From positions 1 through 50,326 of the IMG/VR virus record IMGVR_UViG_3300027893_000005: a DNA stretch of 50,326 nt, one strand, 5' to 3'. A program made the position numbers and the translations under genes. The notes beneath the pieces were generated by a model that saw only the letters and a program-made list of their open reading frames with translations, ran no database searches and had not been told where the DNA came from. This DNA is from a virus. Shown piece after piece: positions 1-50,326 of this stretch. Each line of letters opens with the position of its first letter. Position 1 is the first letter of the stretch.

Positions 1-22
1 TGGCATCTTCATGTTCCGGCTC

Positions 23-238
23 CTACTTGATGACACCGGCATCAATCGCCTGGACGATGGTCAGCATAATGGCCTTCAACTCGATTAGGCCGTTGACGTT
101 CGCCTCGACAAGGTTGACGCTGTTGCCATCGGTCTCGATCACGATACGCCGCGTGGGGGCTACCCTCTTGGCCTTCAACTCAGTAACACCTTCAGGTAGC
201 CCCTGCGACTGACTCTTCTCTTTGGCTCGTCTAGCCAT
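23..238 (-). CDS. small late-operon protein, 71 aa, unknown function
   Basis: The frame is open further upstream, but the only start with a good ribosome binding site (AAGGAGG, 7-8 bases before the ATG) is at 238. The 71-residue product has a basic, disordered-looking N-terminus (MARRAKEKSQ) and a compact C-terminal part ending in a hydrophobic helix (LKAIMLTIVQAIDAGVIK). It is not recognised. It follows the capsid genes in the leftward late operon and precedes the small frame that crosses the contig ends, so a minor virion or assembly role is possible. Confidence 0.75.
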   Translation of the reverse strand: MARRAKEKSQSQGLPEGVTELKAKRVAPTRRIVIETDGNSVNLVEANVNGLIELKAIMLTIVQAIDAGVIK

Positions 239-267
239 CTCCCCTACCTCCTTATACCCCCTGCGGC

Positions 268-1203
268 CTACGTGGTACTGTCGAAGTAGGCCCAGGTCGG
301 GGAAGCTGCCGTACCCTGGTTGATGTACAAGCGCCCGTTGGTGGTGTCGATGTACAGCGAGCCCTTGCCACGCCCGGTGTTGATGCCGGACAGGACAGTG
401 GCCGGTGCGCCAGCGCCACACAGGATACCAACGTCGTCAGACGTGCCGAGGTGCGACAGCACGATGTGGAAGGAGCCCGCTGCCGAGTCCAGGGTCACGT
501 CGTTCAGCTTGATGCCGTACAGAAGGCGACCAGCGAGCCACAGGCCGTACACGGCGTGGTCGGCGCTGGAGTTGTTCTTGAAGTAGAACCCCGTGACGTT
601 ACCGGAACCGCCGGAGGCCAGGGTCAATTGACCGCCGTACATGATCCAGTTACGCGCGGGCGGGCTGGACGACTGCTCAAGGAAGTCGTACCAGGAACCG
701 CGCAGGTTTTTCAGAGAACCGCCAGACCCGACGTAGACCTGAATCTCGGAGCCTTTCACCCAGTTGGTGAGGGCCTTGTCGCTGTTGCGCATGTACAGGT
801 TGAGACCATGCCAGTCACCCAGCGTCTGGTCAACCGTCGCATTGATGCGGCCAGCGAAACAGGCCAGGTCGTCGTCGGCATTGGTCTTGATACCGGCATC
901 CTCAATGACGGCCAGGTAGCCAGCCACGGCACCGCCAGTGGCAGTAACCGAGATGCCGGTAGAGCCAGACGAAACGACCCCGAAGAGGGCACTGTACTGG
1001 GAGTTGCCGTAGTACATCCGGCTACCGTAGGACACCGTGAAGGCGTCCGGATGGTTGTCGGGATTCAGCTTGATGCCTACCCTCTGGGAGGTGCCGATCA
1101 TCTGGGGGCAGAACTCGCCCTGCCCAGGGTCGATCTTGGGCCACGTCCCGTCACTCTGCTGAGTGAACTCAGGAAGTGTCACCAGTCCCGTGATGCTATC
1201 CAT
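268..1203 (-). CDS. putative capsid decoration or head-fibre protein
   Basis: The product has 311 residues and starts at an ATG behind GAGGTGA. It is rich in Gly, Ser and Thr, with alternating short beta-strand-like segments and few charged clusters. The C-terminus (GSLYIDTTNGRLYINQG) resembles the closing repeat seen in many phage fibre and decoration proteins, where a short beta hairpin precedes a Trp-containing end (SPTWAYFDST). It lies two genes downstream of the major capsid gene in the late operon, the usual place for decoration or head-fibre genes. A tail-fibre role is possible but less likely, because the tail genes sit in another block. Confidence 0.55.
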   Translation of the reverse strand: MDSITGLVTLPEFTQQSDGTWPKIDPGQGEFCPQMIGTSQRVGIKLNPDNHPDAFTVSYGSRMYYGNSQYSALFGVVSSGSTGISVTATGGAVAGYLAVIEDAGIKTNADDDLACFAGRINATVDQTLGDWHGLNLYMRNSDKALTNWVKGSEIQVYVGSGGSLKNLRGSWYDFLEQSSSPPARNWIMYGGQLTLASGGSGNVTGFYFKNNSSADHAVYGLWLAGRLLYGIKLNDVTLDSAAGSFHIVLSHLGTSDDVGILCGAGAPATVLSGINTGRGKGSLYIDTTNGRLYINQGTAASPTWAYFDSTT

Positions 1204-1256
1204 GTCTTCACCTCGTTCGGCCCCGTGTTGCTCCCACGGGGAACTTACGAACTTGC

Positions 1257-1592
1257 CTACTCCTCCGGCGTTTCGCCAGAGGGCTTGTTGCTAGACTCAG
1301 CGGCCTCTACCTGGGCCATGCGCTTGCGCAGGCGGTTGTAGCCATCTACGCCTAGCTCGGCCTTCAGGTCAGCGGCCGGGTCGTCCGCACGCCAGACATC
1401 GGAGCGAGCGTCCAGGGCTTCGACAATCTCCGGGTCGTCGGTCTGGTAGACCCCATCCCGGAATCTGGCCTGCTTCACCTGCGGGTGCACAGAAGCGGCC
1501 GGGTCTTGCACCTGAGATGCTGCGCCCTTGACCTCAACGGTCAGGTTGTGCCTGTTGCTACGGTAGACCACCGGTTCTCGCAACTTCACCAT
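1257..1592 (-). CDS. capsid-adjacent small protein, unknown function
   Basis: This is a 111-residue charged protein with an ATG start behind a GGAGG-type site. It contains RFRDGVYQTDDPEIVEALDA, a pattern that recurs in small phage proteins encoded next to major capsid genes (aromatic-x-x-G-x-Y-x-T-x-D followed by an acidic helix). The C-terminus is acidic and probably disordered. Position directly after the capsid gene suggests a head completion or capsid-stabilising role, but no fold can be assigned. Confidence 0.7.
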   Translation of the reverse strand: MVKLREPVVYRSNRHNLTVEVKGAASQVQDPAASVHPQVKQARFRDGVYQTDDPEIVEALDARSDVWRADDPAADLKAELGVDGYNRLRKRMAQVEAAESSNKPSGETPEE

Positions 1593-1671
1593 TTCGTCAA
1601 CCTCCTTGGCTCTCCCAGGAGGCCCTACCGGAGCCCGACAGGGCCTCCCAGACTAGACCACAGCCCCCTCA

Positions 1672-2907
1672 CTAGGAGGACTGGCTGTAGTTCATGACCT
1701 TCGCCATCGTGACGGGGTTCTTGATCTTGGCGGTGTAGTCACCGTAGACGTACCGCTGGAAGAAGTCACCCGTCCGAGCCGGGTTCTCACCGGTGTGCAG
1801 CCGACCGAGGCCAGCCATGTGACCCATGCTCACTTGGTCAGGCTGAAGGAACAGCATGACTCCGGGCGGCATGTTGTTGTCGGACAGGAACTGAACCTGA
1901 CCGATAACAGTGTCCATGCGCTGGACGATCAGACCAACCTCGTTCTCCTCGCGGGCCAGCCGAACGCTGGGCTCGAAGAAGGAGTTGATCTTGCGGTGTC
2001 CCCAGTAGTCGCACAGAATGGTGGTCGGCGCGTTCTCCTCCCCCACGATCTCAGCGACCTGCTGAAGCACGTCGTTGATGTCCTTGAGGGTGAGAGGGTT
2101 GCCAGCCTTGTCGGTCTCTACGACGTTGGCGTCGTAGCTGGAGTCCACGTACTCCAGAAGACCGCCGAACATGGAGGGGTCAGCGGTGCCCGTACCGACG
2201 TTCCGGCGACCGAGCAGCAGGCCCATCTCCAGGGACACCACGGCCCGCTTGAGAGCCTTGGCAACCTGCTCGTCGAAGTCCTGCCCGACACCACCCTGGC
2301 CGTAGCGGTTGATCCCCTCGTTGCGGAAGGTGCTCGACACGCTGTAGGCGATGATGGTCGGGTAGTTGTACTTGACGGCCTTCAGGCTGGTCAGGATGTC
2401 CGTCCAGGTCTGGTTCTCCGCGTGGGCGAAGCCAGCCACCCGGAACTTGGTGCCACTGACATAGTTAGTGCCAGGGTCGCTTGTCGGCCCGAAACCGCGC
2501 ACGACAGTCAGAGCGTCGGCAGAAGCCTGCGCCGTCACGAGCAGAAGCTCGCGGGCGTAGGTCGCGCCGTTGTCCTCGTCGTCCACGATCTCAATGACCG
2601 TGCCCTTCGGGTAGAGGTGAGCCTTGCCAGCGATGGGGAACGTCTGAACCGTGGTGTTGAAAGCACCAGAGATCACGTCCGCCCGGCGGTACAGGTCGTC
2701 CTCAACCCACTCGATCTTGCCAGCGTTGAACTCGAATCCGTCGAGCCCGCCCACCAGCTTGATGAGCTTCAGGGACTTGTAGTCGCTCACGTCAACGACC
2801 AGATCGTCAACGAAGCGAATGTTGAGAGAGGCAGCCTCATGCGGGTCGGTCGGGTATCCGGAAGGAATACCACCGAGACGCCGGGTGCCCGTTCCGTAAC
2901 CGGCCAT
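1672..2907 (-). CDS. major capsid protein, SU10-type (DUF5309-like)
   Basis: The 411-residue product builds the icosahedral head. Features matching the SU10 major head protein family (an HK97-fold group) are an N-terminal segment of small residues, a central alpha/beta region with SVSSTFRNEGINRYG, a helical stretch around KRAVVSLEMGLLLGRRNVGTG, and the C-terminal signature GDYTAKIKNPVTMAKV. The ATG follows GAGGAG with good spacing. The gene lies immediately after a coiled-coil scaffold gene, the standard order for head genes. The family call rests on remembered motif similarity. No separate protease gene is visible nearby. Confidence 0.85.
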   Translation of the reverse strand: MAGYGTGTRRLGGIPSGYPTDPHEAASLNIRFVDDLVVDVSDYKSLKLIKLVGGLDGFEFNAGKIEWVEDDLYRRADVISGAFNTTVQTFPIAGKAHLYPKGTVIEIVDDEDNGATYARELLLVTAQASADALTVVRGFGPTSDPGTNYVSGTKFRVAGFAHAENQTWTDILTSLKAVKYNYPTIIAYSVSSTFRNEGINRYGQGGVGQDFDEQVAKALKRAVVSLEMGLLLGRRNVGTGTADPSMFGGLLEYVDSSYDANVVETDKAGNPLTLKDINDVLQQVAEIVGEENAPTTILCDYWGHRKINSFFEPSVRLAREENEVGLIVQRMDTVIGQVQFLSDNNMPPGVMLFLQPDQVSMGHMAGLGRLHTGENPARTGDFFQRYVYGDYTAKIKNPVTMAKVMNYSQSS

Positions 2908-2909
2908 GT

Positions 2910-3728
2910 TTACTTTTCTCCTCTGTCGTCAGCCTCCCTCTGAAGCCGGAGCGCCTCGGCAAGGTTCTGCTCGCTCAGGCCCTTCTTCTCCTGGGATTCC
3001 CAAGGACGCCCAGAAGTCTTTGGCCCTCCAGAGCTTCCACCAGCCCCAGTAGCTCCGCCGCCTTTGCGACTAGGCTTCTGGGAGGCCGCTGGGGGCTTCT
3101 TGTCCTTATCGGACGTTCCACCCTTGATAGCCTCTGCGAGAGCCTTCTCCGCATGTTCTGCCCGCAAGGAAGCCGCACGCGCTTCCATCGCCTCCGGGGA
3201 GTCGAGGTCGAGGAAGGTTTCCTTGGTGATCCCTTCCACCCCCTTCTCGCGCAGGTCAAGGGCAAGTTCCCTGGCCTTTGCGTGCCGGAGGCCCTCGTTG
3301 GCGAAGCTAAGCCTCTGCCGTGCGTCCTCCTCCACGTCCTCCAACTCGGCCAACCGCTTGAGAGCGGCCTTCTCTGCTTCAGGCGCAGCAGCGATCCGGG
3401 CTTCCCGGATGTCCCGCTTCGTCTGCTTCAGTTCCTGCCGAGTCCGCTCAAGCTCCTTCCGCAGGGTCTCCAGCTTCGGGTCGTATGTGGTCTGGGCATT
3501 CTTCCCTGCATTGGCAGCAGCGGCGTCGGCAGCGGCCTTCTCACGGTCAGCGATGACCTGGAGGATGTCAAGACCTTCGGTCTCCTTGACGACCTTGCCT
3601 ACTCTCTCCAGGCGCTGCTCTAGCGTCTCGCCACCCTGGTCATCCGACTCAGGATTCGAGTCCGAGCCCCCGCCTGAAACACCGCCATTCCCCTCGTTGG
3701 GGTTGGCGTCGGTCTGTTCGTCAGACAT
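2910..3728 (-). CDS. putative scaffolding protein
   Basis: This is a 272-residue, highly charged protein. The N-terminal ~35 residues are acidic and Gly/Asn rich. Residues ~35-190 form long amphipathic helices and coiled coil (for example KLETLRKELERTRQELKQTK). The C-terminal ~70 residues are Gly/Ser/Lys rich and probably disordered, with a final helix. This architecture and the position directly upstream of the capsid gene are typical of phage scaffolding proteins, which guide procapsid assembly and then leave. The start at 3728 has TAGGAGG nine bases upstream. No protease motif is seen. Confidence 0.75.
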   Translation of the reverse strand: MSDEQTDANPNEGNGGVSGGGSDSNPESDDQGGETLEQRLERVGKVVKETEGLDILQVIADREKAAADAAAANAGKNAQTTYDPKLETLRKELERTRQELKQTKRDIREARIAAAPEAEKAALKRLAELEDVEEDARQRLSFANEGLRHAKARELALDLREKGVEGITKETFLDLDSPEAMEARAASLRAEHAEKALAEAIKGGTSDKDKKPPAASQKPSRKGGGATGAGGSSGGPKTSGRPWESQEKKGLSEQNLAEALRLQREADDRGEK

Positions 3729-3741
3729 GGATACAAACCTC

Positions 3742-4203
3742 CTATTCGGTTGTTAGCGCTGCGTCCGAGTAGCGGCGCTCTGAAAGCTGCGCGAATCGAA
3801 GCCCGCGCAGCGCCAATTCTTCTTCTGATGGCCGAGAAGCTCTCGGCTTTATCAGCCCAGCAAATTCGATGACCGACCTGGCCTTGTCCTGCTTCACCTT
3901 GAGATGAGGAAGAATGTGACGCAGGAATCGAATTCCCTCCGTCTTGGCCAGTTGCCACAAGTAGAATGGTTCAGGCCCAGACCTTGAGTATATTCTACCA
4001 CCCCACCGATTCTGCAACCAGTGCAGCGGGGCCGGGTCTTTCTGCCCAATCCCGACAGTGATTGAGTACCTGACTGAATAGCCTGGCCTCTTCCCTGGCT
4101 GGCAGACAACGCTGACCCAGCCCTCACCGTCGAAGAATCCGGCAGCATAGGCCCTGTCGGTCTTATTAAGGTACTTGCTCTGTCGCTTGAAGCGCCTGAT
4201 CAC
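3742..4203 (-). CDS. LAGLIDADG homing endonuclease, free-standing
   Basis: The predicted 153-residue protein carries one LAGLIDADG-type motif at residues ~19-28 (YAAGFFDGEG), the dimer-interface and catalytic-acid helix of this family. It also has basic residues and the strand pattern YSVRYSITVGIGQKD seen in single-motif enzymes, which work as homodimers. The GTG start at 4203 follows AGAAGAGG. The frame is open up to an ATG at 4287, but that would lie deep inside the upstream gene. It overlaps the end of the 1807-residue gene by 38 bases and sits before the scaffold gene, so it looks like a selfish insertion in the late operon. No intron is visible. Confidence 0.8.
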   Translation of the reverse strand: MIRRFKRQSKYLNKTDRAYAAGFFDGEGWVSVVCQPGKRPGYSVRYSITVGIGQKDPAPLHWLQNRWGGRIYSRSGPEPFYLWQLAKTEGIRFLRHILPHLKVKQDKARSVIEFAGLIKPRASRPSEEELALRGLRFAQLSERRYSDAALTTE

Positions 4204-7200
4204 TGTACCTCTTCTCGATGGAGTATTCGAGTCGCTCGGCTGGAGGGAACCCCACACCGGGGATCGCCAAGTCCCAGCGCCTCTCATCTCCGACTTTCAA
4301 CTGCTCCAAGGTTACCACAGGGAGTCCGAGAGTGTCAAGTATCTGGTTGAACTCGTCCAGCACAGAGTAGATGTAGTCCAGCCGGGCGACCCCATCCAAA
4401 GTGTAGTAGGTCTCACGAATCTCCATGAGTCGGCCGTAGGCAGCGGCAGCCTCGGAGGTAGTGAACCCTACCGGCTCATTACCGAAGAAACGTTCCAGAA
4501 GCGGGTGAGTCTCCCACCAATCCTCCTGTAGCGCCCGCCTCATCTTCGTGGGAACGCTGGTAAGCTCACCAATGGCCAGGTAGTATTCCATCTCCTGGCC
4601 AGCCTGCTTGTACAGTTCCTGCACCGCAGAGGGCGGCTGCTTCCCACGGTTGAGGAAGAGATTGAAGTCATACCGGGACACCAGGCGCTTGCCCTCTTCC
4701 AGAAGCAGGGCCTGATCCTTGTCCCGGCGCTCGATGATTCCGGGAATATCTCGCGTGCGATTTTTTCTGGTCGCTTCATTAAGCTCGTAGCTGGCCTGGA
4801 TCGCCCTGGCGTAGTGCTTGACCGCCAACTCGAACTGGGCAGTGGCACTCATGCGACCGGGCGGTAGGTCGAGGAGGAAGTTCTGCCGGGCCTCGTCGTA
4901 CTGCTCCCTGGCAGCGGTGACCTGCTCATCGGTGGCAGCCTCCAGCGTGACGCCCTTGGGCAGGAAGTCCTCGATGCGGATGTTGTAGTAGTCGTTCCGC
5001 AGCGTCATGAGTGCGCGAGTGAACGGGGGGTGAGAGGCAGAGGGAGTCAGATCAACGTCAGCGTACCGGGCGTAGACCTGGGACACCTCATCCTGGTACT
5101 TCTTGATGACTTGGGCCTGCTCCTGCTCGAACAGGTCGCGGTAGGTGCGACCCACCTTGGTGTTGTAGAACTCTTCCTTCTCCCGGATCGCGGCCAGGGC
5201 CTCGTTCACCGGGGCCAGTTCCCGGTCGCGGGCCTCCAAAGCATCGATCAGGTCGTGCCAGAACAGGGTCTTGTGAAGCTCGGCAGTGCGCTCCTCCGGC
5301 CCAGCAAGACCAGCCAGGGCCACCCGGCGCACCTGGTACTCAGGGAACCGCTCGTAGAACTCCTCAAGCTGGCCACGAGCAGCATAGTCGCGGTACACAG
5401 GATCGAGCGCCCGCATCATCTGCTCACCTTCCGGGTAAAGCTGGATGGGAGAGAACACCCAGGAGGACATGAACCGGATGCCAGCCTCCTTCGAGGCAAG
5501 CTCGCGGGCCTCCTCCCACAGAGGGCCGGACTTGGTATCCATCGCGGCCAGGTAATCGCGGAGCAGTTCCTTGGTCTGCTCAGGGCCAATCTCCGCAGCC
5601 TTCCGGGTGTAGAGCCCGGCCAACATGCGGTCGATACGATAGGTGTCCCACTGGTCGTCTGGAATACCGATCAGGCGCTGGAGCTTGTTCAGCGGCAGCC
5701 CAGAGCCCCCGATAAGCTGCCCCATGTCATCATCGGTGAGCCAGTCCGGTAGCTCAACGTCGGCACCGTTCAGGAAGGCCATCACGCCCATCTGAGCAGT
5801 CGTTCCAGGAAGACCAAGGGGCAGAGCACGCGGCCAGTTGCGGTTCAGCCACTCGTCCCGCTCCAGGAGGCCAACCATGCTTCCTGCAATCGGGACGAAA
5901 GGATGAACAGCCGGGCCATTGTTGGACATCCAGTCCAGGATGCGCCCGGCGACGGTGGTCTGGCGGCTCTCGAAGCTCCAGTCCTGCGCCCACTGCATGG
6001 TAGGGAACAGCATAGGGATCGGATTGAAGAAGACCTTGGTAGCCGGGCCGTAAGTGGATGCCATCATGTCGCCCAGGAAAGGCACGGGCAACTCGAAGTC
6101 GCCCTCGAAACGTTGGGGGATGTCGGTGGTCATCTCTTGCATCATGTCCCAGCCAAGGGCAACAGAGGCCACGGCACCAGGATTGGAGGACGTGCGCTGA
6201 GCCCACCGCCACATCGACCGGGTGGGCCAGAAGTGATAGGGGAACACCCACTGGAGCCACTTGTCGATCCCGTACTGGCGGGAGTAGTCAAGCATCGTCC
6301 AGTCGGCAGCGGCGCGTCCGGCATTGATGGAAGTAAGCTGCAAGTCCTTGTAGTCACCACGGAGACCGCCGATCCAGTCAATGGCCTGTTGGCGCAAGTG
6401 GACGGGGACACCCTCTGGCGGCTGGGTGAGCATGTTTAGCATCTTGGGCTCGGCCCAGTCCAAGAACTCCATCGCCCAGCGGTTCTCGCCGGTGATGGCC
6501 TCAGCGGTCACAGGCATCTCGTACATGCCCATGTTGTACTCGCGCGGGCGAGGGGCCAGGCCCATCAGGTCACGCTCAGTCCGCACCTCCTGGTTGATCC
6601 ATTCATGGATGCGGCGGCGTGTCGGCCCCATTAGCTCCGCCCGCTCGTAATAGCGAATGTCCTCCCCGGCCTCCAGCGCCATGCGGAGAGCGCGGTCGCG
6701 GGCTCGCAGGGAGTCCATACGCACATCGCGGATCACGCGGAAGCTGGGCAGAAGGTTGGGGTTGAACTGGGTAATGAGGGACTCCAGGCTCTCCATGTTC
6801 AGTTCAAGCTCCCGCAGGCGGGTCTTCTCATATTCGCGCCACAGGCGGTCGATGCCCTTTTCGCCCCCCTGGTGAGCAGCGAAGATGCGGGAGCGATCAT
6901 GGCGCAAGCGCTCGTACATGGCCCTGGTGCGGCCCAGGTACTCGTCGGCCTGTTCGCGCGGAACGCCGTGGGCCAGCAACCAACGGTCAGTCATCTCGAC
7001 GCGGGTGCGGCCGAGGGCATCGTCGGCCACTTCAATGCTATAAACGTTCTCGCCGGTAGAGCCCTGTGCCTTGCGAGCAGCGCGGATACGCTGGTCAAGG
7101 TCAGCGAACTCGTCCTCCAGGCGGGCGACCTCTTCGGGGTCGGTGACCCGGCCCTCCTGGATAATGTTCTTGATCTCCCGGCGGCGGGCAGTAAGCTCGG

Positions 7201-9589
7201 CCAGGTCTTCGGCGGGCTGAGCGTCGGCAAGCTGGCCAACCGGCTCCAGGTGCTGCATCTTGCGCACCTCGTCGATGTCGCGGCGCAGAGCCACGCGCAC
7301 CTCGTCCAGACGGCGCAGTAGGTCGTCCGCGTCGGTGGCAGCCTTGAACGTATCCTGGAGGTGGGTAACCAGGCCCATCTGGTCGAAGCGCTCCTTCATC
7401 AGGCGGCGCACAGCGGGCTCAAACTTTTGGCCGCTGGCCTTCTCGATCTCACGCAGCCACCGCTCCCTGAGCACACCAACGTGCAGGGGCGGGGCACCGT
7501 CGCGGATCATCTTCTCAGCATCGTCAAGCATCTCCAGGAAGCCAGCTTCCGGGGAGGAGTCCCAGAGAGCGTAGAGGTGCTCAGACATCTCTTCCGGCAT
7601 CCCCTTGAGAAGCTCATCAGGGATAGGCTTGGCAATCTTGTGCCAGTTGTGCCGATAGGAGCGGAGTACCCCAACCTCGAACGCCTTCAGCCTAGCCCAG
7701 CCATCGAGCCATGTGGCAGCCGAGACGAACGGCACCCAGAAGCGGAACTTGGACGGGCGCACGATCTGGCCGGTAGCGCCAGGCTTGGACACACGCTGCG
7801 TAACGCCCACAAGCTGGCCAAGGGCAGAGTCGCCAGCGTTGGCCACAATGACTGACTCGTCCAGGCCAACGTTCTTGAGGTTCCGCACCATCGTGGACTT
7901 GCGGAGACCGCCACGGAAGACGCCGAAGCCATAGTCGAAGAACATGGTGGCGAAGTTGTTGAGCCCATTCAGGAGCACGAAGGAGGGGGTGTTCAGGGTA
8001 GTGGCAGACAGCAGGCGCTTGTTGAGCCCGAACAGCTTATTCATGGCATTGTCCGGGTGGATGTCGTAGGCGGCAGCGATGGCCTTGTAGACCCGCTGGT
8101 TGACCTCCTCCAGGAACTGCATCCGCCAGGCGTCGTGCCCCCGCGAAAACTGGCGAGCGACCTTGGCCGCAGCCTTCGGGCTCTTGGCCATAGCCTCGCC
8201 CATGAGTGTATCGTACTCAGTGGGATCAAGGATTGTGCGCTTCAGGCTCTGGAAGGCGGACGGGCGTACCTGGTAGGCGTCGAAGATTTGCGACAGTCTC
8301 ACGGCCGTCTCATTCTGGGCAAACAGCCTGGGCATGTGGGCCGGAAGCTGGTCAACGTTGCCGGTGCGCATCGCGTCGAAGAACAAGGACACGTCCTCCG
8401 GGCGCACGCGGACATCACCGGTCATCTGCGCGAACATCGTGAACCCCTTGCGCCACAGCACGTCAGCATTGTGTTCCGGGGTAGCCTGCCACAGGCGAGC
8501 CCACCACGACGGCGGGCCAGTCTTCTCCCTGAAGCGCAGGCCACGTTCGATGATCCGCATGGAGCGGGCCTCGGCTTCCTCAATGGCCCGCAGCTTGTGA
8601 GGGGGGCCAAGGATAGAGCGAGCGAGGCTGGCTACCCGGCGCACACCGGGAATCTTGGAGATGACGGCCTCACTCCGAGCGGCCTTGTACAGGTTGATCG
8701 GGGCCTCGCCGCCACCGATCACGCCGAACTCGGCAATGAGACCAACCTTTCTCATTCCCTTGACACCCTGGAGCGGCTTGGCGATGAAGCCAGCGCCACC
8801 AACGAGCCACAGAGGGTCGTAGATGACCTTCAAGGCGGCGTCGGCCCAGAGGTTGCCATACTTCTGCATGATGCCAGGGTTCTCAGGGTCGTCGTTGTTC
8901 CAGTCCTCCCCCCGCTGCATGGCCCTCTCGACTTCCTTGATGTAGGTGCCAGAGAAGTCGCCATGCTGGAGAGAGGTTCCAATGATGTCGTAGTACATGG
9001 AGGCAAGCTCCCAGCGGGAGTAGCCGTCTGGCACGTCGTTGTACCAGACGTAGGTCATAGGGTAGCCCAGAACCTGCTCCGTCCGGTCTGATGTCCACTC
9101 CAGAGCGTCCATCGTGGCACCGAACACGTTGCCAGCCCGGTCAGCGAAAGCGCCGCCCAGCCTCTCCCAGAAGCCCCGGCTGGGCTTGGGGGCGACTAGC
9201 TTCCACTCCTCCTCGGTGACCGGCATGATACGACCGCCAGTCTCGGACTCGATCTCGCGGATGACGCGATAGCGCTCCGTCTCGGGAAGGAAGCGAAGAA
9301 GCTCACGCGAGAGAACCTCCTGTTTGGAGGGAGAGAGACTGGACATGGCCAGGTCAATGTCCTGGAAGACGGACACGCCCTCTGGCCAGTTGCCGGGCAA
9401 GACGTTCTGCTCGACCATGCGCTGGGTGAAGCCTAGAGGAGCACCCTCCACAGCCTCTGGCGCACGCTCAAGGTCACGCTCGGCTATGACAGCCTGCGGA
9501 TCAAAAGGAGGAGCCGTGGGCTTCGGGACGCCCTCATCAAGCGCCTGAAACTCACGCTCCGCTTGCGAGAGAAAGCGGTCGTCGGGCAT
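4166..9589 (-). CDS. giant internal virion / ejection-like protein (1807 aa)
   Basis: This is the largest gene in the window. The product is mostly helical and rich in Glu, Arg and Trp. A central segment (~res 530-570) has TPSFVLLNGLNNFATMFFDY, and a later one has WVFPYHFWPTRSMWRWAQRT followed by short Pro-rich loops (PVPFLGDMM). Such features occur in very large internal or ejected proteins of short-tailed phages, including ones with large polyvalent-protein-type domains. No tape measure is found elsewhere, and the gene lies between portal and scaffold genes. A role inside the capsid, ejected with the DNA to extend the tail or breach the envelope, is the best inference. No lysozyme motif was identified. 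The ATG at 9589 overlaps the preceding TAA. Confidence 0.7.
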   Translation of the reverse strand: MPDDRFLSQAEREFQALDEGVPKPTAPPFDPQAVIAERDLERAPEAVEGAPLGFTQRMVEQNVLPGNWPEGVSVFQDIDLAMSSLSPSKQEVLSRELLRFLPETERYRVIREIESETGGRIMPVTEEEWKLVAPKPSRGFWERLGGAFADRAGNVFGATMDALEWTSDRTEQVLGYPMTYVWYNDVPDGYSRWELASMYYDIIGTSLQHGDFSGTYIKEVERAMQRGEDWNNDDPENPGIMQKYGNLWADAALKVIYDPLWLVGGAGFIAKPLQGVKGMRKVGLIAEFGVIGGGEAPINLYKAARSEAVISKIPGVRRVASLARSILGPPHKLRAIEEAEARSMRIIERGLRFREKTGPPSWWARLWQATPEHNADVLWRKGFTMFAQMTGDVRVRPEDVSLFFDAMRTGNVDQLPAHMPRLFAQNETAVRLSQIFDAYQVRPSAFQSLKRTILDPTEYDTLMGEAMAKSPKAAAKVARQFSRGHDAWRMQFLEEVNQRVYKAIAAAYDIHPDNAMNKLFGLNKRLLSATTLNTPSFVLLNGLNNFATMFFDYGFGVFRGGLRKSTMVRNLKNVGLDESVIVANAGDSALGQLVGVTQRVSKPGATGQIVRPSKFRFWVPFVSAATWLDGWARLKAFEVGVLRSYRHNWHKIAKPIPDELLKGMPEEMSEHLYALWDSSPEAGFLEMLDDAEKMIRDGAPPLHVGVLRERWLREIEKASGQKFEPAVRRLMKERFDQMGLVTHLQDTFKAATDADDLLRRLDEVRVALRRDIDEVRKMQHLEPVGQLADAQPAEDLAELTARRREIKNIIQEGRVTDPEEVARLEDEFADLDQRIRAARKAQGSTGENVYSIEVADDALGRTRVEMTDRWLLAHGVPREQADEYLGRTRAMYERLRHDRSRIFAAHQGGEKGIDRLWREYEKTRLRELELNMESLESLITQFNPNLLPSFRVIRDVRMDSLRARDRALRMALEAGEDIRYYERAELMGPTRRRIHEWINQEVRTERDLMGLAPRPREYNMGMYEMPVTAEAITGENRWAMEFLDWAEPKMLNMLTQPPEGVPVHLRQQAIDWIGGLRGDYKDLQLTSINAGRAAADWTMLDYSRQYGIDKWLQWVFPYHFWPTRSMWRWAQRTSSNPGAVASVALGWDMMQEMTTDIPQRFEGDFELPVPFLGDMMASTYGPATKVFFNPIPMLFPTMQWAQDWSFESRQTTVAGRILDWMSNNGPAVHPFVPIAGSMVGLLERDEWLNRNWPRALPLGLPGTTAQMGVMAFLNGADVELPDWLTDDDMGQLIGGSGLPLNKLQRLIGIPDDQWDTYRIDRMLAGLYTRKAAEIGPEQTKELLRDYLAAMDTKSGPLWEEARELASKEAGIRFMSSWVFSPIQLYPEGEQMMRALDPVYRDYAARGQLEEFYERFPEYQVRRVALAGLAGPEERTAELHKTLFWHDLIDALEARDRELAPVNEALAAIREKEEFYNTKVGRTYRDLFEQEQAQVIKKYQDEVSQVYARYADVDLTPSASHPPFTRALMTLRNDYYNIRIEDFLPKGVTLEAATDEQVTAAREQYDEARQNFLLDLPPGRMSATAQFELAVKHYARAIQASYELNEATRKNRTRDIPGIIERRDKDQALLLEEGKRLVSRYDFNLFLNRGKQPPSAVQELYKQAGQEMEYYLAIGELTSVPTKMRRALQEDWWETHPLLERFFGNEPVGFTTSEAAAAYGRLMEIRETYYTLDGVARLDYIYSVLDEFNQILDTLGLPVVTLEQLKVGDERRWDLAIPGVGFPPAERLEYSIEKRYSDQALQATEQVP

Positions 9590-10125
9590 TACCCCAGCAT
9601 CTCGTCCTGGCGGTTCACCAGGTTCTGGCGCACAGCGGCCAGAAGCTCGTCACGGGACGGTGGACGGCCCTGCTCGCGCTCGAACCGGCGACGCAGGCTA
9701 ATGATGGACAGATCGGCATCGGTCGGGTAACGACCGTACCGCCGATAGAAGCGCTCGCCAAAGTTGGTGGCAGCGACGTTCGTCCCCTTGGCGGTGGACT
9801 CCACCAAGTCCGAAATCGGGAACTCCTCGTCTACGGTAGGAATCGACATAAACCTTGACGCGGGTTCCGTCGTACCACGGGGGCGGGCTGGCGTCCGAAC
9901 CAGAGTGGTATCCGCAGCCTTCGGTGTCGAGGCAGGAGTACCCGCAGGCTGAGCAGACGACGCGGGCGCGGCTGGCGGTTGGCTCGGGCGGACGTTCACG
10001 GGCGGTGCCTGCTGGCCCACGCCACCGGGCTGTGGTACGTCCATCAGTTTCTGCTGGGTCTGGCCCCTGCGTAGCTCCCTGTCCAGGAACGGGGTTCCCC
10101 CTTGTCCCTTCTTCACTCCAGGCAT
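9589..10125 (-). CDS. virion-associated protein with Pro/Ala-rich linker
   Basis: This is a 178-residue protein in the late operon. Residues ~30-90 are a Pro/Ala/Ser/Thr-rich linker. The C-terminal ~60 residues are helical and very basic (RFYRRYGRYP, then SLRRRFEREQGRPPSRDELL). The start at 10125 overlaps nothing and has AGGGGGAT upstream. Its TAA overlaps the ATG of the giant gene, so the two are translationally coupled. Function is unknown. A small internal virion component or a chaperone for the giant protein would fit. Confidence 0.7.
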   Translation of the reverse strand: MPGVKKGQGGTPFLDRELRRGQTQQKLMDVPQPGGVGQQAPPVNVRPSQPPAAPASSAQPAGTPASTPKAADTTLVRTPARPRGTTEPASRFMSIPTVDEEFPISDLVESTAKGTNVAATNFGERFYRRYGRYPTDADLSIISLRRRFEREQGRPPSRDELLAAVRQNLVNRQDEMLG

Positions 10126-10127
10126 GT

Positions 10128-10385
10128 CTAAATCCCCCTACGAACTTCCTTAGCAACCAACTTGTGAATGTCCTCGTCGGTAAGCTCACCCTTCTCCTCG
10201 ATAAGGCGAAAGAGTGCAGACCGTGGGACGGGCCGGTCGGTGATCCGAGCAACCCTGGCGTCCAGGTCATCGGCCTGTGTGCCCTTCTCAGCAGCCTCGC
10301 GCTCTTGGGCTATGCGCTCAGCCTCCCTACGCTCATCCATCAACTTGTCGATGTAGGCATCCGCCAACGGGTCGGGACTGTTCAT
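10128..10385 (-). CDS. small charged late protein, 85 aa
   Basis: This is an 85-residue helical protein with a Glu/Arg-rich N-terminal helix (LMDERREAERIAQEREAAEK) and a C-terminal part reading LFRLIEEKGELTDEDIHKLVA. The ATG overlaps the TAA of the preceding gene (TAATG), with GGAGG upstream. It is not recognised. Its place between the LysM-containing gene and the Pro-rich gene suggests a minor virion protein. Confidence 0.7.
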   Translation of the reverse strand: MNSPDPLADAYIDKLMDERREAERIAQEREAAEKGTQADDLDARVARITDRPVPRSALFRLIEEKGELTDEDIHKLVAKEVRRGI

Positions 10386-10990
10386 TAGAACCTCAACCTC
10401 CGTGGCGTGATCGAAGGAACACCACCCCGGCGAGCCCCCCGGCGCTCCGGCGCGGCCATCTCCATCTCCTCGCGGACGTTGATACCACGCAGGAACTCGG
10501 CGGCTGTCAGGGTAGGAATCTCGCCGGTCTCAGCGAACTGCCGCTGCACCTGCTCCTCGTAGCGCTGCTCAAGCTCAGGCTCCATGTAGCGCAGGAACTC
10601 GGCCTCCTGGCGAGTCCAGCCAGGGGTAGGACGCCGGGCAGCCTCACCAACGAGGCCGGGCATCTGGGCCTGCTCCATGCGCGTGAGCCCACCGATCTCC
10701 TGGAGAAACGCAGGCGCGGAGAGCCAAGTGCGGAAGGCAGTCGTGAACTCCTTCAACATCTCCCCGAAAAGACCGCCAGCCTCTGCCTGCATCTCTCCAG
10801 TAGGAGCAGCAGACGGGGCCTGCGTCACCGAGGAGGCAACGGTTTCCGGTAGAGTCAGGGCAAGCCCCTCGACGAGCCCGTCCGCAGTAATCGCAGGATT
10901 CAGCGACAGAAGCTCGTCAAGGCTGATGCCCATGCGCTCTGCGAACTGCTCCAGGGTCTCACCCGCTCGTAGTTGTCCAGTGTTGGCCAT
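10385..10990 (-). CDS. LysM-domain virion protein
   Basis: Residues ~6-48 match a LysM module: a Gly-x-Thr-Leu start (RAGETLEQFAERMGISLDEL), the LNPAIT turn and a final hydrophobic strand (GLALTLP). LysM binds N-acetylglucosamine polymers such as peptidoglycan or chitin. The remaining ~150 residues are helical and charged with no recognised domain. In a virion protein such a module could dock the ejected complex on the cell wall. It is coupled to both neighbours (TAATG overlaps) in the late operon. No catalytic domain was seen, so it is not called an endolysin. Confidence 0.65.
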   Translation of the reverse strand: MANTGQLRAGETLEQFAERMGISLDELLSLNPAITADGLVEGLALTLPETVASSVTQAPSAAPTGEMQAEAGGLFGEMLKEFTTAFRTWLSAPAFLQEIGGLTRMEQAQMPGLVGEAARRPTPGWTRQEAEFLRYMEPELEQRYEEQVQRQFAETGEIPTLTAAEFLRGINVREEMEMAAPERRGARRGGVPSITPRRLRF

Positions 10991-12243
10991 TATTCGTAGA
11001 TTCCCTCCTTCACTACGAAGGCCGGGGCTCCACTGCTGCTGACTCCGGGAGCGAGACCCCCTTCCTCAGCGACGAACTTGGCCCCTGCCTCCGGCTGATA
11101 AGCGGGAAGCTCAGGTATAGGATACCCCTCTTTGCGCAGCCAGTCAATGAAGTCGCCCTCGAAGACCCCACGGGCAGCGGCGGACAGGAAGCGGTCTCCC
11201 TGCACGGTGGCAGCCTGGCGGGAGAAGAGAGCACCACGCAGCGGCTCGCTCATCGTCGGGCCGAGCAGCCTGTCCAAGGTGCTCATGACGAAGGAAAACC
11301 GAGAGCGCGGGTCTTCGTACCCACCGGTCAGGAACTGGCGGGCGAAGCCACCCATGCCCTCGATACCGGCAATGACCGACTCGCGGGAGGGGAATCCCTC
11401 GGTAACGACTTGGTTAATGACTCGGTTAAGCTCGACGGCACCGCCAGGAGACTTCAGGATGTCCTGCCCCTCGCGGGTGGATGCCAGAAGCACCATCGAC
11501 GGCACCAGGTCTCGCAGGAAGCCATAGATGGGAGGCGACGGGACGACACCCGCCTTGTCGAACATGGCCTGGAGGAAGGCTTCCGGCTCCTCCAGGGCCA
11601 GGCGCTGGAGCCCAAACTTCTCACCGATGCCCTCGACGCCAAGCTCGTCCAGTTGTTCCGGTGTCAGGGCCGAGAAGACATCCCCGATCTGGCCAGCGAC
11701 TGCACCAACGTCGGGAGAGGCAGACGGGCCAGCCTCGGCAGCAGCGCGTCCCTCTTCGGTCGGGAACTCCCACACACCGCCTTCCCCCAACTTGGGGGCG
11801 TCGGCAGGGCGCTCACCACCGGCGTTGAGGTACTGCATGTACTCCTGGGGAGTCATGCCCATCATGGTAGCCTCGATCTGTATCTGCTGCGACAGCTTCT
11901 CGCCCAGGTAGGCAAACGGCTCGGTCAGCGGATCGCTCAAGGTGAGACCAAACGCGCGGGCCTCAGCAGCCTCGCCGGTGGTGGGCTTCTGGGCGGCACG
12001 CTCGTGCTGCCACGACGTGAACTCCTTGTCAAGCTGCTTCCGGGCACTCTTGATCCGCTCAAGGGCAGTCTTCTCATCAGGGAAAGCGTTCCAGAAGCCT
12101 TGCGCGGTAGCGTCAGGCCAGCCAGCCTTGTCCAGGTAGTTCAGATACCACACGATGAACTCGCGCGATAGGCCAGACCTGCGCACAAGCTCGTCCAAGG
12201 GATCACGCTTGGGTTCGTACTCCGGCTGTCCACCAATAGGCAT
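10990..12243 (-). CDS. late protein of unknown function (417 aa)
   Basis: This is a 417-residue, mainly helical protein. The first ~90 residues are charged and helical (SGLSREFIVWYLNYLDKAGW). There is a Pro/Ala-rich linker at ~150-180, a helical core at ~190-340, and a Gly/Ala-rich tail. No fold or catalytic motif was recognised. It is encoded directly after the portal gene with a TAATG overlap, and upstream of the LysM protein and giant protein. A second internal virion protein is the simplest guess. Confidence 0.65.
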   Translation of the reverse strand: MPIGGQPEYEPKRDPLDELVRRSGLSREFIVWYLNYLDKAGWPDATAQGFWNAFPDEKTALERIKSARKQLDKEFTSWQHERAAQKPTTGEAAEARAFGLTLSDPLTEPFAYLGEKLSQQIQIEATMMGMTPQEYMQYLNAGGERPADAPKLGEGGVWEFPTEEGRAAAEAGPSASPDVGAVAGQIGDVFSALTPEQLDELGVEGIGEKFGLQRLALEEPEAFLQAMFDKAGVVPSPPIYGFLRDLVPSMVLLASTREGQDILKSPGGAVELNRVINQVVTEGFPSRESVIAGIEGMGGFARQFLTGGYEDPRSRFSFVMSTLDRLLGPTMSEPLRGALFSRQAATVQGDRFLSAAARGVFEGDFIDWLRKEGYPIPELPAYQPEAGAKFVAEEGGLAPGVSSSGAPAFVVKEGIYE

Positions 12244-14180
12244 TAGACTACTTCCTCAGCGGCACCGGCCGGGGTGGGCGCTACGCCCTCCCTTCCGGAC
12301 TCAATGCCCGCCGTTTCGGGCGGGGCTGCTTCGGGCCGTGCCATTGCAGGCGACGCGGTTACCGGTCTACCGGGGGCTCCGCCCTCACCGGCGAGTTGGG
12401 CCATTAGCCGAGCCTGCATGACCTGCTGGGCAAAGGCCATCATGAACGCCTTGTCACCGAAAATCTTGGCGATCTCCGGCATGCCACGAGCGGTCATCCG
12501 GCTCTGCAACCTCAACATTACCACAATCGGGTCAAGGTCTGCAATGTCATCGAACAGCAGCTTCTTCTCTCGCTCGGCGTCCTCCCATTCCAGCACCTGG
12601 TCGAAGATGGTCTGGATGCTGGCCAGTGGTCGGGCAGGATTGGCAAGCTGGGCGGCGATGTTGACGCGCACTGCCAAGTCGTCAGGCAGCGCGGGCTTTG
12701 CCTTCATCTCAACGTAGACGACCTCCTGGATAATGTCAGGGCCAAAGTTCAGCTTCATCAGGCGACGGCCGGAGCCCTCAGCGATGACCGTGAACTCCTT
12801 GCCGGACTTGTGGTAAAGCTGGTTCATCAGCGACTGGGCGATCTCTGTGGCCCAGAACTCGTAAGCCTCGATCCAGGGGCCGAGGGAGTTGAGCGCAGCG
12901 TTCTCCATCTGGGAGCGGAGGAAGCCGGAGCCCTGGAACTGCTCCAGACCGCGCAGCAAGCGCTGGTCAATCGTGCCCTGGGCAATCTGCATACCGATGA
13001 ACTCCAGGAGGCGGTAGGTGTCGGGGCTCGCAGCCATGCCAGCGACGCGCTCAAGCGACTCCCCGATCTTCATGGGGTTGACGGCATTGCCGCCGATGAT
13101 AACGTCACGAAGCTCTCCGGTGCGGGTGCGCTGCACCCAAGTGCCGAAGGCGTCGTTGTCCATGATCTGCCAGATGATGGACACGATCTCGTTGAATTGG
13201 GGCACCGCGTCCTCAACGGCAGCCAGGATGGAGCGGCCTTGGTCAGCTACCCAACCTCCCTGCCGCTTCCAGATGGGAAGGTCGGGCCTCTTGGTGATCA
13301 AGTCTTCGGGGCCACGGCCAATGATGTTGCTCTCGATCCGCTTGGGAGTGTTGAAGAACGGGAGGCCGTGGCTGGGAACGATAATGGCAGGACACGCCGG
13401 GTTGTCGCGCTCGTCCTTGATCTCGTGCAGGCTGGGCGGATCGGCCCAGACGAGCCACTCAGCCGGACGGCCGTAGTTGCGGGGATCGCCCGTGGCTCGC
13501 TTCTTCGGGTGGGTGATGGCCAGGCCCTCCTGGTAGCGATCCCAATACTCGTACTGGGTAACCCACATTCCCAAGTCTTGCTGGTACTTGCCCTCCCTCA
13601 GTAGCTCCTTGACCTTCAGGTTGTTCTCGATGTCGGGGAAGCTCTCCAGGATGTCACCCCAGGTAGTCAGCGACTCGTAGATGACGGACTGGAGCCCACG
13701 GCGGTCGAACATCGGGTAGACGAAGCGCATGTCCCAGGGCTCGTAGTCGAGGGGCTCGTCCTCGTCACGGACAACGAAGCGGGAGGCAGCCCACCCGCGC
13801 AGGAGCAACTGCCAGGCGGCGACCTTGCGAGCGGACGGAAGGCCACGCCGGTTCATCTGCCGATCAAGGTCACGGAAGCAGCCCTTGATCCCGAACTCCA
13901 GGAGCCCAACGTCGTCCCGCTTTGCATCGGGCTCAACGTAGGTCATCGGGATGCGAGGCTTGAACGGGTTCCTGGACATGGTACTCACGCTCAGGTCGAG
14001 CAGGGTGCGGGGCTCGTTGGAGGTGAAGCGGACGGTGCCCTTGGGCTTGGCAAGCTGATGCTCGTCTACGAGGAGGTACATCATGTGCCACACGTCCATC
14101 CGGTCGTCGCGTGGCTTCATATCGCGCTTGCGATACGTGATCTGCTGCTGAAGGTCTGGAATCTCAATCAGGTCGGGCAT
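12243..14180 (-). CDS. portal protein
   Basis: The 645-residue product is the size of large podovirus portals. It has the expected layout: an alpha/beta N-terminal wing, a central region rich in Trp and Arg (YEPWDMRFVYPMFDRRG), a long-helix stem region (GTIDQRLLRGLEQFQGSGFL), a crown region with helices such as DPIVVMLRLQSRMTARGMPE, and a disordered Pro/Ala-rich C-terminus. It lies two genes downstream of the large terminase, as is usual. The ATG at 14180 is preferred. A GTG at 14213 would add 11 residues but lies inside the upstream gene with no ribosome binding site. Confidence 0.8.
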   Translation of the reverse strand: MPDLIEIPDLQQQITYRKRDMKPRDDRMDVWHMMYLLVDEHQLAKPKGTVRFTSNEPRTLLDLSVSTMSRNPFKPRIPMTYVEPDAKRDDVGLLEFGIKGCFRDLDRQMNRRGLPSARKVAAWQLLLRGWAASRFVVRDEDEPLDYEPWDMRFVYPMFDRRGLQSVIYESLTTWGDILESFPDIENNLKVKELLREGKYQQDLGMWVTQYEYWDRYQEGLAITHPKKRATGDPRNYGRPAEWLVWADPPSLHEIKDERDNPACPAIIVPSHGLPFFNTPKRIESNIIGRGPEDLITKRPDLPIWKRQGGWVADQGRSILAAVEDAVPQFNEIVSIIWQIMDNDAFGTWVQRTRTGELRDVIIGGNAVNPMKIGESLERVAGMAASPDTYRLLEFIGMQIAQGTIDQRLLRGLEQFQGSGFLRSQMENAALNSLGPWIEAYEFWATEIAQSLMNQLYHKSGKEFTVIAEGSGRRLMKLNFGPDIIQEVVYVEMKAKPALPDDLAVRVNIAAQLANPARPLASIQTIFDQVLEWEDAEREKKLLFDDIADLDPIVVMLRLQSRMTARGMPEIAKIFGDKAFMMAFAQQVMQARLMAQLAGEGGAPGRPVTASPAMARPEAAPPETAGIESGREGVAPTPAGAAEEVV

Positions 14181-14185
14181 GTCAC

Positions 14186-14359
14186 CTACCCCGTGCTGTG
14201 CAACAGCGTCCACACACCGATGTCAATGCAGACGTAATGCTTCCTGGTATTGGTAGTGTAGAACTCGTCTCCGGGGTTGGGAGAGACGGCGTTCTTGTCG
14301 CTCTCGCTCCCCTTCCACACCTTGGTGCCGTTTCGGTCATGGATAAACACAGCGGCCAT
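14186..14359 (-). CDS. small late protein between terminase and portal
   Basis: This is a 57-residue protein when begun at the ATG at 14359, which has GGAGGG five bases upstream. An in-frame ATG at 14371 overlaps the terminase stop (TAATG) but has no site of its own. The sequence is beta-rich (AVFIHDRNGTKVW, then HYVCIDIGVWTLLHS) and resembles small strand-rich phage proteins of unknown role. The stop is only five bases from the portal start, so the two genes are coupled. Confidence 0.65.
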   Translation of the reverse strand: MAAVFIHDRNGTKVWKGSESDKNAVSPNPGDEFYTTNTRKHYVCIDIGVWTLLHSTG

Positions 14360-14370
14360 AGCACCCTCCA

Positions 14371-15981
14371 TTATAGCGTGTTGGGACGGAACTGTACAGG
14401 CTGAGTCCGTCCCTGATTTGACACCGGCGGCTGGAACTCGCGGGCAACGAGGCCAATGCCAAGGGCCATAGCGTAGTCATCGTGCTCGCCCGGCATGGCC
14501 TCCAGCCGGGGGCGACCAGACGAGCCTTCCTTCTTCGTCCAAACGAGACTGACCAACTCCTGCAACCCGCGCTGATCCCAGCAGACCAGGCTCCCGCCAG
14601 GAATGTGCTCCATCAGGGCAGACTGGAGCATCGGGCGAGTGCGAGCGTCAGTTCTCCAGCCCACGTCGCCTACGTACTCAGGACGGCGTGGGTCGATGCC
14701 GTAGTACAGATTCGGGTACTGCCACTTGTTCTCCAGGTCTTTGCCGGTGGCGTAGCCGATTCCGGGCCAGGTCTCAGGCACAAGCATGGCCTCATTATAG
14801 TAGTAGCCCATCTTGACCAGAATCTCAGCGGCCTCGGTGGGGTCAACCATGTTGTCGTAGTAAGCGGCCACCACCTCTAGAGTCTGGTAGTCGAGCACAG
14901 GGGCGGCAAAGAAGTCATCGCCGCAACCCTCAGAGATGTCGGCCGGGATGAGATACTGGCGACCGGGAAGCGGCTCCTTCCAAATCCACATGTGGTTGAC
15001 GTACCGGCGGAAGTCCTCACCAGGTCGCTCCGGCAGCCCCCTCTCTATTGGCTCCCGCGAGTCTCTCATCAGGCGCTGGATGGTCTTCATGTCAAAGGGA
15101 GACTTGGCACCAGCGGCGAAGCAGGTGATCGGGTCTTCCGGGTACTCCTGCTCGAACGGCTTATCAGTCAGGGCAAGCTCAGCAGCCTTCATCCTGCGCC
15201 AGTGGATATGGGCATAGGTCAGGCCGTGCTCACGCATAAGGTACTTCTCCTGCTGCGTGAGGTCTGTGATCGGATCATCCTTGTCCGAGATGTACTCAGC
15301 AGTCTCCCACCAAGGGTAGAAGAACAACTCCCAGTGACCGCCGATCCCGGCCTCACGGCCACCACCAGCGGCCTTGACCACGTTGTGGAAGACGCCACCG
15401 GCCCCATTGGGGGTGGACTCGATGTCAACTTCGCCATCCACCGGGACGGACTGAAGGGCACCGGTGACGGTCTCTACCGGGTGAGCCCAGTGCGCCACCT
15501 CGGTGCAGTGGAGACGATTGACCGTCCACGCGCGGCCCACGCCCTCACCCTCGGCAGTCTCAAACAGGATGCGCGAGCCCAGGCCGGGGAACTCCAGCAT
15601 GTCGGCATTGTCCTCGCCAACGACCGGTGCAAGCCCAATACGCTTCAGGTCGCTGAGATGCTGCTTATAGTGGGCGCGGAACAGCTTCAGGGTGGGGGCA
15701 TCCTGGGCGATCACGAGGACGGTAAAGTTGGGCGTGGTCATGGCATCCATCGCGTTGTGGGCAACAATGATGGCGGACTCCCCGATCTGGCGCGGCTTCA
15801 GGTGCACGCGACGCCGAGGATGGTCAACGACTGTAGCCCGCAGGATAAAGTCGCGCTGGTTGGGCCACAGTTTGAAGGCTACGATACGATTGTGCTTGTC
15901 CGGGACAGTCAGGAGCCCCTCAATCCGCTTGATCGGGTCGAAAAGCACCTCAGTCTCGGCCAAATCGGTGCCATTGCGCAT
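14371..15981 (-). CDS. terL: terminase large subunit
   Basis: The 536-residue product is the ATPase-nuclease motor that packages DNA. The ATPase part has a Walker-A-like loop at ~62-70 (KPRQIGESA), of the RQxG type common in this family but with Glu where Ile or Lys is usual. The Walker B/catalytic segment is LHCTEVAHW (Glu161), and a coupling-type motif STPNGAGGVF follows at ~189. The RNase H-like nuclease part has ADISEGCGDD (Asp348, Asp355/356) and a late HDDYAMALG acidic motif near ~512. The small subunit is not next door. The best candidate is the reversed gene at 24734-25372. Confidence 0.92.
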   Translation of the reverse strand: MRNGTDLAETEVLFDPIKRIEGLLTVPDKHNRIVAFKLWPNQRDFILRATVVDHPRRRVHLKPRQIGESAIIVAHNAMDAMTTPNFTVLVIAQDAPTLKLFRAHYKQHLSDLKRIGLAPVVGEDNADMLEFPGLGSRILFETAEGEGVGRAWTVNRLHCTEVAHWAHPVETVTGALQSVPVDGEVDIESTPNGAGGVFHNVVKAAGGGREAGIGGHWELFFYPWWETAEYISDKDDPITDLTQQEKYLMREHGLTYAHIHWRRMKAAELALTDKPFEQEYPEDPITCFAAGAKSPFDMKTIQRLMRDSREPIERGLPERPGEDFRRYVNHMWIWKEPLPGRQYLIPADISEGCGDDFFAAPVLDYQTLEVVAAYYDNMVDPTEAAEILVKMGYYYNEAMLVPETWPGIGYATGKDLENKWQYPNLYYGIDPRRPEYVGDVGWRTDARTRPMLQSALMEHIPGGSLVCWDQRGLQELVSLVWTKKEGSSGRPRLEAMPGEHDDYAMALGIGLVAREFQPPVSNQGRTQPVQFRPNTL

Positions 15982-15997
15982 GAGCGCCTCCTTTTCG

Positions 15998-16276
15998 CTA
16001 CTTGGCAGCGGTCTTCTGGCCCTTCTTGAGCATGTTGAGGTACATCAGGGCCTGTTTCTTGGCCTTCGGGCCGTACCGACCGGCGGCAGCCGCCCGAACC
16101 TTGCTCTCAGGAATCTTCTCGTCCTCTGGGACACCCAGAGAGCGATGCAGACCGCCCTTCTCAAAGGTCACCGGCTCCTGCCCCTTCTTCTGGGGCTTCA
16201 TCGTGACCTTCTTTGACTTGGAACGGCCCTTCTTCCCCTTCAGGCCCTTCGCAATGCGAGACTCATGGGTTGCCAT
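15998..16276 (-). CDS. small basic conserved phage protein
   Basis: This is a 92-residue, very basic protein. After a Lys-rich N-terminus it carries FEKGGLHRSLGVPEDEKIP followed by KVRAAAAGRYGPKAKKQA, a pattern shared by many small phage proteins encoded near terminase genes. Their function is not established. DNA binding or packing with the genome would fit the charge. The ATG follows a purine-rich GAGGGGGGA stretch. The gene is upstream of terL in the late operon. Confidence 0.7.
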   Translation of the reverse strand: MATHESRIAKGLKGKKGRSKSKKVTMKPQKKGQEPVTFEKGGLHRSLGVPEDEKIPESKVRAAAAGRYGPKAKKQALMYLNMLKKGQKTAAK

Positions 16277-16280
16277 GCGC

Positions 16281-16451
16281 TCAATCCCCCCTCTTCTTGG
16301 GGCTGAACCGCCTCTTACGATTCCGCCGCTGCTTCATACAGCGCTTCCGCATCTCGACGGGGGTCTCCTTGACCATTTCCTTGCCCCACGCCTCGCCTCT
16401 ACCGGCTGCTGCGGCCGCTGCACGGTACTGATCACAGTTCTTAGCTGGCAT
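16281..16451 (-). CDS. 56-aa Arg/Lys-rich late protein
   Basis: This short gene reads ATG at 16451 to TGA at 16281. The start has GAGGG five bases upstream and overlaps the end of the preceding gene by 11 bases. The stop is five bases before the next ATG. The product begins MPAKNCDQYRAAAAAAGRGE, then becomes strongly basic and ends with QRRNRKRRFSPKKRGD. The spacing, site and overlap are those of a real gene. It is not recognised. Nucleic-acid binding is likely from the charge alone. Confidence 0.65.
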   Translation of the reverse strand: MPAKNCDQYRAAAAAAGRGEAWGKEMVKETPVEMRKRCMKQRRNRKRRFSPKKRGD

Positions 16452-16710
16452 CTCTACCCTCTACGGCCCTCAAACGCTTGTCTAGCTCGGCCTCCAGGCC
16501 CACAATACGGGCCTGGGCGACCAAAACGGCCGTCTTGAGGTCAGAAATCTCGCTCCGGAGGCAATGAACCTCATCGTTGCACGCCTTTTTCGCCTTCAGG
16601 CAGGCATCCAGAGCCCTCTTCGACCGGAAATGGGCCAAAATCAGGCCAAAAGCGCCTCCCATGAGGGGCGGAACGACGGTTCTCAGGACTTCCAGAGCCA
16701 GATTTTCCAC
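16441..16710 (-). CDS. small membrane/coiled-coil protein, possible lysis accessory
   Basis: This is the first gene of the leftward late operon. It uses a GTG start at 16710 with AGGAGG five bases upstream. The 89-residue product has one hydrophobic segment at ~8-27 (VLRTVVPPLMGGAFGLILAH), then a basic turn, and residues ~45-85 form a coiled coil (EISDLKTAVLVAQARIVGLE). One N-terminal membrane segment plus a periplasmic-type coiled coil resembles inner-membrane spanins and some holin-like proteins. No partner lipoprotein gene was seen, so this stays a suggestion. Confidence 0.6.
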   Translation of the reverse strand: MENLALEVLRTVVPPLMGGAFGLILAHFRSKRALDACLKAKKACNDEVHCLRSEISDLKTAVLVAQARIVGLEAELDKRLRAVEGRDAS

Positions 16711-16781
16711 TTTTTCCTCCTCGCTCTCCTATAGCTGTGGGGGCCGAGTGAAGGAGGCGGACACCCGACCCCCGGCGACGC

Positions 16782-16797
16782 ATCCCCCGTAGGGGAT
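16782..16797 (-). promoter_or_regulatory. UNCG-type hairpin in the late mRNA leader
   Basis: On the minus strand the sequence reads ATCCCC-TACG-GGGGAT: a perfect six-pair stem closed by C(UACG)G, one of the very stable UNCG tetraloops. It lies between the predicted late promoter and the first late gene, inside the ~115-base untranslated leader. It may stabilise the leader or pause polymerase. No U-run follows, so it is not a terminator. Confidence 0.5.
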
Positions 16798-16834
16798 ATT
16801 GGGCAGCAGAGTGCGGAGAGCGGCACTCGACTAT

Positions 16835-16864
16835 AGCTTACGGGAGCGAAATCGGAGTTGTCAA
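16835..16864 (-). promoter_or_regulatory. predicted promoter of the leftward late operon
   Basis: Reading leftward there is a perfect TTGACA (16864-16859), an 18-base spacer and TAAGCT (16840-16835), which is weak. It is placed ~125 bases upstream of the first late gene with no other gene between. The -35 match is strong and the -10 weak, so an activator or a phage-modified polymerase may be needed. Confidence 0.45.
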
Positions 16865-16953
16865 GCTCTTTTCCGGGTTCTCATAGAAAATTTTTATCGG
16901 GAGGATGGTCTGGGCGGGCCTGGCGCATATCATTGAATCATTTAACACCCCTC

Positions 16954-16971
16954 TGACGACCTGACACTTAT
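16954..16971. promoter_or_regulatory. bipartite operator-like site, copy 1
   Basis: The sequence TGACGACCTGACACTTAT contains two TGAC half-sites four bases apart. An 18-base stretch differing only in the three central bases occurs at 17890-17907. This copy sits in the divergent promoter region, between the predicted late promoter and the promoter of the ribbon-helix-helix gene. That is where a regulator of the early/late switch would bind. It is a candidate site for that protein; nothing direct shows binding. Confidence 0.4.
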
Positions 16972-16994
16972 TAATATCTTAGGGTCTGGACGTG

Positions 16995-17023
16995 TTGCTT
17001 GATTAAATGTTTTGTGGTACAGT
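16995..17023 (+). promoter_or_regulatory. predicted early rightward promoter
   Basis: TTGCTT (16995-17000), a 17-base A+T-rich spacer and TACAGT (17018-17023) form a plausible sigma70-type promoter. Its expected start lies just before the AGGAGGTGAG ribosome binding site at 17031-17040, so the leader would be very short. It would drive the ribbon-helix-helix gene and the two tRNAs. Confidence 0.5.
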
Positions 17024-17044
17024 AGTAGTGAGGAGGTGAGAGAG

Positions 17045-17293
17045 ATGATCTCACAGCATGTAGGAGTCCTCATCCCTGCCAAGCTGCTAGAGTGGCTCGA
17101 CGAAGAGGCCGAGAAGCGCGGCATGACCCGCAGTCGCACGGTCGCTACGATTCTCCTGGAGCAATCCGGGCTTGACCTGGAGCTTCCCCCGCGCGGGCGA
17201 AGGATCGAGACAGAACGCAAGCGTGCCATCCGGGAGATCGGAGAGGCCACCGGGCAGGTTCCCATTCCCGGCAGCAACCTGCCATACTATTAG
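17045..17293 (+). CDS. ribbon-helix-helix (CopG/Arc-like) regulator
   Basis: This is an 82-residue protein starting at the ATG behind AGGAGGTGAG. Residues 2-42 have the strand-helix-helix pattern of RHH regulators: a short N-terminal strand (ISQHVGVLIP), helix A (AKLLEWLDEEAEKRG) and a Ser/Thr-rich turn into helix B (MTRSRTVATILLEQSG). A basic C-terminal tail follows. RHH proteins bind DNA as dimers through the N-terminal strand. As the first rightward gene, facing the late promoter, it is a good candidate for the switch regulator. Candidate sites lie at 16954 and 17890. The tRNA genes follow within six bases. Confidence 0.8.
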   Translation: MISQHVGVLIPAKLLEWLDEEAEKRGMTRSRTVATILLEQSGLDLELPPRGRRIETERKRAIREIGEATGQVPIPGSNLPYY

Positions 17294-17298
17294 GGTAC

Positions 17299-17372
17299 GG
17301 GCGCTTAGTTTAACGGAAGAACGCTGCGCTCCAAATGCAGTAGCGGGGGTTCGATCCCTTCAGCGCCCGCCA
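17299..17372 (+). tRNA. tRNA-Trp (anticodon CCA)
   Basis: A full cloverleaf can be drawn over 74 bases. The acceptor stem is GGGCGCT/AGCGCCC with discriminator G and an encoded CCA end (17370-17372). The D stem is GTTT/GAAC. The anticodon stem is CTGCG/TGCAG with loop CTCCAAA, giving anticodon CCA at 17331-17333. The T arm contains TTCGATC. The anticodon reads UGG, the normal Trp codon, not UGA. It begins six bases after the stop of the RHH gene. Confidence 0.93.
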
Positions 17373-17375
17373 AGG

Positions 17376-17450
17376 TGCAGGGTCGTCTAGCGGTAGGACA
17401 CCTGGCTCTGAACCAGGAGATCGGAGGTTCGAATCCTCCCCCTGCATCCA
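17376..17450 (+). tRNA. tRNA-Gln (anticodon CTG)
   Basis: This is a 75-base cloverleaf. The acceptor stem is TGCAGGG/CCCTGCA with discriminator T and encoded CCA (17448-17450). The anticodon stem is CCTGG/CCAGG with loop CTCTGAA, so the anticodon is CTG (17408-17410), reading CAG. The T arm is GGAGG TTCGAAT CCTCC. Only three bases separate it from tRNA-Trp, so both are processed from one transcript. Confidence 0.93.
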
Positions 17451-17889
17451 CTCTCCCCCACTAGTAAAGCTCCCTTAACTTCCCCACATCGTTAATAAAG
17501 ATCGCGTAGGCTTCGTCCTGGTACGAGGTATATTTGGCCAATTTTCGCCCCGCGCTGTCAGAGGACTAGAAACAAATGGGTAACGGAGCCGGGTGCGCCG
17601 GAACGAAGCGGTGTGGAATTGAATCCGCGCCGCGCGGACATGATTTTGGTCGGCTCGAACAAATTTTCAGAACAAATGTGCCAAATGTGCGGAATTAGCA
17701 CAGGCGTTCTTGCGTATACGTGTATTCCCCCATCGATGACACATCTGTTTGCCAAGAACAAATGTTTCAGCGCGTGCGTACTATCCGGTCTGGTGTGAAA
17801 AAATCGCACGCATGTTCGCTCGTGCTGGCTACGTCAGCGTGCGACCAGATAAAGCACTCGCAGTTTAAACAGTCCTTACAGTTTTAACA

Positions 17890-17907
17890 TGACAAACTGA
17901 CACTTAT
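17890..17907. promoter_or_regulatory. bipartite operator-like site, copy 2
   Basis: TGACAAACTGACACTTAT matches the site at 16954-16971 at 15 of 18 positions; only the three spacer bases differ. It lies ~250 bp upstream of the first small-gene operon (18157). The two copies bracket the RHH gene and tRNAs, as expected for a regulator controlling both flanking transcription units. Confidence 0.4.
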
Positions 17908-17913
17908 ATCGCA

Positions 17914-17939
17914 ATGCACAACGTCTATGCACAACGTCT
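17914..17939. repeat. 13-bp tandem repeat, two full copies
   Basis: ATGCACAACGTCT occurs twice head to tail (17914-17926 and 17927-17939) and the start of a third unit (ATG) follows. It lies seven bases after the second bipartite TGAC site. A repeated protein-binding site or a replication-slippage product are both possible. Confidence 0.7.
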
Positions 17940-18108
17940 ATGGGCACGCACGCGCGGAATAGAGAATGGCTATAGATTGGCATAGCCTATCACTCAGGGA
18001 GGTAGGTATCGAGGCCGTCTATATCGAGGCACCAATCGGCGGCTGATAATCTTAGGAAAAGGTTGACAAGCGTGGTAAAATGACCCTAGAGACTGTAACA
18101 TCCGGAGG

Positions 18109-18143
18109 CTTCGAGCGTCTTTATATCTGGAGACGTTTCGAAG
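18109..18143 (+). promoter_or_regulatory. hairpin directly upstream of a ribosome binding site
   Basis: CTTCGA-g-CGTCT pairs with AGACG-tt-TCGAAG around a 10-base loop, giving an 11-pair stem with one small internal loop. The 3' arm ends at the GGAGG-type ribosome binding site of the gene at 18157, so the hairpin could protect the 5' end of the mRNA or adjust access to the site. No U-run follows, which argues against a terminator. Confidence 0.5.
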
Positions 18144-18156
18144 GGAGGCGAGGCAG

Positions 18157-18369
18157 ATGCTAAAGCTCGCACGCGAGCAGAAGATGGCCATGCGTTATCT
18201 CTCGCGCAAGGGCAAGGTTGTTTCCGCCCATAGCGTGAGGGAATATGTCAGGCACTACACGCATAGGCACCACGGGAAGCACGCTGGTGCGTTTGACCCG
18301 TGCGCGAACTTCCCGAAGCCTATGTTCCACTTGGTGCCTGCCTCGGAAGTGAGGCTAGACTATGCCTGA
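18157..18369 (+). CDS. small His/Arg-rich protein, 70 aa
   Basis: This is the first gene of the small-gene cluster, with GGGAGGCGAGG before the ATG. The 70-residue product is basic, with a central His-rich stretch (YVRHYTHRHHGKHAG) that could bind metal or nucleic acid. It is not recognised. The next gene starts eight bases before its stop, so they are co-translated. Preceded by the hairpin at 18109. Confidence 0.6.
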   Translation: MLKLAREQKMAMRYLSRKGKVVSAHSVREYVRHYTHRHHGKHAGAFDPCANFPKPMFHLVPASEVRLDYA

Positions 18370-18556
18370 ACCACGCATACCGAAGCTAACGCCAGAAGAG
18401 GCAAACATGGCGTACACGGCCGCGCATGCTGAGAATGTGACGCTGGCGTTTGTGCTCCACTATCTACACTGGGCAAAGGCACGAGCCCAGATGCTAGACA
18501 CCATTGTCCAGACGAGGCAGCTAACGCTCATAGGCGAGAAGGGAGGGAGCGAATGA
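18362..18556 (+). CDS. small protein of unknown function, 64 aa
   Basis: This is a 64-residue, mainly helical protein (LTPEEANMAYTAAHAENVTL, then FVLHYLHWAKARAQML). The start overlaps the previous gene by eight bases and has GAGG upstream. Its stop overlaps the next ATG. No family was recognised. Confidence 0.6.
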   Translation: MPEPRIPKLTPEEANMAYTAAHAENVTLAFVLHYLHWAKARAQMLDTIVQTRQLTLIGEKGGSE

Positions 18557-18762
18557 AAAGCCTCGGAGAAATCCAGTACAGCGAACTCCTGCATGCGATA
18601 CAGATCGGCTACGTGGACATCGCAAACGTGGTAGTGGTCGGAAGTACCGTATGCGAGAAGAAGGGAGACGCGCTAATCCGTCACATACCATGCGCGTCTG
18701 AGCATGGCGCTGGGGTAGTGCGTGCTATCCTGGCAAGGGAGGCAGGTTGCGAAGGATGCTAG
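18553..18762 (+). CDS. small protein of unknown function, 69 aa
   Basis: This is a 69-residue protein with a strong site (GGGAGGGAGCGA) before its ATG, overlapping the previous gene by four bases. It has a hydrophobic strand region (YVDIANVVVVGSTVC) and two further Cys at the end (CEGC). Function is unknown. Confidence 0.6.
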   Translation: MKSLGEIQYSELLHAIQIGYVDIANVVVVGSTVCEKKGDALIRHIPCASEHGAGVVRAILAREAGCEGC

Positions 18763-18872
18763 GCGTTGCCCATCGACTCCGGAGAATAGGCAAGGCGAGG
18801 CAGGCACTGGCGAGGAGAGTCGCTCATGAGCGAACGATTCGCTGGTGTCTAGCCTCCATTCGCGGAAAGTGA
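18756..18872 (+). CDS. possible 38-aa basic peptide gene
   Basis: An ATG at 18756 overlaps the stop of the previous gene (ATGCTAG) and opens a 38-codon frame. It ends at 18872, just before the GAGGGAGGC site of the next gene. The peptide is very basic (RLRRIGKARQALARRVAHER). A purine-rich GGGAGGC lies ~15 bases upstream, further than usual. The exact fit between neighbouring genes supports it; the short length and distant site do not. Confidence 0.4.
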   Translation: MLGVAHRLRRIGKARQALARRVAHERTIRWCLASIRGK

Positions 18873-18879
18873 GGGAGGC

Positions 18880-19152
18880 ATGATACTACAGCATTGCCCC
18901 AGGGAGTACAAGGGCAAGCCCTACGGTTGCGGGTATGGCCCAATCCATCCTACACGAGCGTTTCTTGACTATGGTGGCCGTTGCCCCAATTGCGGGAAGG
19001 CTTTCCGCCCATACCGGAAGCCTCGCCCAAAGGTTGCCCCATCTGGCCAGCTATGCGCGGTAACTAGCCTTGCCACTGGCAAGCGATACTGCGACCAACC
19101 CGCAGTCAACGGCCGTTACTGTCGCAGGCACGAGTATCTCAACTACGAGTGA
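18880..19152 (+). CDS. zinc-ribbon protein, 90 aa
   Basis: The 90-residue product starts behind GAGGGAGGC. It has a CPNCGK knuckle at ~35-40 and further Cys/His pairs (CAV..., YCDQ, YCRRHEY), which could complete one or two zinc sites. The middle is basic (RPYRKPRPK). A nucleic-acid-binding role is likely by analogy. The stop overlaps the GTG of the DNA glycosylase-like gene, so both may work together on DNA. Confidence 0.7.
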   Translation: MILQHCPREYKGKPYGCGYGPIHPTRAFLDYGGRCPNCGKAFRPYRKPRPKVAPSGQLCAVTSLATGKRYCDQPAVNGRYCRRHEYLNYE

Positions 19153-19844
19153 CTCGCGCAAGAGCTAAGCAACTACGCCTATTCCCGAAGCGCGACCGCA
19201 CGCTTGCGCAATACTTGGCCGTGCGTGCGGGCGAGCATAGGGAATGGGCCGCTATTATCGAGCCTTGTGGCTCCGAACAATCCGTCTACGATAGATACCT
19301 CTTCGCTTTTCTCTCAATCAACACTGCCTTTGCCCCTAACTGCGAGGCATTCGCCAGGATGCGAGGCAGATACTGGACAGATGAGACGGAGACACTCGCC
19401 AGCATCCGGTTGACTCCGAGTGTCTCTTTCGCCCCTACCAAAGCAAAGGACATTGCAGCGTTCACTAAGCGATACCTCGCCCATCCGGAGGCGTTCAGGA
19501 TTCGCCCATCAGAGACGCCTAGCGAGGCAAGAGAACGCCTCAACATTCAGGGATTAGGCCAGGCTAAGCTATCGTTTGCCCTAGCACTGGCGAGCCCTAC
19601 AATGGCTGACGTTGCCTGCCTCGATAGGCACGTACAACGATGGGCAACGGGTAGGGATAGGAAAGCCTTGTCTCCCAGGGAGTACAAGCGAATCGAGCGA
19701 GCCCTATCCCTCGTTGGCGAGCGTTACGGAGTGAGTACGTTCGTTGCCCAGTGGTGCGTATGGGACTGGATGCGAGGCTACGAGGAGAACCATCGAATCA
19801 TCGCAGACGAGAAGGGAGGTGACGAGCATGCCCAAGCAGGTTGA
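19149..19844 (+). CDS. HhH-GPD-type DNA glycosylase-like protein
   Basis: The 231-residue product (GTG start overlapping the preceding TGA) has a helix-hairpin-helix segment NIQGLGQAKLSFALALA followed by DVACLDRHVQRW. Lys140 and Asp159 are 19 residues apart, the same distance as the catalytic Lys and Asp of OGG1-type bifunctional glycosylase/AP lyases. This suggests base-excision repair or removal of a specific base from DNA. No iron-sulphur Cys loop is present at the C-terminus, unlike MutY or Nth. The damage or base recognised cannot be read from sequence. Confidence 0.65.
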   Translation: MTRARAKQLRLFPKRDRTLAQYLAVRAGEHREWAAIIEPCGSEQSVYDRYLFAFLSINTAFAPNCEAFARMRGRYWTDETETLASIRLTPSVSFAPTKAKDIAAFTKRYLAHPEAFRIRPSETPSEARERLNIQGLGQAKLSFALALASPTMADVACLDRHVQRWATGRDRKALSPREYKRIERALSLVGERYGVSTFVAQWCVWDWMRGYEENHRIIADEKGGDEHAQAG

Positions 19845-20133
19845 GTTGTATGTGCCCCTTGCGTACAATGATGGCACGATTATAGACCCTAACACCCTCC
19901 GAGACGAGGAGAATTTCCTAAGCGAGCGTTTCGGAGGCGTGTCCATCATTCCCAATGTACGCGGACGCTGGTATCGCGATGGTGCAATACAGCGTGAATG
20001 TATCGAAATCTGGCGCATCATCGTAGACGAGTATGACCCTAGCTGGTGGAGCGGCTACAAGGTACGTGCTCGCAATATGTACGAACAGGAGGATTTCCTC
20101 ATCGTGGTTTCCGACGTTGGCCTTATCCTCTAG
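19828..20133 (+). CDS. conserved small protein with FGG...GxW motif, 101 aa
   Basis: The start at 19828 has GGGAGGTGACGAGC upstream and overlaps the glycosylase-like gene by 17 bases. The product begins KQVELYVPLAYNDG and has LSERFGGVSIIPNVRGRW, a layout found in small bacterial and phage proteins of unknown role. The C-terminal half is beta-rich (FLIVVSDVGLIL). An inverted repeat (CTTATCC/GGATAAG, 20122-20150) covers its stop codon. Confidence 0.65.
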   Translation: MPKQVELYVPLAYNDGTIIDPNTLRDEENFLSERFGGVSIIPNVRGRWYRDGAIQRECIEIWRIIVDEYDPSWWSGYKVRARNMYEQEDFLIVVSDVGLIL

Positions 20134-20351
20134 GGTTATCCCTGGATAAGAGTCTAGCGTAAGGGAGGTGAAAGCGGAGGCTTCGGCTATCCCGCAAGCG
20201 GGCTAGTCGTAGGCTGGGGCGGGTGCCTGGCACCTTGGCCGGACGCCTGGCGTTGCCTGCCCTGGCCTGGCTCGCCCACCCTGGGAGAGTGGCTGGGCCT
20301 GGCTGGAGGAGATGGAACATTCGTATACACTTAGTCTGGGTCTAGTGTGTA
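20134..20351 (+). other. structured, mostly non-coding leader region
   Basis: No convincing gene is seen. A GGGAGGTG at 20163-20170 leads only to a 12-codon frame. The stretch 20190-20310 is very G+C rich, with CCCG/CGGG, GGTGCC-T-GGCACC and six CCTGG copies in 77 bp, so the RNA should be strongly folded. A hairpin ATACAC/GTGTAT (20325-20352) precedes the TYGCTTG array. An ATG at 20312 opens a frame into the next gene, but its GGAGGAG abuts the ATG. Confidence 0.5.
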
Positions 20352-20452
20352 TCGCTTCCATCTTGTTGCTTGTAGGCAATTGCTTGCGGATAGTCGCTTG
20401 CAGCCAATGTTCACTGAGTATTTACCTGGGTCGCTTGCAATCAGATTCGCTT
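20352..20452. repeat. TYGCTTG iteron-like array, 14-bp spacing
   Basis: Six copies of TYGCTT start at 20352, 20366, 20380, 20394, 20431 and 20447. The first four are exactly 14 bp apart. Units include TTGCTTGCGGATAG and TCGCTTGCAGCCAA. The spacing is not a multiple of three, so it does not come from coding. The array ends just upstream of AAAGGAGG and the GTG start at 20489. A related tandem pair lies at 22313-22340. It may bind a regulator or a replication initiator. Confidence 0.65.
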
Positions 20453-20488
20453 AGGTGTAAGGTAGGTATAGGAAAGGAGGTTTCCCCT

Positions 20489-20689
20489 GTGGAGAAGCTG
20501 GCAACGCTAGTGCTCCTCATCCTGCTGGTCTTTGCGATGTATCACCTTTACACCAGCGAGGTTATGCCAATGGCCGGTGGCTACGTGCTCACTGAGCGCC
20601 ACTGTGCCGAGGACGAGGTGCTAGACTGGATAGCCGACGACGTGCGCGGGTGCGTGCACATCGACGAGCTATGCCAAGAAGGGAGATAG
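20489..20689 (+). CDS. small single-span membrane protein, 66 aa
   Basis: The GTG at 20489 has AAAGGAGG nine bases upstream. An upstream ATG at 20312 would run through the repeat array and has a badly placed site. The 66-residue product has one N-terminal membrane segment (LATLVLLILLVFAMYHL) and an acidic soluble tail with two Cys (HCAEDEVLDWIADDVRGC). Function is unknown. Small membrane proteins early in phage operons often alter host envelope or block superinfection, but nothing here shows that. Confidence 0.65.
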   Translation: MEKLATLVLLILLVFAMYHLYTSEVMPMAGGYVLTERHCAEDEVLDWIADDVRGCVHIDELCQEGR

Positions 20690-20690
20690 C

Positions 20691-21002
20691 ATGACTGAGA
20701 ACGGCGCGGCAAGCGCCTTTGCCAATGACCCCATCGTCATCGCAATCCGTGATAATAGGTGGGGCGGCGTGTTCGGTGACGTCTTCGACAATGACCCCAT
20801 ATACTACGAGCACCACGAGGGCAAGGCTGACCACCCCTATCCAGAGGGCAACGGCGACTACCATCCAGGTATCACCGATGGCTTTGTCCGGCGCGGCAAC
20901 CACTACGTGTTGGTCTTCGTGACCAAGCAGGGCGAGGTCAACATAGACATGGGCTACCACGAGGACGAGATACCGGCCCATGCCTTCAGGATGGGGACGT
21001 AG
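20691..21002 (+). CDS. hypothetical protein, 103 aa
   Basis: This is a 103-residue acidic protein starting two bases after the previous stop, with AAGGGAGATAGC upstream. It is rich in Asp, His, Tyr and Gly (DNDPIYYEHHEGKADHPYPE), with a beta-rich second half (NHYVLVFVTKQGEVNIDMGY). No family was recognised. Confidence 0.65.
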   Translation: MTENGAASAFANDPIVIAIRDNRWGGVFGDVFDNDPIYYEHHEGKADHPYPEGNGDYHPGITDGFVRRGNHYVLVFVTKQGEVNIDMGYHEDEIPAHAFRMGT

Positions 21003-21003
21003 C

Positions 21004-21192
21004 ATGGCTGACCTGACATCCCTTATCATAGCCTTCGAGTCCGGCGAGCTAGACGAGGAGGAGACTATCGCCCTGTTTCAGGAGTTAGTTGACACTGGCA
21101 TGGCCTGGCAGTTGCAGGGCAGCTACGGCCGGATGGCCCGGTGTCTCATCGAGGCTGGCCTGGTTCGGCCAAGAAAGGGGGCGGCATGCTAG
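21004..21192 (+). CDS. conserved small phage protein (LQGSYGR motif)
   Basis: The 62-residue product starts at 21004 behind GGGGACGTAGC. It reads LIIAFESGELDEEETIALFQ and then WQLQGSYGRMARCLIEAGLV, closely matching a small helical protein found in many phages of G+C-rich hosts. Its function is not established. It lies within the small-gene operon. Confidence 0.75.
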   Translation: MADLTSLIIAFESGELDEEETIALFQELVDTGMAWQLQGSYGRMARCLIEAGLVRPRKGAAC

Positions 21193-21308
21193 ACCCTAAG
21201 CACTACCCTATGTTGGGCGGCGAGTGCGGCTGCCCCACCTGCAAGGAATCGAAGACCACCACCCTTGCAGACCTACAGGAAGGAGACAAGGATGGCAACA
21301 AGCGGTAA
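21186..21308 (+). CDS. possible 40-aa Cys-rich protein
   Basis: The ATG at 21186 overlaps the stop of the previous gene and has AGGGGG upstream. The frame ends at 21308, overlapping the next start by 17 bases. The peptide contains ECGCPTCK, a possible zinc knuckle, in the middle of an otherwise polar sequence. Tiny CxxC proteins are common in this operon, which supports it. The short length limits confidence. Confidence 0.5.
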   Translation: MLDPKHYPMLGGECGCPTCKESKTTTLADLQEGDKDGNKR

Positions 21309-21501
21309 GGTGAAGACCATCATCCGGTGTCCCAAGGGCACCGCCAGGCGAGAGGTTCCCCTGGCTGAGGTGCAGGTGCCCGACCTATGGCATACCGGCC
21401 AGTGGCTGAAGGAGCAAGGCTGCCCGAAGGCTGGCGAGGCAGTGCTAGAGTGCTGGGGCCTGGCCCATGACCTGCTGGCTAACCTGAGAGGAGAGGTCTA
21501 G
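21292..21501 (+). CDS. hypothetical protein, 69 aa
   Basis: The ATG at 21292 has AAGGAGACAAGG upstream. The 69-residue product has a basic N-terminal strand region (KVKTIIRCPKGTARREVPLA) and a C-terminal helix (AVLECWGLAHDLLANLRG). It is not recognised. Confidence 0.65.
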   Translation: MATSGKVKTIIRCPKGTARREVPLAEVQVPDLWHTGQWLKEQGCPKAGEAVLECWGLAHDLLANLRGEV

Positions 21502-21502
21502 C

Positions 21503-21664
21503 GTGACCAAGCAGCGTAAGAAGAAGCGGAGCGAGAAGGCCAAGCCGGAGGGACTGAGCGGGTACGCTGCACGGCGGCGCTTGCCCTGGAGTGAGCGCCA
21601 CCCCAGGCACACCGTACCCGTGCACGCCTGCCCCCACTGCGTCCCTCAGAAAGGAGCGGCATGA
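21503..21664 (+). CDS. 53-aa basic protein with CPHC
   Basis: The GTG start at 21503 lies behind GAGAGGAGAGG, and the TGA overlaps the ATG of the next gene (ATGA). The N-terminus is strongly basic (TKQRKKKRSEKAKPEG), the middle Arg-rich, and the end has a single CPHC pair that could take part in a zinc site. Site and overlap support a real gene. Confidence 0.6.
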   Translation: MTKQRKKKRSEKAKPEGLSGYAARRRLPWSERHPRHTVPVHACPHCVPQKGAA

Positions 21665-21903
21665 GAAACTGCCAAGTAGCGGCGGCATGGGCGGCTGGTC
21701 GCACGGCCAGCACCCAGCACATGACGACCGATGGCGACCGCCTATGGAGCTACAACCTGGTCATCGGCTTCACCGAGGACGACGGCAGCAAGGTGGCAAT
21801 TGACTACACTGCGCCCCACTTCGTCAGCATGACCACCTCCTGTCACGTCGGGCTTGCGAAGCGTGTAGCAGACTGGGCCGAACCGCCGAGGAAGGACAGG
21901 TAA
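21661..21903 (+). CDS. conserved small phage protein, 80 aa
   Basis: This 80-residue protein contains MTTDGDRLWSYNLVIGFTED and YTAPHFVSMTTSCHVGLAKR. Together these match a widespread small phage family with the pattern tDG-x-L-x-SY ... YTA ... TTS-x-H. The role is unknown; a beta-barrel-like fold is plausible. It is coupled to the upstream gene by ATGA overlap and has AAAGGAGCGGC upstream. Confidence 0.75.
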   Translation: MRNCQVAAAWAAGRTASTQHMTTDGDRLWSYNLVIGFTEDDGSKVAIDYTAPHFVSMTTSCHVGLAKRVADWAEPPRKDR

Positions 21904-21904
21904 G

Positions 21905-22147
21905 ATGCTCGAACATCGCAAGCACCAATCACCCTGTCCCCACTGCGTCGCTGAGGTCATCGCCGGTCTTGACGTATACGACCTGGCTGTCAGCATCCCT
22001 GGCTACCAGGCCAACCGCAAGTGCGTGAACAAGCGCCACCTCGTTGTCCATATCGGTGACCTGTTCGCCGCCTTTGACCCTGGCTTCGACCGCCAGGCAT
22101 TCGAGGAGGCGTGCGGCGAGGGGGCCGAGCCTGGCAAGGTGTACTGA
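21905..22147 (+). CDS. small CPHC protein, 80 aa
   Basis: The 80-residue product starts two bases after the previous stop behind GGACAGGTAAG. It has an N-terminal CPHC (res ~11-14) and a later single Cys (RKCVNKRHL), a possible half zinc site, and a helical C-terminus. It is not recognised. Its stop overlaps the next start (TGATG). Confidence 0.65.
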   Translation: MLEHRKHQSPCPHCVAEVIAGLDVYDLAVSIPGYQANRKCVNKRHLVVHIGDLFAAFDPGFDRQAFEEACGEGAEPGKVY

Positions 22148-22311
22148 TGGCCAGCGACAAGAAGGCCCGCAAGATGGCCCGCATTGGGAAGGAGCGGGCG
22201 GAGCCGGTCGAGAAAGAACCGCTCCGGATGTGGTACACTGTAAATGAGAGAGGGAACTTTGCCCTTCGACGGAGTTGGCGATACACAGTGAGAGGGGCAA
22301 GGCATAGCTAG
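22147..22311 (+). CDS. 54-aa basic protein
   Basis: The ATG at 22147 overlaps the TGA of the previous gene; AAGGTG lies eight bases upstream. The 54-residue product is basic (ASDKKARKMARIGKERAE) with a C-terminal segment MWYTVNERGNFALRRSWRYT that looks beta-rich. Function is unknown. The TYGCTTG tandem pair begins two bases after its stop. Confidence 0.6.
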   Translation: MASDKKARKMARIGKERAEPVEKEPLRMWYTVNERGNFALRRSWRYTVRGARHS

Positions 22312-22312
22312 T

Positions 22313-22340
22313 TCGCTTGTGCTTAGTCGCTTGCGACTAG
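22313..22340. repeat. TYGCTTG tandem pair with palindromic operator
   Basis: Two 14-bp units, TCGCTTGTGCTTAG and TCGCTTGCGACTAG, are head to tail and 11 of 14 bases agree. The second unit forms a perfect dyad TAGTCGC-TT-GCGACTA (22324-22339), better suited to a protein dimer than to an RNA hairpin. AAAGGAGG follows at once. The motif and spacing match the array at 20352-20452. Confidence 0.65.
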
Positions 22341-22354
22341 AAAGGAGGCACCCC

Positions 22355-22657
22355 GTGAACGAAGACCAACCAGTTGAGCGACGTTGCGCCAAGTATGACA
22401 TGTTCAAGTACGTGCTTCTCGGTATCTACAACAACCGGCCCTACTACATGGGTGAGCACATCGAGGAGCACCTGAAGGGTTTCGTCCCGCCAGTGCCACC
22501 GTACCTCACCAAGCTGGTGCTGGATGCGACACAGTCTGGGGCCAAGTACCAGCACTACGTCATCCTCGCTACCCGTGTGGACAGGGCAGAGGTCACCACC
22601 TGGCTGTTCCACGCTGAGATCGTGGTGCCTACCCCGATGGTGGAGTGGAGCACATAG
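22355..22657 (+). CDS. hypothetical protein, 100 aa
   Basis: The GTG at 22355 has AAAGGAGG seven bases upstream. The 100-residue product is mixed alpha/beta (MFKYVLLGIYNNRPYYMGEH, then HYVILATRVDRAEVTTWLFH). It is not recognised. It is the first gene after the palindromic site at 22324-22339, so it may start a separately controlled unit. Confidence 0.65.
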   Translation: MNEDQPVERRCAKYDMFKYVLLGIYNNRPYYMGEHIEEHLKGFVPPVPPYLTKLVLDATQSGAKYQHYVILATRVDRAEVTTWLFHAEIVVPTPMVEWST

Positions 22658-22658
22658 G

Positions 22659-23060
22659 ATGGCGTGGCGAGAGCTTCGAGCCCATGACCCTCCTCCACCT
22701 GACCCCTTCGCCAAGCCTGGCATGGGGCAGGGATTGGTTGACACCCACCCCGACACGGAGTCACAGCATGGGCGGCAGTATCACTCTCAGCACGCACGCA
22801 AGGCTATCGATGGCGTGCTGCGTCGTGACCTGCCGGAGCTTGTCATCAAGGGTTGCCCCCACTGCGGCGGCGACCTGTGCAAGGAGCACGAGGACTTCGG
22901 GTATGGGGACTACTCATGTAAGGACTGTGGCCGTGCCTGGGACGTGGCCTCAGTCGCCCGGATTGGCGGACGTTGGCGCATCACCTTCGGGAGAGTCGGC
23001 CACTACCTTGACCAGACTCCTCCGAAGAGGAAGAGACGCGGGAAGTACGGATACGATTAG
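22659..23060 (+). CDS. zinc-ribbon protein, 133 aa
   Basis: The start at 22659 follows the previous stop by one base with GTGGAG upstream. The N-terminal ~50 residues are Pro/His/Gln-rich. Residues ~69-97 form a zinc ribbon with CPHCGG and CKDCGR about 20 residues apart. The C-terminus is basic (PPKRKRRGKYG). Such ribbons usually bind DNA or RNA; the exact role is unknown. Confidence 0.7.
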   Translation: MAWRELRAHDPPPPDPFAKPGMGQGLVDTHPDTESQHGRQYHSQHARKAIDGVLRRDLPELVIKGCPHCGGDLCKEHEDFGYGDYSCKDCGRAWDVASVARIGGRWRITFGRVGHYLDQTPPKRKRRGKYGYD

Positions 23061-23075
23061 GAAGGAGGTGCACAG

Positions 23076-23375
23076 ATGGCGAACGAGCTAGGCTCGCATG
23101 ACTACACCGTTTGGGTGAACGAGGGTCACGGTCTGGCTGGCCGGTTCGACCCTGCTGGTGACTCCAAGCTCGTCAGGCTGGAGATTCTGCCGGAGGGGAC
23201 GGTCACCGCCTGGCCGGAGGACAAGTTCTATCTGTTCTTCCGCAGAGGAGCCGACCTGAAGCGGACGGCGGAGACCTTCCGCACCCTGGCCAAGCAGATA
23301 GACGACTACCTGTACCCGACCCTCGACCTGGAGGAGGCCCTGGAGATGGGCCTGAGCATGGGGGTGATGGGATGA
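23076..23375 (+). CDS. hypothetical protein, 99 aa
   Basis: This has a strong ribosome binding site (AAGGAGGTGCACAG). The 99-residue product has a beta-rich first half (SKLVRLEILPEGTVTAWPED) and a helical, acidic end (LDLEEALEMGLSMGVMG). No family is recognised. The next ATG overlaps its stop. Confidence 0.65.
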   Translation: MANELGSHDYTVWVNEGHGLAGRFDPAGDSKLVRLEILPEGTVTAWPEDKFYLFFRRGADLKRTAETFRTLAKQIDDYLYPTLDLEEALEMGLSMGVMG

Positions 23376-23899
23376 GCGACTACAACGCCATCCATACATA
23401 CCAGATACACGATTACCAGGAGGGCAACCGGCTGCGGGAGAAGTGGCACCGCAAGGTGGAGAGGTTGAAGGGCCAAGGTCTGGACTCCTTCGTTGCCCTG
23501 CACAAGGCTGGCCACATGCCCACCGCTCCGCTTGTAACTAGGGTGGTGCCCAATCCTCTCAGCCTTGAGCTTCGCATCGTCCTTGGCTACTTCTGGGAGA
23601 TATACGGGGATAACCTGTACTTGGCCAGCCGCTACCGACAAGGGCTGGAGGGGGACTGCGACCCGCAAGCTAGGGAAGAGTTCGCGCAACGATGCGAGGT
23701 GGAGGCAGCAAATTGCCTCACCCATGCGCGTAACATCTGCTTCGACCTGTTCAGCCCTGCTTCCCCACATTCCCATATCCACGTTCACTCGGAGTATGGC
23801 TGCAACGACGATGACTGCCTGGCCTGGGCGTCCGGCTTTGAGGCAGCCAAGGAATCGGTGGGCGACTGGTATCAGCCGGAGCCCCCGTATTCAGTATAG
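23372..23899 (+). CDS. hypothetical protein, 175 aa
   Basis: This 175-residue protein overlaps its upstream neighbour by four bases. The first ~60 residues are basic and helical. The middle is helical (LELRIVLGYFWEIYGDNLYL), with scattered Cys/His (PHSHIHVHSEYGCNDDDC) near residue ~145 that could bind metal. Function is unknown. Confidence 0.65.
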   Translation: MSDYNAIHTYQIHDYQEGNRLREKWHRKVERLKGQGLDSFVALHKAGHMPTAPLVTRVVPNPLSLELRIVLGYFWEIYGDNLYLASRYRQGLEGDCDPQAREEFAQRCEVEAANCLTHARNICFDLFSPASPHSHIHVHSEYGCNDDDCLAWASGFEAAKESVGDWYQPEPPYSV

Positions 23900-23911
23900 G
23901 AGGTGCCTGTC

Positions 23912-24577
23912 ATGACAGGACTAGAGATTGGCCTGGCCATGGCGCTGGGCCTAGTCGCCGTCTTTGGTGCCCTGGTCATCCTGGGTGCCTGCATTGAGCA
24001 GGAGGGCCTGGTCAAGAGCAGGGACATTGCCCTGGTTGAGCGGGACGATGCCAAGGCGAGCGCTGACTTCTGGCGTCGGTGCCTAGATAACCGCAGCCGC
24101 TTGTTCCGAGAGCTTGACCACAAGGTGGGAGCGGCCATCGTTCGCATCATCGGTGCCCACTCTGAGACCTGCGTCAAAGCGTCAGAGAAGAGGAGCGATC
24201 CCTCCACTTACTACGGCAAGGAGTACGACTTCAGGGCTGCCGGTATGCGCGAGGCTCTCAACATCCTGGAGCAGGAGACTGACCGGATTCGGGATGAGCG
24301 CCCGCCTGAGCCCCCGCATCGCCCGCCGACTGAGCCCTGCATCGTATGCGGGAAGCCTGCCTGTACCTACCGGTGGGGCCAGTGCACCACCTATTTCAGA
24401 TTCCTCCTACCCGGTGATGAGCCTCGCACCACGGCCGTCACCAGGGAGCAGGACTTCGACCCGAACATTAGCACGGGCTGGCTACCGCTGTGCTCGACCG
24501 ATGCCTTCATCCTGGACGACCACGGCAACGTGACCTGTCCGGCCAGGCTCAAGCACAAGGGACTGAGGCCATGCTAG
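23912..24577 (+). CDS. membrane-anchored protein with coiled coil and Cys-rich end
   Basis: The ATG at 23912 has TAGGAGG eight bases upstream; an in-frame GTG at 23903 would lie inside that site. The 221-residue product has one N-terminal membrane segment (IGLAMALGLVAVFGALVILG), then a long charged helical region, a Pro-rich hinge near ~135, and a C-terminal domain with CIVCGKPAC and further Cys. A coiled-coil sensor or anchor protein is plausible; no enzyme motif was seen. It is the last clear gene before the reversed small-terminase gene. Confidence 0.65.
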   Translation: MTGLEIGLAMALGLVAVFGALVILGACIEQEGLVKSRDIALVERDDAKASADFWRRCLDNRSRLFRELDHKVGAAIVRIIGAHSETCVKASEKRSDPSTYYGKEYDFRAAGMREALNILEQETDRIRDERPPEPPHRPPTEPCIVCGKPACTYRWGQCTTYFRFLLPGDEPRTTAVTREQDFDPNISTGWLPLCSTDAFILDDHGNVTCPARLKHKGLRPC

Positions 24578-24912
24578 GAGAGAGCCCGAAGTTGCACCGG
24601 CCACGGCCTGCTCACATGGTGCAGCCAGACAAGTGCTATCACGGCACTGACTTGGAGCATCGGGCACCCGTTCCTTGCGCTAGTGACCGTCACTGCCTGC
24701 ACAAGCGGAGGATTTTCCGGCGGGTTGGTATCTTCAAGGAGACTTGGGAAGTCTCTTCTTGCTGCCGCTGCTCCGAGAACCGCCTGTATCTTCTGTCGAG
24801 GCTTCCTTCACTGGAACCTCTACTACTTCTCCCTCTATCACGGAAGGTTCGGGGAGGGCTTTATAACGGTCGGGAAAATACTCCAGCACTAGGTCACGGA
24901 GGGCAGGGCTGA
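24571..24912 (+). CDS. doubtful 113-aa frame antisense to terS end
   Basis: An ATG at 24571 overlaps the previous stop (ATGCTAG), as in other genes of this operon. The first ~54 codons lie in otherwise unused DNA and contain several Cys and His (KCYHG, PCASDRHCLHKR). The rest is antisense to the reversed gene at 24734-25372 and looks like random Leu/Arg-rich sequence, and a terminator-like hairpin lies at 24739. A real gene truncated or overrun by a rearrangement is possible. Low confidence. Confidence 0.3.
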   Translation: MLGESPKLHRPRPAHMVQPDKCYHGTDLEHRAPVPCASDRHCLHKRRIFRRVGIFKETWEVSSCCRCSENRLYLLSRLPSLEPLLLLPLSRKVRGGLYNGRENTPALGHGGQG

Positions 24913-25372
24913 TAGCCATGCCACGCTCAAGCAGCGCCAGGCCAAGCCTAGCCTCGTATGGGATGACGGTGTGCATGGTCTCGACCAGCACCTTCTCCAG
25001 GCCCAGCACCTTGAGGTACTTGTCCACAATCCAGCGCTGTGTCTTGGTCAGTTCCTCACCGTCGAGCGCCTGCCGCACCAAGCTGAGAATGCCAGGGGCC
25101 AGGGCATCGAGCCCACCCTTGACTTGCTCGGTGATGGTACGAGGGAGGAGGGCCTGGTATGCGCCCTCGAAGTCGGGCTCGTCCCGCCAATGGATGAGGT
25201 CAACCATCTTACAGTTAGCCTCGTCCAGTGCCTCCCGGTCGCTGATGGTAAAGAGGCGGGCCTTGAGGAACCGGCGCTGGTCTCTGGTCAGGCCGTGCTC
25301 ATCCCGTGGCTCCCGCTTGCTCATCTCCTCAAGCAGGTCGTCAATCAGTAGGTGTCCCGGTCTGTTTCTCAT
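24734..25372 (-). CDS. terS: probable terminase small subunit (reversed gene)
   Basis: This is the only minus-strand gene in the early arm. From the ATG at 25372 the product has 212 residues. A helix-turn-helix-like segment begins LTRDQRRFLKARLFTISDRE and continues with a VDLIHWRDEPDFEGAYQALL signature, which matches the DNA-binding N-terminus of small terminases. Helical oligomerisation segments and an acidic, Ser/Gly-rich tail ending KKRLPKSP follow. An in-frame ATG at 25417 abuts a GGAGG and overlaps the predicted promoter, so 25372 is preferred, although it lacks a ribosome binding site. Another HTH DNA-binding protein remains possible. Confidence 0.6.
   Translation of the reverse strand: MRNRPGHLLIDDLLEEMSKREPRDEHGLTRDQRRFLKARLFTISDREALDEANCKMVDLIHWRDEPDFEGAYQALLPRTITEQVKGGLDALAPGILSLVRQALDGEELTKTQRWIVDKYLKVLGLEKVLVETMHTVIPYEARLGLALLERGMAISPALRDLVLEYFPDRYKALPEPSVIEGEVVEVPVKEASTEDTGGSRSSGSKKRLPKSP
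24739..24760 (+). terminator. terminator-like hairpin between convergent genes
   Basis: GAGACTT-GGG-AAGTCTC forms a seven-pair stem with a three-base loop and is followed by TTCTT on the plus strand. It would end rightward transcription before it runs antisense through the small-terminase gene. It lies inside the last codons of that gene. The T-run is short. Confidence 0.45.
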
Positions 25373-25381
25373 TTCAATGGG

Positions 25382-25410
25382 AGCATACCAGACCCCGGAA
25401 CCACTGTCAA
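25382..25410 (-). promoter_or_regulatory. predicted promoter for the reversed terS-like gene
   Basis: Leftward, TTGACA (25410-25405) is perfect, the spacer is 17 bases, and TATGCT (25387-25382) is a fair -10. The preferred ATG at 25372 is only nine bases past the -10, so the mRNA would be leaderless or nearly so. That would explain the missing ribosome binding site. Confidence 0.5.
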
Positions 25411-25522
25411 ATGTCATCCTCCGGGGCTGGCCGGGGGGTAGAACCGGGCTCCAGCCGCAAAGATGTGGTTTGCTACGGGCTGGCGCTGAAGTGCGTTGGC
25501 CCAGATAGGAAGAGGCTCTGAG

Positions 25523-25744
25523 ATGGACGAGAACGGGTCTGATAAGAAGGAACACTCGCTTGCGATCAGTCCAAAATCAGATGAGGGCTTAGCTTTCTTC
25601 AACTCTTACATGCCCCCCGTCGAGGTGCACACAGTGGATGGTGAGGTGCTGCTGGTGCCCTTCGCTGAGTTGGATGAGAAGCTGGCGACACTGAGGCAGA
25701 CCTACAAGGAGAGGAGGAAACATGGTAACGGGCGAGATTCTTGA
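25523..25744 (+). CDS. hypothetical protein, 73 aa
   Basis: The ATG at 25523 follows GGAAGAGGCTCTGAG. It is the first rightward gene after the reversed terS-like gene. The 73-residue product has a polar N-terminus, a beta-rich middle (VEVHTVDGEVLLVPFAELDE) and a basic end. One copy of the TYGCTTG motif (TCGCTTGCGATCAG) lies within its early codons at 25556. Function is unknown. Confidence 0.6.
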   Translation: MDENGSDKKEHSLAISPKSDEGLAFFNSYMPPVEVHTVDGEVLLVPFAELDEKLATLRQTYKERRKHGNGRDS

Positions 25745-25961
25745 GATTAGCCTGGGCACGCCCATGACTCCGGACGGGCTCAGCGTCCTGTGTCGGAGGG
25801 TCTGGTCAGATGGGATGCTTGGCCCCATCAAGCTGTTCTACCTGACGCTGAGAAGCGGCAGCCCCTACTTTGACAGGGAGTGGCCACCATGCAGGCTGGG
25901 CCTGGTCATCGTTAGCGTGGCAGCGGCCGCTATCGAGGAGGAGTTGAATGACAAGTTCTGA
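25722..25961 (+). CDS. hypothetical protein, 79 aa
   Basis: The start has GAGGAGGAAAC upstream and overlaps the previous gene by 23 bases. The 79-residue product is beta-rich at first (GEILEISLGTPMTPDG) with a hydrophobic C-terminal half (LGLVIVSVAAAAIEEEL) that may be a helix packing on the sheet rather than a membrane span. It is not recognised. It overlaps the glycosylase start by 14 bases. Confidence 0.6.
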   Translation: MVTGEILEISLGTPMTPDGLSVLCRRVWSDGMLGPIKLFYLTLRSGSPYFDREWPPCRLGLVIVSVAAAAIEEELNDKF

Positions 25962-26571
25962 GCTAGATTACTTCGAGGCCAGGCTGAGGGAGGCTGACCA
26001 GTTCAATCAGAACTTCTTTGCCAGCGAGATGCGCAAGTGTGAGCGGTGCCATCTCAAGGACATCAGGGGCGTGGTCTGCCCCGGCTTCTTCGTCTCCCTT
26101 CCTGTGGACATCCTCTTCGTGGGCATGAACCCAGGCATGGACGAGGATGACCCGGAGTATGGTGGCCGTCCCTTCGTGGGCCGGGCCGGGAAGAAGCTAA
26201 TGGAGCTTGCTGATAGTATCAATCTCATCACTCCTGACACTATCATTGGCTTCACCAACATCATCCGGTGCCACACTCCGGACAACCGCCCGCCCACTGG
26301 CCAGGAAATCTCTGCCTGCTCGAAGTGGATGGAGACCGAGCTTGACATGGCAGAGCCCAAGGTGGTACTGTTATTGGGGAACACGGCCATCGGCCTTGCC
26401 TTCGAGGGCAAGATCGGCCAGGTGGCCGGAAGTGCGAGAGCTATGGGCAGCAGCGTCCACATTGCGTGTTACCATCCCGCTGCGATTCTGCACAAGCGGA
26501 GTCCTGCTATCCTGGACAGCATCGTGCAGTCCCTGAAGCTCGCAAAGGAAGTGCTCGATGCCGTACATTGA
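25948..26571 (+). CDS. uracil-DNA glycosylase, family 4/5-like (Fe-S)
   Basis: The 207-residue product matches iron-sulphur uracil-DNA glycosylases. Motif A is GMNPGMDEDDPEYGGRPFVG (res 59-78), the region that activates water and holds uracil. The second motif is HPAAIL near ~185. Four Cys fit the cluster: Cys31 and Cys34 (CERC), Cys108 (IIRC) and Cys124. The TNIIRCHTPDNRPPT segment is also typical. It removes uracil or related bases from DNA. The first motif-A residues (GMNPG) depart from the GEAPG form of many family-4 enzymes, so substrate preference is uncertain. Confidence 0.85.
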   Translation: MTSSELDYFEARLREADQFNQNFFASEMRKCERCHLKDIRGVVCPGFFVSLPVDILFVGMNPGMDEDDPEYGGRPFVGRAGKKLMELADSINLITPDTIIGFTNIIRCHTPDNRPPTGQEISACSKWMETELDMAEPKVVLLLGNTAIGLAFEGKIGQVAGSARAMGSSVHIACYHPAAILHKRSPAILDSIVQSLKLAKEVLDAVH

Positions 26572-26938
26572 TGATGAGAAGCGGGCAGCACTCGACCCTG
26601 CTATCCACCTGTTGGGCCTCGCTCTGCGAGCCAACTTTCCCACCGGCAAGGAGTTGGCTGGCCCCCTCAACTATGCCATCACCCGCCTTCTTCTGGAGAC
26701 CCTACCGGAGGCGACCACCTACTCCCGTACTGCCCTGCTCATTGGCGTACTGGAGACACTCAAGCTGGAGTTCTACCGCCGGGTGGCTGTGCCCTACGAG
26801 GTGCGCAAGGCCGAGGAGAATGGCGACGTGTACGATTGCCCGCACGACCGAGAGGTGCCCTGCCTGGACAAGGGCGGCACCTTTACCATCTGTGCCGACT
26901 GTGGGCAGGAGGTCAACGATGGATCAGAGGGAGAATGA
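26558..26938 (+). CDS. conserved phage protein, DUF6899-like
   Basis: The 126-residue product begins MPYIDDEKRAALDP and continues with GPLNYAITRLLLETL and LKLEFYRRVAVPYEVRKAEE followed by NGDVY. That order of motifs defines a widespread phage/bacterial family of unknown function (I recall DUF6899). A C-terminal extension adds four Cys (DCPH..., PC, CADCG), a possible zinc site. It overlaps the glycosylase gene by 14 bases and the next gene by 20, so the three are co-translated. Confidence 0.75.
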   Translation: MPYIDDEKRAALDPAIHLLGLALRANFPTGKELAGPLNYAITRLLLETLPEATTYSRTALLIGVLETLKLEFYRRVAVPYEVRKAEENGDVYDCPHDREVPCLDKGGTFTICADCGQEVNDGSEGE

Positions 26939-27413
26939 ACTGGTCAGTGTGTATCTGAGTGGGCCTATCCGTGGCCAGAGCTACGCCGGTGCGACCGGCT
27001 GGCGGGAGACACTGACCGGGCTGCTAGTCCCGCACGGGTTCATAATCTATGATCCCATGCGTGGCAAGGAGTACCTGGCCCGCAAGAAGAAGATCACGGG
27101 CTCCTACGAGGAGCACCCCTTGTCCAGCCAGCGGGCTATCTGGATGCGCGACATGTGGGACGTGCGCCGGTGTGACATCATGGCTGTCTACCTGCTAGAG
27201 GCAGGCGACGTGGTGAGCATTGGCACCATGCTGGAGATCGGCGGTGCTGCCATCCTCAACAAGCCTATGGTAGGGTGCTGGGAGGATAACACTCCGCACG
27301 ACCATCCCATGCTGCGCGAGGCCATCAGCGTCCGAGCCAAAGACCTTGACGAGTTGGCCGAGCTTATCATCGGGCTCAAGGGGGCTCAGCATGAGCAGAC
27401 CCTGGATAGTTGA
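26919..27413 (+). CDS. nucleoside 2-deoxyribosyltransferase-like protein
   Basis: The ATG at 26919 has CAGGAGG seven bases upstream. The 164-residue product follows the family pattern: VYLSGPI near the N-terminus, then WRETLTG, YDPMRG, a D-x-x-V-R-R-CDIMAVYL segment and GDVVSIGTMLEIGGAAILNK containing the catalytic Glu. It ends near HDHPMLREA. Such enzymes transfer or hydrolyse deoxyribose on nucleosides or nucleotides; several phage relatives act on nucleotide pools or modified bases. Placed next to the uracil glycosylase, it points to base or nucleotide turnover. Confidence 0.75.
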   Translation: MDQRENELVSVYLSGPIRGQSYAGATGWRETLTGLLVPHGFIIYDPMRGKEYLARKKKITGSYEEHPLSSQRAIWMRDMWDVRRCDIMAVYLLEAGDVVSIGTMLEIGGAAILNKPMVGCWEDNTPHDHPMLREAISVRAKDLDELAELIIGLKGAQHEQTLDS

Positions 27414-27762
27414 CGAGGGTCAGCGTGACCCGAAGGAGCGTGACCACATGGGAGCAGGGAAGCATGACCGTCTCTGGTTCTCTATGTCGCCCACTGGCCA
27501 GTCAGTCCCTACCTCCGTGCCGGAGACGGTGCGGAAACTGTGCCAGCGGCTGACCGGCAAGGGCAAGGGCAGCTACATCTCTACCATCCTGCGTGATTGC
27601 ACCGTGACGGTGGAGGTGCTCAGCTTTGACATGTTGTGGAAGTGGGAAGTGAAGAAGGGCGGTGAGGTCGTGGACTACGGTATCGCCAAGGCCACCCTCA
27701 GTGAGTACGGCTTCGACATCGCCCTGGAGAAGGAGGAAGGTTATGATCGGGACATATCATAG
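27391..27762 (+). CDS. hypothetical protein, 123 aa
   Basis: The ATG at 27391 has GGGGG upstream and overlaps the previous gene by 23 bases; an alternative ATG lies at 27448. The 123-residue product has a flexible N-terminus and a beta-rich core (DCTVTVEVLSFDMLWKWEVK). No family is recognised. Confidence 0.6.
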   Translation: MSRPWIVDEGQRDPKERDHMGAGKHDRLWFSMSPTGQSVPTSVPETVRKLCQRLTGKGKGSYISTILRDCTVTVEVLSFDMLWKWEVKKGGEVVDYGIAKATLSEYGFDIALEKEEGYDRDIS

Positions 27763-28558
27763 GATGCCGGGCAGCTTGCTCATCTTCAGCCCCCGGCCCG
27801 GTATTACCGTCACCGGAGCGTCCGGTGCCTGCGTCGAGTTCGAGACTCCACCCAACGAGGGACTGATCATCATGGTCACGCCCATCGATCCTCTCTGCGT
27901 GCTCGTCCTTCTGGACAACTGGCCCGACAACCCCGGCATCGCCATCCACCAGCACCCGCACCCTGCCCCCTTCGGTGCCGTGTGGGACTTGCAGCACAAC
28001 CTGACGCCGCAAGCCATATCCGGGAATCCTACCCGCTTCCAGCCCGTCGAGGAGGTGGCGCTGGTAGGAGCCCCCAACGGGGCCGTGCTGCTTATCAACG
28101 ACTGCGACCAACCCTCCTCGATCACGGACTACGTGCGCAGTCACCCAGCCTACGAGCCATTGCCACTCGCTGAGCAGGCATTCCGGGCCTACGCTACGGC
28201 CGCTCTGGAAGCTGGCGTTGCAGCCATCCCTATCCACTTTGGCATTGACAATATCGCCAACCTCTTCGGTGCCGGTGTCTCCTTTGCCCACCGCTACCCG
28301 ACCATCGTCAAGTGGGCGCTCAGGCGGACGCAGTACCCCTATGTTGTCTGGGATGGCAGCCAGGGGTTCATGAAGGAGAAGCTAGACAACCTTGAGAGCG
28401 TCCTGACCGAGCACGCCGGAGAGTGGGAGGGCGTGCGCGTTGAGGGCGAGGAGGCGGCAGGGCTGGAGGCAGAGTTGCCGGACTTCCTCAAGGGTCAGCT
28501 TCACGACCTACTGCGCGACTTGAACCTGGGCGAGGGGGACGATGGCCCGGTATCTTGA
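27743..28558 (+). CDS. hypothetical protein, 271 aa
   Basis: The ATG at 27743 has AAGGAGGAAGGTT upstream; longer readings of the frame are antisense-like and lack a site. The 271-residue product has a beta-rich N-terminal part (LLIFSPRPGITVTGASGACV), a central alpha/beta region and an acidic C-terminus (EGEEAAGLEAELPDFLKG). It is not recognised. Position just before the polymerase, overlapping it by 17 bases, suggests a replication role. Confidence 0.65.
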   Translation: MIGTYHRMPGSLLIFSPRPGITVTGASGACVEFETPPNEGLIIMVTPIDPLCVLVLLDNWPDNPGIAIHQHPHPAPFGAVWDLQHNLTPQAISGNPTRFQPVEEVALVGAPNGAVLLINDCDQPSSITDYVRSHPAYEPLPLAEQAFRAYATAALEAGVAAIPIHFGIDNIANLFGAGVSFAHRYPTIVKWALRRTQYPYVVWDGSQGFMKEKLDNLESVLTEHAGEWEGVRVEGEEAAGLEAELPDFLKGQLHDLLRDLNLGEGDDGPVS

Positions 28559-30647
28559 TGTCCCCCATAGGTGGAGACAGACCAGCGAGCCCGAACTGTC
28601 CACAGAGGGCACGTTCATTGTGCTCTCAGACGGGCGGGTCAAGACCCTCCTGCACCTGATTGAGCACGGTAGGCCGGGCGACGTGATGAGCGTGCACCCC
28701 GACCGTCTGGACTTTTGGTTGTGTCTGCCCGACTACGTGACGTTGCGCACCTACCCCGATGGCGAGGAGATTCGCAAGCGCCTGAGCCCGTGGGACTGGG
28801 CCTGCAAACTGCTTGGCGTTCCTTCCCAATACAGGAAGAAGAAGCCCAGCGAGCGGTCTAAGTTCCTCTATGCCTGGAATGGTGCCTTCGAGTTGGCCGT
28901 ACAGGTCGGGACAGCTTATGAGAAGCGCAACGCCCGCCATGCTGCCACCACCGATGAGCCCATACCCTTGGACAAGATGAGGGCTGCCCCCCGCCTGGCC
29001 CTGGACACTGAGGTGGACGTTATCAAGAAGAACAAGCCCATGCCCACCCGCGATCCCATCCTGGGTGTGTCCATTGGGTGGGAGGACGGCGAGTGCTGGA
29101 TACCGACCGAGCAGATCATCGATCCGCGCACCGGTGGCTGGACTAACCTGGCTCACCAGTTGGCCAGCATCCTCTACGATCCTGCCAAGACTCTTATCGG
29201 GCACCATGCCAAGTTCGACGAGATCGTCATGCACCGCCTGGGATTCCACGAGTTCAAGTTCGACCATGACACCATGCTCCTGTCCTACATGCACGGTGGC
29301 CGCTACCCGGCCGGTCTGAAGAAGCTCATCTATGCCCTGCGCAGACGCCCGGCGCAGGAGATTGGGCCACTCATCGACCGGTACGGTCGGGTCTCCAACA
29401 TTCCCAAGGCTACCCTCATCCCTTACGCCAAGGCCGACGCTCGCAATACCTACGATGCCGACGAGGACTTGGAGAAGCTGCCCATTGACCCCATGTATGA
29501 CGAGATCGAGATGCCCATCTCCCGCCTCCTCTGCTCAATGGAGGAGCAGGGTTGGCAGGTTGACAATAGCCGTCTCGACCAGGTAGAATCCGAACTAGAG
29601 AAAGCGATGGAGGCGGCAGCGGAGAAGCTCGCGCCCTACGGCATCACGTCTCCCACCAAGAACCAGGAGGTAGCTGCCTTCTTCATCGGGGAGGGATTCG
29701 ACCTGCCCATGACGCAGATTGGCTACAGCGTGGACAAGGACGTGCTGCGTACTATCGATCATCCCGCTGTCGAGCATCTCCTGGACTACCGTGAGGCCCA
29801 CAAGCGAGCCACCAACTGGGTGCGTGCCATGCGCCGGACTCAGGACGAGCGTGGCTACATCCATCCCAACTTCAGACAGGCCCCTGTCAGTGGGCGTCTG
29901 TCCTGCTCTAATCCCAACGTTCAGAACTACACCTACGACATTCGATCCTGCCTAGTGCCTGACCCCGGCCAGTGGCTGGTCGCAGCAGACATGTCCCAGT
30001 TCGAGATGCGTATCATGGCCAAGGCTTCGGGCGACCCCACCCTTATCCGGGAGTATCTGGATAACGTAGACGTGCACGCCCTTAACCAGGCAGCGCTCCA
30101 TTTGCCCACCCGTCGTGCCGCCAAGGATACGATGTACGGCATCGGCTACGGTCTGGGTGAGGCGACGCTGGCTGCGAACCTGACCAAGAAGGGTGAGCCC
30201 ACCACCATCCCGGAAGCCAGGGCCTTCATGAATTCCATCTACGGCAAGTACAACCGTCTCCGGCCCTGGAAGAAGGAGGAGCTTGCCCGCTTCCGGGCCA
30301 ATGGCTGCATCGCCCTGACTATGGCTGGCCGTCCCCGCTGGCTGCCAGAGCTTCTCTTCGATGACGTTGAGCTTCGGGGCCATGCCGAGCGTGCGGCCGT
30401 CAACCACATCATTCAGGGCACAGCGGCCGACCTGATGAAGATCGGCATGCTTATCCTGGAGGAGTACCTGCCTCGACATGGTGCCCGCCAATTGGCTCAG
30501 GTTCATGACGAGTTTGTGATCAGCACGCCCAACCCCTTCGCTACTTGGGACGCGCTGATGGTAGTGATGGAAGAGTTTCAGCGCTGGCTCGACCCCGTGC
30601 CGGTGGGCATTGATGTGCTGGTTGGGCTACACTGGGGCTTCAAGTGA
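28542..30647 (+). CDS. family A DNA polymerase with 3'-5' exonuclease
   Basis: The 701-residue phage replicase has proofreading motifs Exo I LALDTE (Asp155, Glu157), Exo II HHAKFD (Asp226) and Exo III YAKAD (Asp299). The polymerase motifs are A ADMSQFEMR (Asp483), B RRAAKDTMYGIGYG (Lys528, Tyr532) and C QVHDEF (Asp656). Motif A departs from the usual DYSQIELR. Tyr at the motif B selectivity position is as in T7 polymerase. There is no 5' nuclease domain, so primer removal must come from elsewhere. The ~150 residues before Exo I are unassigned. Confidence 0.95.
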   Translation: MARYLDVPHRWRQTSEPELSTEGTFIVLSDGRVKTLLHLIEHGRPGDVMSVHPDRLDFWLCLPDYVTLRTYPDGEEIRKRLSPWDWACKLLGVPSQYRKKKPSERSKFLYAWNGAFELAVQVGTAYEKRNARHAATTDEPIPLDKMRAAPRLALDTEVDVIKKNKPMPTRDPILGVSIGWEDGECWIPTEQIIDPRTGGWTNLAHQLASILYDPAKTLIGHHAKFDEIVMHRLGFHEFKFDHDTMLLSYMHGGRYPAGLKKLIYALRRRPAQEIGPLIDRYGRVSNIPKATLIPYAKADARNTYDADEDLEKLPIDPMYDEIEMPISRLLCSMEEQGWQVDNSRLDQVESELEKAMEAAAEKLAPYGITSPTKNQEVAAFFIGEGFDLPMTQIGYSVDKDVLRTIDHPAVEHLLDYREAHKRATNWVRAMRRTQDERGYIHPNFRQAPVSGRLSCSNPNVQNYTYDIRSCLVPDPGQWLVAADMSQFEMRIMAKASGDPTLIREYLDNVDVHALNQAALHLPTRRAAKDTMYGIGYGLGEATLAANLTKKGEPTTIPEARAFMNSIYGKYNRLRPWKKEELARFRANGCIALTMAGRPRWLPELLFDDVELRGHAERAAVNHIIQGTAADLMKIGMLILEEYLPRHGARQLAQVHDEFVISTPNPFATWDALMVVMEEFQRWLDPVPVGIDVLVGLHWGFK

Positions 30648-30655
30648 GGTGAGCT

Positions 30656-30940
30656 ATGTGGACTGATTGCCGGAAGACCGGCGGCTGGCTGAGCGAGGAC
30701 TTGGAGTGCGGGATCGACACCGACCCAATGTGTGACCACCACCGCCTGGTGAACGACCACCCGCTCGTCACGTTCCGGGCCAGGGGAGAGCCGGAACCCA
30801 GCATTGAGGAGTACCTGGACATGCTGTGCGGTGACCGCAACCACCGGCTCACCGTCCGGCACCTGTTCCTCTGCCTGCTGGTGTGCGTCCCGGTGTGCGC
30901 CACTGTGTGCATCATCCTGGACAAGCTGATCGGAGGCTGA
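30656..30940 (+). CDS. small tail-anchored membrane protein, 94 aa
   Basis: The ATG at 30656 has GAGGTGAGCT upstream. Residues 1-65 are polar with several Cys/His (ECGIDTDPMCDHHRL). Residues ~68-90 form one hydrophobic span rich in Cys and Val (HLFLCLLVCVPVCATVCIIL), so the protein is probably anchored by its C-terminus. Function is unknown; it lies between polymerase and a Cys-rich protein. Confidence 0.65.
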   Translation: MWTDCRKTGGWLSEDLECGIDTDPMCDHHRLVNDHPLVTFRARGEPEPSIEEYLDMLCGDRNHRLTVRHLFLCLLVCVPVCATVCIILDKLIGG

Positions 30941-30941
30941 T

Positions 30942-31139
30942 ATGGAAAGCTGCGACATGTGCAACGTTGACCTTGGCGGCACCTGCGACCACTGTGGGGC
31001 CAGGGTCTGCGAACAGTGCGTCCGCGTCTGTAATGAGTGCGGCGACACCTGCTGCTCCGGCTGCTACGACGACGAGAAGGACATGTGCCTCACCTGCGTC
31101 GAAGAGGGCCAGGAGCACGAGGAGGATGACGATGAATAG
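30942..31139 (+). CDS. Cys-rich double zinc-finger-like protein with acidic tail
   Basis: This is a 65-residue protein with 13 Cys in CxxC pairs (CDMC, CDHC, CEQC, CNEC, CSGC, CLTC), enough for two or three zinc sites. The spacing resembles cross-braced fingers (RING or B-box like) as much as simple ribbons. It ends in a run of Glu and Asp. The codons of that tail form the ribosome binding site of the next gene, an arrangement repeated at 36049. Protein-protein contact is more likely than DNA binding given the acidic end. Confidence 0.75.
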   Translation: MESCDMCNVDLGGTCDHCGARVCEQCVRVCNECGDTCCSGCYDDEKDMCLTCVEEGQEHEEDDDE

Positions 31140-31503
31140 CGCAGACTTCATGAAGCTGCGACAGGTGCTGGACAACCAGTGCCTGGACATACTGGAAGAC
31201 CGTGGCCCGAAGTACGCCGGGATCGGTGAGCAACGAGACCGCTTCGCCAACTTCAAGCTCATCGCTGAGTTGTTCACCAACTTCGGCGTGGACACGGCCA
31301 CCCCGGAGGGCGTGCTGGCCGTCTACATGATGAAGCACGTCTTCTCCATCCTGTCCTACCTGGGCAACAATCGCAACGACGAGACCCGCAAGACCGTGCT
31401 CACCAGCAATATCCCGGATACCCGCAACTACCTCGACCTGCTCTATGCCCTCATCCGGGAAGGCATCTCTCTGGAGCGCTTCGCTCCCCAGCCGGAGAAG
31501 TAG
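31132..31503 (+). CDS. nucleotide-modification-associated-domain-like protein
   Basis: The second of two close ATGs (31132) is preferred because GAGGAGG lies seven bases upstream. The 123-residue product has DRGPKYAGIGEQRDRFANFK, then an IAELF helix and VYMMKHVFSIL. This resembles a phage family (DUF1599/Nmad1-like) found near nucleotide metabolism and DNA modification genes, with the pattern G-x-Y ... NF ... K-x-x-S/R. Similarity is partial. With the deoxyribosyltransferase-like gene it hints at altered nucleotide handling. Confidence 0.5.
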   Translation: MNSADFMKLRQVLDNQCLDILEDRGPKYAGIGEQRDRFANFKLIAELFTNFGVDTATPEGVLAVYMMKHVFSILSYLGNNRNDETRKTVLTSNIPDTRNYLDLLYALIREGISLERFAPQPEK

Positions 31504-31506
31504 CCA

Positions 31507-32199
31507 GTGGGGAACCCGCCCGACAAGCCCTCGTCCCGCGCCAAGCAGGTCGTCCACCATCCGGGCGCTATCAGTGACCCGTCCGAGATCGTGGTGCCAC
31601 CTCCCCACATCCGGGAGGACGCTAACGAGCGCGGGTACATGGGCACCTTCCAGGACAGCAAGGAGGCGGCTGAGACCCAAACGCAGTACGTTCGCCTGCC
31701 GGTGGACATCATGCGCCTGGTGTACCAGATCGTCAACGATCCCCAGGAGGTGTACGGGGGCAATGCCGCTGCCTTCTTCCGGCACGCTGCCTACGAGCTT
31801 ATCTACGCCCACTACGAGCGGCGGCTGGGGAAGCGCAACGCGCCTCAGATTGTCCAGTATCTGCGCCAGGTGGAGCTTGCCCGTGAGCACGCCTGGGAGA
31901 TGCACGCCGTCCGTGGCCTGAAGGACTTCATCCGTGGCTTCACAATGTTCCTGGCCCAGGCCATCGAACACCGCAACAGTATGGACGTGCACCGCAAGCT
32001 GGACGGGCTCGCTACCCTCATGCAAAAGAGCAAGTCCGATACCTGGACAGCGGAGTTCAAGGGTCTGATCCGCCACGACTCAACGATCAGGGCCGCAGTC
32101 AACTTCCTGACCAGGGAATGGACGGACTCTGAGGATAGGTGGAAGCGCAAGCAGCAGGAGCGTTGGTCTGCCTGGCTGCAAGGACTAGAGGAGGTCTAG
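31507..32199 (+). CDS. hypothetical replication-region protein, 230 aa
   Basis: This starts at a GTG three bases after the previous stop, with GGAG further upstream than usual. The 230-residue product has a disordered N-terminus (~55 residues) and a helical remainder with many Arg, Trp and Tyr (ELIYAHYERRLGKRNAPQIV). Its TAG overlaps the helicase GTG (TAGTG), so the two are coupled and may act together, for example as a loader. No family match is claimed. Confidence 0.6.
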   Translation: MGNPPDKPSSRAKQVVHHPGAISDPSEIVVPPPHIREDANERGYMGTFQDSKEAAETQTQYVRLPVDIMRLVYQIVNDPQEVYGGNAAAFFRHAAYELIYAHYERRLGKRNAPQIVQYLRQVELAREHAWEMHAVRGLKDFIRGFTMFLAQAIEHRNSMDVHRKLDGLATLMQKSKSDTWTAEFKGLIRHDSTIRAAVNFLTREWTDSEDRWKRKQQERWSAWLQGLEEV

Positions 32200-33716
32200 T
32201 GCTCAAGTACACTCCCAAGCAGCTAGGGTTCCCGTACCCCTCGTGGCACCCTGGCCAGGAGCAGGCTATGGAGTGGCTCCTGGACAACTACCAGGATACC
32301 CACGTCATGCTGCTCGACGCGCCTACCGCATCGGGCAAGTCGGCCATCGCCAAGGCTATCGAGCAATTGACCGGCGAGTGGGTGTATGATGCCACCTGGT
32401 CTCGCAAGCTCCAGAAGCAGTACACTGAGGAGTTCCACGTGCCGAACATCATGGGCCGGGGCAACTTCGAGTGCAAGCCCGGCGCTGAACACGGTGCTGA
32501 GTTCTGCGACCTGCGCTTCTGTGACGACGACGACCCGGCCAGGGGCTACCCTGGCGAGCTTGCTCCCCACTGTCCCTTCATTCAGCAATTCAACGCCGGG
32601 ACTGCGGCCCCCTTCGCCGTGCTCAACTACCTTGTGCTGTTCAACTACCTGGGCCATCCCAAGCGGCCCCTGCCCCGACGCGAGTGGCTCGTGTGCGACG
32701 AGGGGCACATGCTGGAGGACGCCATTGGCCAGTACGTTGACGTGTATCTCGACCGGGTGTGGTTCGAGAAGATCGGATTCCCTGTCGAGCTACCCATAGA
32801 CGGGAAGGTCAAGGCCAACATCCTTGACTGGTCTGAGGCGGCTGGCGAAGTGGAGACCATGCGTGAGGACAAGAAGACGCAACTGGCCTGGAACGAAGCT
32901 AAGCGGATGGCTGCCCAGGCTGCCAACAAGATCGCCAAGGGGTTCATCGTTGACGACGATGGCCTGGTCATCTCCATCCGGTGCCTCTGGCCGCTGGAGC
33001 AAGCGCGTGAACTGTTCATTGACTTCTTCCCCCACGTGCTCGTCATGTCTGCCACCATCGGGGACATGGACGCCCTGGCCCGTGCGATGGGCCTGCCGAA
33101 GGATAGCTACAAGAAGCTGTCCGTCCCGTCCTGCATTCCCGTGGGCCAGCGTCCCATCTACATCGAGCCCATCTCCAGCCTCAGCTATAATGCCGAGCCC
33201 GTTGACTACGAACGCATGGCGGATGCTATAATAGATTGGGCACAGAACCAGTTCCCCAGCGAGAAGGGCCTTGTTCATGTGTCCTCGTACATGATGGCGA
33301 AGCGGCTGGGCAGGCTGCTCGCCACTAGGGGCCTGGGTAACCGGGTGGTCATCCAGGACAGACGTGACCCGAAGATACAGGAGTATTGGGAGCGGACAAG
33401 TGGCACCATCCTCTGTTCACCAGTGGCCGGTCTCGGCCTTGATCTCCCCTATCTCTTCGGCTGGCAAGTCATTGCCAAGCTCGCCTACCCTTCCCTATCT
33501 GACAAGATTGTGCGTATGCGCAAGGACATCGACATCAATTGGTATCTCCGGCAGACGGCCAACAAGACCGTGCAGATGGCTGGGCGTGTTTGCCGGACAC
33601 CTACAGACGAGGGGATCACGATCATCGCTGACTCCTCGTTCAAGAACAATGTCTGGAGGCGAGCCCGGAACAGCTTTCCGGGCTGGTTTGCAGAAGCGTT
33701 AAGGTGGCCACAGTAG
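32199..33716 (+). CDS. XPD/DinG-like superfamily 2 DNA helicase
   Basis: The GTG at 32199 has GAGGAGG upstream. The 505-residue product has Walker A TASGKS (Lys47), Walker B VCDEGH (Asp167; DEGH instead of DEAH), MSATIG for motif III, and motif VI QMAGRVCR (Gln459). Between motifs I and II are Cys residues (FECKPG, CDLRFC, HCPF) placed like the iron-sulphur cluster of XPD/DinG helicases. These unwind 5' to 3', often from forks or R-loops. It lies between the polymerase and recombination genes and is likely the replicative or repair helicase. Confidence 0.88.
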   Translation: MLKYTPKQLGFPYPSWHPGQEQAMEWLLDNYQDTHVMLLDAPTASGKSAIAKAIEQLTGEWVYDATWSRKLQKQYTEEFHVPNIMGRGNFECKPGAEHGAEFCDLRFCDDDDPARGYPGELAPHCPFIQQFNAGTAAPFAVLNYLVLFNYLGHPKRPLPRREWLVCDEGHMLEDAIGQYVDVYLDRVWFEKIGFPVELPIDGKVKANILDWSEAAGEVETMREDKKTQLAWNEAKRMAAQAANKIAKGFIVDDDGLVISIRCLWPLEQARELFIDFFPHVLVMSATIGDMDALARAMGLPKDSYKKLSVPSCIPVGQRPIYIEPISSLSYNAEPVDYERMADAIIDWAQNQFPSEKGLVHVSSYMMAKRLGRLLATRGLGNRVVIQDRRDPKIQEYWERTSGTILCSPVAGLGLDLPYLFGWQVIAKLAYPSLSDKIVRMRKDIDINWYLRQTANKTVQMAGRVCRTPTDEGITIIADSSFKNNVWRRARNSFPGWFAEALRWPQ

Positions 33717-33719
33717 CGC

Positions 33720-33755
33720 AAGGAGGTGTATCACTATGCCGCTACGGTTCAACAC
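33720..33755 (+). repeat. 36-bp direct repeat, copy 1 (start signal of gene 33736)
   Basis: This exact 36-base stretch begins AAGGAGGTGTATCAC and ends with the seventh codon of the gene. It recurs at 34728-34763, 1008 bp away. It covers the ribosome binding site, spacer, ATG and codons for MPLRFNT. This copy belongs to the 300-residue gene at 33736. Confidence 0.9.
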
Positions 33756-34638
33756 AAGGAAGGCTGCTGAAGAGGGTGATGAGTTCAGCTACATCGCCCG
33801 CGTGCAGACCTTCCAAGAGGTAGACCTGACGCCGGACGAGCGGGCTGATTATGGTGCCAAGGAGGGCACCGACCAGTTCCAGCTTCTCATCTCTCTGGAG
33901 GGCGTCAGCGTCGAGTGGGTTGGGGACGAAGGCAACCTTCGCACCTTCTGGGCGAAGCGCACCCAGCCCGATGGCCAATCCAAGAAGGGCCGGAACAACA
34001 AGTCGTACCAGATACTCCAGTACCTGATTGCCCCGACTGACCCTGACGACGCAGAGGCGGAGGGCTTCGTGGACAAGGCCGGTAATCCTATCACCGGTCT
34101 GGGCTACGACGACGACGCCCCCGACTTCCCTCAGTGCCTTGAGGGGAAGATCGTCAAGGTAGCTCACCGTTGGGTGACGTTCGGGCGCGACCCGGAGACC
34201 AAGGAGCCCATGCGCTCCATGATCCCGGCGATCCTGGAGATACTGGACGACGACTACGTGCACGAGGGCCAGGTGCCGAAGATCACCTACAAGGGTCGGC
34301 GCACTTCTTCCCGCGAGGAGGGGGAGCCTACCGGCGGTACGGGTGAGGCCAAGGCACCGGAAGAGGTCGAGGCTGCCGATCCGGAGGAGTTCTTCGCGGC
34401 TATCGATGGCAAGCAGCTTCATCTCCAGTCCCTGCACGAGGCCGTCAAGGACAACCCCGGTCTTCAGGTGGAGCCCTACCGCACACTCTACGCTTCCAAG
34501 GCCGGGCGCAAGGCCCTCGTCGATTCCGGCTGCATCAGTGTGGATGACAGCACCCCGCCGGTCATCACGGTCGAGGAGGCCCTTGACCTTGAGGCCCTAG
34601 AGGAGCTTGCTGACTCCGCACGGAAGGCCAAGAAGTAG
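33736..34638 (+). CDS. putative single-strand-binding-like protein
   Basis: The 300-residue product starts MPLRFNT behind AAGGAGG. Residues ~15-170 look like an OB-fold-type beta protein (EFSYIARVQTFQEVDL, FQLLISLEGVSVEWVG, LEGKIVKVAHRWVTFG). There is a charged Gly/Glu linker at ~185-215 and a helical C-terminal domain of ~90 residues. Position between helicase and Cas4-like/Sak4-like genes fits an ssDNA-binding protein. This is inference from context and fold pattern, not from a clear family match. Confidence 0.5.
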   Translation: MPLRFNTRKAAEEGDEFSYIARVQTFQEVDLTPDERADYGAKEGTDQFQLLISLEGVSVEWVGDEGNLRTFWAKRTQPDGQSKKGRNNKSYQILQYLIAPTDPDDAEAEGFVDKAGNPITGLGYDDDAPDFPQCLEGKIVKVAHRWVTFGRDPETKEPMRSMIPAILEILDDDYVHEGQVPKITYKGRRTSSREEGEPTGGTGEAKAPEEVEAADPEEFFAAIDGKQLHLQSLHEAVKDNPGLQVEPYRTLYASKAGRKALVDSGCISVDDSTPPVITVEEALDLEALEELADSARKAKK

Positions 34639-34657
34639 CTTCGGCTCTAGGTTGGTA

Positions 34658-34702
34658 GGGGCAGGCCGGTCATAGGCGTTTGGCGGAAGGCTGACCTGCC
34701 CC
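34658..34702 (+). promoter_or_regulatory. intercistronic stem-loop
   Basis: GGGGCAGG (34658-34665) pairs with CCTGCCCC (34695-34702), an eight-pair G+C-rich stem around a 29-base loop that can fold further. It lies in the 105-bp gap between the ssDNA-binding-like gene and the second 36-bp repeat. It may be an mRNA processing or stability element. No U-run follows. Confidence 0.45.
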
Positions 34703-34727
34703 ACCTGGAGTGCAGCTAGGAGGCTAT

Positions 34728-34763
34728 AAGGAGGTGTATCACTATGCCGCTACGGTTCAACAC
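34728..34763 (+). repeat. 36-bp direct repeat, copy 2 (start signal of gene 34744)
   Basis: This is identical to 33720-33755. It provides the ribosome binding site, ATG and first seven codons of the 115-residue gene at 34744. An ATG follows directly after the repeat (34765), which may have been the original start before the duplication. Confidence 0.9.
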
Positions 34764-35091
34764 CATGAAAGATATACTGGAACGCTGGCTGAAGGAGGTC
34801 GGGCTACGCAGTGCCCAGTTCCGCTTTTCCCAACAGGGGGAGATTGACAGCCAGTTCGTCACGATCTGCACCCCGGCGCACACGTACCGCCTGCACTTCA
34901 GTGATCGCTATCTGGGCGCTCAGGCCACGTGCCGCCGTGTCCGGGCTGGCGAAGACTGGCTACGCGGGAATGACCTGCCGGACGGCCCGTTCTGTCGGGA
35001 CACGTTCGACCGGATCATGCTGGCTATCGTCGTCTATGAGGCCGTGGAACTGGAGCCGGTGCACAGCTACACCGCCGAGAGCGGGGTGTGA
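34744..35091 (+). CDS. hypothetical protein with copied N-terminus, 115 aa
   Basis: The first seven residues (MPLRFNT) are copied from the upstream gene by the 36-bp repeat; then MKDILERWLKEVG begins what looks like the native protein. The remainder is mixed alpha/beta (FVTICTPAHTYRLHFSDRYL, then IMLAIVVYEAVELEPV). It is not recognised. It may be a small accessory to the recombination genes that follow. Confidence 0.65.
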   Translation: MPLRFNTMKDILERWLKEVGLRSAQFRFSQQGEIDSQFVTICTPAHTYRLHFSDRYLGAQATCRRVRAGEDWLRGNDLPDGPFCRDTFDRIMLAIVVYEAVELEPVHSYTAESGV

Positions 35092-35097
35092 CCCACG

Positions 35098-36069
35098 ATG
35101 GATATTGACGGAGAGTTCCTGACCAAGCTGCGTGACGCCATGCTGGATGCTGTGGTGCGGACTCCGATGTACCCCTGGCCAGGGCCACCGCCAGGGATGG
35201 AGGCCAAACCGTCTAGCTCCTACATGGGCGAGCACGCCTGCATGCGCCGGGTCTACCTGGAGCTTATGGCCCGGCTACACCCGGATGACTTCGAAGTTCT
35301 ACAGCGCCCCGGTGACCAACAGGTTCCGGCGCAGCGGGGGTGGGCTCTGGAGAACACCCTGCGCTATTGGCTTGGGATGGCCCAGATGCCTGAGTGCCAG
35401 ATCAGCATCCGGCACTTTGATGGCGCTGTCCTTGGCCCTGGCGCTCGTTACTTCGGGCACCCGGACGACTGGGTACAGTTCACCCCGCCTGCTGGTGAGC
35501 CTGTGCGGTTCCTGCTGGAGTACAAGCACCAGCGGGTCATGGCCTACAGTCAGTTCCTGAAACAGGGCGTCCTTGGGGCCGAGCCGTTGTACTACGCTCA
35601 GGCCCAGTCCATGCTTGCGGCCGACGAGGTAAAGAAGCTGGGCATCAACGCCTGCCTCTTCATCATCACGCCGTTCGACGTGTCTGCGGCCAAGGGCAAC
35701 ATCACAATGGGCAAGCGTCGCAAGGATTACGCCGGTGAGCTAGAGCCGGACTTCCGCACAGTGCCTGACTGCTCCGGCGTACACCCGGTCTTCTACCTGG
35801 AGCTTATCCCGGCCATGCCATCCTTCCAGCGCGGGCTCCTGGCCTGGGCCAAGAAGATCGATGGCTATGTGGAGTCACAGACCTGTCCGCCCCGTAAGTA
35901 CGAGGTCGGCAAGGACTGGCAGTGCGACTACTGCGACCTGCGGTACGCCTGCGAGCAGGCTGGCCCGTGTCTTGGTGGGTGTGAGCATGCGTTCTGCGCC
36001 TCTCAGTACCGGATGAGCGAGGGTGAGCCTTGGGAGTCTGTGGGCACGGAGGAGGATGACGATGACTGA
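35098..36069 (+). CDS. Cas4/RecB-like PD-(D/E)XK nuclease with Fe-S Cys
   Basis: The 323-residue product has the RecB/Cas4 nuclease order: Cys48 in HACMRR, a His121-Pro-Asp123-Asp motif (GHPDDW), the Glu141-x-Lys143 motif (LLEYKHQR), a QxxxY-like helix (YYAQAQSML), and a C-terminal Cys group (Cys263, Cys276, Cys279, Cys285) that with Cys48 can hold a 4Fe-4S cluster. Such enzymes are exonucleases in recombination or DNA end processing. No cas genes are near, so it is a phage recombination nuclease. The acidic C-terminus doubles as the next gene's ribosome binding site. Confidence 0.85.
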   Translation: MDIDGEFLTKLRDAMLDAVVRTPMYPWPGPPPGMEAKPSSSYMGEHACMRRVYLELMARLHPDDFEVLQRPGDQQVPAQRGWALENTLRYWLGMAQMPECQISIRHFDGAVLGPGARYFGHPDDWVQFTPPAGEPVRFLLEYKHQRVMAYSQFLKQGVLGAEPLYYAQAQSMLAADEVKKLGINACLFIITPFDVSAAKGNITMGKRRKDYAGELEPDFRTVPDCSGVHPVFYLELIPAMPSFQRGLLAWAKKIDGYVESQTCPPRKYEVGKDWQCDYCDLRYACEQAGPCLGGCEHAFCASQYRMSEGEPWESVGTEEDDDD

Positions 36070-36862
36070 GGCTAAGCTGTCCGATCTGTGGCTGCCAGCC
36101 GAGTCCGTGCTGGCCCCTACCCGATGGAGTGTCGGACTATGGGGGCCTGCGGGCGGCGGGAAGTCACACGTCATCGTCAACTCCTGCCCCGGCCCGGTCT
36201 TTATCGCCAACTTCGACCGCGACGTTTCCGCCCTGGTCAAGAAGTCCGGGCGCAAGGACATCTACATCGCCAACCTGCACACGGCTGGCCTAGTGCTGAC
36301 TGACAAGCGGGCTGAGCAACTGATCGAGCGATTCCAGAAGGCGCTGGAGGAGGTCACCACAATGACCGAGGGCACGTTTGCCCTCGACGGTGGCTCTGCC
36401 TTCCACCACATCCTGGAGCAACTAGAGTTGTCCCGGCTCAATGCCAGTCAGCGAAAGCGTGCCGCCAAGGGCAAGGATGCCGAGACCTACGAGAAGCTCC
36501 CGGCCCTGTACCGTGGTGGCATCAACGCTCAGATCAACGCCATGCTCGCCTCCATCTCCAACTCTCCCGTCAACTTTGTCATCACCCACCAGCAGCGGGA
36601 GATATGGGATCAGACCGGCAAGCCCACCGGGGAGTTCGAGCCCCGTGAGAACACTCAGGTCGCCTACGGTGTGGACATGGAAGTCCGCATCTTCTCGGCC
36701 TGGACATCTGCCAAGCGCGACCCCAAGACGAAGAAGGAGATACCGAAGATGCTGGAGCACTACGGCCGGGTGACCATGTGCAAGCATGACGAGAGCGTCA
36801 TCGACACCAAGATCAAGAACCCGACCTGGGAGTACCTGGTCGGGCTCATGGAGTTGGACTAG
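36062..36862 (+). CDS. RecA-like ATPase, Sak4-type recombinase
   Basis: The ATG at 36062 is seven bases after GAGGAGG. The 266-residue product has Walker A GPAGGGKS (Lys34), a strand FIANFDRD, Walker B TFALDG (Asp109) and a later polar strand NFVITHQQRE. This compact RecA fold with little else is typical of phage Sak4-like ATPases, which promote strand annealing with an SSB partner. The order nuclease-ATPase is a common phage recombination pair, with the putative SSB two genes upstream. Confidence 0.8.
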   Translation: MTEAKLSDLWLPAESVLAPTRWSVGLWGPAGGGKSHVIVNSCPGPVFIANFDRDVSALVKKSGRKDIYIANLHTAGLVLTDKRAEQLIERFQKALEEVTTMTEGTFALDGGSAFHHILEQLELSRLNASQRKRAAKGKDAETYEKLPALYRGGINAQINAMLASISNSPVNFVITHQQREIWDQTGKPTGEFEPRENTQVAYGVDMEVRIFSAWTSAKRDPKTKKEIPKMLEHYGRVTMCKHDESVIDTKIKNPTWEYLVGLMELD

Positions 36863-36873
36863 GAGGCAGCGGC

Positions 36874-37053
36874 ATGGAGGTTCATGGGGGGCTCCCAGTC
36901 CTCGCCAAGGTCGTTCCTTCCGCCTTGGCTGCTCTGCTTGGTGCTGCGAATGCCTCGCCCACATTCGTCGTACCCTACCTCGTCGCCGTCGTCACCTCCA
37001 TTGCCGTCACGCTCCTCCTGTTCGGGAACCCCCCGCCACTGGAATCATCATGA
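36874..37053 (+). CDS. 59-aa protein with two hydrophobic segments
   Basis: The ATG at 36874 has AGGAGG seven bases upstream and the TGA overlaps the next ATG (ATGA). The 59-residue product has two hydrophobic stretches (VLAKVVPSALAALLGAA and VVPYLVAVVTSIAVTLLLF) and a short Pro-rich end. The size and two-span layout are compatible with a small holin or other membrane protein. It sits amid recombination genes rather than a lysis cassette, so function is open. Confidence 0.65.
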   Translation: MEVHGGLPVLAKVVPSALAALLGAANASPTFVVPYLVAVVTSIAVTLLLFGNPPPLESS

Positions 37054-37820
37054 GCAAGATTATCGATACCATCTATGCCGCTCGAAGCGAGCCCCAGCGC
37101 CTGAAAGAGGAGGCTGCTGAAGAGGCCGACCTTCTCGTTGACGACACTGACGAGATCGATTGGCAGTTCTTCGGCAACGGGCGCGGGGCTCTCTTCGAGA
37201 GGAAGACCGCCCAGGACTTGATCAATTCATTCCTGGAAGCGAACGAGGCCACCGGCGAGCCCCGTGTAGTTGCCCAGCTCCGCCGGTTAGAGAAGACCCG
37301 CTACGTTCTCCACTGGAATCCGGAGAAGCACGGCTACGACTACATGCCTCTCCTGCCCGTGCTCCTCGTAGAGGGGCACATCTACAATCGGAGGGGCTAC
37401 GCCTACGCTGACGGGGCCAAGCGCAACATCCCCTTCAATGCCGTGGACAACTTCCTCCTCCTTGTCCAGCGCTGGGGCATCCTCGTGGCCCGGTCTGCCT
37501 CCCTCAACCACACGATGGCTCGCATGGTGTCCATCGCTGAGAGTTGGCTGAACACCGGCGACAAGGCTCCCATCATCATGCTGCCCAAGGCCCCGGTGCC
37601 GCAGCTTCGCACCCTGATGACCCTGCCCCGGATCGGGTACAAGAGCGCGAAGAAGGCCCTGACTCCGTTCCGAGTAGATGACCACATGGAGCACCCGACG
37701 TTGCGCGACGTGCTCCACGACCTGGTGCACGGCAATCCTACCGTCTTCGGCCCCGCTGCTGACAAGCGCATACAGGAGTACCTCAATGGCCCTATCTCTT
37801 CTCAGAAGGAGGGAGAGTAA
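37050..37820 (+). CDS. ERCC4-type nuclease
   Basis: The 256-residue product has the XPF/ERCC4 core: an acidic strand around DEIDWQFF, the GALFERKTAQDL segment with the ERK triad (Glu50-Arg51-Lys52), a QLRRLEKTRYVL strand and LLPVLLVEGH. The C-terminus has a helix-hairpin-helix-like piece (LMTLPRIGYKSAKKAL) for DNA binding. Such nucleases cut branched DNA and could resolve replication or packaging intermediates. No Holliday resolvase of another family was seen. It is coupled to the small membrane gene upstream. Confidence 0.78.
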   Translation: MSKIIDTIYAARSEPQRLKEEAAEEADLLVDDTDEIDWQFFGNGRGALFERKTAQDLINSFLEANEATGEPRVVAQLRRLEKTRYVLHWNPEKHGYDYMPLLPVLLVEGHIYNRRGYAYADGAKRNIPFNAVDNFLLLVQRWGILVARSASLNHTMARMVSIAESWLNTGDKAPIIMLPKAPVPQLRTLMTLPRIGYKSAKKALTPFRVDDHMEHPTLRDVLHDLVHGNPTVFGPAADKRIQEYLNGPISSQKEGE

Positions 37821-38191
37821 TGGCGAAGCGTCAGAAGCGTCAGCCACCGATCAAGCCACAGCCAGCGCTCACACCGGCGCAGGAAGTTGGCAGACTCCTG
37901 GCATTGGTGCGGCCATCGCTTGAGACCATCCTGCTGATGATCGCGCAGGGACGGCCCGGTGCAGCCCTGGAGGTTACCTTCATGTACGGCTGCGCCCAAG
38001 GTATCCGCCTCGCTCGCCAGGACATGCGCACCGCCAAGAGGATCGAGCAGGGTGTGGACAACATCCTTGGTGAAGGGCAGGTAGAAGTGGACGTGAAGGG
38101 CAAGACTATGGAGGAGGCCCAGAAGGAGATCAAGGAGGTTGCGGCTAAGGGGCAACGGCCTGCTATCTGGACACCGGGGGGAGAGGTCTGA
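37820..38191 (+). CDS. hypothetical protein, 123 aa
   Basis: The ATG overlaps the last base of the nuclease gene, with GGGAGAGTA upstream. The 123-residue product is basic at the N-terminus (AKRQKRQPPIKPQPALTP), helical in the middle and charged at the end. It is not recognised. Its stop overlaps the next ATG (TGATG). Confidence 0.62.
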   Translation: MAKRQKRQPPIKPQPALTPAQEVGRLLALVRPSLETILLMIAQGRPGAALEVTFMYGCAQGIRLARQDMRTAKRIEQGVDNILGEGQVEVDVKGKTMEEAQKEIKEVAAKGQRPAIWTPGGEV

Positions 38192-38610
38192 TGGAAGATC
38201 AGCACGGTGTCACCCTGCCAGTGGTTTACTACACCAGGCGCTGGCCTGCCCCAGATAAGACCACCAAGAAGGTTGCCAAAGTATTCCAGGATGAGCATGG
38301 GCGTGTGGTTATCTTCAAGGATGTCTACCCAGAAGACCCCCTCTTTAAAGAAGATCGCGCTGTCGGATTTGACGTGCGCGTGACTGATCGTATCGAGGTG
38401 CACCGCTTCCTCATCTACATCTGGGAGACCCGCAACTATGCCTACGTCGATTGGCCACCCCAGAACCCCCACAAGTGTGACCAGGGAGAAGGCGAGCAGT
38501 GGCGCATCCCGCTCCGTCAGTTCACGGTGCAGGGCATCAGCGCCTACACCCAGAGGCAGCTAGAACACTGGGTGCACCAGGAGGTGAGCCTGGATGTTGC
38601 ACAAGGTTGA
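38191..38610 (+). CDS. hypothetical protein, 139 aa
   Basis: The start has GGGGGAGAGGTCTG upstream. The 139-residue product is beta-rich (KKVAKVFQDEHGRVVIFKDV, then FDVRVTDRIEVHRFLIYIWE), with a short Cys/His segment HKCDQGEGEQW. Function is unknown. It overlaps the next gene by 17 bases. Confidence 0.62.
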   Translation: MEDQHGVTLPVVYYTRRWPAPDKTTKKVAKVFQDEHGRVVIFKDVYPEDPLFKEDRAVGFDVRVTDRIEVHRFLIYIWETRNYAYVDWPPQNPHKCDQGEGEQWRIPLRQFTVQGISAYTQRQLEHWVHQEVSLDVAQG

Positions 38611-38872
38611 AGACCCGCTGGGCCAGACCTGGTATGTTGGCAAGGGCGACCCCGCCCACGAAGCTGTCCAGAAGCTCCGGGCGCAGCACTACACTTGGAT
38701 CGTCCTGCCAAGAGAGATCATCATGGGCACCACTCTCGGCATTGGCACCGGCCCTGGTGGTCGTATCTCTTGTCGGCGGGCCTTGAAAGCTGCCCGCCAG
38801 ATGGGGTACAATAGTGAGGGAGGCAGACGACATCTGCGCCTAGCTGAGTGCCTCCGCCTCTTGGGAGGATGA
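38594..38872 (+). CDS. hypothetical protein, 92 aa
   Basis: The ATG at 38594 has AGGAGGTGAGCC upstream. The 92-residue product has a beta-rich first half (TWYVGKGDPAHEAVQKLR, YTWIVLPREIIMGTT) and a basic helical second half (ISCRRALKAARQMGYNSEGG). It could bind DNA, but no motif supports a specific call. Confidence 0.62.
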   Translation: MLHKVEDPLGQTWYVGKGDPAHEAVQKLRAQHYTWIVLPREIIMGTTLGIGTGPGGRISCRRALKAARQMGYNSEGGRRHLRLAECLRLLGG

Positions 38873-38873
38873 C

Positions 38874-39758
38874 ATGGAACTTGTTGACAGCCTGGTAAAG
38901 ACCCGCCTCTCGACCACTCTGCCCCTGCGCGAAGTCCTCATCATGCCCATCGGGGACATCCACGAGGACAGCACCGGTGCCGCCGACCTGGAGAAGCTAC
39001 GCCGACACGTCGAGTGGGGCATGGAGCGCGACGCCTACTTCCTGGGCATGGCTGACTACGTTGACCTGGCATCCCCCAGCAATCGCCAGACCCTGACCGG
39101 TGCCAAGGTCTACGACTCCGTGCGGGATGCACTCGATGACCAGGCCCGCGCTGCTGCCAACCGGGTGTACCACGTGCTGGAGCCCACGAAGGGTCACTGG
39201 CTGGGCATGCTCAGTGGCCACCACTACTGGGAGTTCCAGGACGGAGACACAACCGACACCTGGCTGGCCCGGAAGCTGGAGGCTCCCTACCTTGGGGACT
39301 CCGCCTTCATCCGTTGCATCTTCCAAGGCCAGAAAAGTCGGGCTCACTTTACCATCTTCTGCCACCACGGTGTGGGCTCCGGGCTCACCCTGGCCGCTCC
39401 CCTCAACCGGCTGGAGCGGGTGGTGGAATACTTCGATGCTGACATCTACCTGATCGGTCACCAGCACAAGCTCGTAGGCGCTCCGATGGACAGGCTGTAC
39501 GTGAACTGGAACACTGACCCGCCCCAGATCGAGCACAAGACAATCATCGTGGCCTGCACTGGTGGCTGGCTACGTGGCTACCGTGAGCGTCACCGACGTG
39601 GTGGCCGTGCCCAGGGCACCTATGTGGAGAAGAAGCTGCTCTCGCCTACGGCCCTGGGTGGGGTAGTCATCTCGGCCCGGCCAACGGTCAAGCACTACGA
39701 GACGAGCGCTGGCAAGCGGGCCTCGTTGTACGGAGTAGACCTGAACATCTCGCTGTAA
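38874..39758 (+). CDS. calcineurin-like metallophosphoesterase
   Basis: The 294-residue product shows the metal-binding motifs of this superfamily: MPIGDIHED (D-x-H), GMADYVD in place of the usual GD-x-x-D, LSGHHYWEF in place of GNH-D/E, a FCHHGVGSG strand and GHQHK (the final GH-x-H). It may act on DNA ends, like SbcD/Mre11 relatives, or on a nucleotide. It lies after the recombination genes. The altered second and third motifs make the substrate hard to guess. The start has GGGAGGATGAC upstream. Confidence 0.78.
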   Translation: MELVDSLVKTRLSTTLPLREVLIMPIGDIHEDSTGAADLEKLRRHVEWGMERDAYFLGMADYVDLASPSNRQTLTGAKVYDSVRDALDDQARAAANRVYHVLEPTKGHWLGMLSGHHYWEFQDGDTTDTWLARKLEAPYLGDSAFIRCIFQGQKSRAHFTIFCHHGVGSGLTLAAPLNRLERVVEYFDADIYLIGHQHKLVGAPMDRLYVNWNTDPPQIEHKTIIVACTGGWLRGYRERHRRGGRAQGTYVEKKLLSPTALGGVVISARPTVKHYETSAGKRASLYGVDLNISL

Positions 39759-39770
39759 GGAGGCGACATC

Positions 39771-40289
39771 ATGGGTGGAGGCAGCGGAGCCCCCATATTC
39801 CTCACTGGCCCGGAACAACGGGCGCTCATTATCACGCAGGAGGAAGCCTGGCTTCTGAATGATCGGGTGCGTGACATCATCACCGAGTCCTTCAAGGACG
39901 TGCCCTACGATCCAGAGGACGGCGATACCGTCATCAGGCACTTGACTGACTGTCGCCCCCTGGCCCTCCAGATCGTCCGTGCTCTCCGGGACTTGCAATC
40001 TATGTCCGAGACGAGTATCATCGTGAGTGAAGAAGAGTGCTGGTTCCTGGAGCGCCGGTTCCGCCACAACGACCGCGAGCCCGCAGCCAGGACGCTGCTC
40101 CTGAAGCTGCACGAGCTTATACTGTTCTTTCACCCGGAGCTTGAACCGCCGCTCCCCGACCCGGAGCTTGAACCGGAGGTAGAGGCCAATGCCGACAGAA
40201 CCTACAGAGACGCCATCCAGAGCGCCAACGAGGACGCCAACCCCGACGAGGACGCCGGGGCCGAGCCGGGCACCGGAGACGGGGCCTGA
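39771..40289 (+). CDS. hypothetical acidic protein with 9-residue repeat
   Basis: This is a 172-residue protein behind AAGGAGGCGACATC. The first ~125 residues are helical with several Trp/Arg (TQEEAWLLNDRVRDIITESF). The rest is acidic and disordered. It contains HPELEPPLP followed by DPELEPEVE, encoded by a 17-bp direct repeat (40132-40148 and 40159-40175). Function is unknown. Confidence 0.62.
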   Translation: MGGGSGAPIFLTGPEQRALIITQEEAWLLNDRVRDIITESFKDVPYDPEDGDTVIRHLTDCRPLALQIVRALRDLQSMSETSIIVSEEECWFLERRFRHNDREPAARTLLLKLHELILFFHPELEPPLPDPELEPEVEANADRTYRDAIQSANEDANPDEDAGAEPGTGDGA

Positions 40290-40310
40290 GCCCTACTTGC
40301 CGAGCAGGAC

Positions 40311-41255
40311 ATGTCCACAGCAGAAGGGCGACGGCGTTCGAAGGGTTATCCCTACCCTGCCATAGAGATACCACTGCGAAGGCGTCTGACCGTCGCTGAG
40401 GTAACGATCAATGCTGCCCTCGACCATGTGCTGCAAGTGCCCACCATCAGGGTTCCCGTGCCCAGGGGGTGGGAGCTTGAGGAACTGCTGGAGCAGCATG
40501 GCGCATACGTCGAGGTCAACGACGAGAGAGGTCACTACATGTACTGGGTAGGCCCGGAGAACTTTGAGGGCATGAGCGACACCGACCTGCTGTCCTGGCT
40601 GGAGGCAATCGAGGCCACTTACGGCGAGGAGGTTGCTATCGAGCTTGGCCAGATGGCGGGCCTGTCTCAGCGCCTGGAGGCCAGCGGCATCAACCCGGAG
40701 TACGCCGCCAAGATACGAGACCACGTGTCCAAGAGCCACGTCCGCGTCCAGGCCAAGAACATGATTCAGGACATAGGCGAGATCATCGGGTACGCCGCTG
40801 ACAAGCTCGTCCTTGGCACCCTGGAACCGGTCACCCACTGCCTGGGCAAGCCAGTCAAGGTTCCCCACATGGAGCCCGACCTGGTATGGAAGATGGCCAC
40901 CGCCTTCTGGCATGAGATCGTGCATCGGGGGATGGAGATTGGCAAGAAGGAGTCCTTCTGGGTCAAGGGCATCGGTGAGTTCTCCTACGACGAGGTTCTC
41001 CTGTTCGCGCAACACATCTGGGAGGCGTTCTTGCGGGTCACCCGGCTGGACTTCACCGTCCCGGCCGAGAGCGCGGCCATCAAGTTCTGGTTGGGGTTGA
41101 GCGACAAGTGGTCAGACCGGGAGCACGCGCCGGACATCGGCCGTCTCAGCCCGGAGGACAAGAAGGATCGGCTCCACCACTATATCGGCTACGGTGGCCC
41201 CAGCCGCGCACTCATGGAAGAGATGGGGATAGACCTGGATGCTTATGCTTCTTGA
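40311..41255 (+). CDS. hypothetical protein, 314 aa
   Basis: The 314-residue product starts behind GAGCAGGAC, a weak site, 21 bases after the previous stop. Residues ~20-85 are beta-rich; residues ~95-314 are mostly helical (EEVAIELGQMAGLSQRLEAS, then WKMATAFWHEIVHRGMEIGK). The string WHEIVH only loosely resembles a metal-binding HExxH and lacks the right spacing. It is not recognised. Confidence 0.62.
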   Translation: MSTAEGRRRSKGYPYPAIEIPLRRRLTVAEVTINAALDHVLQVPTIRVPVPRGWELEELLEQHGAYVEVNDERGHYMYWVGPENFEGMSDTDLLSWLEAIEATYGEEVAIELGQMAGLSQRLEASGINPEYAAKIRDHVSKSHVRVQAKNMIQDIGEIIGYAADKLVLGTLEPVTHCLGKPVKVPHMEPDLVWKMATAFWHEIVHRGMEIGKKESFWVKGIGEFSYDEVLLFAQHIWEAFLRVTRLDFTVPAESAAIKFWLGLSDKWSDREHAPDIGRLSPEDKKDRLHHYIGYGGPSRALMEEMGIDLDAYAS

Positions 41256-41541
41256 GCCCTACGCCGACTACATCCTGTCTGTCTGCCACACCGTAATCTG
41301 CCTTGGTATCATCCCGACAATCTGGACTGGTCGCAGGGAGCAACACATTCCTTACGCCACCAGCTTGACATTCATCATCGTGCTATCAGTCCTGGGCCTC
41401 GCTCTGCTATCTCAGGGCCTGGTCTTCGGAGCCGCCACGGACATGCTGGGCGCTGGCCTCTGGTGTGTCGTGGCAGGAGAGAGAAGATTGTGGCAACGAA
41501 GAGAAAGAAGAAGCGCCAGCCGTCGCACAAGGCTCTCCTAG
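41239..41541 (+). CDS. three-span small membrane protein, 100 aa
   Basis: This overlaps the previous gene by 17 bases. The 100-residue product has LLEPYADYILSVCHTVICLG, TSLTFIIVLSVLGLALLSQG and a third span near MLGAGLWCVVAG, then a basic tail that overlaps the next gene. The EPYADYxLS opening and three-span layout occur in a widespread group of small phage membrane proteins of unknown role. Being just before a metallopeptidase and a possible endolysin, it could be a holin. Confidence 0.65.
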   Translation: MLMLLEPYADYILSVCHTVICLGIIPTIWTGRREQHIPYATSLTFIIVLSVLGLALLSQGLVFGAATDMLGAGLWCVVAGERRLWQRRERRSASRRTRLS

Positions 41542-41948
41542 CTAGGGCAGTCAGGCGAGCCCTGACCAAGTACCACAACCTGTACCGGCTCCCGAACTGG
41601 CCGGTCTACTATCGGGCCGTCCAGTCCATCAAGCGGGCATGGGACGGGGCCGATTGCGCCGCCGGGATGGACATCGAGCACCATTCTTGCGAAGTCTGCC
41701 TGGACTACCGGGAAGACCTGAAGCTGGAGGAGGTTGACCTGATTATCGCCCACGAGTTCGCCCACTGGCTGACCAACGACCTTGACATCTTTCTGAAGTC
41801 AATGCTCTCGAAGAGGCAGTACCTTCATGCCAAGGAATTGCTGGAGACCGTGGTCGAGGCCATCGCCATCGCCGTGACCAAGCCTGAGCGGTCTCAGCCG
41901 AAGACGCTGATCCGCCTGACAGTGGAGGAGAAAGGTGGCAACGGTTGA
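41490..41948 (+). CDS. HExxH zinc metallopeptidase-like protein
   Basis: The GTG at 41490 lies behind AGGAGAG. The 152-residue product starts with a very basic tail (ATKRKKKRQPSHK). It has DLIIAHEFAHWLTND with His88, Glu89 and His92 as an HExxH zinc site, and a Glu at ~123 (TVVEAIAIA) placed to be the third ligand, as in gluzincin-like peptidases. Two Cys (HSCEVC) precede it. It could process a virion or host protein or act with lysis. No signal peptide is seen, so it is probably cytoplasmic. Confidence 0.7.
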   Translation: MATKRKKKRQPSHKALLARAVRRALTKYHNLYRLPNWPVYYRAVQSIKRAWDGADCAAGMDIEHHSCEVCLDYREDLKLEEVDLIIAHEFAHWLTNDLDIFLKSMLSKRQYLHAKELLETVVEAIAIAVTKPERSQPKTLIRLTVEEKGGNG

Positions 41949-42132
41949 ACATGGCCTGACCCTTACCGGCGTGGCGGAGGTTCGCCTGATAGAGGAGTTC
42001 GCCAAGTGGCTACGGGCCAGGAGAGCAGCGCACGTGCGCAGCGACAACGGCGTGCAGCGCTACAGCAAGCACGTGAGCGACCAGTCGTTCAGGATCGAGG
42101 TTGGCGAGGGTGCCGAGAAACGCGCGTGGTAA
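41935..42132 (+). CDS. small protein, 65 aa
   Basis: This begins at a GTG behind GGAGGAGAAAG, 14 bases inside the previous gene. The 65-residue product is mixed helical and basic (LIEEFAKWLRARRAAHVRSD). It is not recognised, and overlaps the next gene by about 23 bases. Confidence 0.55.
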   Translation: MATVEHGLTLTGVAEVRLIEEFAKWLRARRAAHVRSDNGVQRYSKHVSDQSFRIEVGEGAEKRAW

Positions 42133-42358
42133 CTGGCAGTGCCCCCGGTGCCGGATGAAGACCCCCAACAAGCACAAGAAGTGCGACCATTGCGGGCGGT
42201 CTCGCCGGGCCGATGTGGGCTCTAGCTACCTGGGCCGTCATGCCCTGGCCGAGATGGGAATCATTCTGCCCAAGGGACAGGTAGTCCCGGTAGGCTTTAT
42301 CAAAGTGAAGCGAGTGAAGAATGCGCTCGACGCCGCGAAGGAGGAGAAGAAGTCATGA
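42110..42358 (+). CDS. zinc-ribbon protein, ~82 aa
   Basis: The GTG at 42110 has GAGG nine bases upstream; a TTG at 42101 in the same frame is the alternative. The product has a short ribbon WQCPRCRMKTPNKHKKCDHC with the two CxxC knuckles about 13 residues apart, then a basic end (VKRVKNALDAAKEEKK). This is a compact treble-clef or ribbon-like site. Its stop overlaps the next ATG (ATGA). Confidence 0.65.
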   Translation: MPRNARGNWQCPRCRMKTPNKHKKCDHCGRSRRADVGSSYLGRHALAEMGIILPKGQVVPVGFIKVKRVKNALDAAKEEKKS

Positions 42359-43356
42359 AGTCACCAGCGTGGATATGGCAGTTCAACACCTGCTATCCCC
42401 CGGCGGGTAGCTCGTTCACCCACCAGGGTGCAAGCATCCCGCTCATTGGCCCGAACGACCTGGAGGCCCCAATATGCGACGCATACGTGAAGTCCCACGA
42501 CGGGCTGTACTGGATGTCCGGGCTCTACAGCCACCCCTTGGCCCCGAACAGCGAACGCCTTGCCAAACTACGCCAGATATACTACGACCAGGGCATCGAG
42601 CTTACTCCGTGGTGCGTGCCCAAGGGCCACTGGCCGGTCGAAGAGGCGCTGATCGCCAACCGTGTCCTGGAAGTCACCAACCGCCTGATCCTGGACATTG
42701 AGCCTTACGCCTACTTCTGGACGGCCCCCTTCGAAAACCTGCATGCGTACATGCAGCGCATCCGGCAGGCCCATCCCAATGCCTGGATAGGGCTCAGCTT
42801 CGATCCCAGGTACGGCAACTACCACGGCGTGCAGGTGGACAAGTACCGGGACATCCACTTCGAGGAGTGGATTCCCTACGTGGACGCCCTGCTTCCGCAA
42901 GACTACTGGGAGACCTTCCAGGTCAACCCGGAGTGGGAGATTGATCACACCACTGCCCGCATCGCTGACTATGGCCTGGAGATCATCCATGCCATCCCCG
43001 GACACGCCTCGTCCGACAGCTTCCGCCGGGCCGTGGAGACCATTCTGCGCTACGGGAACCGGTTCTCGATCTGGCGGCGCGGCACATACGCAACCTACAA
43101 TGCCGAGTATGTCGACAGCATCCAGACTGCCCCTACTCCCCCCCCACCCGACTGCTCGGCGCTGGAGGCTGAGGTGGCCCGGCTCATCGGGGAGACCGCT
43201 ACGCTCAAGGCGACCCTCCAACAGACCGGGGATGAGTCGCTGCGTCGCCTGTCCCGCATTCGTCAGTACGAGAACAAGCTGAAGGCTGGCGCTCAGGCCA
43301 TGCGAAACACGGCCAACGCGCTAGAGGTGGATATTCCCTATGTCTCCGGCAGTTAA
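42355..43356 (+). CDS. TIM-barrel glycosidase-like protein, possible endolysin
   Basis: The 333-residue product has features of a glycoside-hydrolase TIM barrel: RLILDIEPY (an acidic D-x-E at the end of a strand, as in GH25-like and related barrels), AWIGLSFDPRYG, YVDALLPQDYWE and AIPGHAS, each like a strand followed by a catalytic loop. Residues ~255-265 form a Pro-rich linker and the rest a coiled coil (LEAEVARLIGETATLKATLQ). No signal peptide is visible. As no other endolysin was found, this is the best candidate; a depolymerase is the alternative. Confidence 0.55.
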   Translation: MKSPAWIWQFNTCYPPAGSSFTHQGASIPLIGPNDLEAPICDAYVKSHDGLYWMSGLYSHPLAPNSERLAKLRQIYYDQGIELTPWCVPKGHWPVEEALIANRVLEVTNRLILDIEPYAYFWTAPFENLHAYMQRIRQAHPNAWIGLSFDPRYGNYHGVQVDKYRDIHFEEWIPYVDALLPQDYWETFQVNPEWEIDHTTARIADYGLEIIHAIPGHASSDSFRRAVETILRYGNRFSIWRRGTYATYNAEYVDSIQTAPTPPPPDCSALEAEVARLIGETATLKATLQQTGDESLRRLSRIRQYENKLKAGAQAMRNTANALEVDIPYVSGS

Positions 43357-43546
43357 CGTCCTGAACGTAGACCTGTCGCTGCTGCTCCAGATGATCGGGG
43401 AGCGAGAGGTACAGATTGCCCTATTGCAGCAGCAGGTGGCTGGGCTGACGAAGCAGGTGGAGACCATGAGCAAGATCAGGGCTGGCCGGACTAAACAGCG
43501 TAAAGAGGAATCTTGTAGTCCACCCCATTCAACTCCACCCGAATAG
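43340..43546 (+). CDS. small coiled-coil protein, last gene of the early arm
   Basis: The 68-residue product overlaps the previous gene by 17 bases and its 3' end overlaps the convergent tail-spike gene by 56 bases. It has one coiled-coil helix (LLLQMIGEREVQIALLQQQV, GLTKQVETMSKI) and a polar tail. It might oligomerise with the coiled-coil end of the preceding protein. Function is unknown. Confidence 0.55.
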   Translation: MSPAVNVLNVDLSLLLQMIGEREVQIALLQQQVAGLTKQVETMSKIRAGRTKQRKEESCSPPHSTPPE

Positions 43547-46148
43547 AGGCATCCGAGTCAATTGTCGAGGTGGCGATGGCCCCTTCGTCCTGGCCGTCGA
43601 AGTCGATGAAGGGCTCGTCAACGTCATCCTGCACAAGGTTGAGGCAGGCCCCCACACCGGTAGCGCTATCCTGGTGAACCTTCATCACCGGGTTCGTGGC
43701 GCTTGCGACATTCCTCGTCACGCGCATCCCGATGTAGTTCCCGTTGGGATCAAACTCGCCCGTGCCCCGGTCGGCCCTGACCATGTAGGTCAGGCCGGAG
43801 TAGTTCCCGGAGTACCCACGCACGATGGCCCCATTGATGATCTCTTGCCAGGCCGGGGTCTGGCCCATGTTCCAGTTGAAGTATTTCACCCCTGTGCTTG
43901 CCTTGAAGAGGAGCATCTGCTCACCAGCATCGGCCGCGCCGCTGATCTGGGCAACCTGCTGAGCCCAGTTCCCGGCGAAGAAGCGGAAGTGGGTGGCATT
44001 GATCAGGTCAAGCGCCGGGATCGCGGTGCTGAAGTTCAGCTTGTCAGTCCCGGCCAGGTTGCGGATCACGAAGGTCTCGCCGTCAGCCACCTTGGGAGAC
44101 AACTTCAGCGGGCCGTCAGGGGTCAAGAAGTTGTTGACCACCCGGCTGCTGTTGCCTACCAGGGAGTACGGAGTCGTGACACTGTTTTGGGTGTTGCAGT
44201 TGGTGTAGTTGTTCCAGATACCGGAGCCGCCGGTCTCCTCAAAGCCCACGTCGCAGAAGTGGGGCTGGACGTGGAAGACGAAGGTGCCGGACACGTTGTC
44301 GATCTTGATCCCGCTCACCGCAGCCACGTTGTTAGCGTAGTTGCCATCCACCTGGAGGTCGCGGATGCTACAGTCGGCCGCTGTGACGTTGATGATGGCA
44401 GCCAGTTCCGCACCGTTGATCTGCTTGATGATGGTCACACCATCTCCGGAGCCGATCAAGTCCTTGCCCCAATCAGAGACGACAACCATCCCGTCGATGT
44501 TGTAGGTGCCAGGCATGAGAAGTACGCGCACGCGGGAGGCTGAGTTGAGGGCCAGGTTGATCTCCTCCTGGTCGCTGGTGCCGTCGCACACGTAGTCGGC
44601 CCACGCCTTGGCCTGGGTAGTGGAGTTGTCAGCGGCCACGATCTTGTCGAAGAAGCGCTGCGGGGCTCCACCAGCACCGGACGGATAGTTGGCATCGATG
44701 ACGTTGCCGTTCACGTTGTTGAGTAGGTTGGTCAGGTCATCGTGGTCGCGGACAGAGTTGCCCACGATGACGGTGTAGCTTGTGGTAGTGTGACCGTAGA
44801 TGCCGTAGGTGGTGGCAGCACCGGCCTTGCCACGCAGGACGTTGCTGGTCACGGAGCCATAGTCCCACCCGCCGATGTAAACGGAGTGGGTGTCCCCGCC
44901 GTTCTTGACGATGTTGCCGTCGATGACGAAGTGCTCACCACCGCCAGAGATGGGCGTCTCCAGTTGGATACCATAGGACTCGAAACCGGCGATCCGACAG
45001 TCCACGATCTGGATGTCGTTGCAATACCCGGCCACCGCGATGCCCACTCTCGGAGTAGACTGACCGCTGTTGCAGGAGAGGCGACAGTCACTGATCTCGA
45101 TGCCAAGGCCGATGCCATCACAGTCAATCCCGACACCATCCTGCACATCCAGGATACAGCCGTCGATGGTTACTTCGGTGGTGCCCCCGATCAGGATTCC
45201 CTTGGTAGCGACACCAGTGGCCACAATCCGGCAGTTGCTCAACTGTACGTCGTTCGCGGCTCCTATCCGGAGGGCATAGGTACTTCCACCACCGAAGCGG
45301 CAGTTGCTGATCCTGGCCCCAGTGATGGCCGAAACGCCACTGATGTAGAGGCCCGTCCCCGCGCAATAGAATTTGCAGCCATCCACCAGGAGATCAGTTA
45401 CCTCTAGCTGACCGGCCTGGATCACGGTGGACTCCATCACAATGTCGCGCAGGGTAAACTTACTGGCACCATTAGAGTCACTCATATCAATACCCATAGC
45501 GCCAGAGACCATGCGCAAGTCCAGGAAGTCGAACTGGGTGGGAATGCCACCGGCCACCGAGTCAATGTAGATAAGGGTCTGGGAGCCAGCGTGATCAACC
45601 GTCATGTGCTCCATGCGGAACCGCGTGACCCCGCCCGTGCCAACAGCATTTATCGTCACAGTGGGGCTAGCAGCCGTACCCTGGAGCAGGACTTCGCCTC
45701 GGCCTGCTCCCACGAGCCACAAGTCGGCAGTCTTGCCAGCAATGGTCAGGTTCTCCTGGTACGTCCCGGAGCATATCCAGACCAGACCACCGGTGATGCC
45801 CAGTGAGTTGATCGCGGCCTGGATGGTTGTGTGCGTCCCTATCCCAGGCGTGGGGTGCACGAAGGCGGCGTAGCACATCTTGCCACCACCGCCCATGCCG
45901 GAGGGAACCATGACCTGGATACGGATGTCGTCGCGGGTGATCCTGGGCCGAGCGTAGTACATGCCAGGGGCCAGGCCCGTGAAGGTGGCGGTGCCTGAGT
46001 CGTCCGTGGTCTCCACCCCGGCAACGTGCTGGATAGGGTCGCGGGCAGAGGTGGTGAACAGGTTGACATCAATAGCCTCGACTTCCACCCCGATCAGGGG
46101 GTTGCCGTGCTTGTCGGTCACGTTGCACTTGAAGACGAAGTTGCTCAT
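43491..46148 (-). CDS. tail spike with pectin-lyase-like beta helix
   Basis: This 885-residue protein is the last gene of the late operon. Residues ~1-75 are a carboxypeptidase-regulatory-like beta domain (VTDKHGNPLIGVEVEAID). Residues ~105-490 and ~505-650 look like two right-handed beta helices. Each opens with the start of a pectate-lyase-type coil (GIGTHTTIQAAINSLG and DGTSDQEEINLALNSA), followed by repeats such as ISNCRFGGGS and LSNCRIVATG. The C-terminal ~150 residues are a beta-rich trimer or receptor domain. It most likely binds, and perhaps cleaves, host surface sugar. Confidence 0.82.
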   Translation of the reverse strand: MSNFVFKCNVTDKHGNPLIGVEVEAIDVNLFTTSARDPIQHVAGVETTDDSGTATFTGLAPGMYYARPRITRDDIRIQVMVPSGMGGGGKMCYAAFVHPTPGIGTHTTIQAAINSLGITGGLVWICSGTYQENLTIAGKTADLWLVGAGRGEVLLQGTAASPTVTINAVGTGGVTRFRMEHMTVDHAGSQTLIYIDSVAGGIPTQFDFLDLRMVSGAMGIDMSDSNGASKFTLRDIVMESTVIQAGQLEVTDLLVDGCKFYCAGTGLYISGVSAITGARISNCRFGGGSTYALRIGAANDVQLSNCRIVATGVATKGILIGGTTEVTIDGCILDVQDGVGIDCDGIGLGIEISDCRLSCNSGQSTPRVGIAVAGYCNDIQIVDCRIAGFESYGIQLETPISGGGEHFVIDGNIVKNGGDTHSVYIGGWDYGSVTSNVLRGKAGAATTYGIYGHTTTSYTVIVGNSVRDHDDLTNLLNNVNGNVIDANYPSGAGGAPQRFFDKIVAADNSTTQAKAWADYVCDGTSDQEEINLALNSASRVRVLLMPGTYNIDGMVVVSDWGKDLIGSGDGVTIIKQINGAELAAIINVTAADCSIRDLQVDGNYANNVAAVSGIKIDNVSGTFVFHVQPHFCDVGFEETGGSGIWNNYTNCNTQNSVTTPYSLVGNSSRVVNNFLTPDGPLKLSPKVADGETFVIRNLAGTDKLNFSTAIPALDLINATHFRFFAGNWAQQVAQISGAADAGEQMLLFKASTGVKYFNWNMGQTPAWQEIINGAIVRGYSGNYSGLTYMVRADRGTGEFDPNGNYIGMRVTRNVASATNPVMKVHQDSATGVGACLNLVQDDVDEPFIDFDGQDEGAIATSTIDSDASIRVELNGVDYKIPLYAV

Positions 46149-46672
46149 TAGGAGCCGCCCTCGTGCAGGCTGCGCACCTGCTCACCATTCCAGGCATGGC
46201 TCAGCACCCAGTTCCGGCGCTGTAGCACATCCTGGGCAAAGATGTCGATCACGATGTACCCGACAGCGGCCAGGTTCATCTTCTGCATGATGTCGGACGC
46301 TTCCTTAGCGGGATTCCCGATATGGAAGAACTCGCCCTGGACACGCCAGGCCATCCGCTGAGAGGGAAAGTCGAAGTCTACCACGGCACCACCGTAAAGC
46401 TGGCGACCGCCCATGCGGGAGGACTGGAAGATGAAGTCGTCCATCGGTTCCAGGCCCTTCTTGACCAGCCAGTCGAAGACAAGGAACTCAGGAAAGGTGC
46501 CGCTCCATTGGGCCTCCCAGCGCAGGTAACGGCGCACAATGTCCGGCGGCTGTGGCGGCTCTTGTACGGGCGGCTCTGGCAGCACGGGCACCTTGCGCTG
46601 GACTTCTACCCCGCGCACGCGGCGGGGAGAAATCCCGGTCAGGCTGGAGGCTCCACCGTCGAATGTGCTCAT
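46148..46672 (-). CDS. Vsr-like PD-(D/E)XK nuclease in the tail operon
   Basis: This is a 174-residue protein. After ~40 disordered, Pro-rich residues it has TFPEFLVFDWLVKKGLEP, DFIFQSSRMGGRQLYGGAVV followed by DFDFP, and a VQGEFFH strand, then a C-terminal alpha/beta part (GYIVIDIFAQDVLQRR). A conserved Glu, an Asp at the end of a strand and a following polar strand match the restriction-endonuclease fold of Vsr-related enzymes. In a virion-gene cluster it could be a packaged nuclease or a tail part that reuses the fold. It is coupled to both neighbours. Confidence 0.6.
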   Translation of the reverse strand: MSTFDGGASSLTGISPRRVRGVEVQRKVPVLPEPPVQEPPQPPDIVRRYLRWEAQWSGTFPEFLVFDWLVKKGLEPMDDFIFQSSRMGGRQLYGGAVVDFDFPSQRMAWRVQGEFFHIGNPAKEASDIMQKMNLAAVGYIVIDIFAQDVLQRRNWVLSHAWNGEQVRSLHEGGS

Positions 46673-48651
46673 TACCAGTCCACCGGCTCCATGACCTGGA
46701 CAGCCACGCGGCCCCGGCGACGGCTGGAGACGATCTCCTGCTCCGAGGTAGGCATGGATACCAGGTCAACCTTGGTCGCGGTCACGTCGGCGTAGGAGAA
46801 GGCGACCAGGCGCTTCGTGTTCCACAGTACCCTCAACTGGGCGTACAGGGTCTCGAAGTTGGCCACGACCCCCTCGTCGATGTTGCGGGACACGTCCACT
46901 GTGAACAGGTAGCTCATGCGCAGGCCAGGCTTCTTGCGAAAGACGAAGGTCATGGGCAGTGGCTGTGGGGTGCTGGTATCGTCACCGGTGTCTCCGTACA
47001 GGGTGAAACGGAACTTGATCGTGGTGAACTCCTGACCCTCGACGACCGTACCAGCGACAGCGCCGGTGGCGTTGTGCTTGAAGTTGAAGTGCGTCTGCGT
47101 CCCGTTGAAGGTGCCCAGGGTGTACCAGGTACTGTCGTCGCCATCGACCGCGTACTGCACCTTGCAGGAGGTGTTGGTGTCGAAGTCCCCAGCGCACCAC
47201 ATTTGGAAGGCGGCTCCCACAAGCTCGCGGAACCCGCCGTCCAGCCAGGGTGTCTCCAGCTTGTAGCCCCCAGCATCGTTCTCGAAGTGGCCGGTGCCCA
47301 CCAGGGGGTTGTCGGAGCCCTCGTTGAAGTCAATGGAGAAAGCGGTGGGAGTCTGAGAGAACTGCCAGATGCGCTTCTGGGGAGCAGCCAGGCCCCAGTT
47401 GCTGTGACTCTTGTCAGTGACCAGGAGCCCGGCGGGGACTCCGGTCTGCCTCTTTCCGATGGGATGCCAGGTGGCTCCCCGGTACTCCCAAATCCACATG
47501 TAGGTTCCATCCGTGATCTGGGCATAGAGGTAGCCACCGATGTCGCCCCAGAGGGCATCGACGTACCAAGCCTCACCGTCGAGGAAGCCCTGGTCGCGCA
47601 CGATGTCGATGGGACGGACGACTCCGGGATCGCCGGGCACGTAGTGGACGATGTGGAGCCCGTCAGTGAGCACCAGACCGTCCTGCCACACGCACCCTGC
47701 CCGGATGTCAGAGATGTCCAAAGGGACGGGATAATACCTGCGTGCGTAGAAGTCGAGCACGTACAGCTTGTTGGCCATGTAGTAGGGAGCAAGTTCACCC
47801 CACGGTGAACGGGCCGGGCCAATGAACCTCCCGATGGTAGAGTTGGGGAGTCGCCAGATGGGATCGGGCTGAGCCCCGCCGGAGTCCTTGACCAAGGTGT
47901 CACCGTCCAGCGAAACGTAAACGTGGCCAGGGCGTACCCAGATACCGGCAGCAATCTCGAAGGTGGCATTGGCCAGAACGAGCAGCTTGTTGTCATACTC
48001 CATGAGCGTTCTGGCCGGGAAGCTCTCGGTGAGCGCAGTCCATGTGCCTCCGCCCCCAGACGGGGTAAAATGGCCCAGGCCATTGTTGCCGGGAGCGGCC
48101 GTGGTATCCAGGTTGCAGACGAATAGGCGAGGTACGCCAGACTGCCCCAGCGTTCCCTCGACTGGCTGGTACTGATCCATGTCCTGGAGCTTTTGCCCGC
48201 TTGCGGGCTCGCCCTCGTCTACCCAGGCGGAGCCATCGGCGGCTGCTGAGTAAAGGTGGGTGCCAGATAGGAAGACAATGCGAACGGCTGCACCCATTAC
48301 CTCGTAGTGCATGGCTGTGCGCCGCCTACGGGCGAAGACGTTGCCAGCGCCGCCCGCGATGCCAGTACCGGCCGTAGCCTTGAGCGGAAGGGTGGCCTGC
48401 CTGGGGATGCGCGTGTCTACGCCGGTGGTGTGGGCAAACCGGGCCAAGTCCTCGCGGGAGAGGCCGTGAGAAATGCCAGGCCCGCCGGAAAAGTCCTCAA
48501 AGACGTTGAAGCCCGCGCCCTGGCGGGCGTCATAGGACTCTTCACCAATTCGGATGTTGGCAGCAAAGTCGCTGACCGGCTGCGATACTACCTGCCCACG
48601 GACGTAATACTCCGTACCTCCGAGCTTTACCTTGTTGATTTTGGAGGCCAC
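46672..48651 (-). CDS. putative tail nozzle / hub protein
   Basis: The 659-residue product (GTG start behind GAGGAAC) is almost wholly beta. Residues ~110-470 have repeated WD- or kelch-like blades (RLFVCNLDTTAAPGNNGLGH, KLYVLDFYARRYYPVP, GLVLTDGLHIVHYVPGD, GGYLYAQITDGTYMWIWEYR), suggesting a beta propeller. A jelly-roll-like segment and a compact end domain follow. In podoviruses the nozzle is a large beta-propeller protein made after the connectors, and this gene holds that place. The assignment is by layout and context. Confidence 0.6.
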   Translation of the reverse strand: MASKINKVKLGGTEYYVRGQVVSQPVSDFAANIRIGEESYDARQGAGFNVFEDFSGGPGISHGLSREDLARFAHTTGVDTRIPRQATLPLKATAGTGIAGGAGNVFARRRRTAMHYEVMGAAVRIVFLSGTHLYSAAADGSAWVDEGEPASGQKLQDMDQYQPVEGTLGQSGVPRLFVCNLDTTAAPGNNGLGHFTPSGGGGTWTALTESFPARTLMEYDNKLLVLANATFEIAAGIWVRPGHVYVSLDGDTLVKDSGGAQPDPIWRLPNSTIGRFIGPARSPWGELAPYYMANKLYVLDFYARRYYPVPLDISDIRAGCVWQDGLVLTDGLHIVHYVPGDPGVVRPIDIVRDQGFLDGEAWYVDALWGDIGGYLYAQITDGTYMWIWEYRGATWHPIGKRQTGVPAGLLVTDKSHSNWGLAAPQKRIWQFSQTPTAFSIDFNEGSDNPLVGTGHFENDAGGYKLETPWLDGGFRELVGAAFQMWCAGDFDTNTSCKVQYAVDGDDSTWYTLGTFNGTQTHFNFKHNATGAVAGTVVEGQEFTTIKFRFTLYGDTGDDTSTPQPLPMTFVFRKKPGLRMSYLFTVDVSRNIDEGVVANFETLYAQLRVLWNTKRLVAFSYADVTATKVDLVSMPTSEQEIVSSRRRGRVAVQVMEPVDW

Positions 48652-48655
48652 GGGA

Positions 48656-49222
48656 CTAGTTCCTCACGCGCTGGGCATCTGGAAATGGCAAGAACGACGA
48701 CCGCTGCCTGGCATCCTCGGCCAGGCGGTGAGCCGACGCCTCGCGCGGGCTCCCAAGGTTGCCCAGGAGGATGGCGGCAGCCTTGTTGACCACATAGGCG
48801 TCGGAGATGTAGAGCACGTCGTCCCCGGCGGACAGGCTATCCTGGAACGCCTGGCCCTCGATCCGCAGCTTCCTGGAATCGAGCGGAGTCCACATCCTCT
48901 CATCGAACACTAGCTTAGGGCCAGCAATGATTCGGTATTGATAAGGCCAAACGATGTTAGTGGTAGGGAAGTCCCCGTCAGCGTCAGCCATTGTGACGCG
49001 GTAGATGTAATCCATGCCAACCCCAGAGATGTCGTACTCGTAGGTGTCCTCCGAGAGCGTAACGGTTGTCTCGTCCGGGTCAACGTGGTACGGCATCTCA
49101 GTCCGCACCTCGTCAATGGCGTCATTGATGGCCTGCTCAAGCTCCTCGTCAGTGACTTGGGGAGCGAGCCCCTTGCCAACGCGGGCCATGACCCGGCGCT
49201 TGATGGTGTCGAGCATCTGCAT
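48656..49222 (-). CDS. connector/adaptor-like protein (head-tail joining)
   Basis: The 188-residue product has a helical N-terminus (MLDTIKRRVMARVGKGLAPQ, then VTDEELEQAINDAIDEVRTE), a strand region DTYEYDISGVGMDYIYRVTM and a C-terminal helical tail. This helix-strand-helix layout matches phage adaptor proteins that dock on the portal. The ATG has GGAGGATAAGAAGTA upstream. A second protein of similar layout lies at 49569-50222, so two connector rings are likely. Confidence 0.6.
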   Translation of the reverse strand: MQMLDTIKRRVMARVGKGLAPQVTDEELEQAINDAIDEVRTEMPYHVDPDETTVTLSEDTYEYDISGVGMDYIYRVTMADADGDFPTTNIVWPYQYRIIAGPKLVFDERMWTPLDSRKLRIEGQAFQDSLSAGDDVLYISDAYVVNKAAAILLGNLGSPREASAHRLAEDARQRSSFLPFPDAQRVRN

Positions 49223-49569
49223 TACTTCTTATCCTCCCTGTGCCACTGATGGAACCTCCACCACCAGTGACCGGCAACGGCGGTCGCAATGGCAGCGGGC
49301 CAGCCGTGCCAGAAGACCGACTCCCAAGTCTCAAAGCTGGGCCGGTGGGAGAAGAGTCCGGCCCAGCCCCAGCAGTGGCCACTCTCGGCCACATGATTGC
49401 GCAAGGCAATACCGAGACCACCGAACCCGATGGTCGCGCCCCAGAAGAACAGGACAAGCTCCAGGTAGGGTCTCCAGGGAGACCTGCGTAGCCACAGGAG
49501 GCTGGCCACCAGCAGGGCCACGATCCCGGCCGCTGTCGGAGTCATCAGCCTGCGCCTCCATTTCCCCAT
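49222..49569 (-). CDS. multi-span membrane protein, possible holin
   Basis: The 115-residue product has a basic N-terminus, then hydrophobic segments at ~11-27 (TAAGIVALLVASLLWL), ~35-56 (LELVLFFWGATIGFGGLGIA) and ~85-103 (FWHGWPAAIATAVAGHWWW), and a charged tail (HQWHREDKK). Three spans with a charged C-terminus suit a class I type holin, and the gene is expressed with late genes. It lies between two connector-like genes, so a structural role cannot be excluded. The ATG overlaps the preceding TAA. Confidence 0.55.
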   Translation of the reverse strand: MGKWRRRLMTPTAAGIVALLVASLLWLRRSPWRPYLELVLFFWGATIGFGGLGIALRNHVAESGHCWGWAGLFSHRPSFETWESVFWHGWPAAIATAVAGHWWWRFHQWHREDKK

Positions 49570-50222
49570 TACTGAGCCCTCCCAGGCACGATCCTCGCAC
49601 CCGGAGTCGGGCGGTACTTGGGCGGAATGGTGGGCACTAGCTCGTCGCGCAACCGGCGCTCCGCCTTCTGGTCAAGCCGGGTCTCAGCGGACTCTAGCTT
49701 GTGCCAGTCGGACAGATCAGAAGCAGTGCCACCGAGGGCCGCATGTAGAGCGCTCAGGCACGCCTGGATCAACCAGCCGGGCTCGATCTGGATGATGTCG
49801 GTATCGGCCGTGATGGTTGCCTTGTTAGCACCGGAGGCAGGCTTCACGGTGTTGGCCTCCCATCCAGCAATGACCGGGTTCTGGCTCGTGGTAGGGGTAA
49901 AGAACGGGGGCCGGAAGCAAAGCTGGGGCTCAGTGGTGCCACCGGATACACCGGCCCGGATGTCCCAGGCGTAGTCAGGAAGCTGGCGACCGTTGGCGTC
50001 CCAAACGGCCTGGATGTACAGGAACTTGTCAGGCACGTCGTACTCGCTGGTGCCGGTGGTCATGGAGATAGTGGCGGGCTCTACGACCACCACCAGGTCG
50101 CCGTACACGGCAAGCAAGGCAGCGTTCATGGCTGCCATGAGAACCTCGTCTGCGACAGATGCGGAGGTCTCCCCGATCAGGTGGCGAACTATGTCGTCCA
50201 TCAAGGACTTCCACGTAATCAT
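49569..50222 (-). CDS. connector/adaptor-like protein, second copy type
   Basis: The 217-residue product begins MITWKSLMDDIVRHLIGETS, has TGTSEYDVPDKFLYIQAVWD (the strand-loop signature of adaptor-like tail proteins), a central region with many Pro and aromatic residues, and a helical C-terminus (ACLSALHAALGG ... ERRLRDELVP). The resemblance to the protein at 48656 suggests the same fold. The start at 50222 lies behind AGAGGTGAGTC and overlaps the stop of the junction-crossing frame (ATGA). Confidence 0.6.
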   Translation of the reverse strand: MITWKSLMDDIVRHLIGETSASVADEVLMAAMNAALLAVYGDLVVVVEPATISMTTGTSEYDVPDKFLYIQAVWDANGRQLPDYAWDIRAGVSGGTTEPQLCFRPPFFTPTTSQNPVIAGWEANTVKPASGANKATITADTDIIQIEPGWLIQACLSALHAALGGTASDLSDWHKLESAETRLDQKAERRLRDELVPTIPPKYRPTPGARIVPGRAQ

Positions 50223-50326
50223 GACTCACCTCTGGTGGAGGAGGGCGGGAGTCTCACCCGCCGTTTCCCGACCGGAGCCGGGGCCTCATACACTCCCCCA
50301 CAAAAGATTAGACAGTGCCCACTTCC
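50219..50326 (-). CDS. 39-aa frame continuing across the contig ends (3' part)
   Basis: This is the downstream part of a short minus-strand frame whose start lies at 12-1. Joining position 1 to 50326 gives MKMPGSGHCLIFCGGVYE..., 39 residues in all. TAGGAG lies nine bases before the ATG at 12, and its TGA overlaps the ATG at 50222. The product is basic towards the end (VGKRRVRLPPSS) and not recognised. It supports joining of the two window ends. It would be a tiny late gene between the 71-residue gene and the first connector gene. Confidence 0.45.
   Translation of the reverse strand, partial: GSGHCLIFCGGVYEAPAPVGKRRVRLPPSSTRGES

Follow-up and report, generated by a model that had tools for sequence, protein, structure and literature searches.

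Near-identical sequences shared by otherwise unrelated neighbouring genes have been described in the Cluster I mycobacteriophages, where the adjacent genes 67 and 68 of Island3 are near-identical over 60 bp at their 3′ ends (PMC3029335). This was explained by recombination at the gene boundaries, in which a gene lying between the two copies may have been lost or acquired (PMC3029335). Sequences repeated at the starts of genes are known as Start-Associated Sequences (SAS and ESAS) from the Cluster K mycobacteriophages and the Cluster EF Microbacterium phages (PMC3203893, PMC7302621). They consist of a 13-bp motif, GGGATAGGAGCCC or GGGAAAGGACCCC, which is present at numerous ribosome binding sites per genome (PMC3203893, PMC7302621). 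The initiation region of a gene can also be a target of regulation: the gp32 SSBs of T4 and RB69 bind the initiation region of their own gene, which acts as an autogenous translational operator (PMC535899). No phage case of duplicated ribosome binding sites was found in the literature searched.

The DNA analysed here, referred to as the window, is a whole IMG/VR virus record of 50,326 bp. It is a metagenomic record of an uncultivated phage, has a G+C content of 61% and encodes a terminase, a major head protein, a family A DNA polymerase, a helicase and a Cas4-like exonuclease. A leftward open reading frame of at least 1584 aa (4166-8920) is located among the structural genes; it has no PHROGs match, and its product may be a tail or tape measure protein. 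At 17299-17450, near the switch from the leftward structural genes to the rightward genes, lies a pair of neighbouring tRNA genes, Trp(cca) and Gln(ctg).

The preliminary description of the window reported an exact 36-bp duplication of a translation start, with the copies placed 1008 bp apart at two neighbouring genes. This is confirmed: the copies form a direct repeat identical at 36 of 36 positions, and such a pair has a chance expectation of approximately 1e-12 in the window. The coordinates of the repeat and of the surrounding features are collected in Table 1.

Table 1. Features of the duplicated translation start and its surroundings (positions in the window)
Feature	Start	End	Strand	Remarks
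Repeat copy 1, probable donor	33720	33755	+	AAGGAGGTG Shine-Dalgarno, spacer, ATG 33736, codons MPLRFN and 2 bases of T; forms the beginning of the 300-aa gene
Upstream gene, 300 aa	33736	34638	+	Open reading frame; sits in replication/recombination gene cluster
Strong RNA hairpin predicted between the genes	34644	34711	+	34639-34727 folds at -42.9 kcal/mol, z -2.29
Putative old Shine-Dalgarno TAGGAGG	34717	34723	+	Displaced 36 bp from its ATG; layout as in L034
Repeat copy 2, putative insertion	34728	34763	+	Shine-Dalgarno, ATG 34744, codons MPLRFN and 2 bases of T
Downstream gene	34744	35091	+	115 aa including the extension, otherwise 108 aa; belongs to the R[AP]GEDWxRGNDLxDG phage family
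Internal ATG, putative old start codon	34765	34767	+	Coincides with, or lies close to, the starts forced in L017, L034, L032 and L038

As in Island3, a short near-identical direct repeat is located here at the ends of unrelated neighbouring genes. The Island3 repeat is the 3′ coding end of the genes, whereas the window repeat comprises the 5′ initiation region and the first codons. The window also differs from Island3 in that what appear to be the recipient gene's own Shine-Dalgarno and ATG are left as fossils on both sides of the copy. With the SAS, the window shares a repeated sequence over the ribosome binding site before several genes of one phage. However, the SAS are 13 bp long, occur in many copies, stop short of the start codon and recur in conserved form in different phages, whereas the window repeat is 36 bp long, has two copies, reaches seven codons deep into the genes and is present in no other record. 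Its sequence is different, and its 19-bp core has no third copy in the window even when up to 3 mismatches are allowed; an assignment to the SAS was therefore rejected. The gp32 operators resemble the window in the placement of an element at the initiation region of a gene of the replication cluster, but in the window no conserved RNA structure is seen and a second, unrelated gene bears the element. The window repeat fits the type of event described for Island3, but placed at the opposite gene end, and it lies outside the SAS definition.

The repeat consists of AAGGAGGTG, a gap of 7 nt, the ATG with five further codons and two bases of the seventh codon. This seventh codon is ACA in the first copy and ACC in the second; since both encode threonine, the two proteins start with the same seven residues, MPLRFNT. 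Divergence immediately after these residues had also been described, and indeed the copies part at base 37; the next 6 bases match at four positions, as may occur by chance. The sequences to the left of the copies are unrelated, no long microhomology was seen at the junctions, and the adjacent genes share no similarity on either side of the 36 bp. Over the first 150 nt of both genes the identity is 0.37 with the repeat counted in. The pair is the sole direct repeat of such size in the window. In other phages, neither the exact DNA of the repeat nor MPLRFNT, however encoded, downstream of a GGAGG site was found. A survey of 77 other phage stretches revealed no exact repeat of at least 18 bp covering the Shine-Dalgarno and start codon of two different open reading frames, so that the window itself gave the sole hit; this survey covered approximately 1.05 Mb in pieces of up to 20 kb, many of them partial and some overlapping, all from contigs that bear the motif of the downstream gene, and is a small, non-random sample.

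The donor of the repeat is probably the upstream gene, because removal of its copy takes away its only plausible start. No other in-frame ATG is present near its 5′ end, and the sole other in-frame start in its first 66 codons is the GTG at 33802, which lacks a Shine-Dalgarno. The gene begins 19 nt after the helicase stop codon, an arrangement normal for the window. The direction of transfer claimed in the preliminary description, from the upstream gene to the downstream one, is thus supported; the transplantation of a complete initiation signal itself is supported by the relatives of the downstream protein. The label "ssDNA-binding-like" that the same description gave to the donor was not borne out by any family, structure or sequence relative. 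The 300-aa protein had no match in Pfam, PHROGs, PDB sequences, phages, IMG/VR or GTDB genomes, and no relative of its gene was present in the 35 IMG/VR records bearing the motif of the downstream gene. Its single-sequence structure model reached a pLDDT of 34 and was unusable. A search for relatives of the locus through the helicase, polymerase, Cas4-like and AAA genes returned distant helicases only. The place of the gene between the helicase and the Cas4-like and AAA genes suggests a role in replication or recombination.

The downstream gene has an ATG of its own right after the repeat, as previously stated; it lies one base past the second copy and in frame. Subtraction of the 36 bp yields TAGGAGG-CTATC-ATG, which has the make-up of a standard start, the spacer being 5 nt long. 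Of the 1507 ATGs in the window, only 3.2% are preceded by a 6-nt Shine-Dalgarno core at a spacing of 4-10 nt. The relative L034 starts with TAGGAGG-AAGAG-ATG and has the same spacing and the same in-frame TAG inside the Shine-Dalgarno as the repeat-subtracted window. We consider that no other single observation argues as strongly as this layout for an insertion of the repeat between the Shine-Dalgarno and ATG of the downstream gene.

The relatives of the downstream protein are consistent with an old start at the internal ATG. In L017, L034, L032 and L038 the start is forced, because only a few codons, none of them another start codon, separate it from an in-frame stop on its upstream side. These forced starts are located 7, 11, 12 and 9 residues, respectively, before a conserved tryptophan; the internal ATG precedes this residue by 7 residues and the transplanted ATG by 14. 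Neither MPLRFNT nor a similar sequence is present in the relatives. The comparison with homologues proposed in the preliminary description thus places the family starts at or near the equivalent of 34765. Across the family, 7 to 66 residues precede the tryptophan; the N-terminal length varies so widely that length alone is no proof of an insertion. A search for a close relative with or without the 36-bp insert found none, and the probable pre-insertion state is deduced from relatives with about 41-57% identity.

The family was extracted from 35 stretches retrieved by an IMG/VR scan for the motif EDWxRGNDL. It comprises about 30 viral contigs beyond the window, which encode proteins with 27-54% identity to the downstream protein; over about 100 residues, the closest relatives reach 57% (L017, 102 residues) and 51% (L034, 105 residues). 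The downstream protein itself contains the intact C-terminal motif and the conserved region before it. The sequence R[AP]GEDWxRGNDLxDG is nearly invariant in L001, L004, L005, L007-L014, L016, L017, L021-L024 and L026-L038, which are diverse in composition and gene context. The records L013, L019 and L025, from different samples, encode an identical family member (MMNKIDELKKWFEEIARYCRVDRF...), which suggests that the same large virus is present in several samples. No Pfam, PHROGs or NCBIfam model describes the family, the only Pfam match being marginal and unrelated, and four members compared with 50,697 phage records had no match. A model of the downstream protein from a 31-sequence alignment has a mean pLDDT of 86 and a first helix from residue 5, and the MPLRFNT extension is compatible with this predicted fold. 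Foldseek returned no match below 0.1 for this model. VIA-align gave Z scores of up to 9 to Mediator parts and to RWD/UBC-like and chaperone-like folds; these matches reflect a common alpha/beta arrangement that gives no function, and a functional assignment from them was dropped.

The anti-Shine-Dalgarno duplex energies were scored over 55 start sites in the window. The second copy ranks second (-17.5 kcal/mol) and the first copy fourth (-16.7 kcal/mol). The putative pre-insertion site of the downstream gene has a mid-range value of -10.2 kcal/mol, and the internal ATG, which today has no Shine-Dalgarno upstream, is the weakest of the 55 at -3.1 kcal/mol. Initiation should have moved to ATG 34744, because the site with the insert is stronger than both the site before insertion and the internal ATG. 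Judging from these values, the downstream gene is most likely now translated from ATG 34744 and its predicted protein carries MPLRFNT at the N-terminus.

We propose that non-homologous (illegitimate) recombination or template switching placed a copy of a 36-bp segment, with the translation initiation region of the 300-aa gene, approximately 1 kb downstream. The segment would have landed in frame in the 5-nt spacer between the Shine-Dalgarno and ATG of the unrelated downstream gene. As a result, a near-perfect Shine-Dalgarno and ATG 34744 would drive this gene and add seven residues to its product, and the old Shine-Dalgarno and the old ATG would persist as flanking fossils. The reading we favour and consider probable is that a complete translation initiation region was recently copied, in frame, onto the adjacent gene.

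An unlikely alternative is that the ancestral order was helicase, repeat, downstream gene, and that a 1008-bp unit consisting of the repeat, the 300-aa gene and the spacer with the hairpin was taken in by recombination at the repeat; the reverse recombination would delete the 300-aa gene. Such a gain has been proposed for Island3 gene 68 in comparison with Brujita, and there the 60-bp shared ends of genes 67 and 68 provide the precedent (PMC3029335). Deletion of the 1008 bp would also leave a compact junction, with 19 nt between the helicase stop and the ATG, of a kind that is usual here, whereas the present gap of 105 nt is unusual. This gap with its hairpin stands out in the compact gene cluster; the hairpin has no T-run terminator and belongs to no Rfam family. 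However, the gain of such a unit requires that the repeat stood before two unrelated genes beforehand, and the relatives of the downstream gene do not begin with the residues it encodes. It also leaves unexplained why a TAGGAGG, a 5-nt spacer and an ATG remain when the repeat is subtracted.

That the second copy is absent from the real phage genome and arose as an assembly or amplification chimera is considered very unlikely. In its favour, the window comes from metagenomic data in IMG/VR, and the repeat was found in no further record. However, a repeat of 36 bp is shorter than ordinary reads, and it can be reasoned that a misjoin between two copies would delete the middle segment and not add a copy. 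The copy is moreover in frame and precisely between a Shine-Dalgarno and a start codon.

Least probable among these alternatives is a selected translational operator, by which one regulator, possibly the product of the upstream gene, would control both genes, the second copy having been captured for shared control. The copies are identical at synonymous positions too, phage SSBs are known to exert autogenous control at initiation regions (PMC535899), and repeated start-associated motifs with a suspected regulatory role occur in other phages. However, no family match or usable model shows the upstream gene to be an SSB, there are two copies only, and recent copying accounts for their identity without selection. 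RNA structure in the repeat regions does not exceed that of shuffled sequences (z -0.17 and +1.03), and the two regions fold differently. A structured operator RNA common to both starts was rejected on these grounds; an operator without structure would be compatible with them. The broader idea of a naturally occurring "operator plus tag" transplant within one phage genome, in which the 36-nt initiation region would be a portable unit of regulation under selection and its copying would have placed both genes under one translational regulator, is likewise given little weight. An origin by whole-gene tandem duplication and subsequent deletion was rejected as less economical, since similarity stops at both ends of the 36 bp. 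The downstream gene was rejected as donor, since it has kept a fossil start of its own and MPLRFNT is missing from its relatives.

Under the favoured reading of a recent copying, the event may have been selected, for higher expression or for a match to the upstream gene, or may have been a neutral accident. As one case with a predicted effect, its importance is moderate, and it can be regarded as a neat but modest example of phage gene rewiring. Such events can mislead the annotation of gene starts and homology searches. If the reading is true, the downstream gene has been caught just after its whole translation start was swapped for that of its neighbour, with the old sites still readable, and events of this kind would change both the N-terminus of a protein and its expression level at once.
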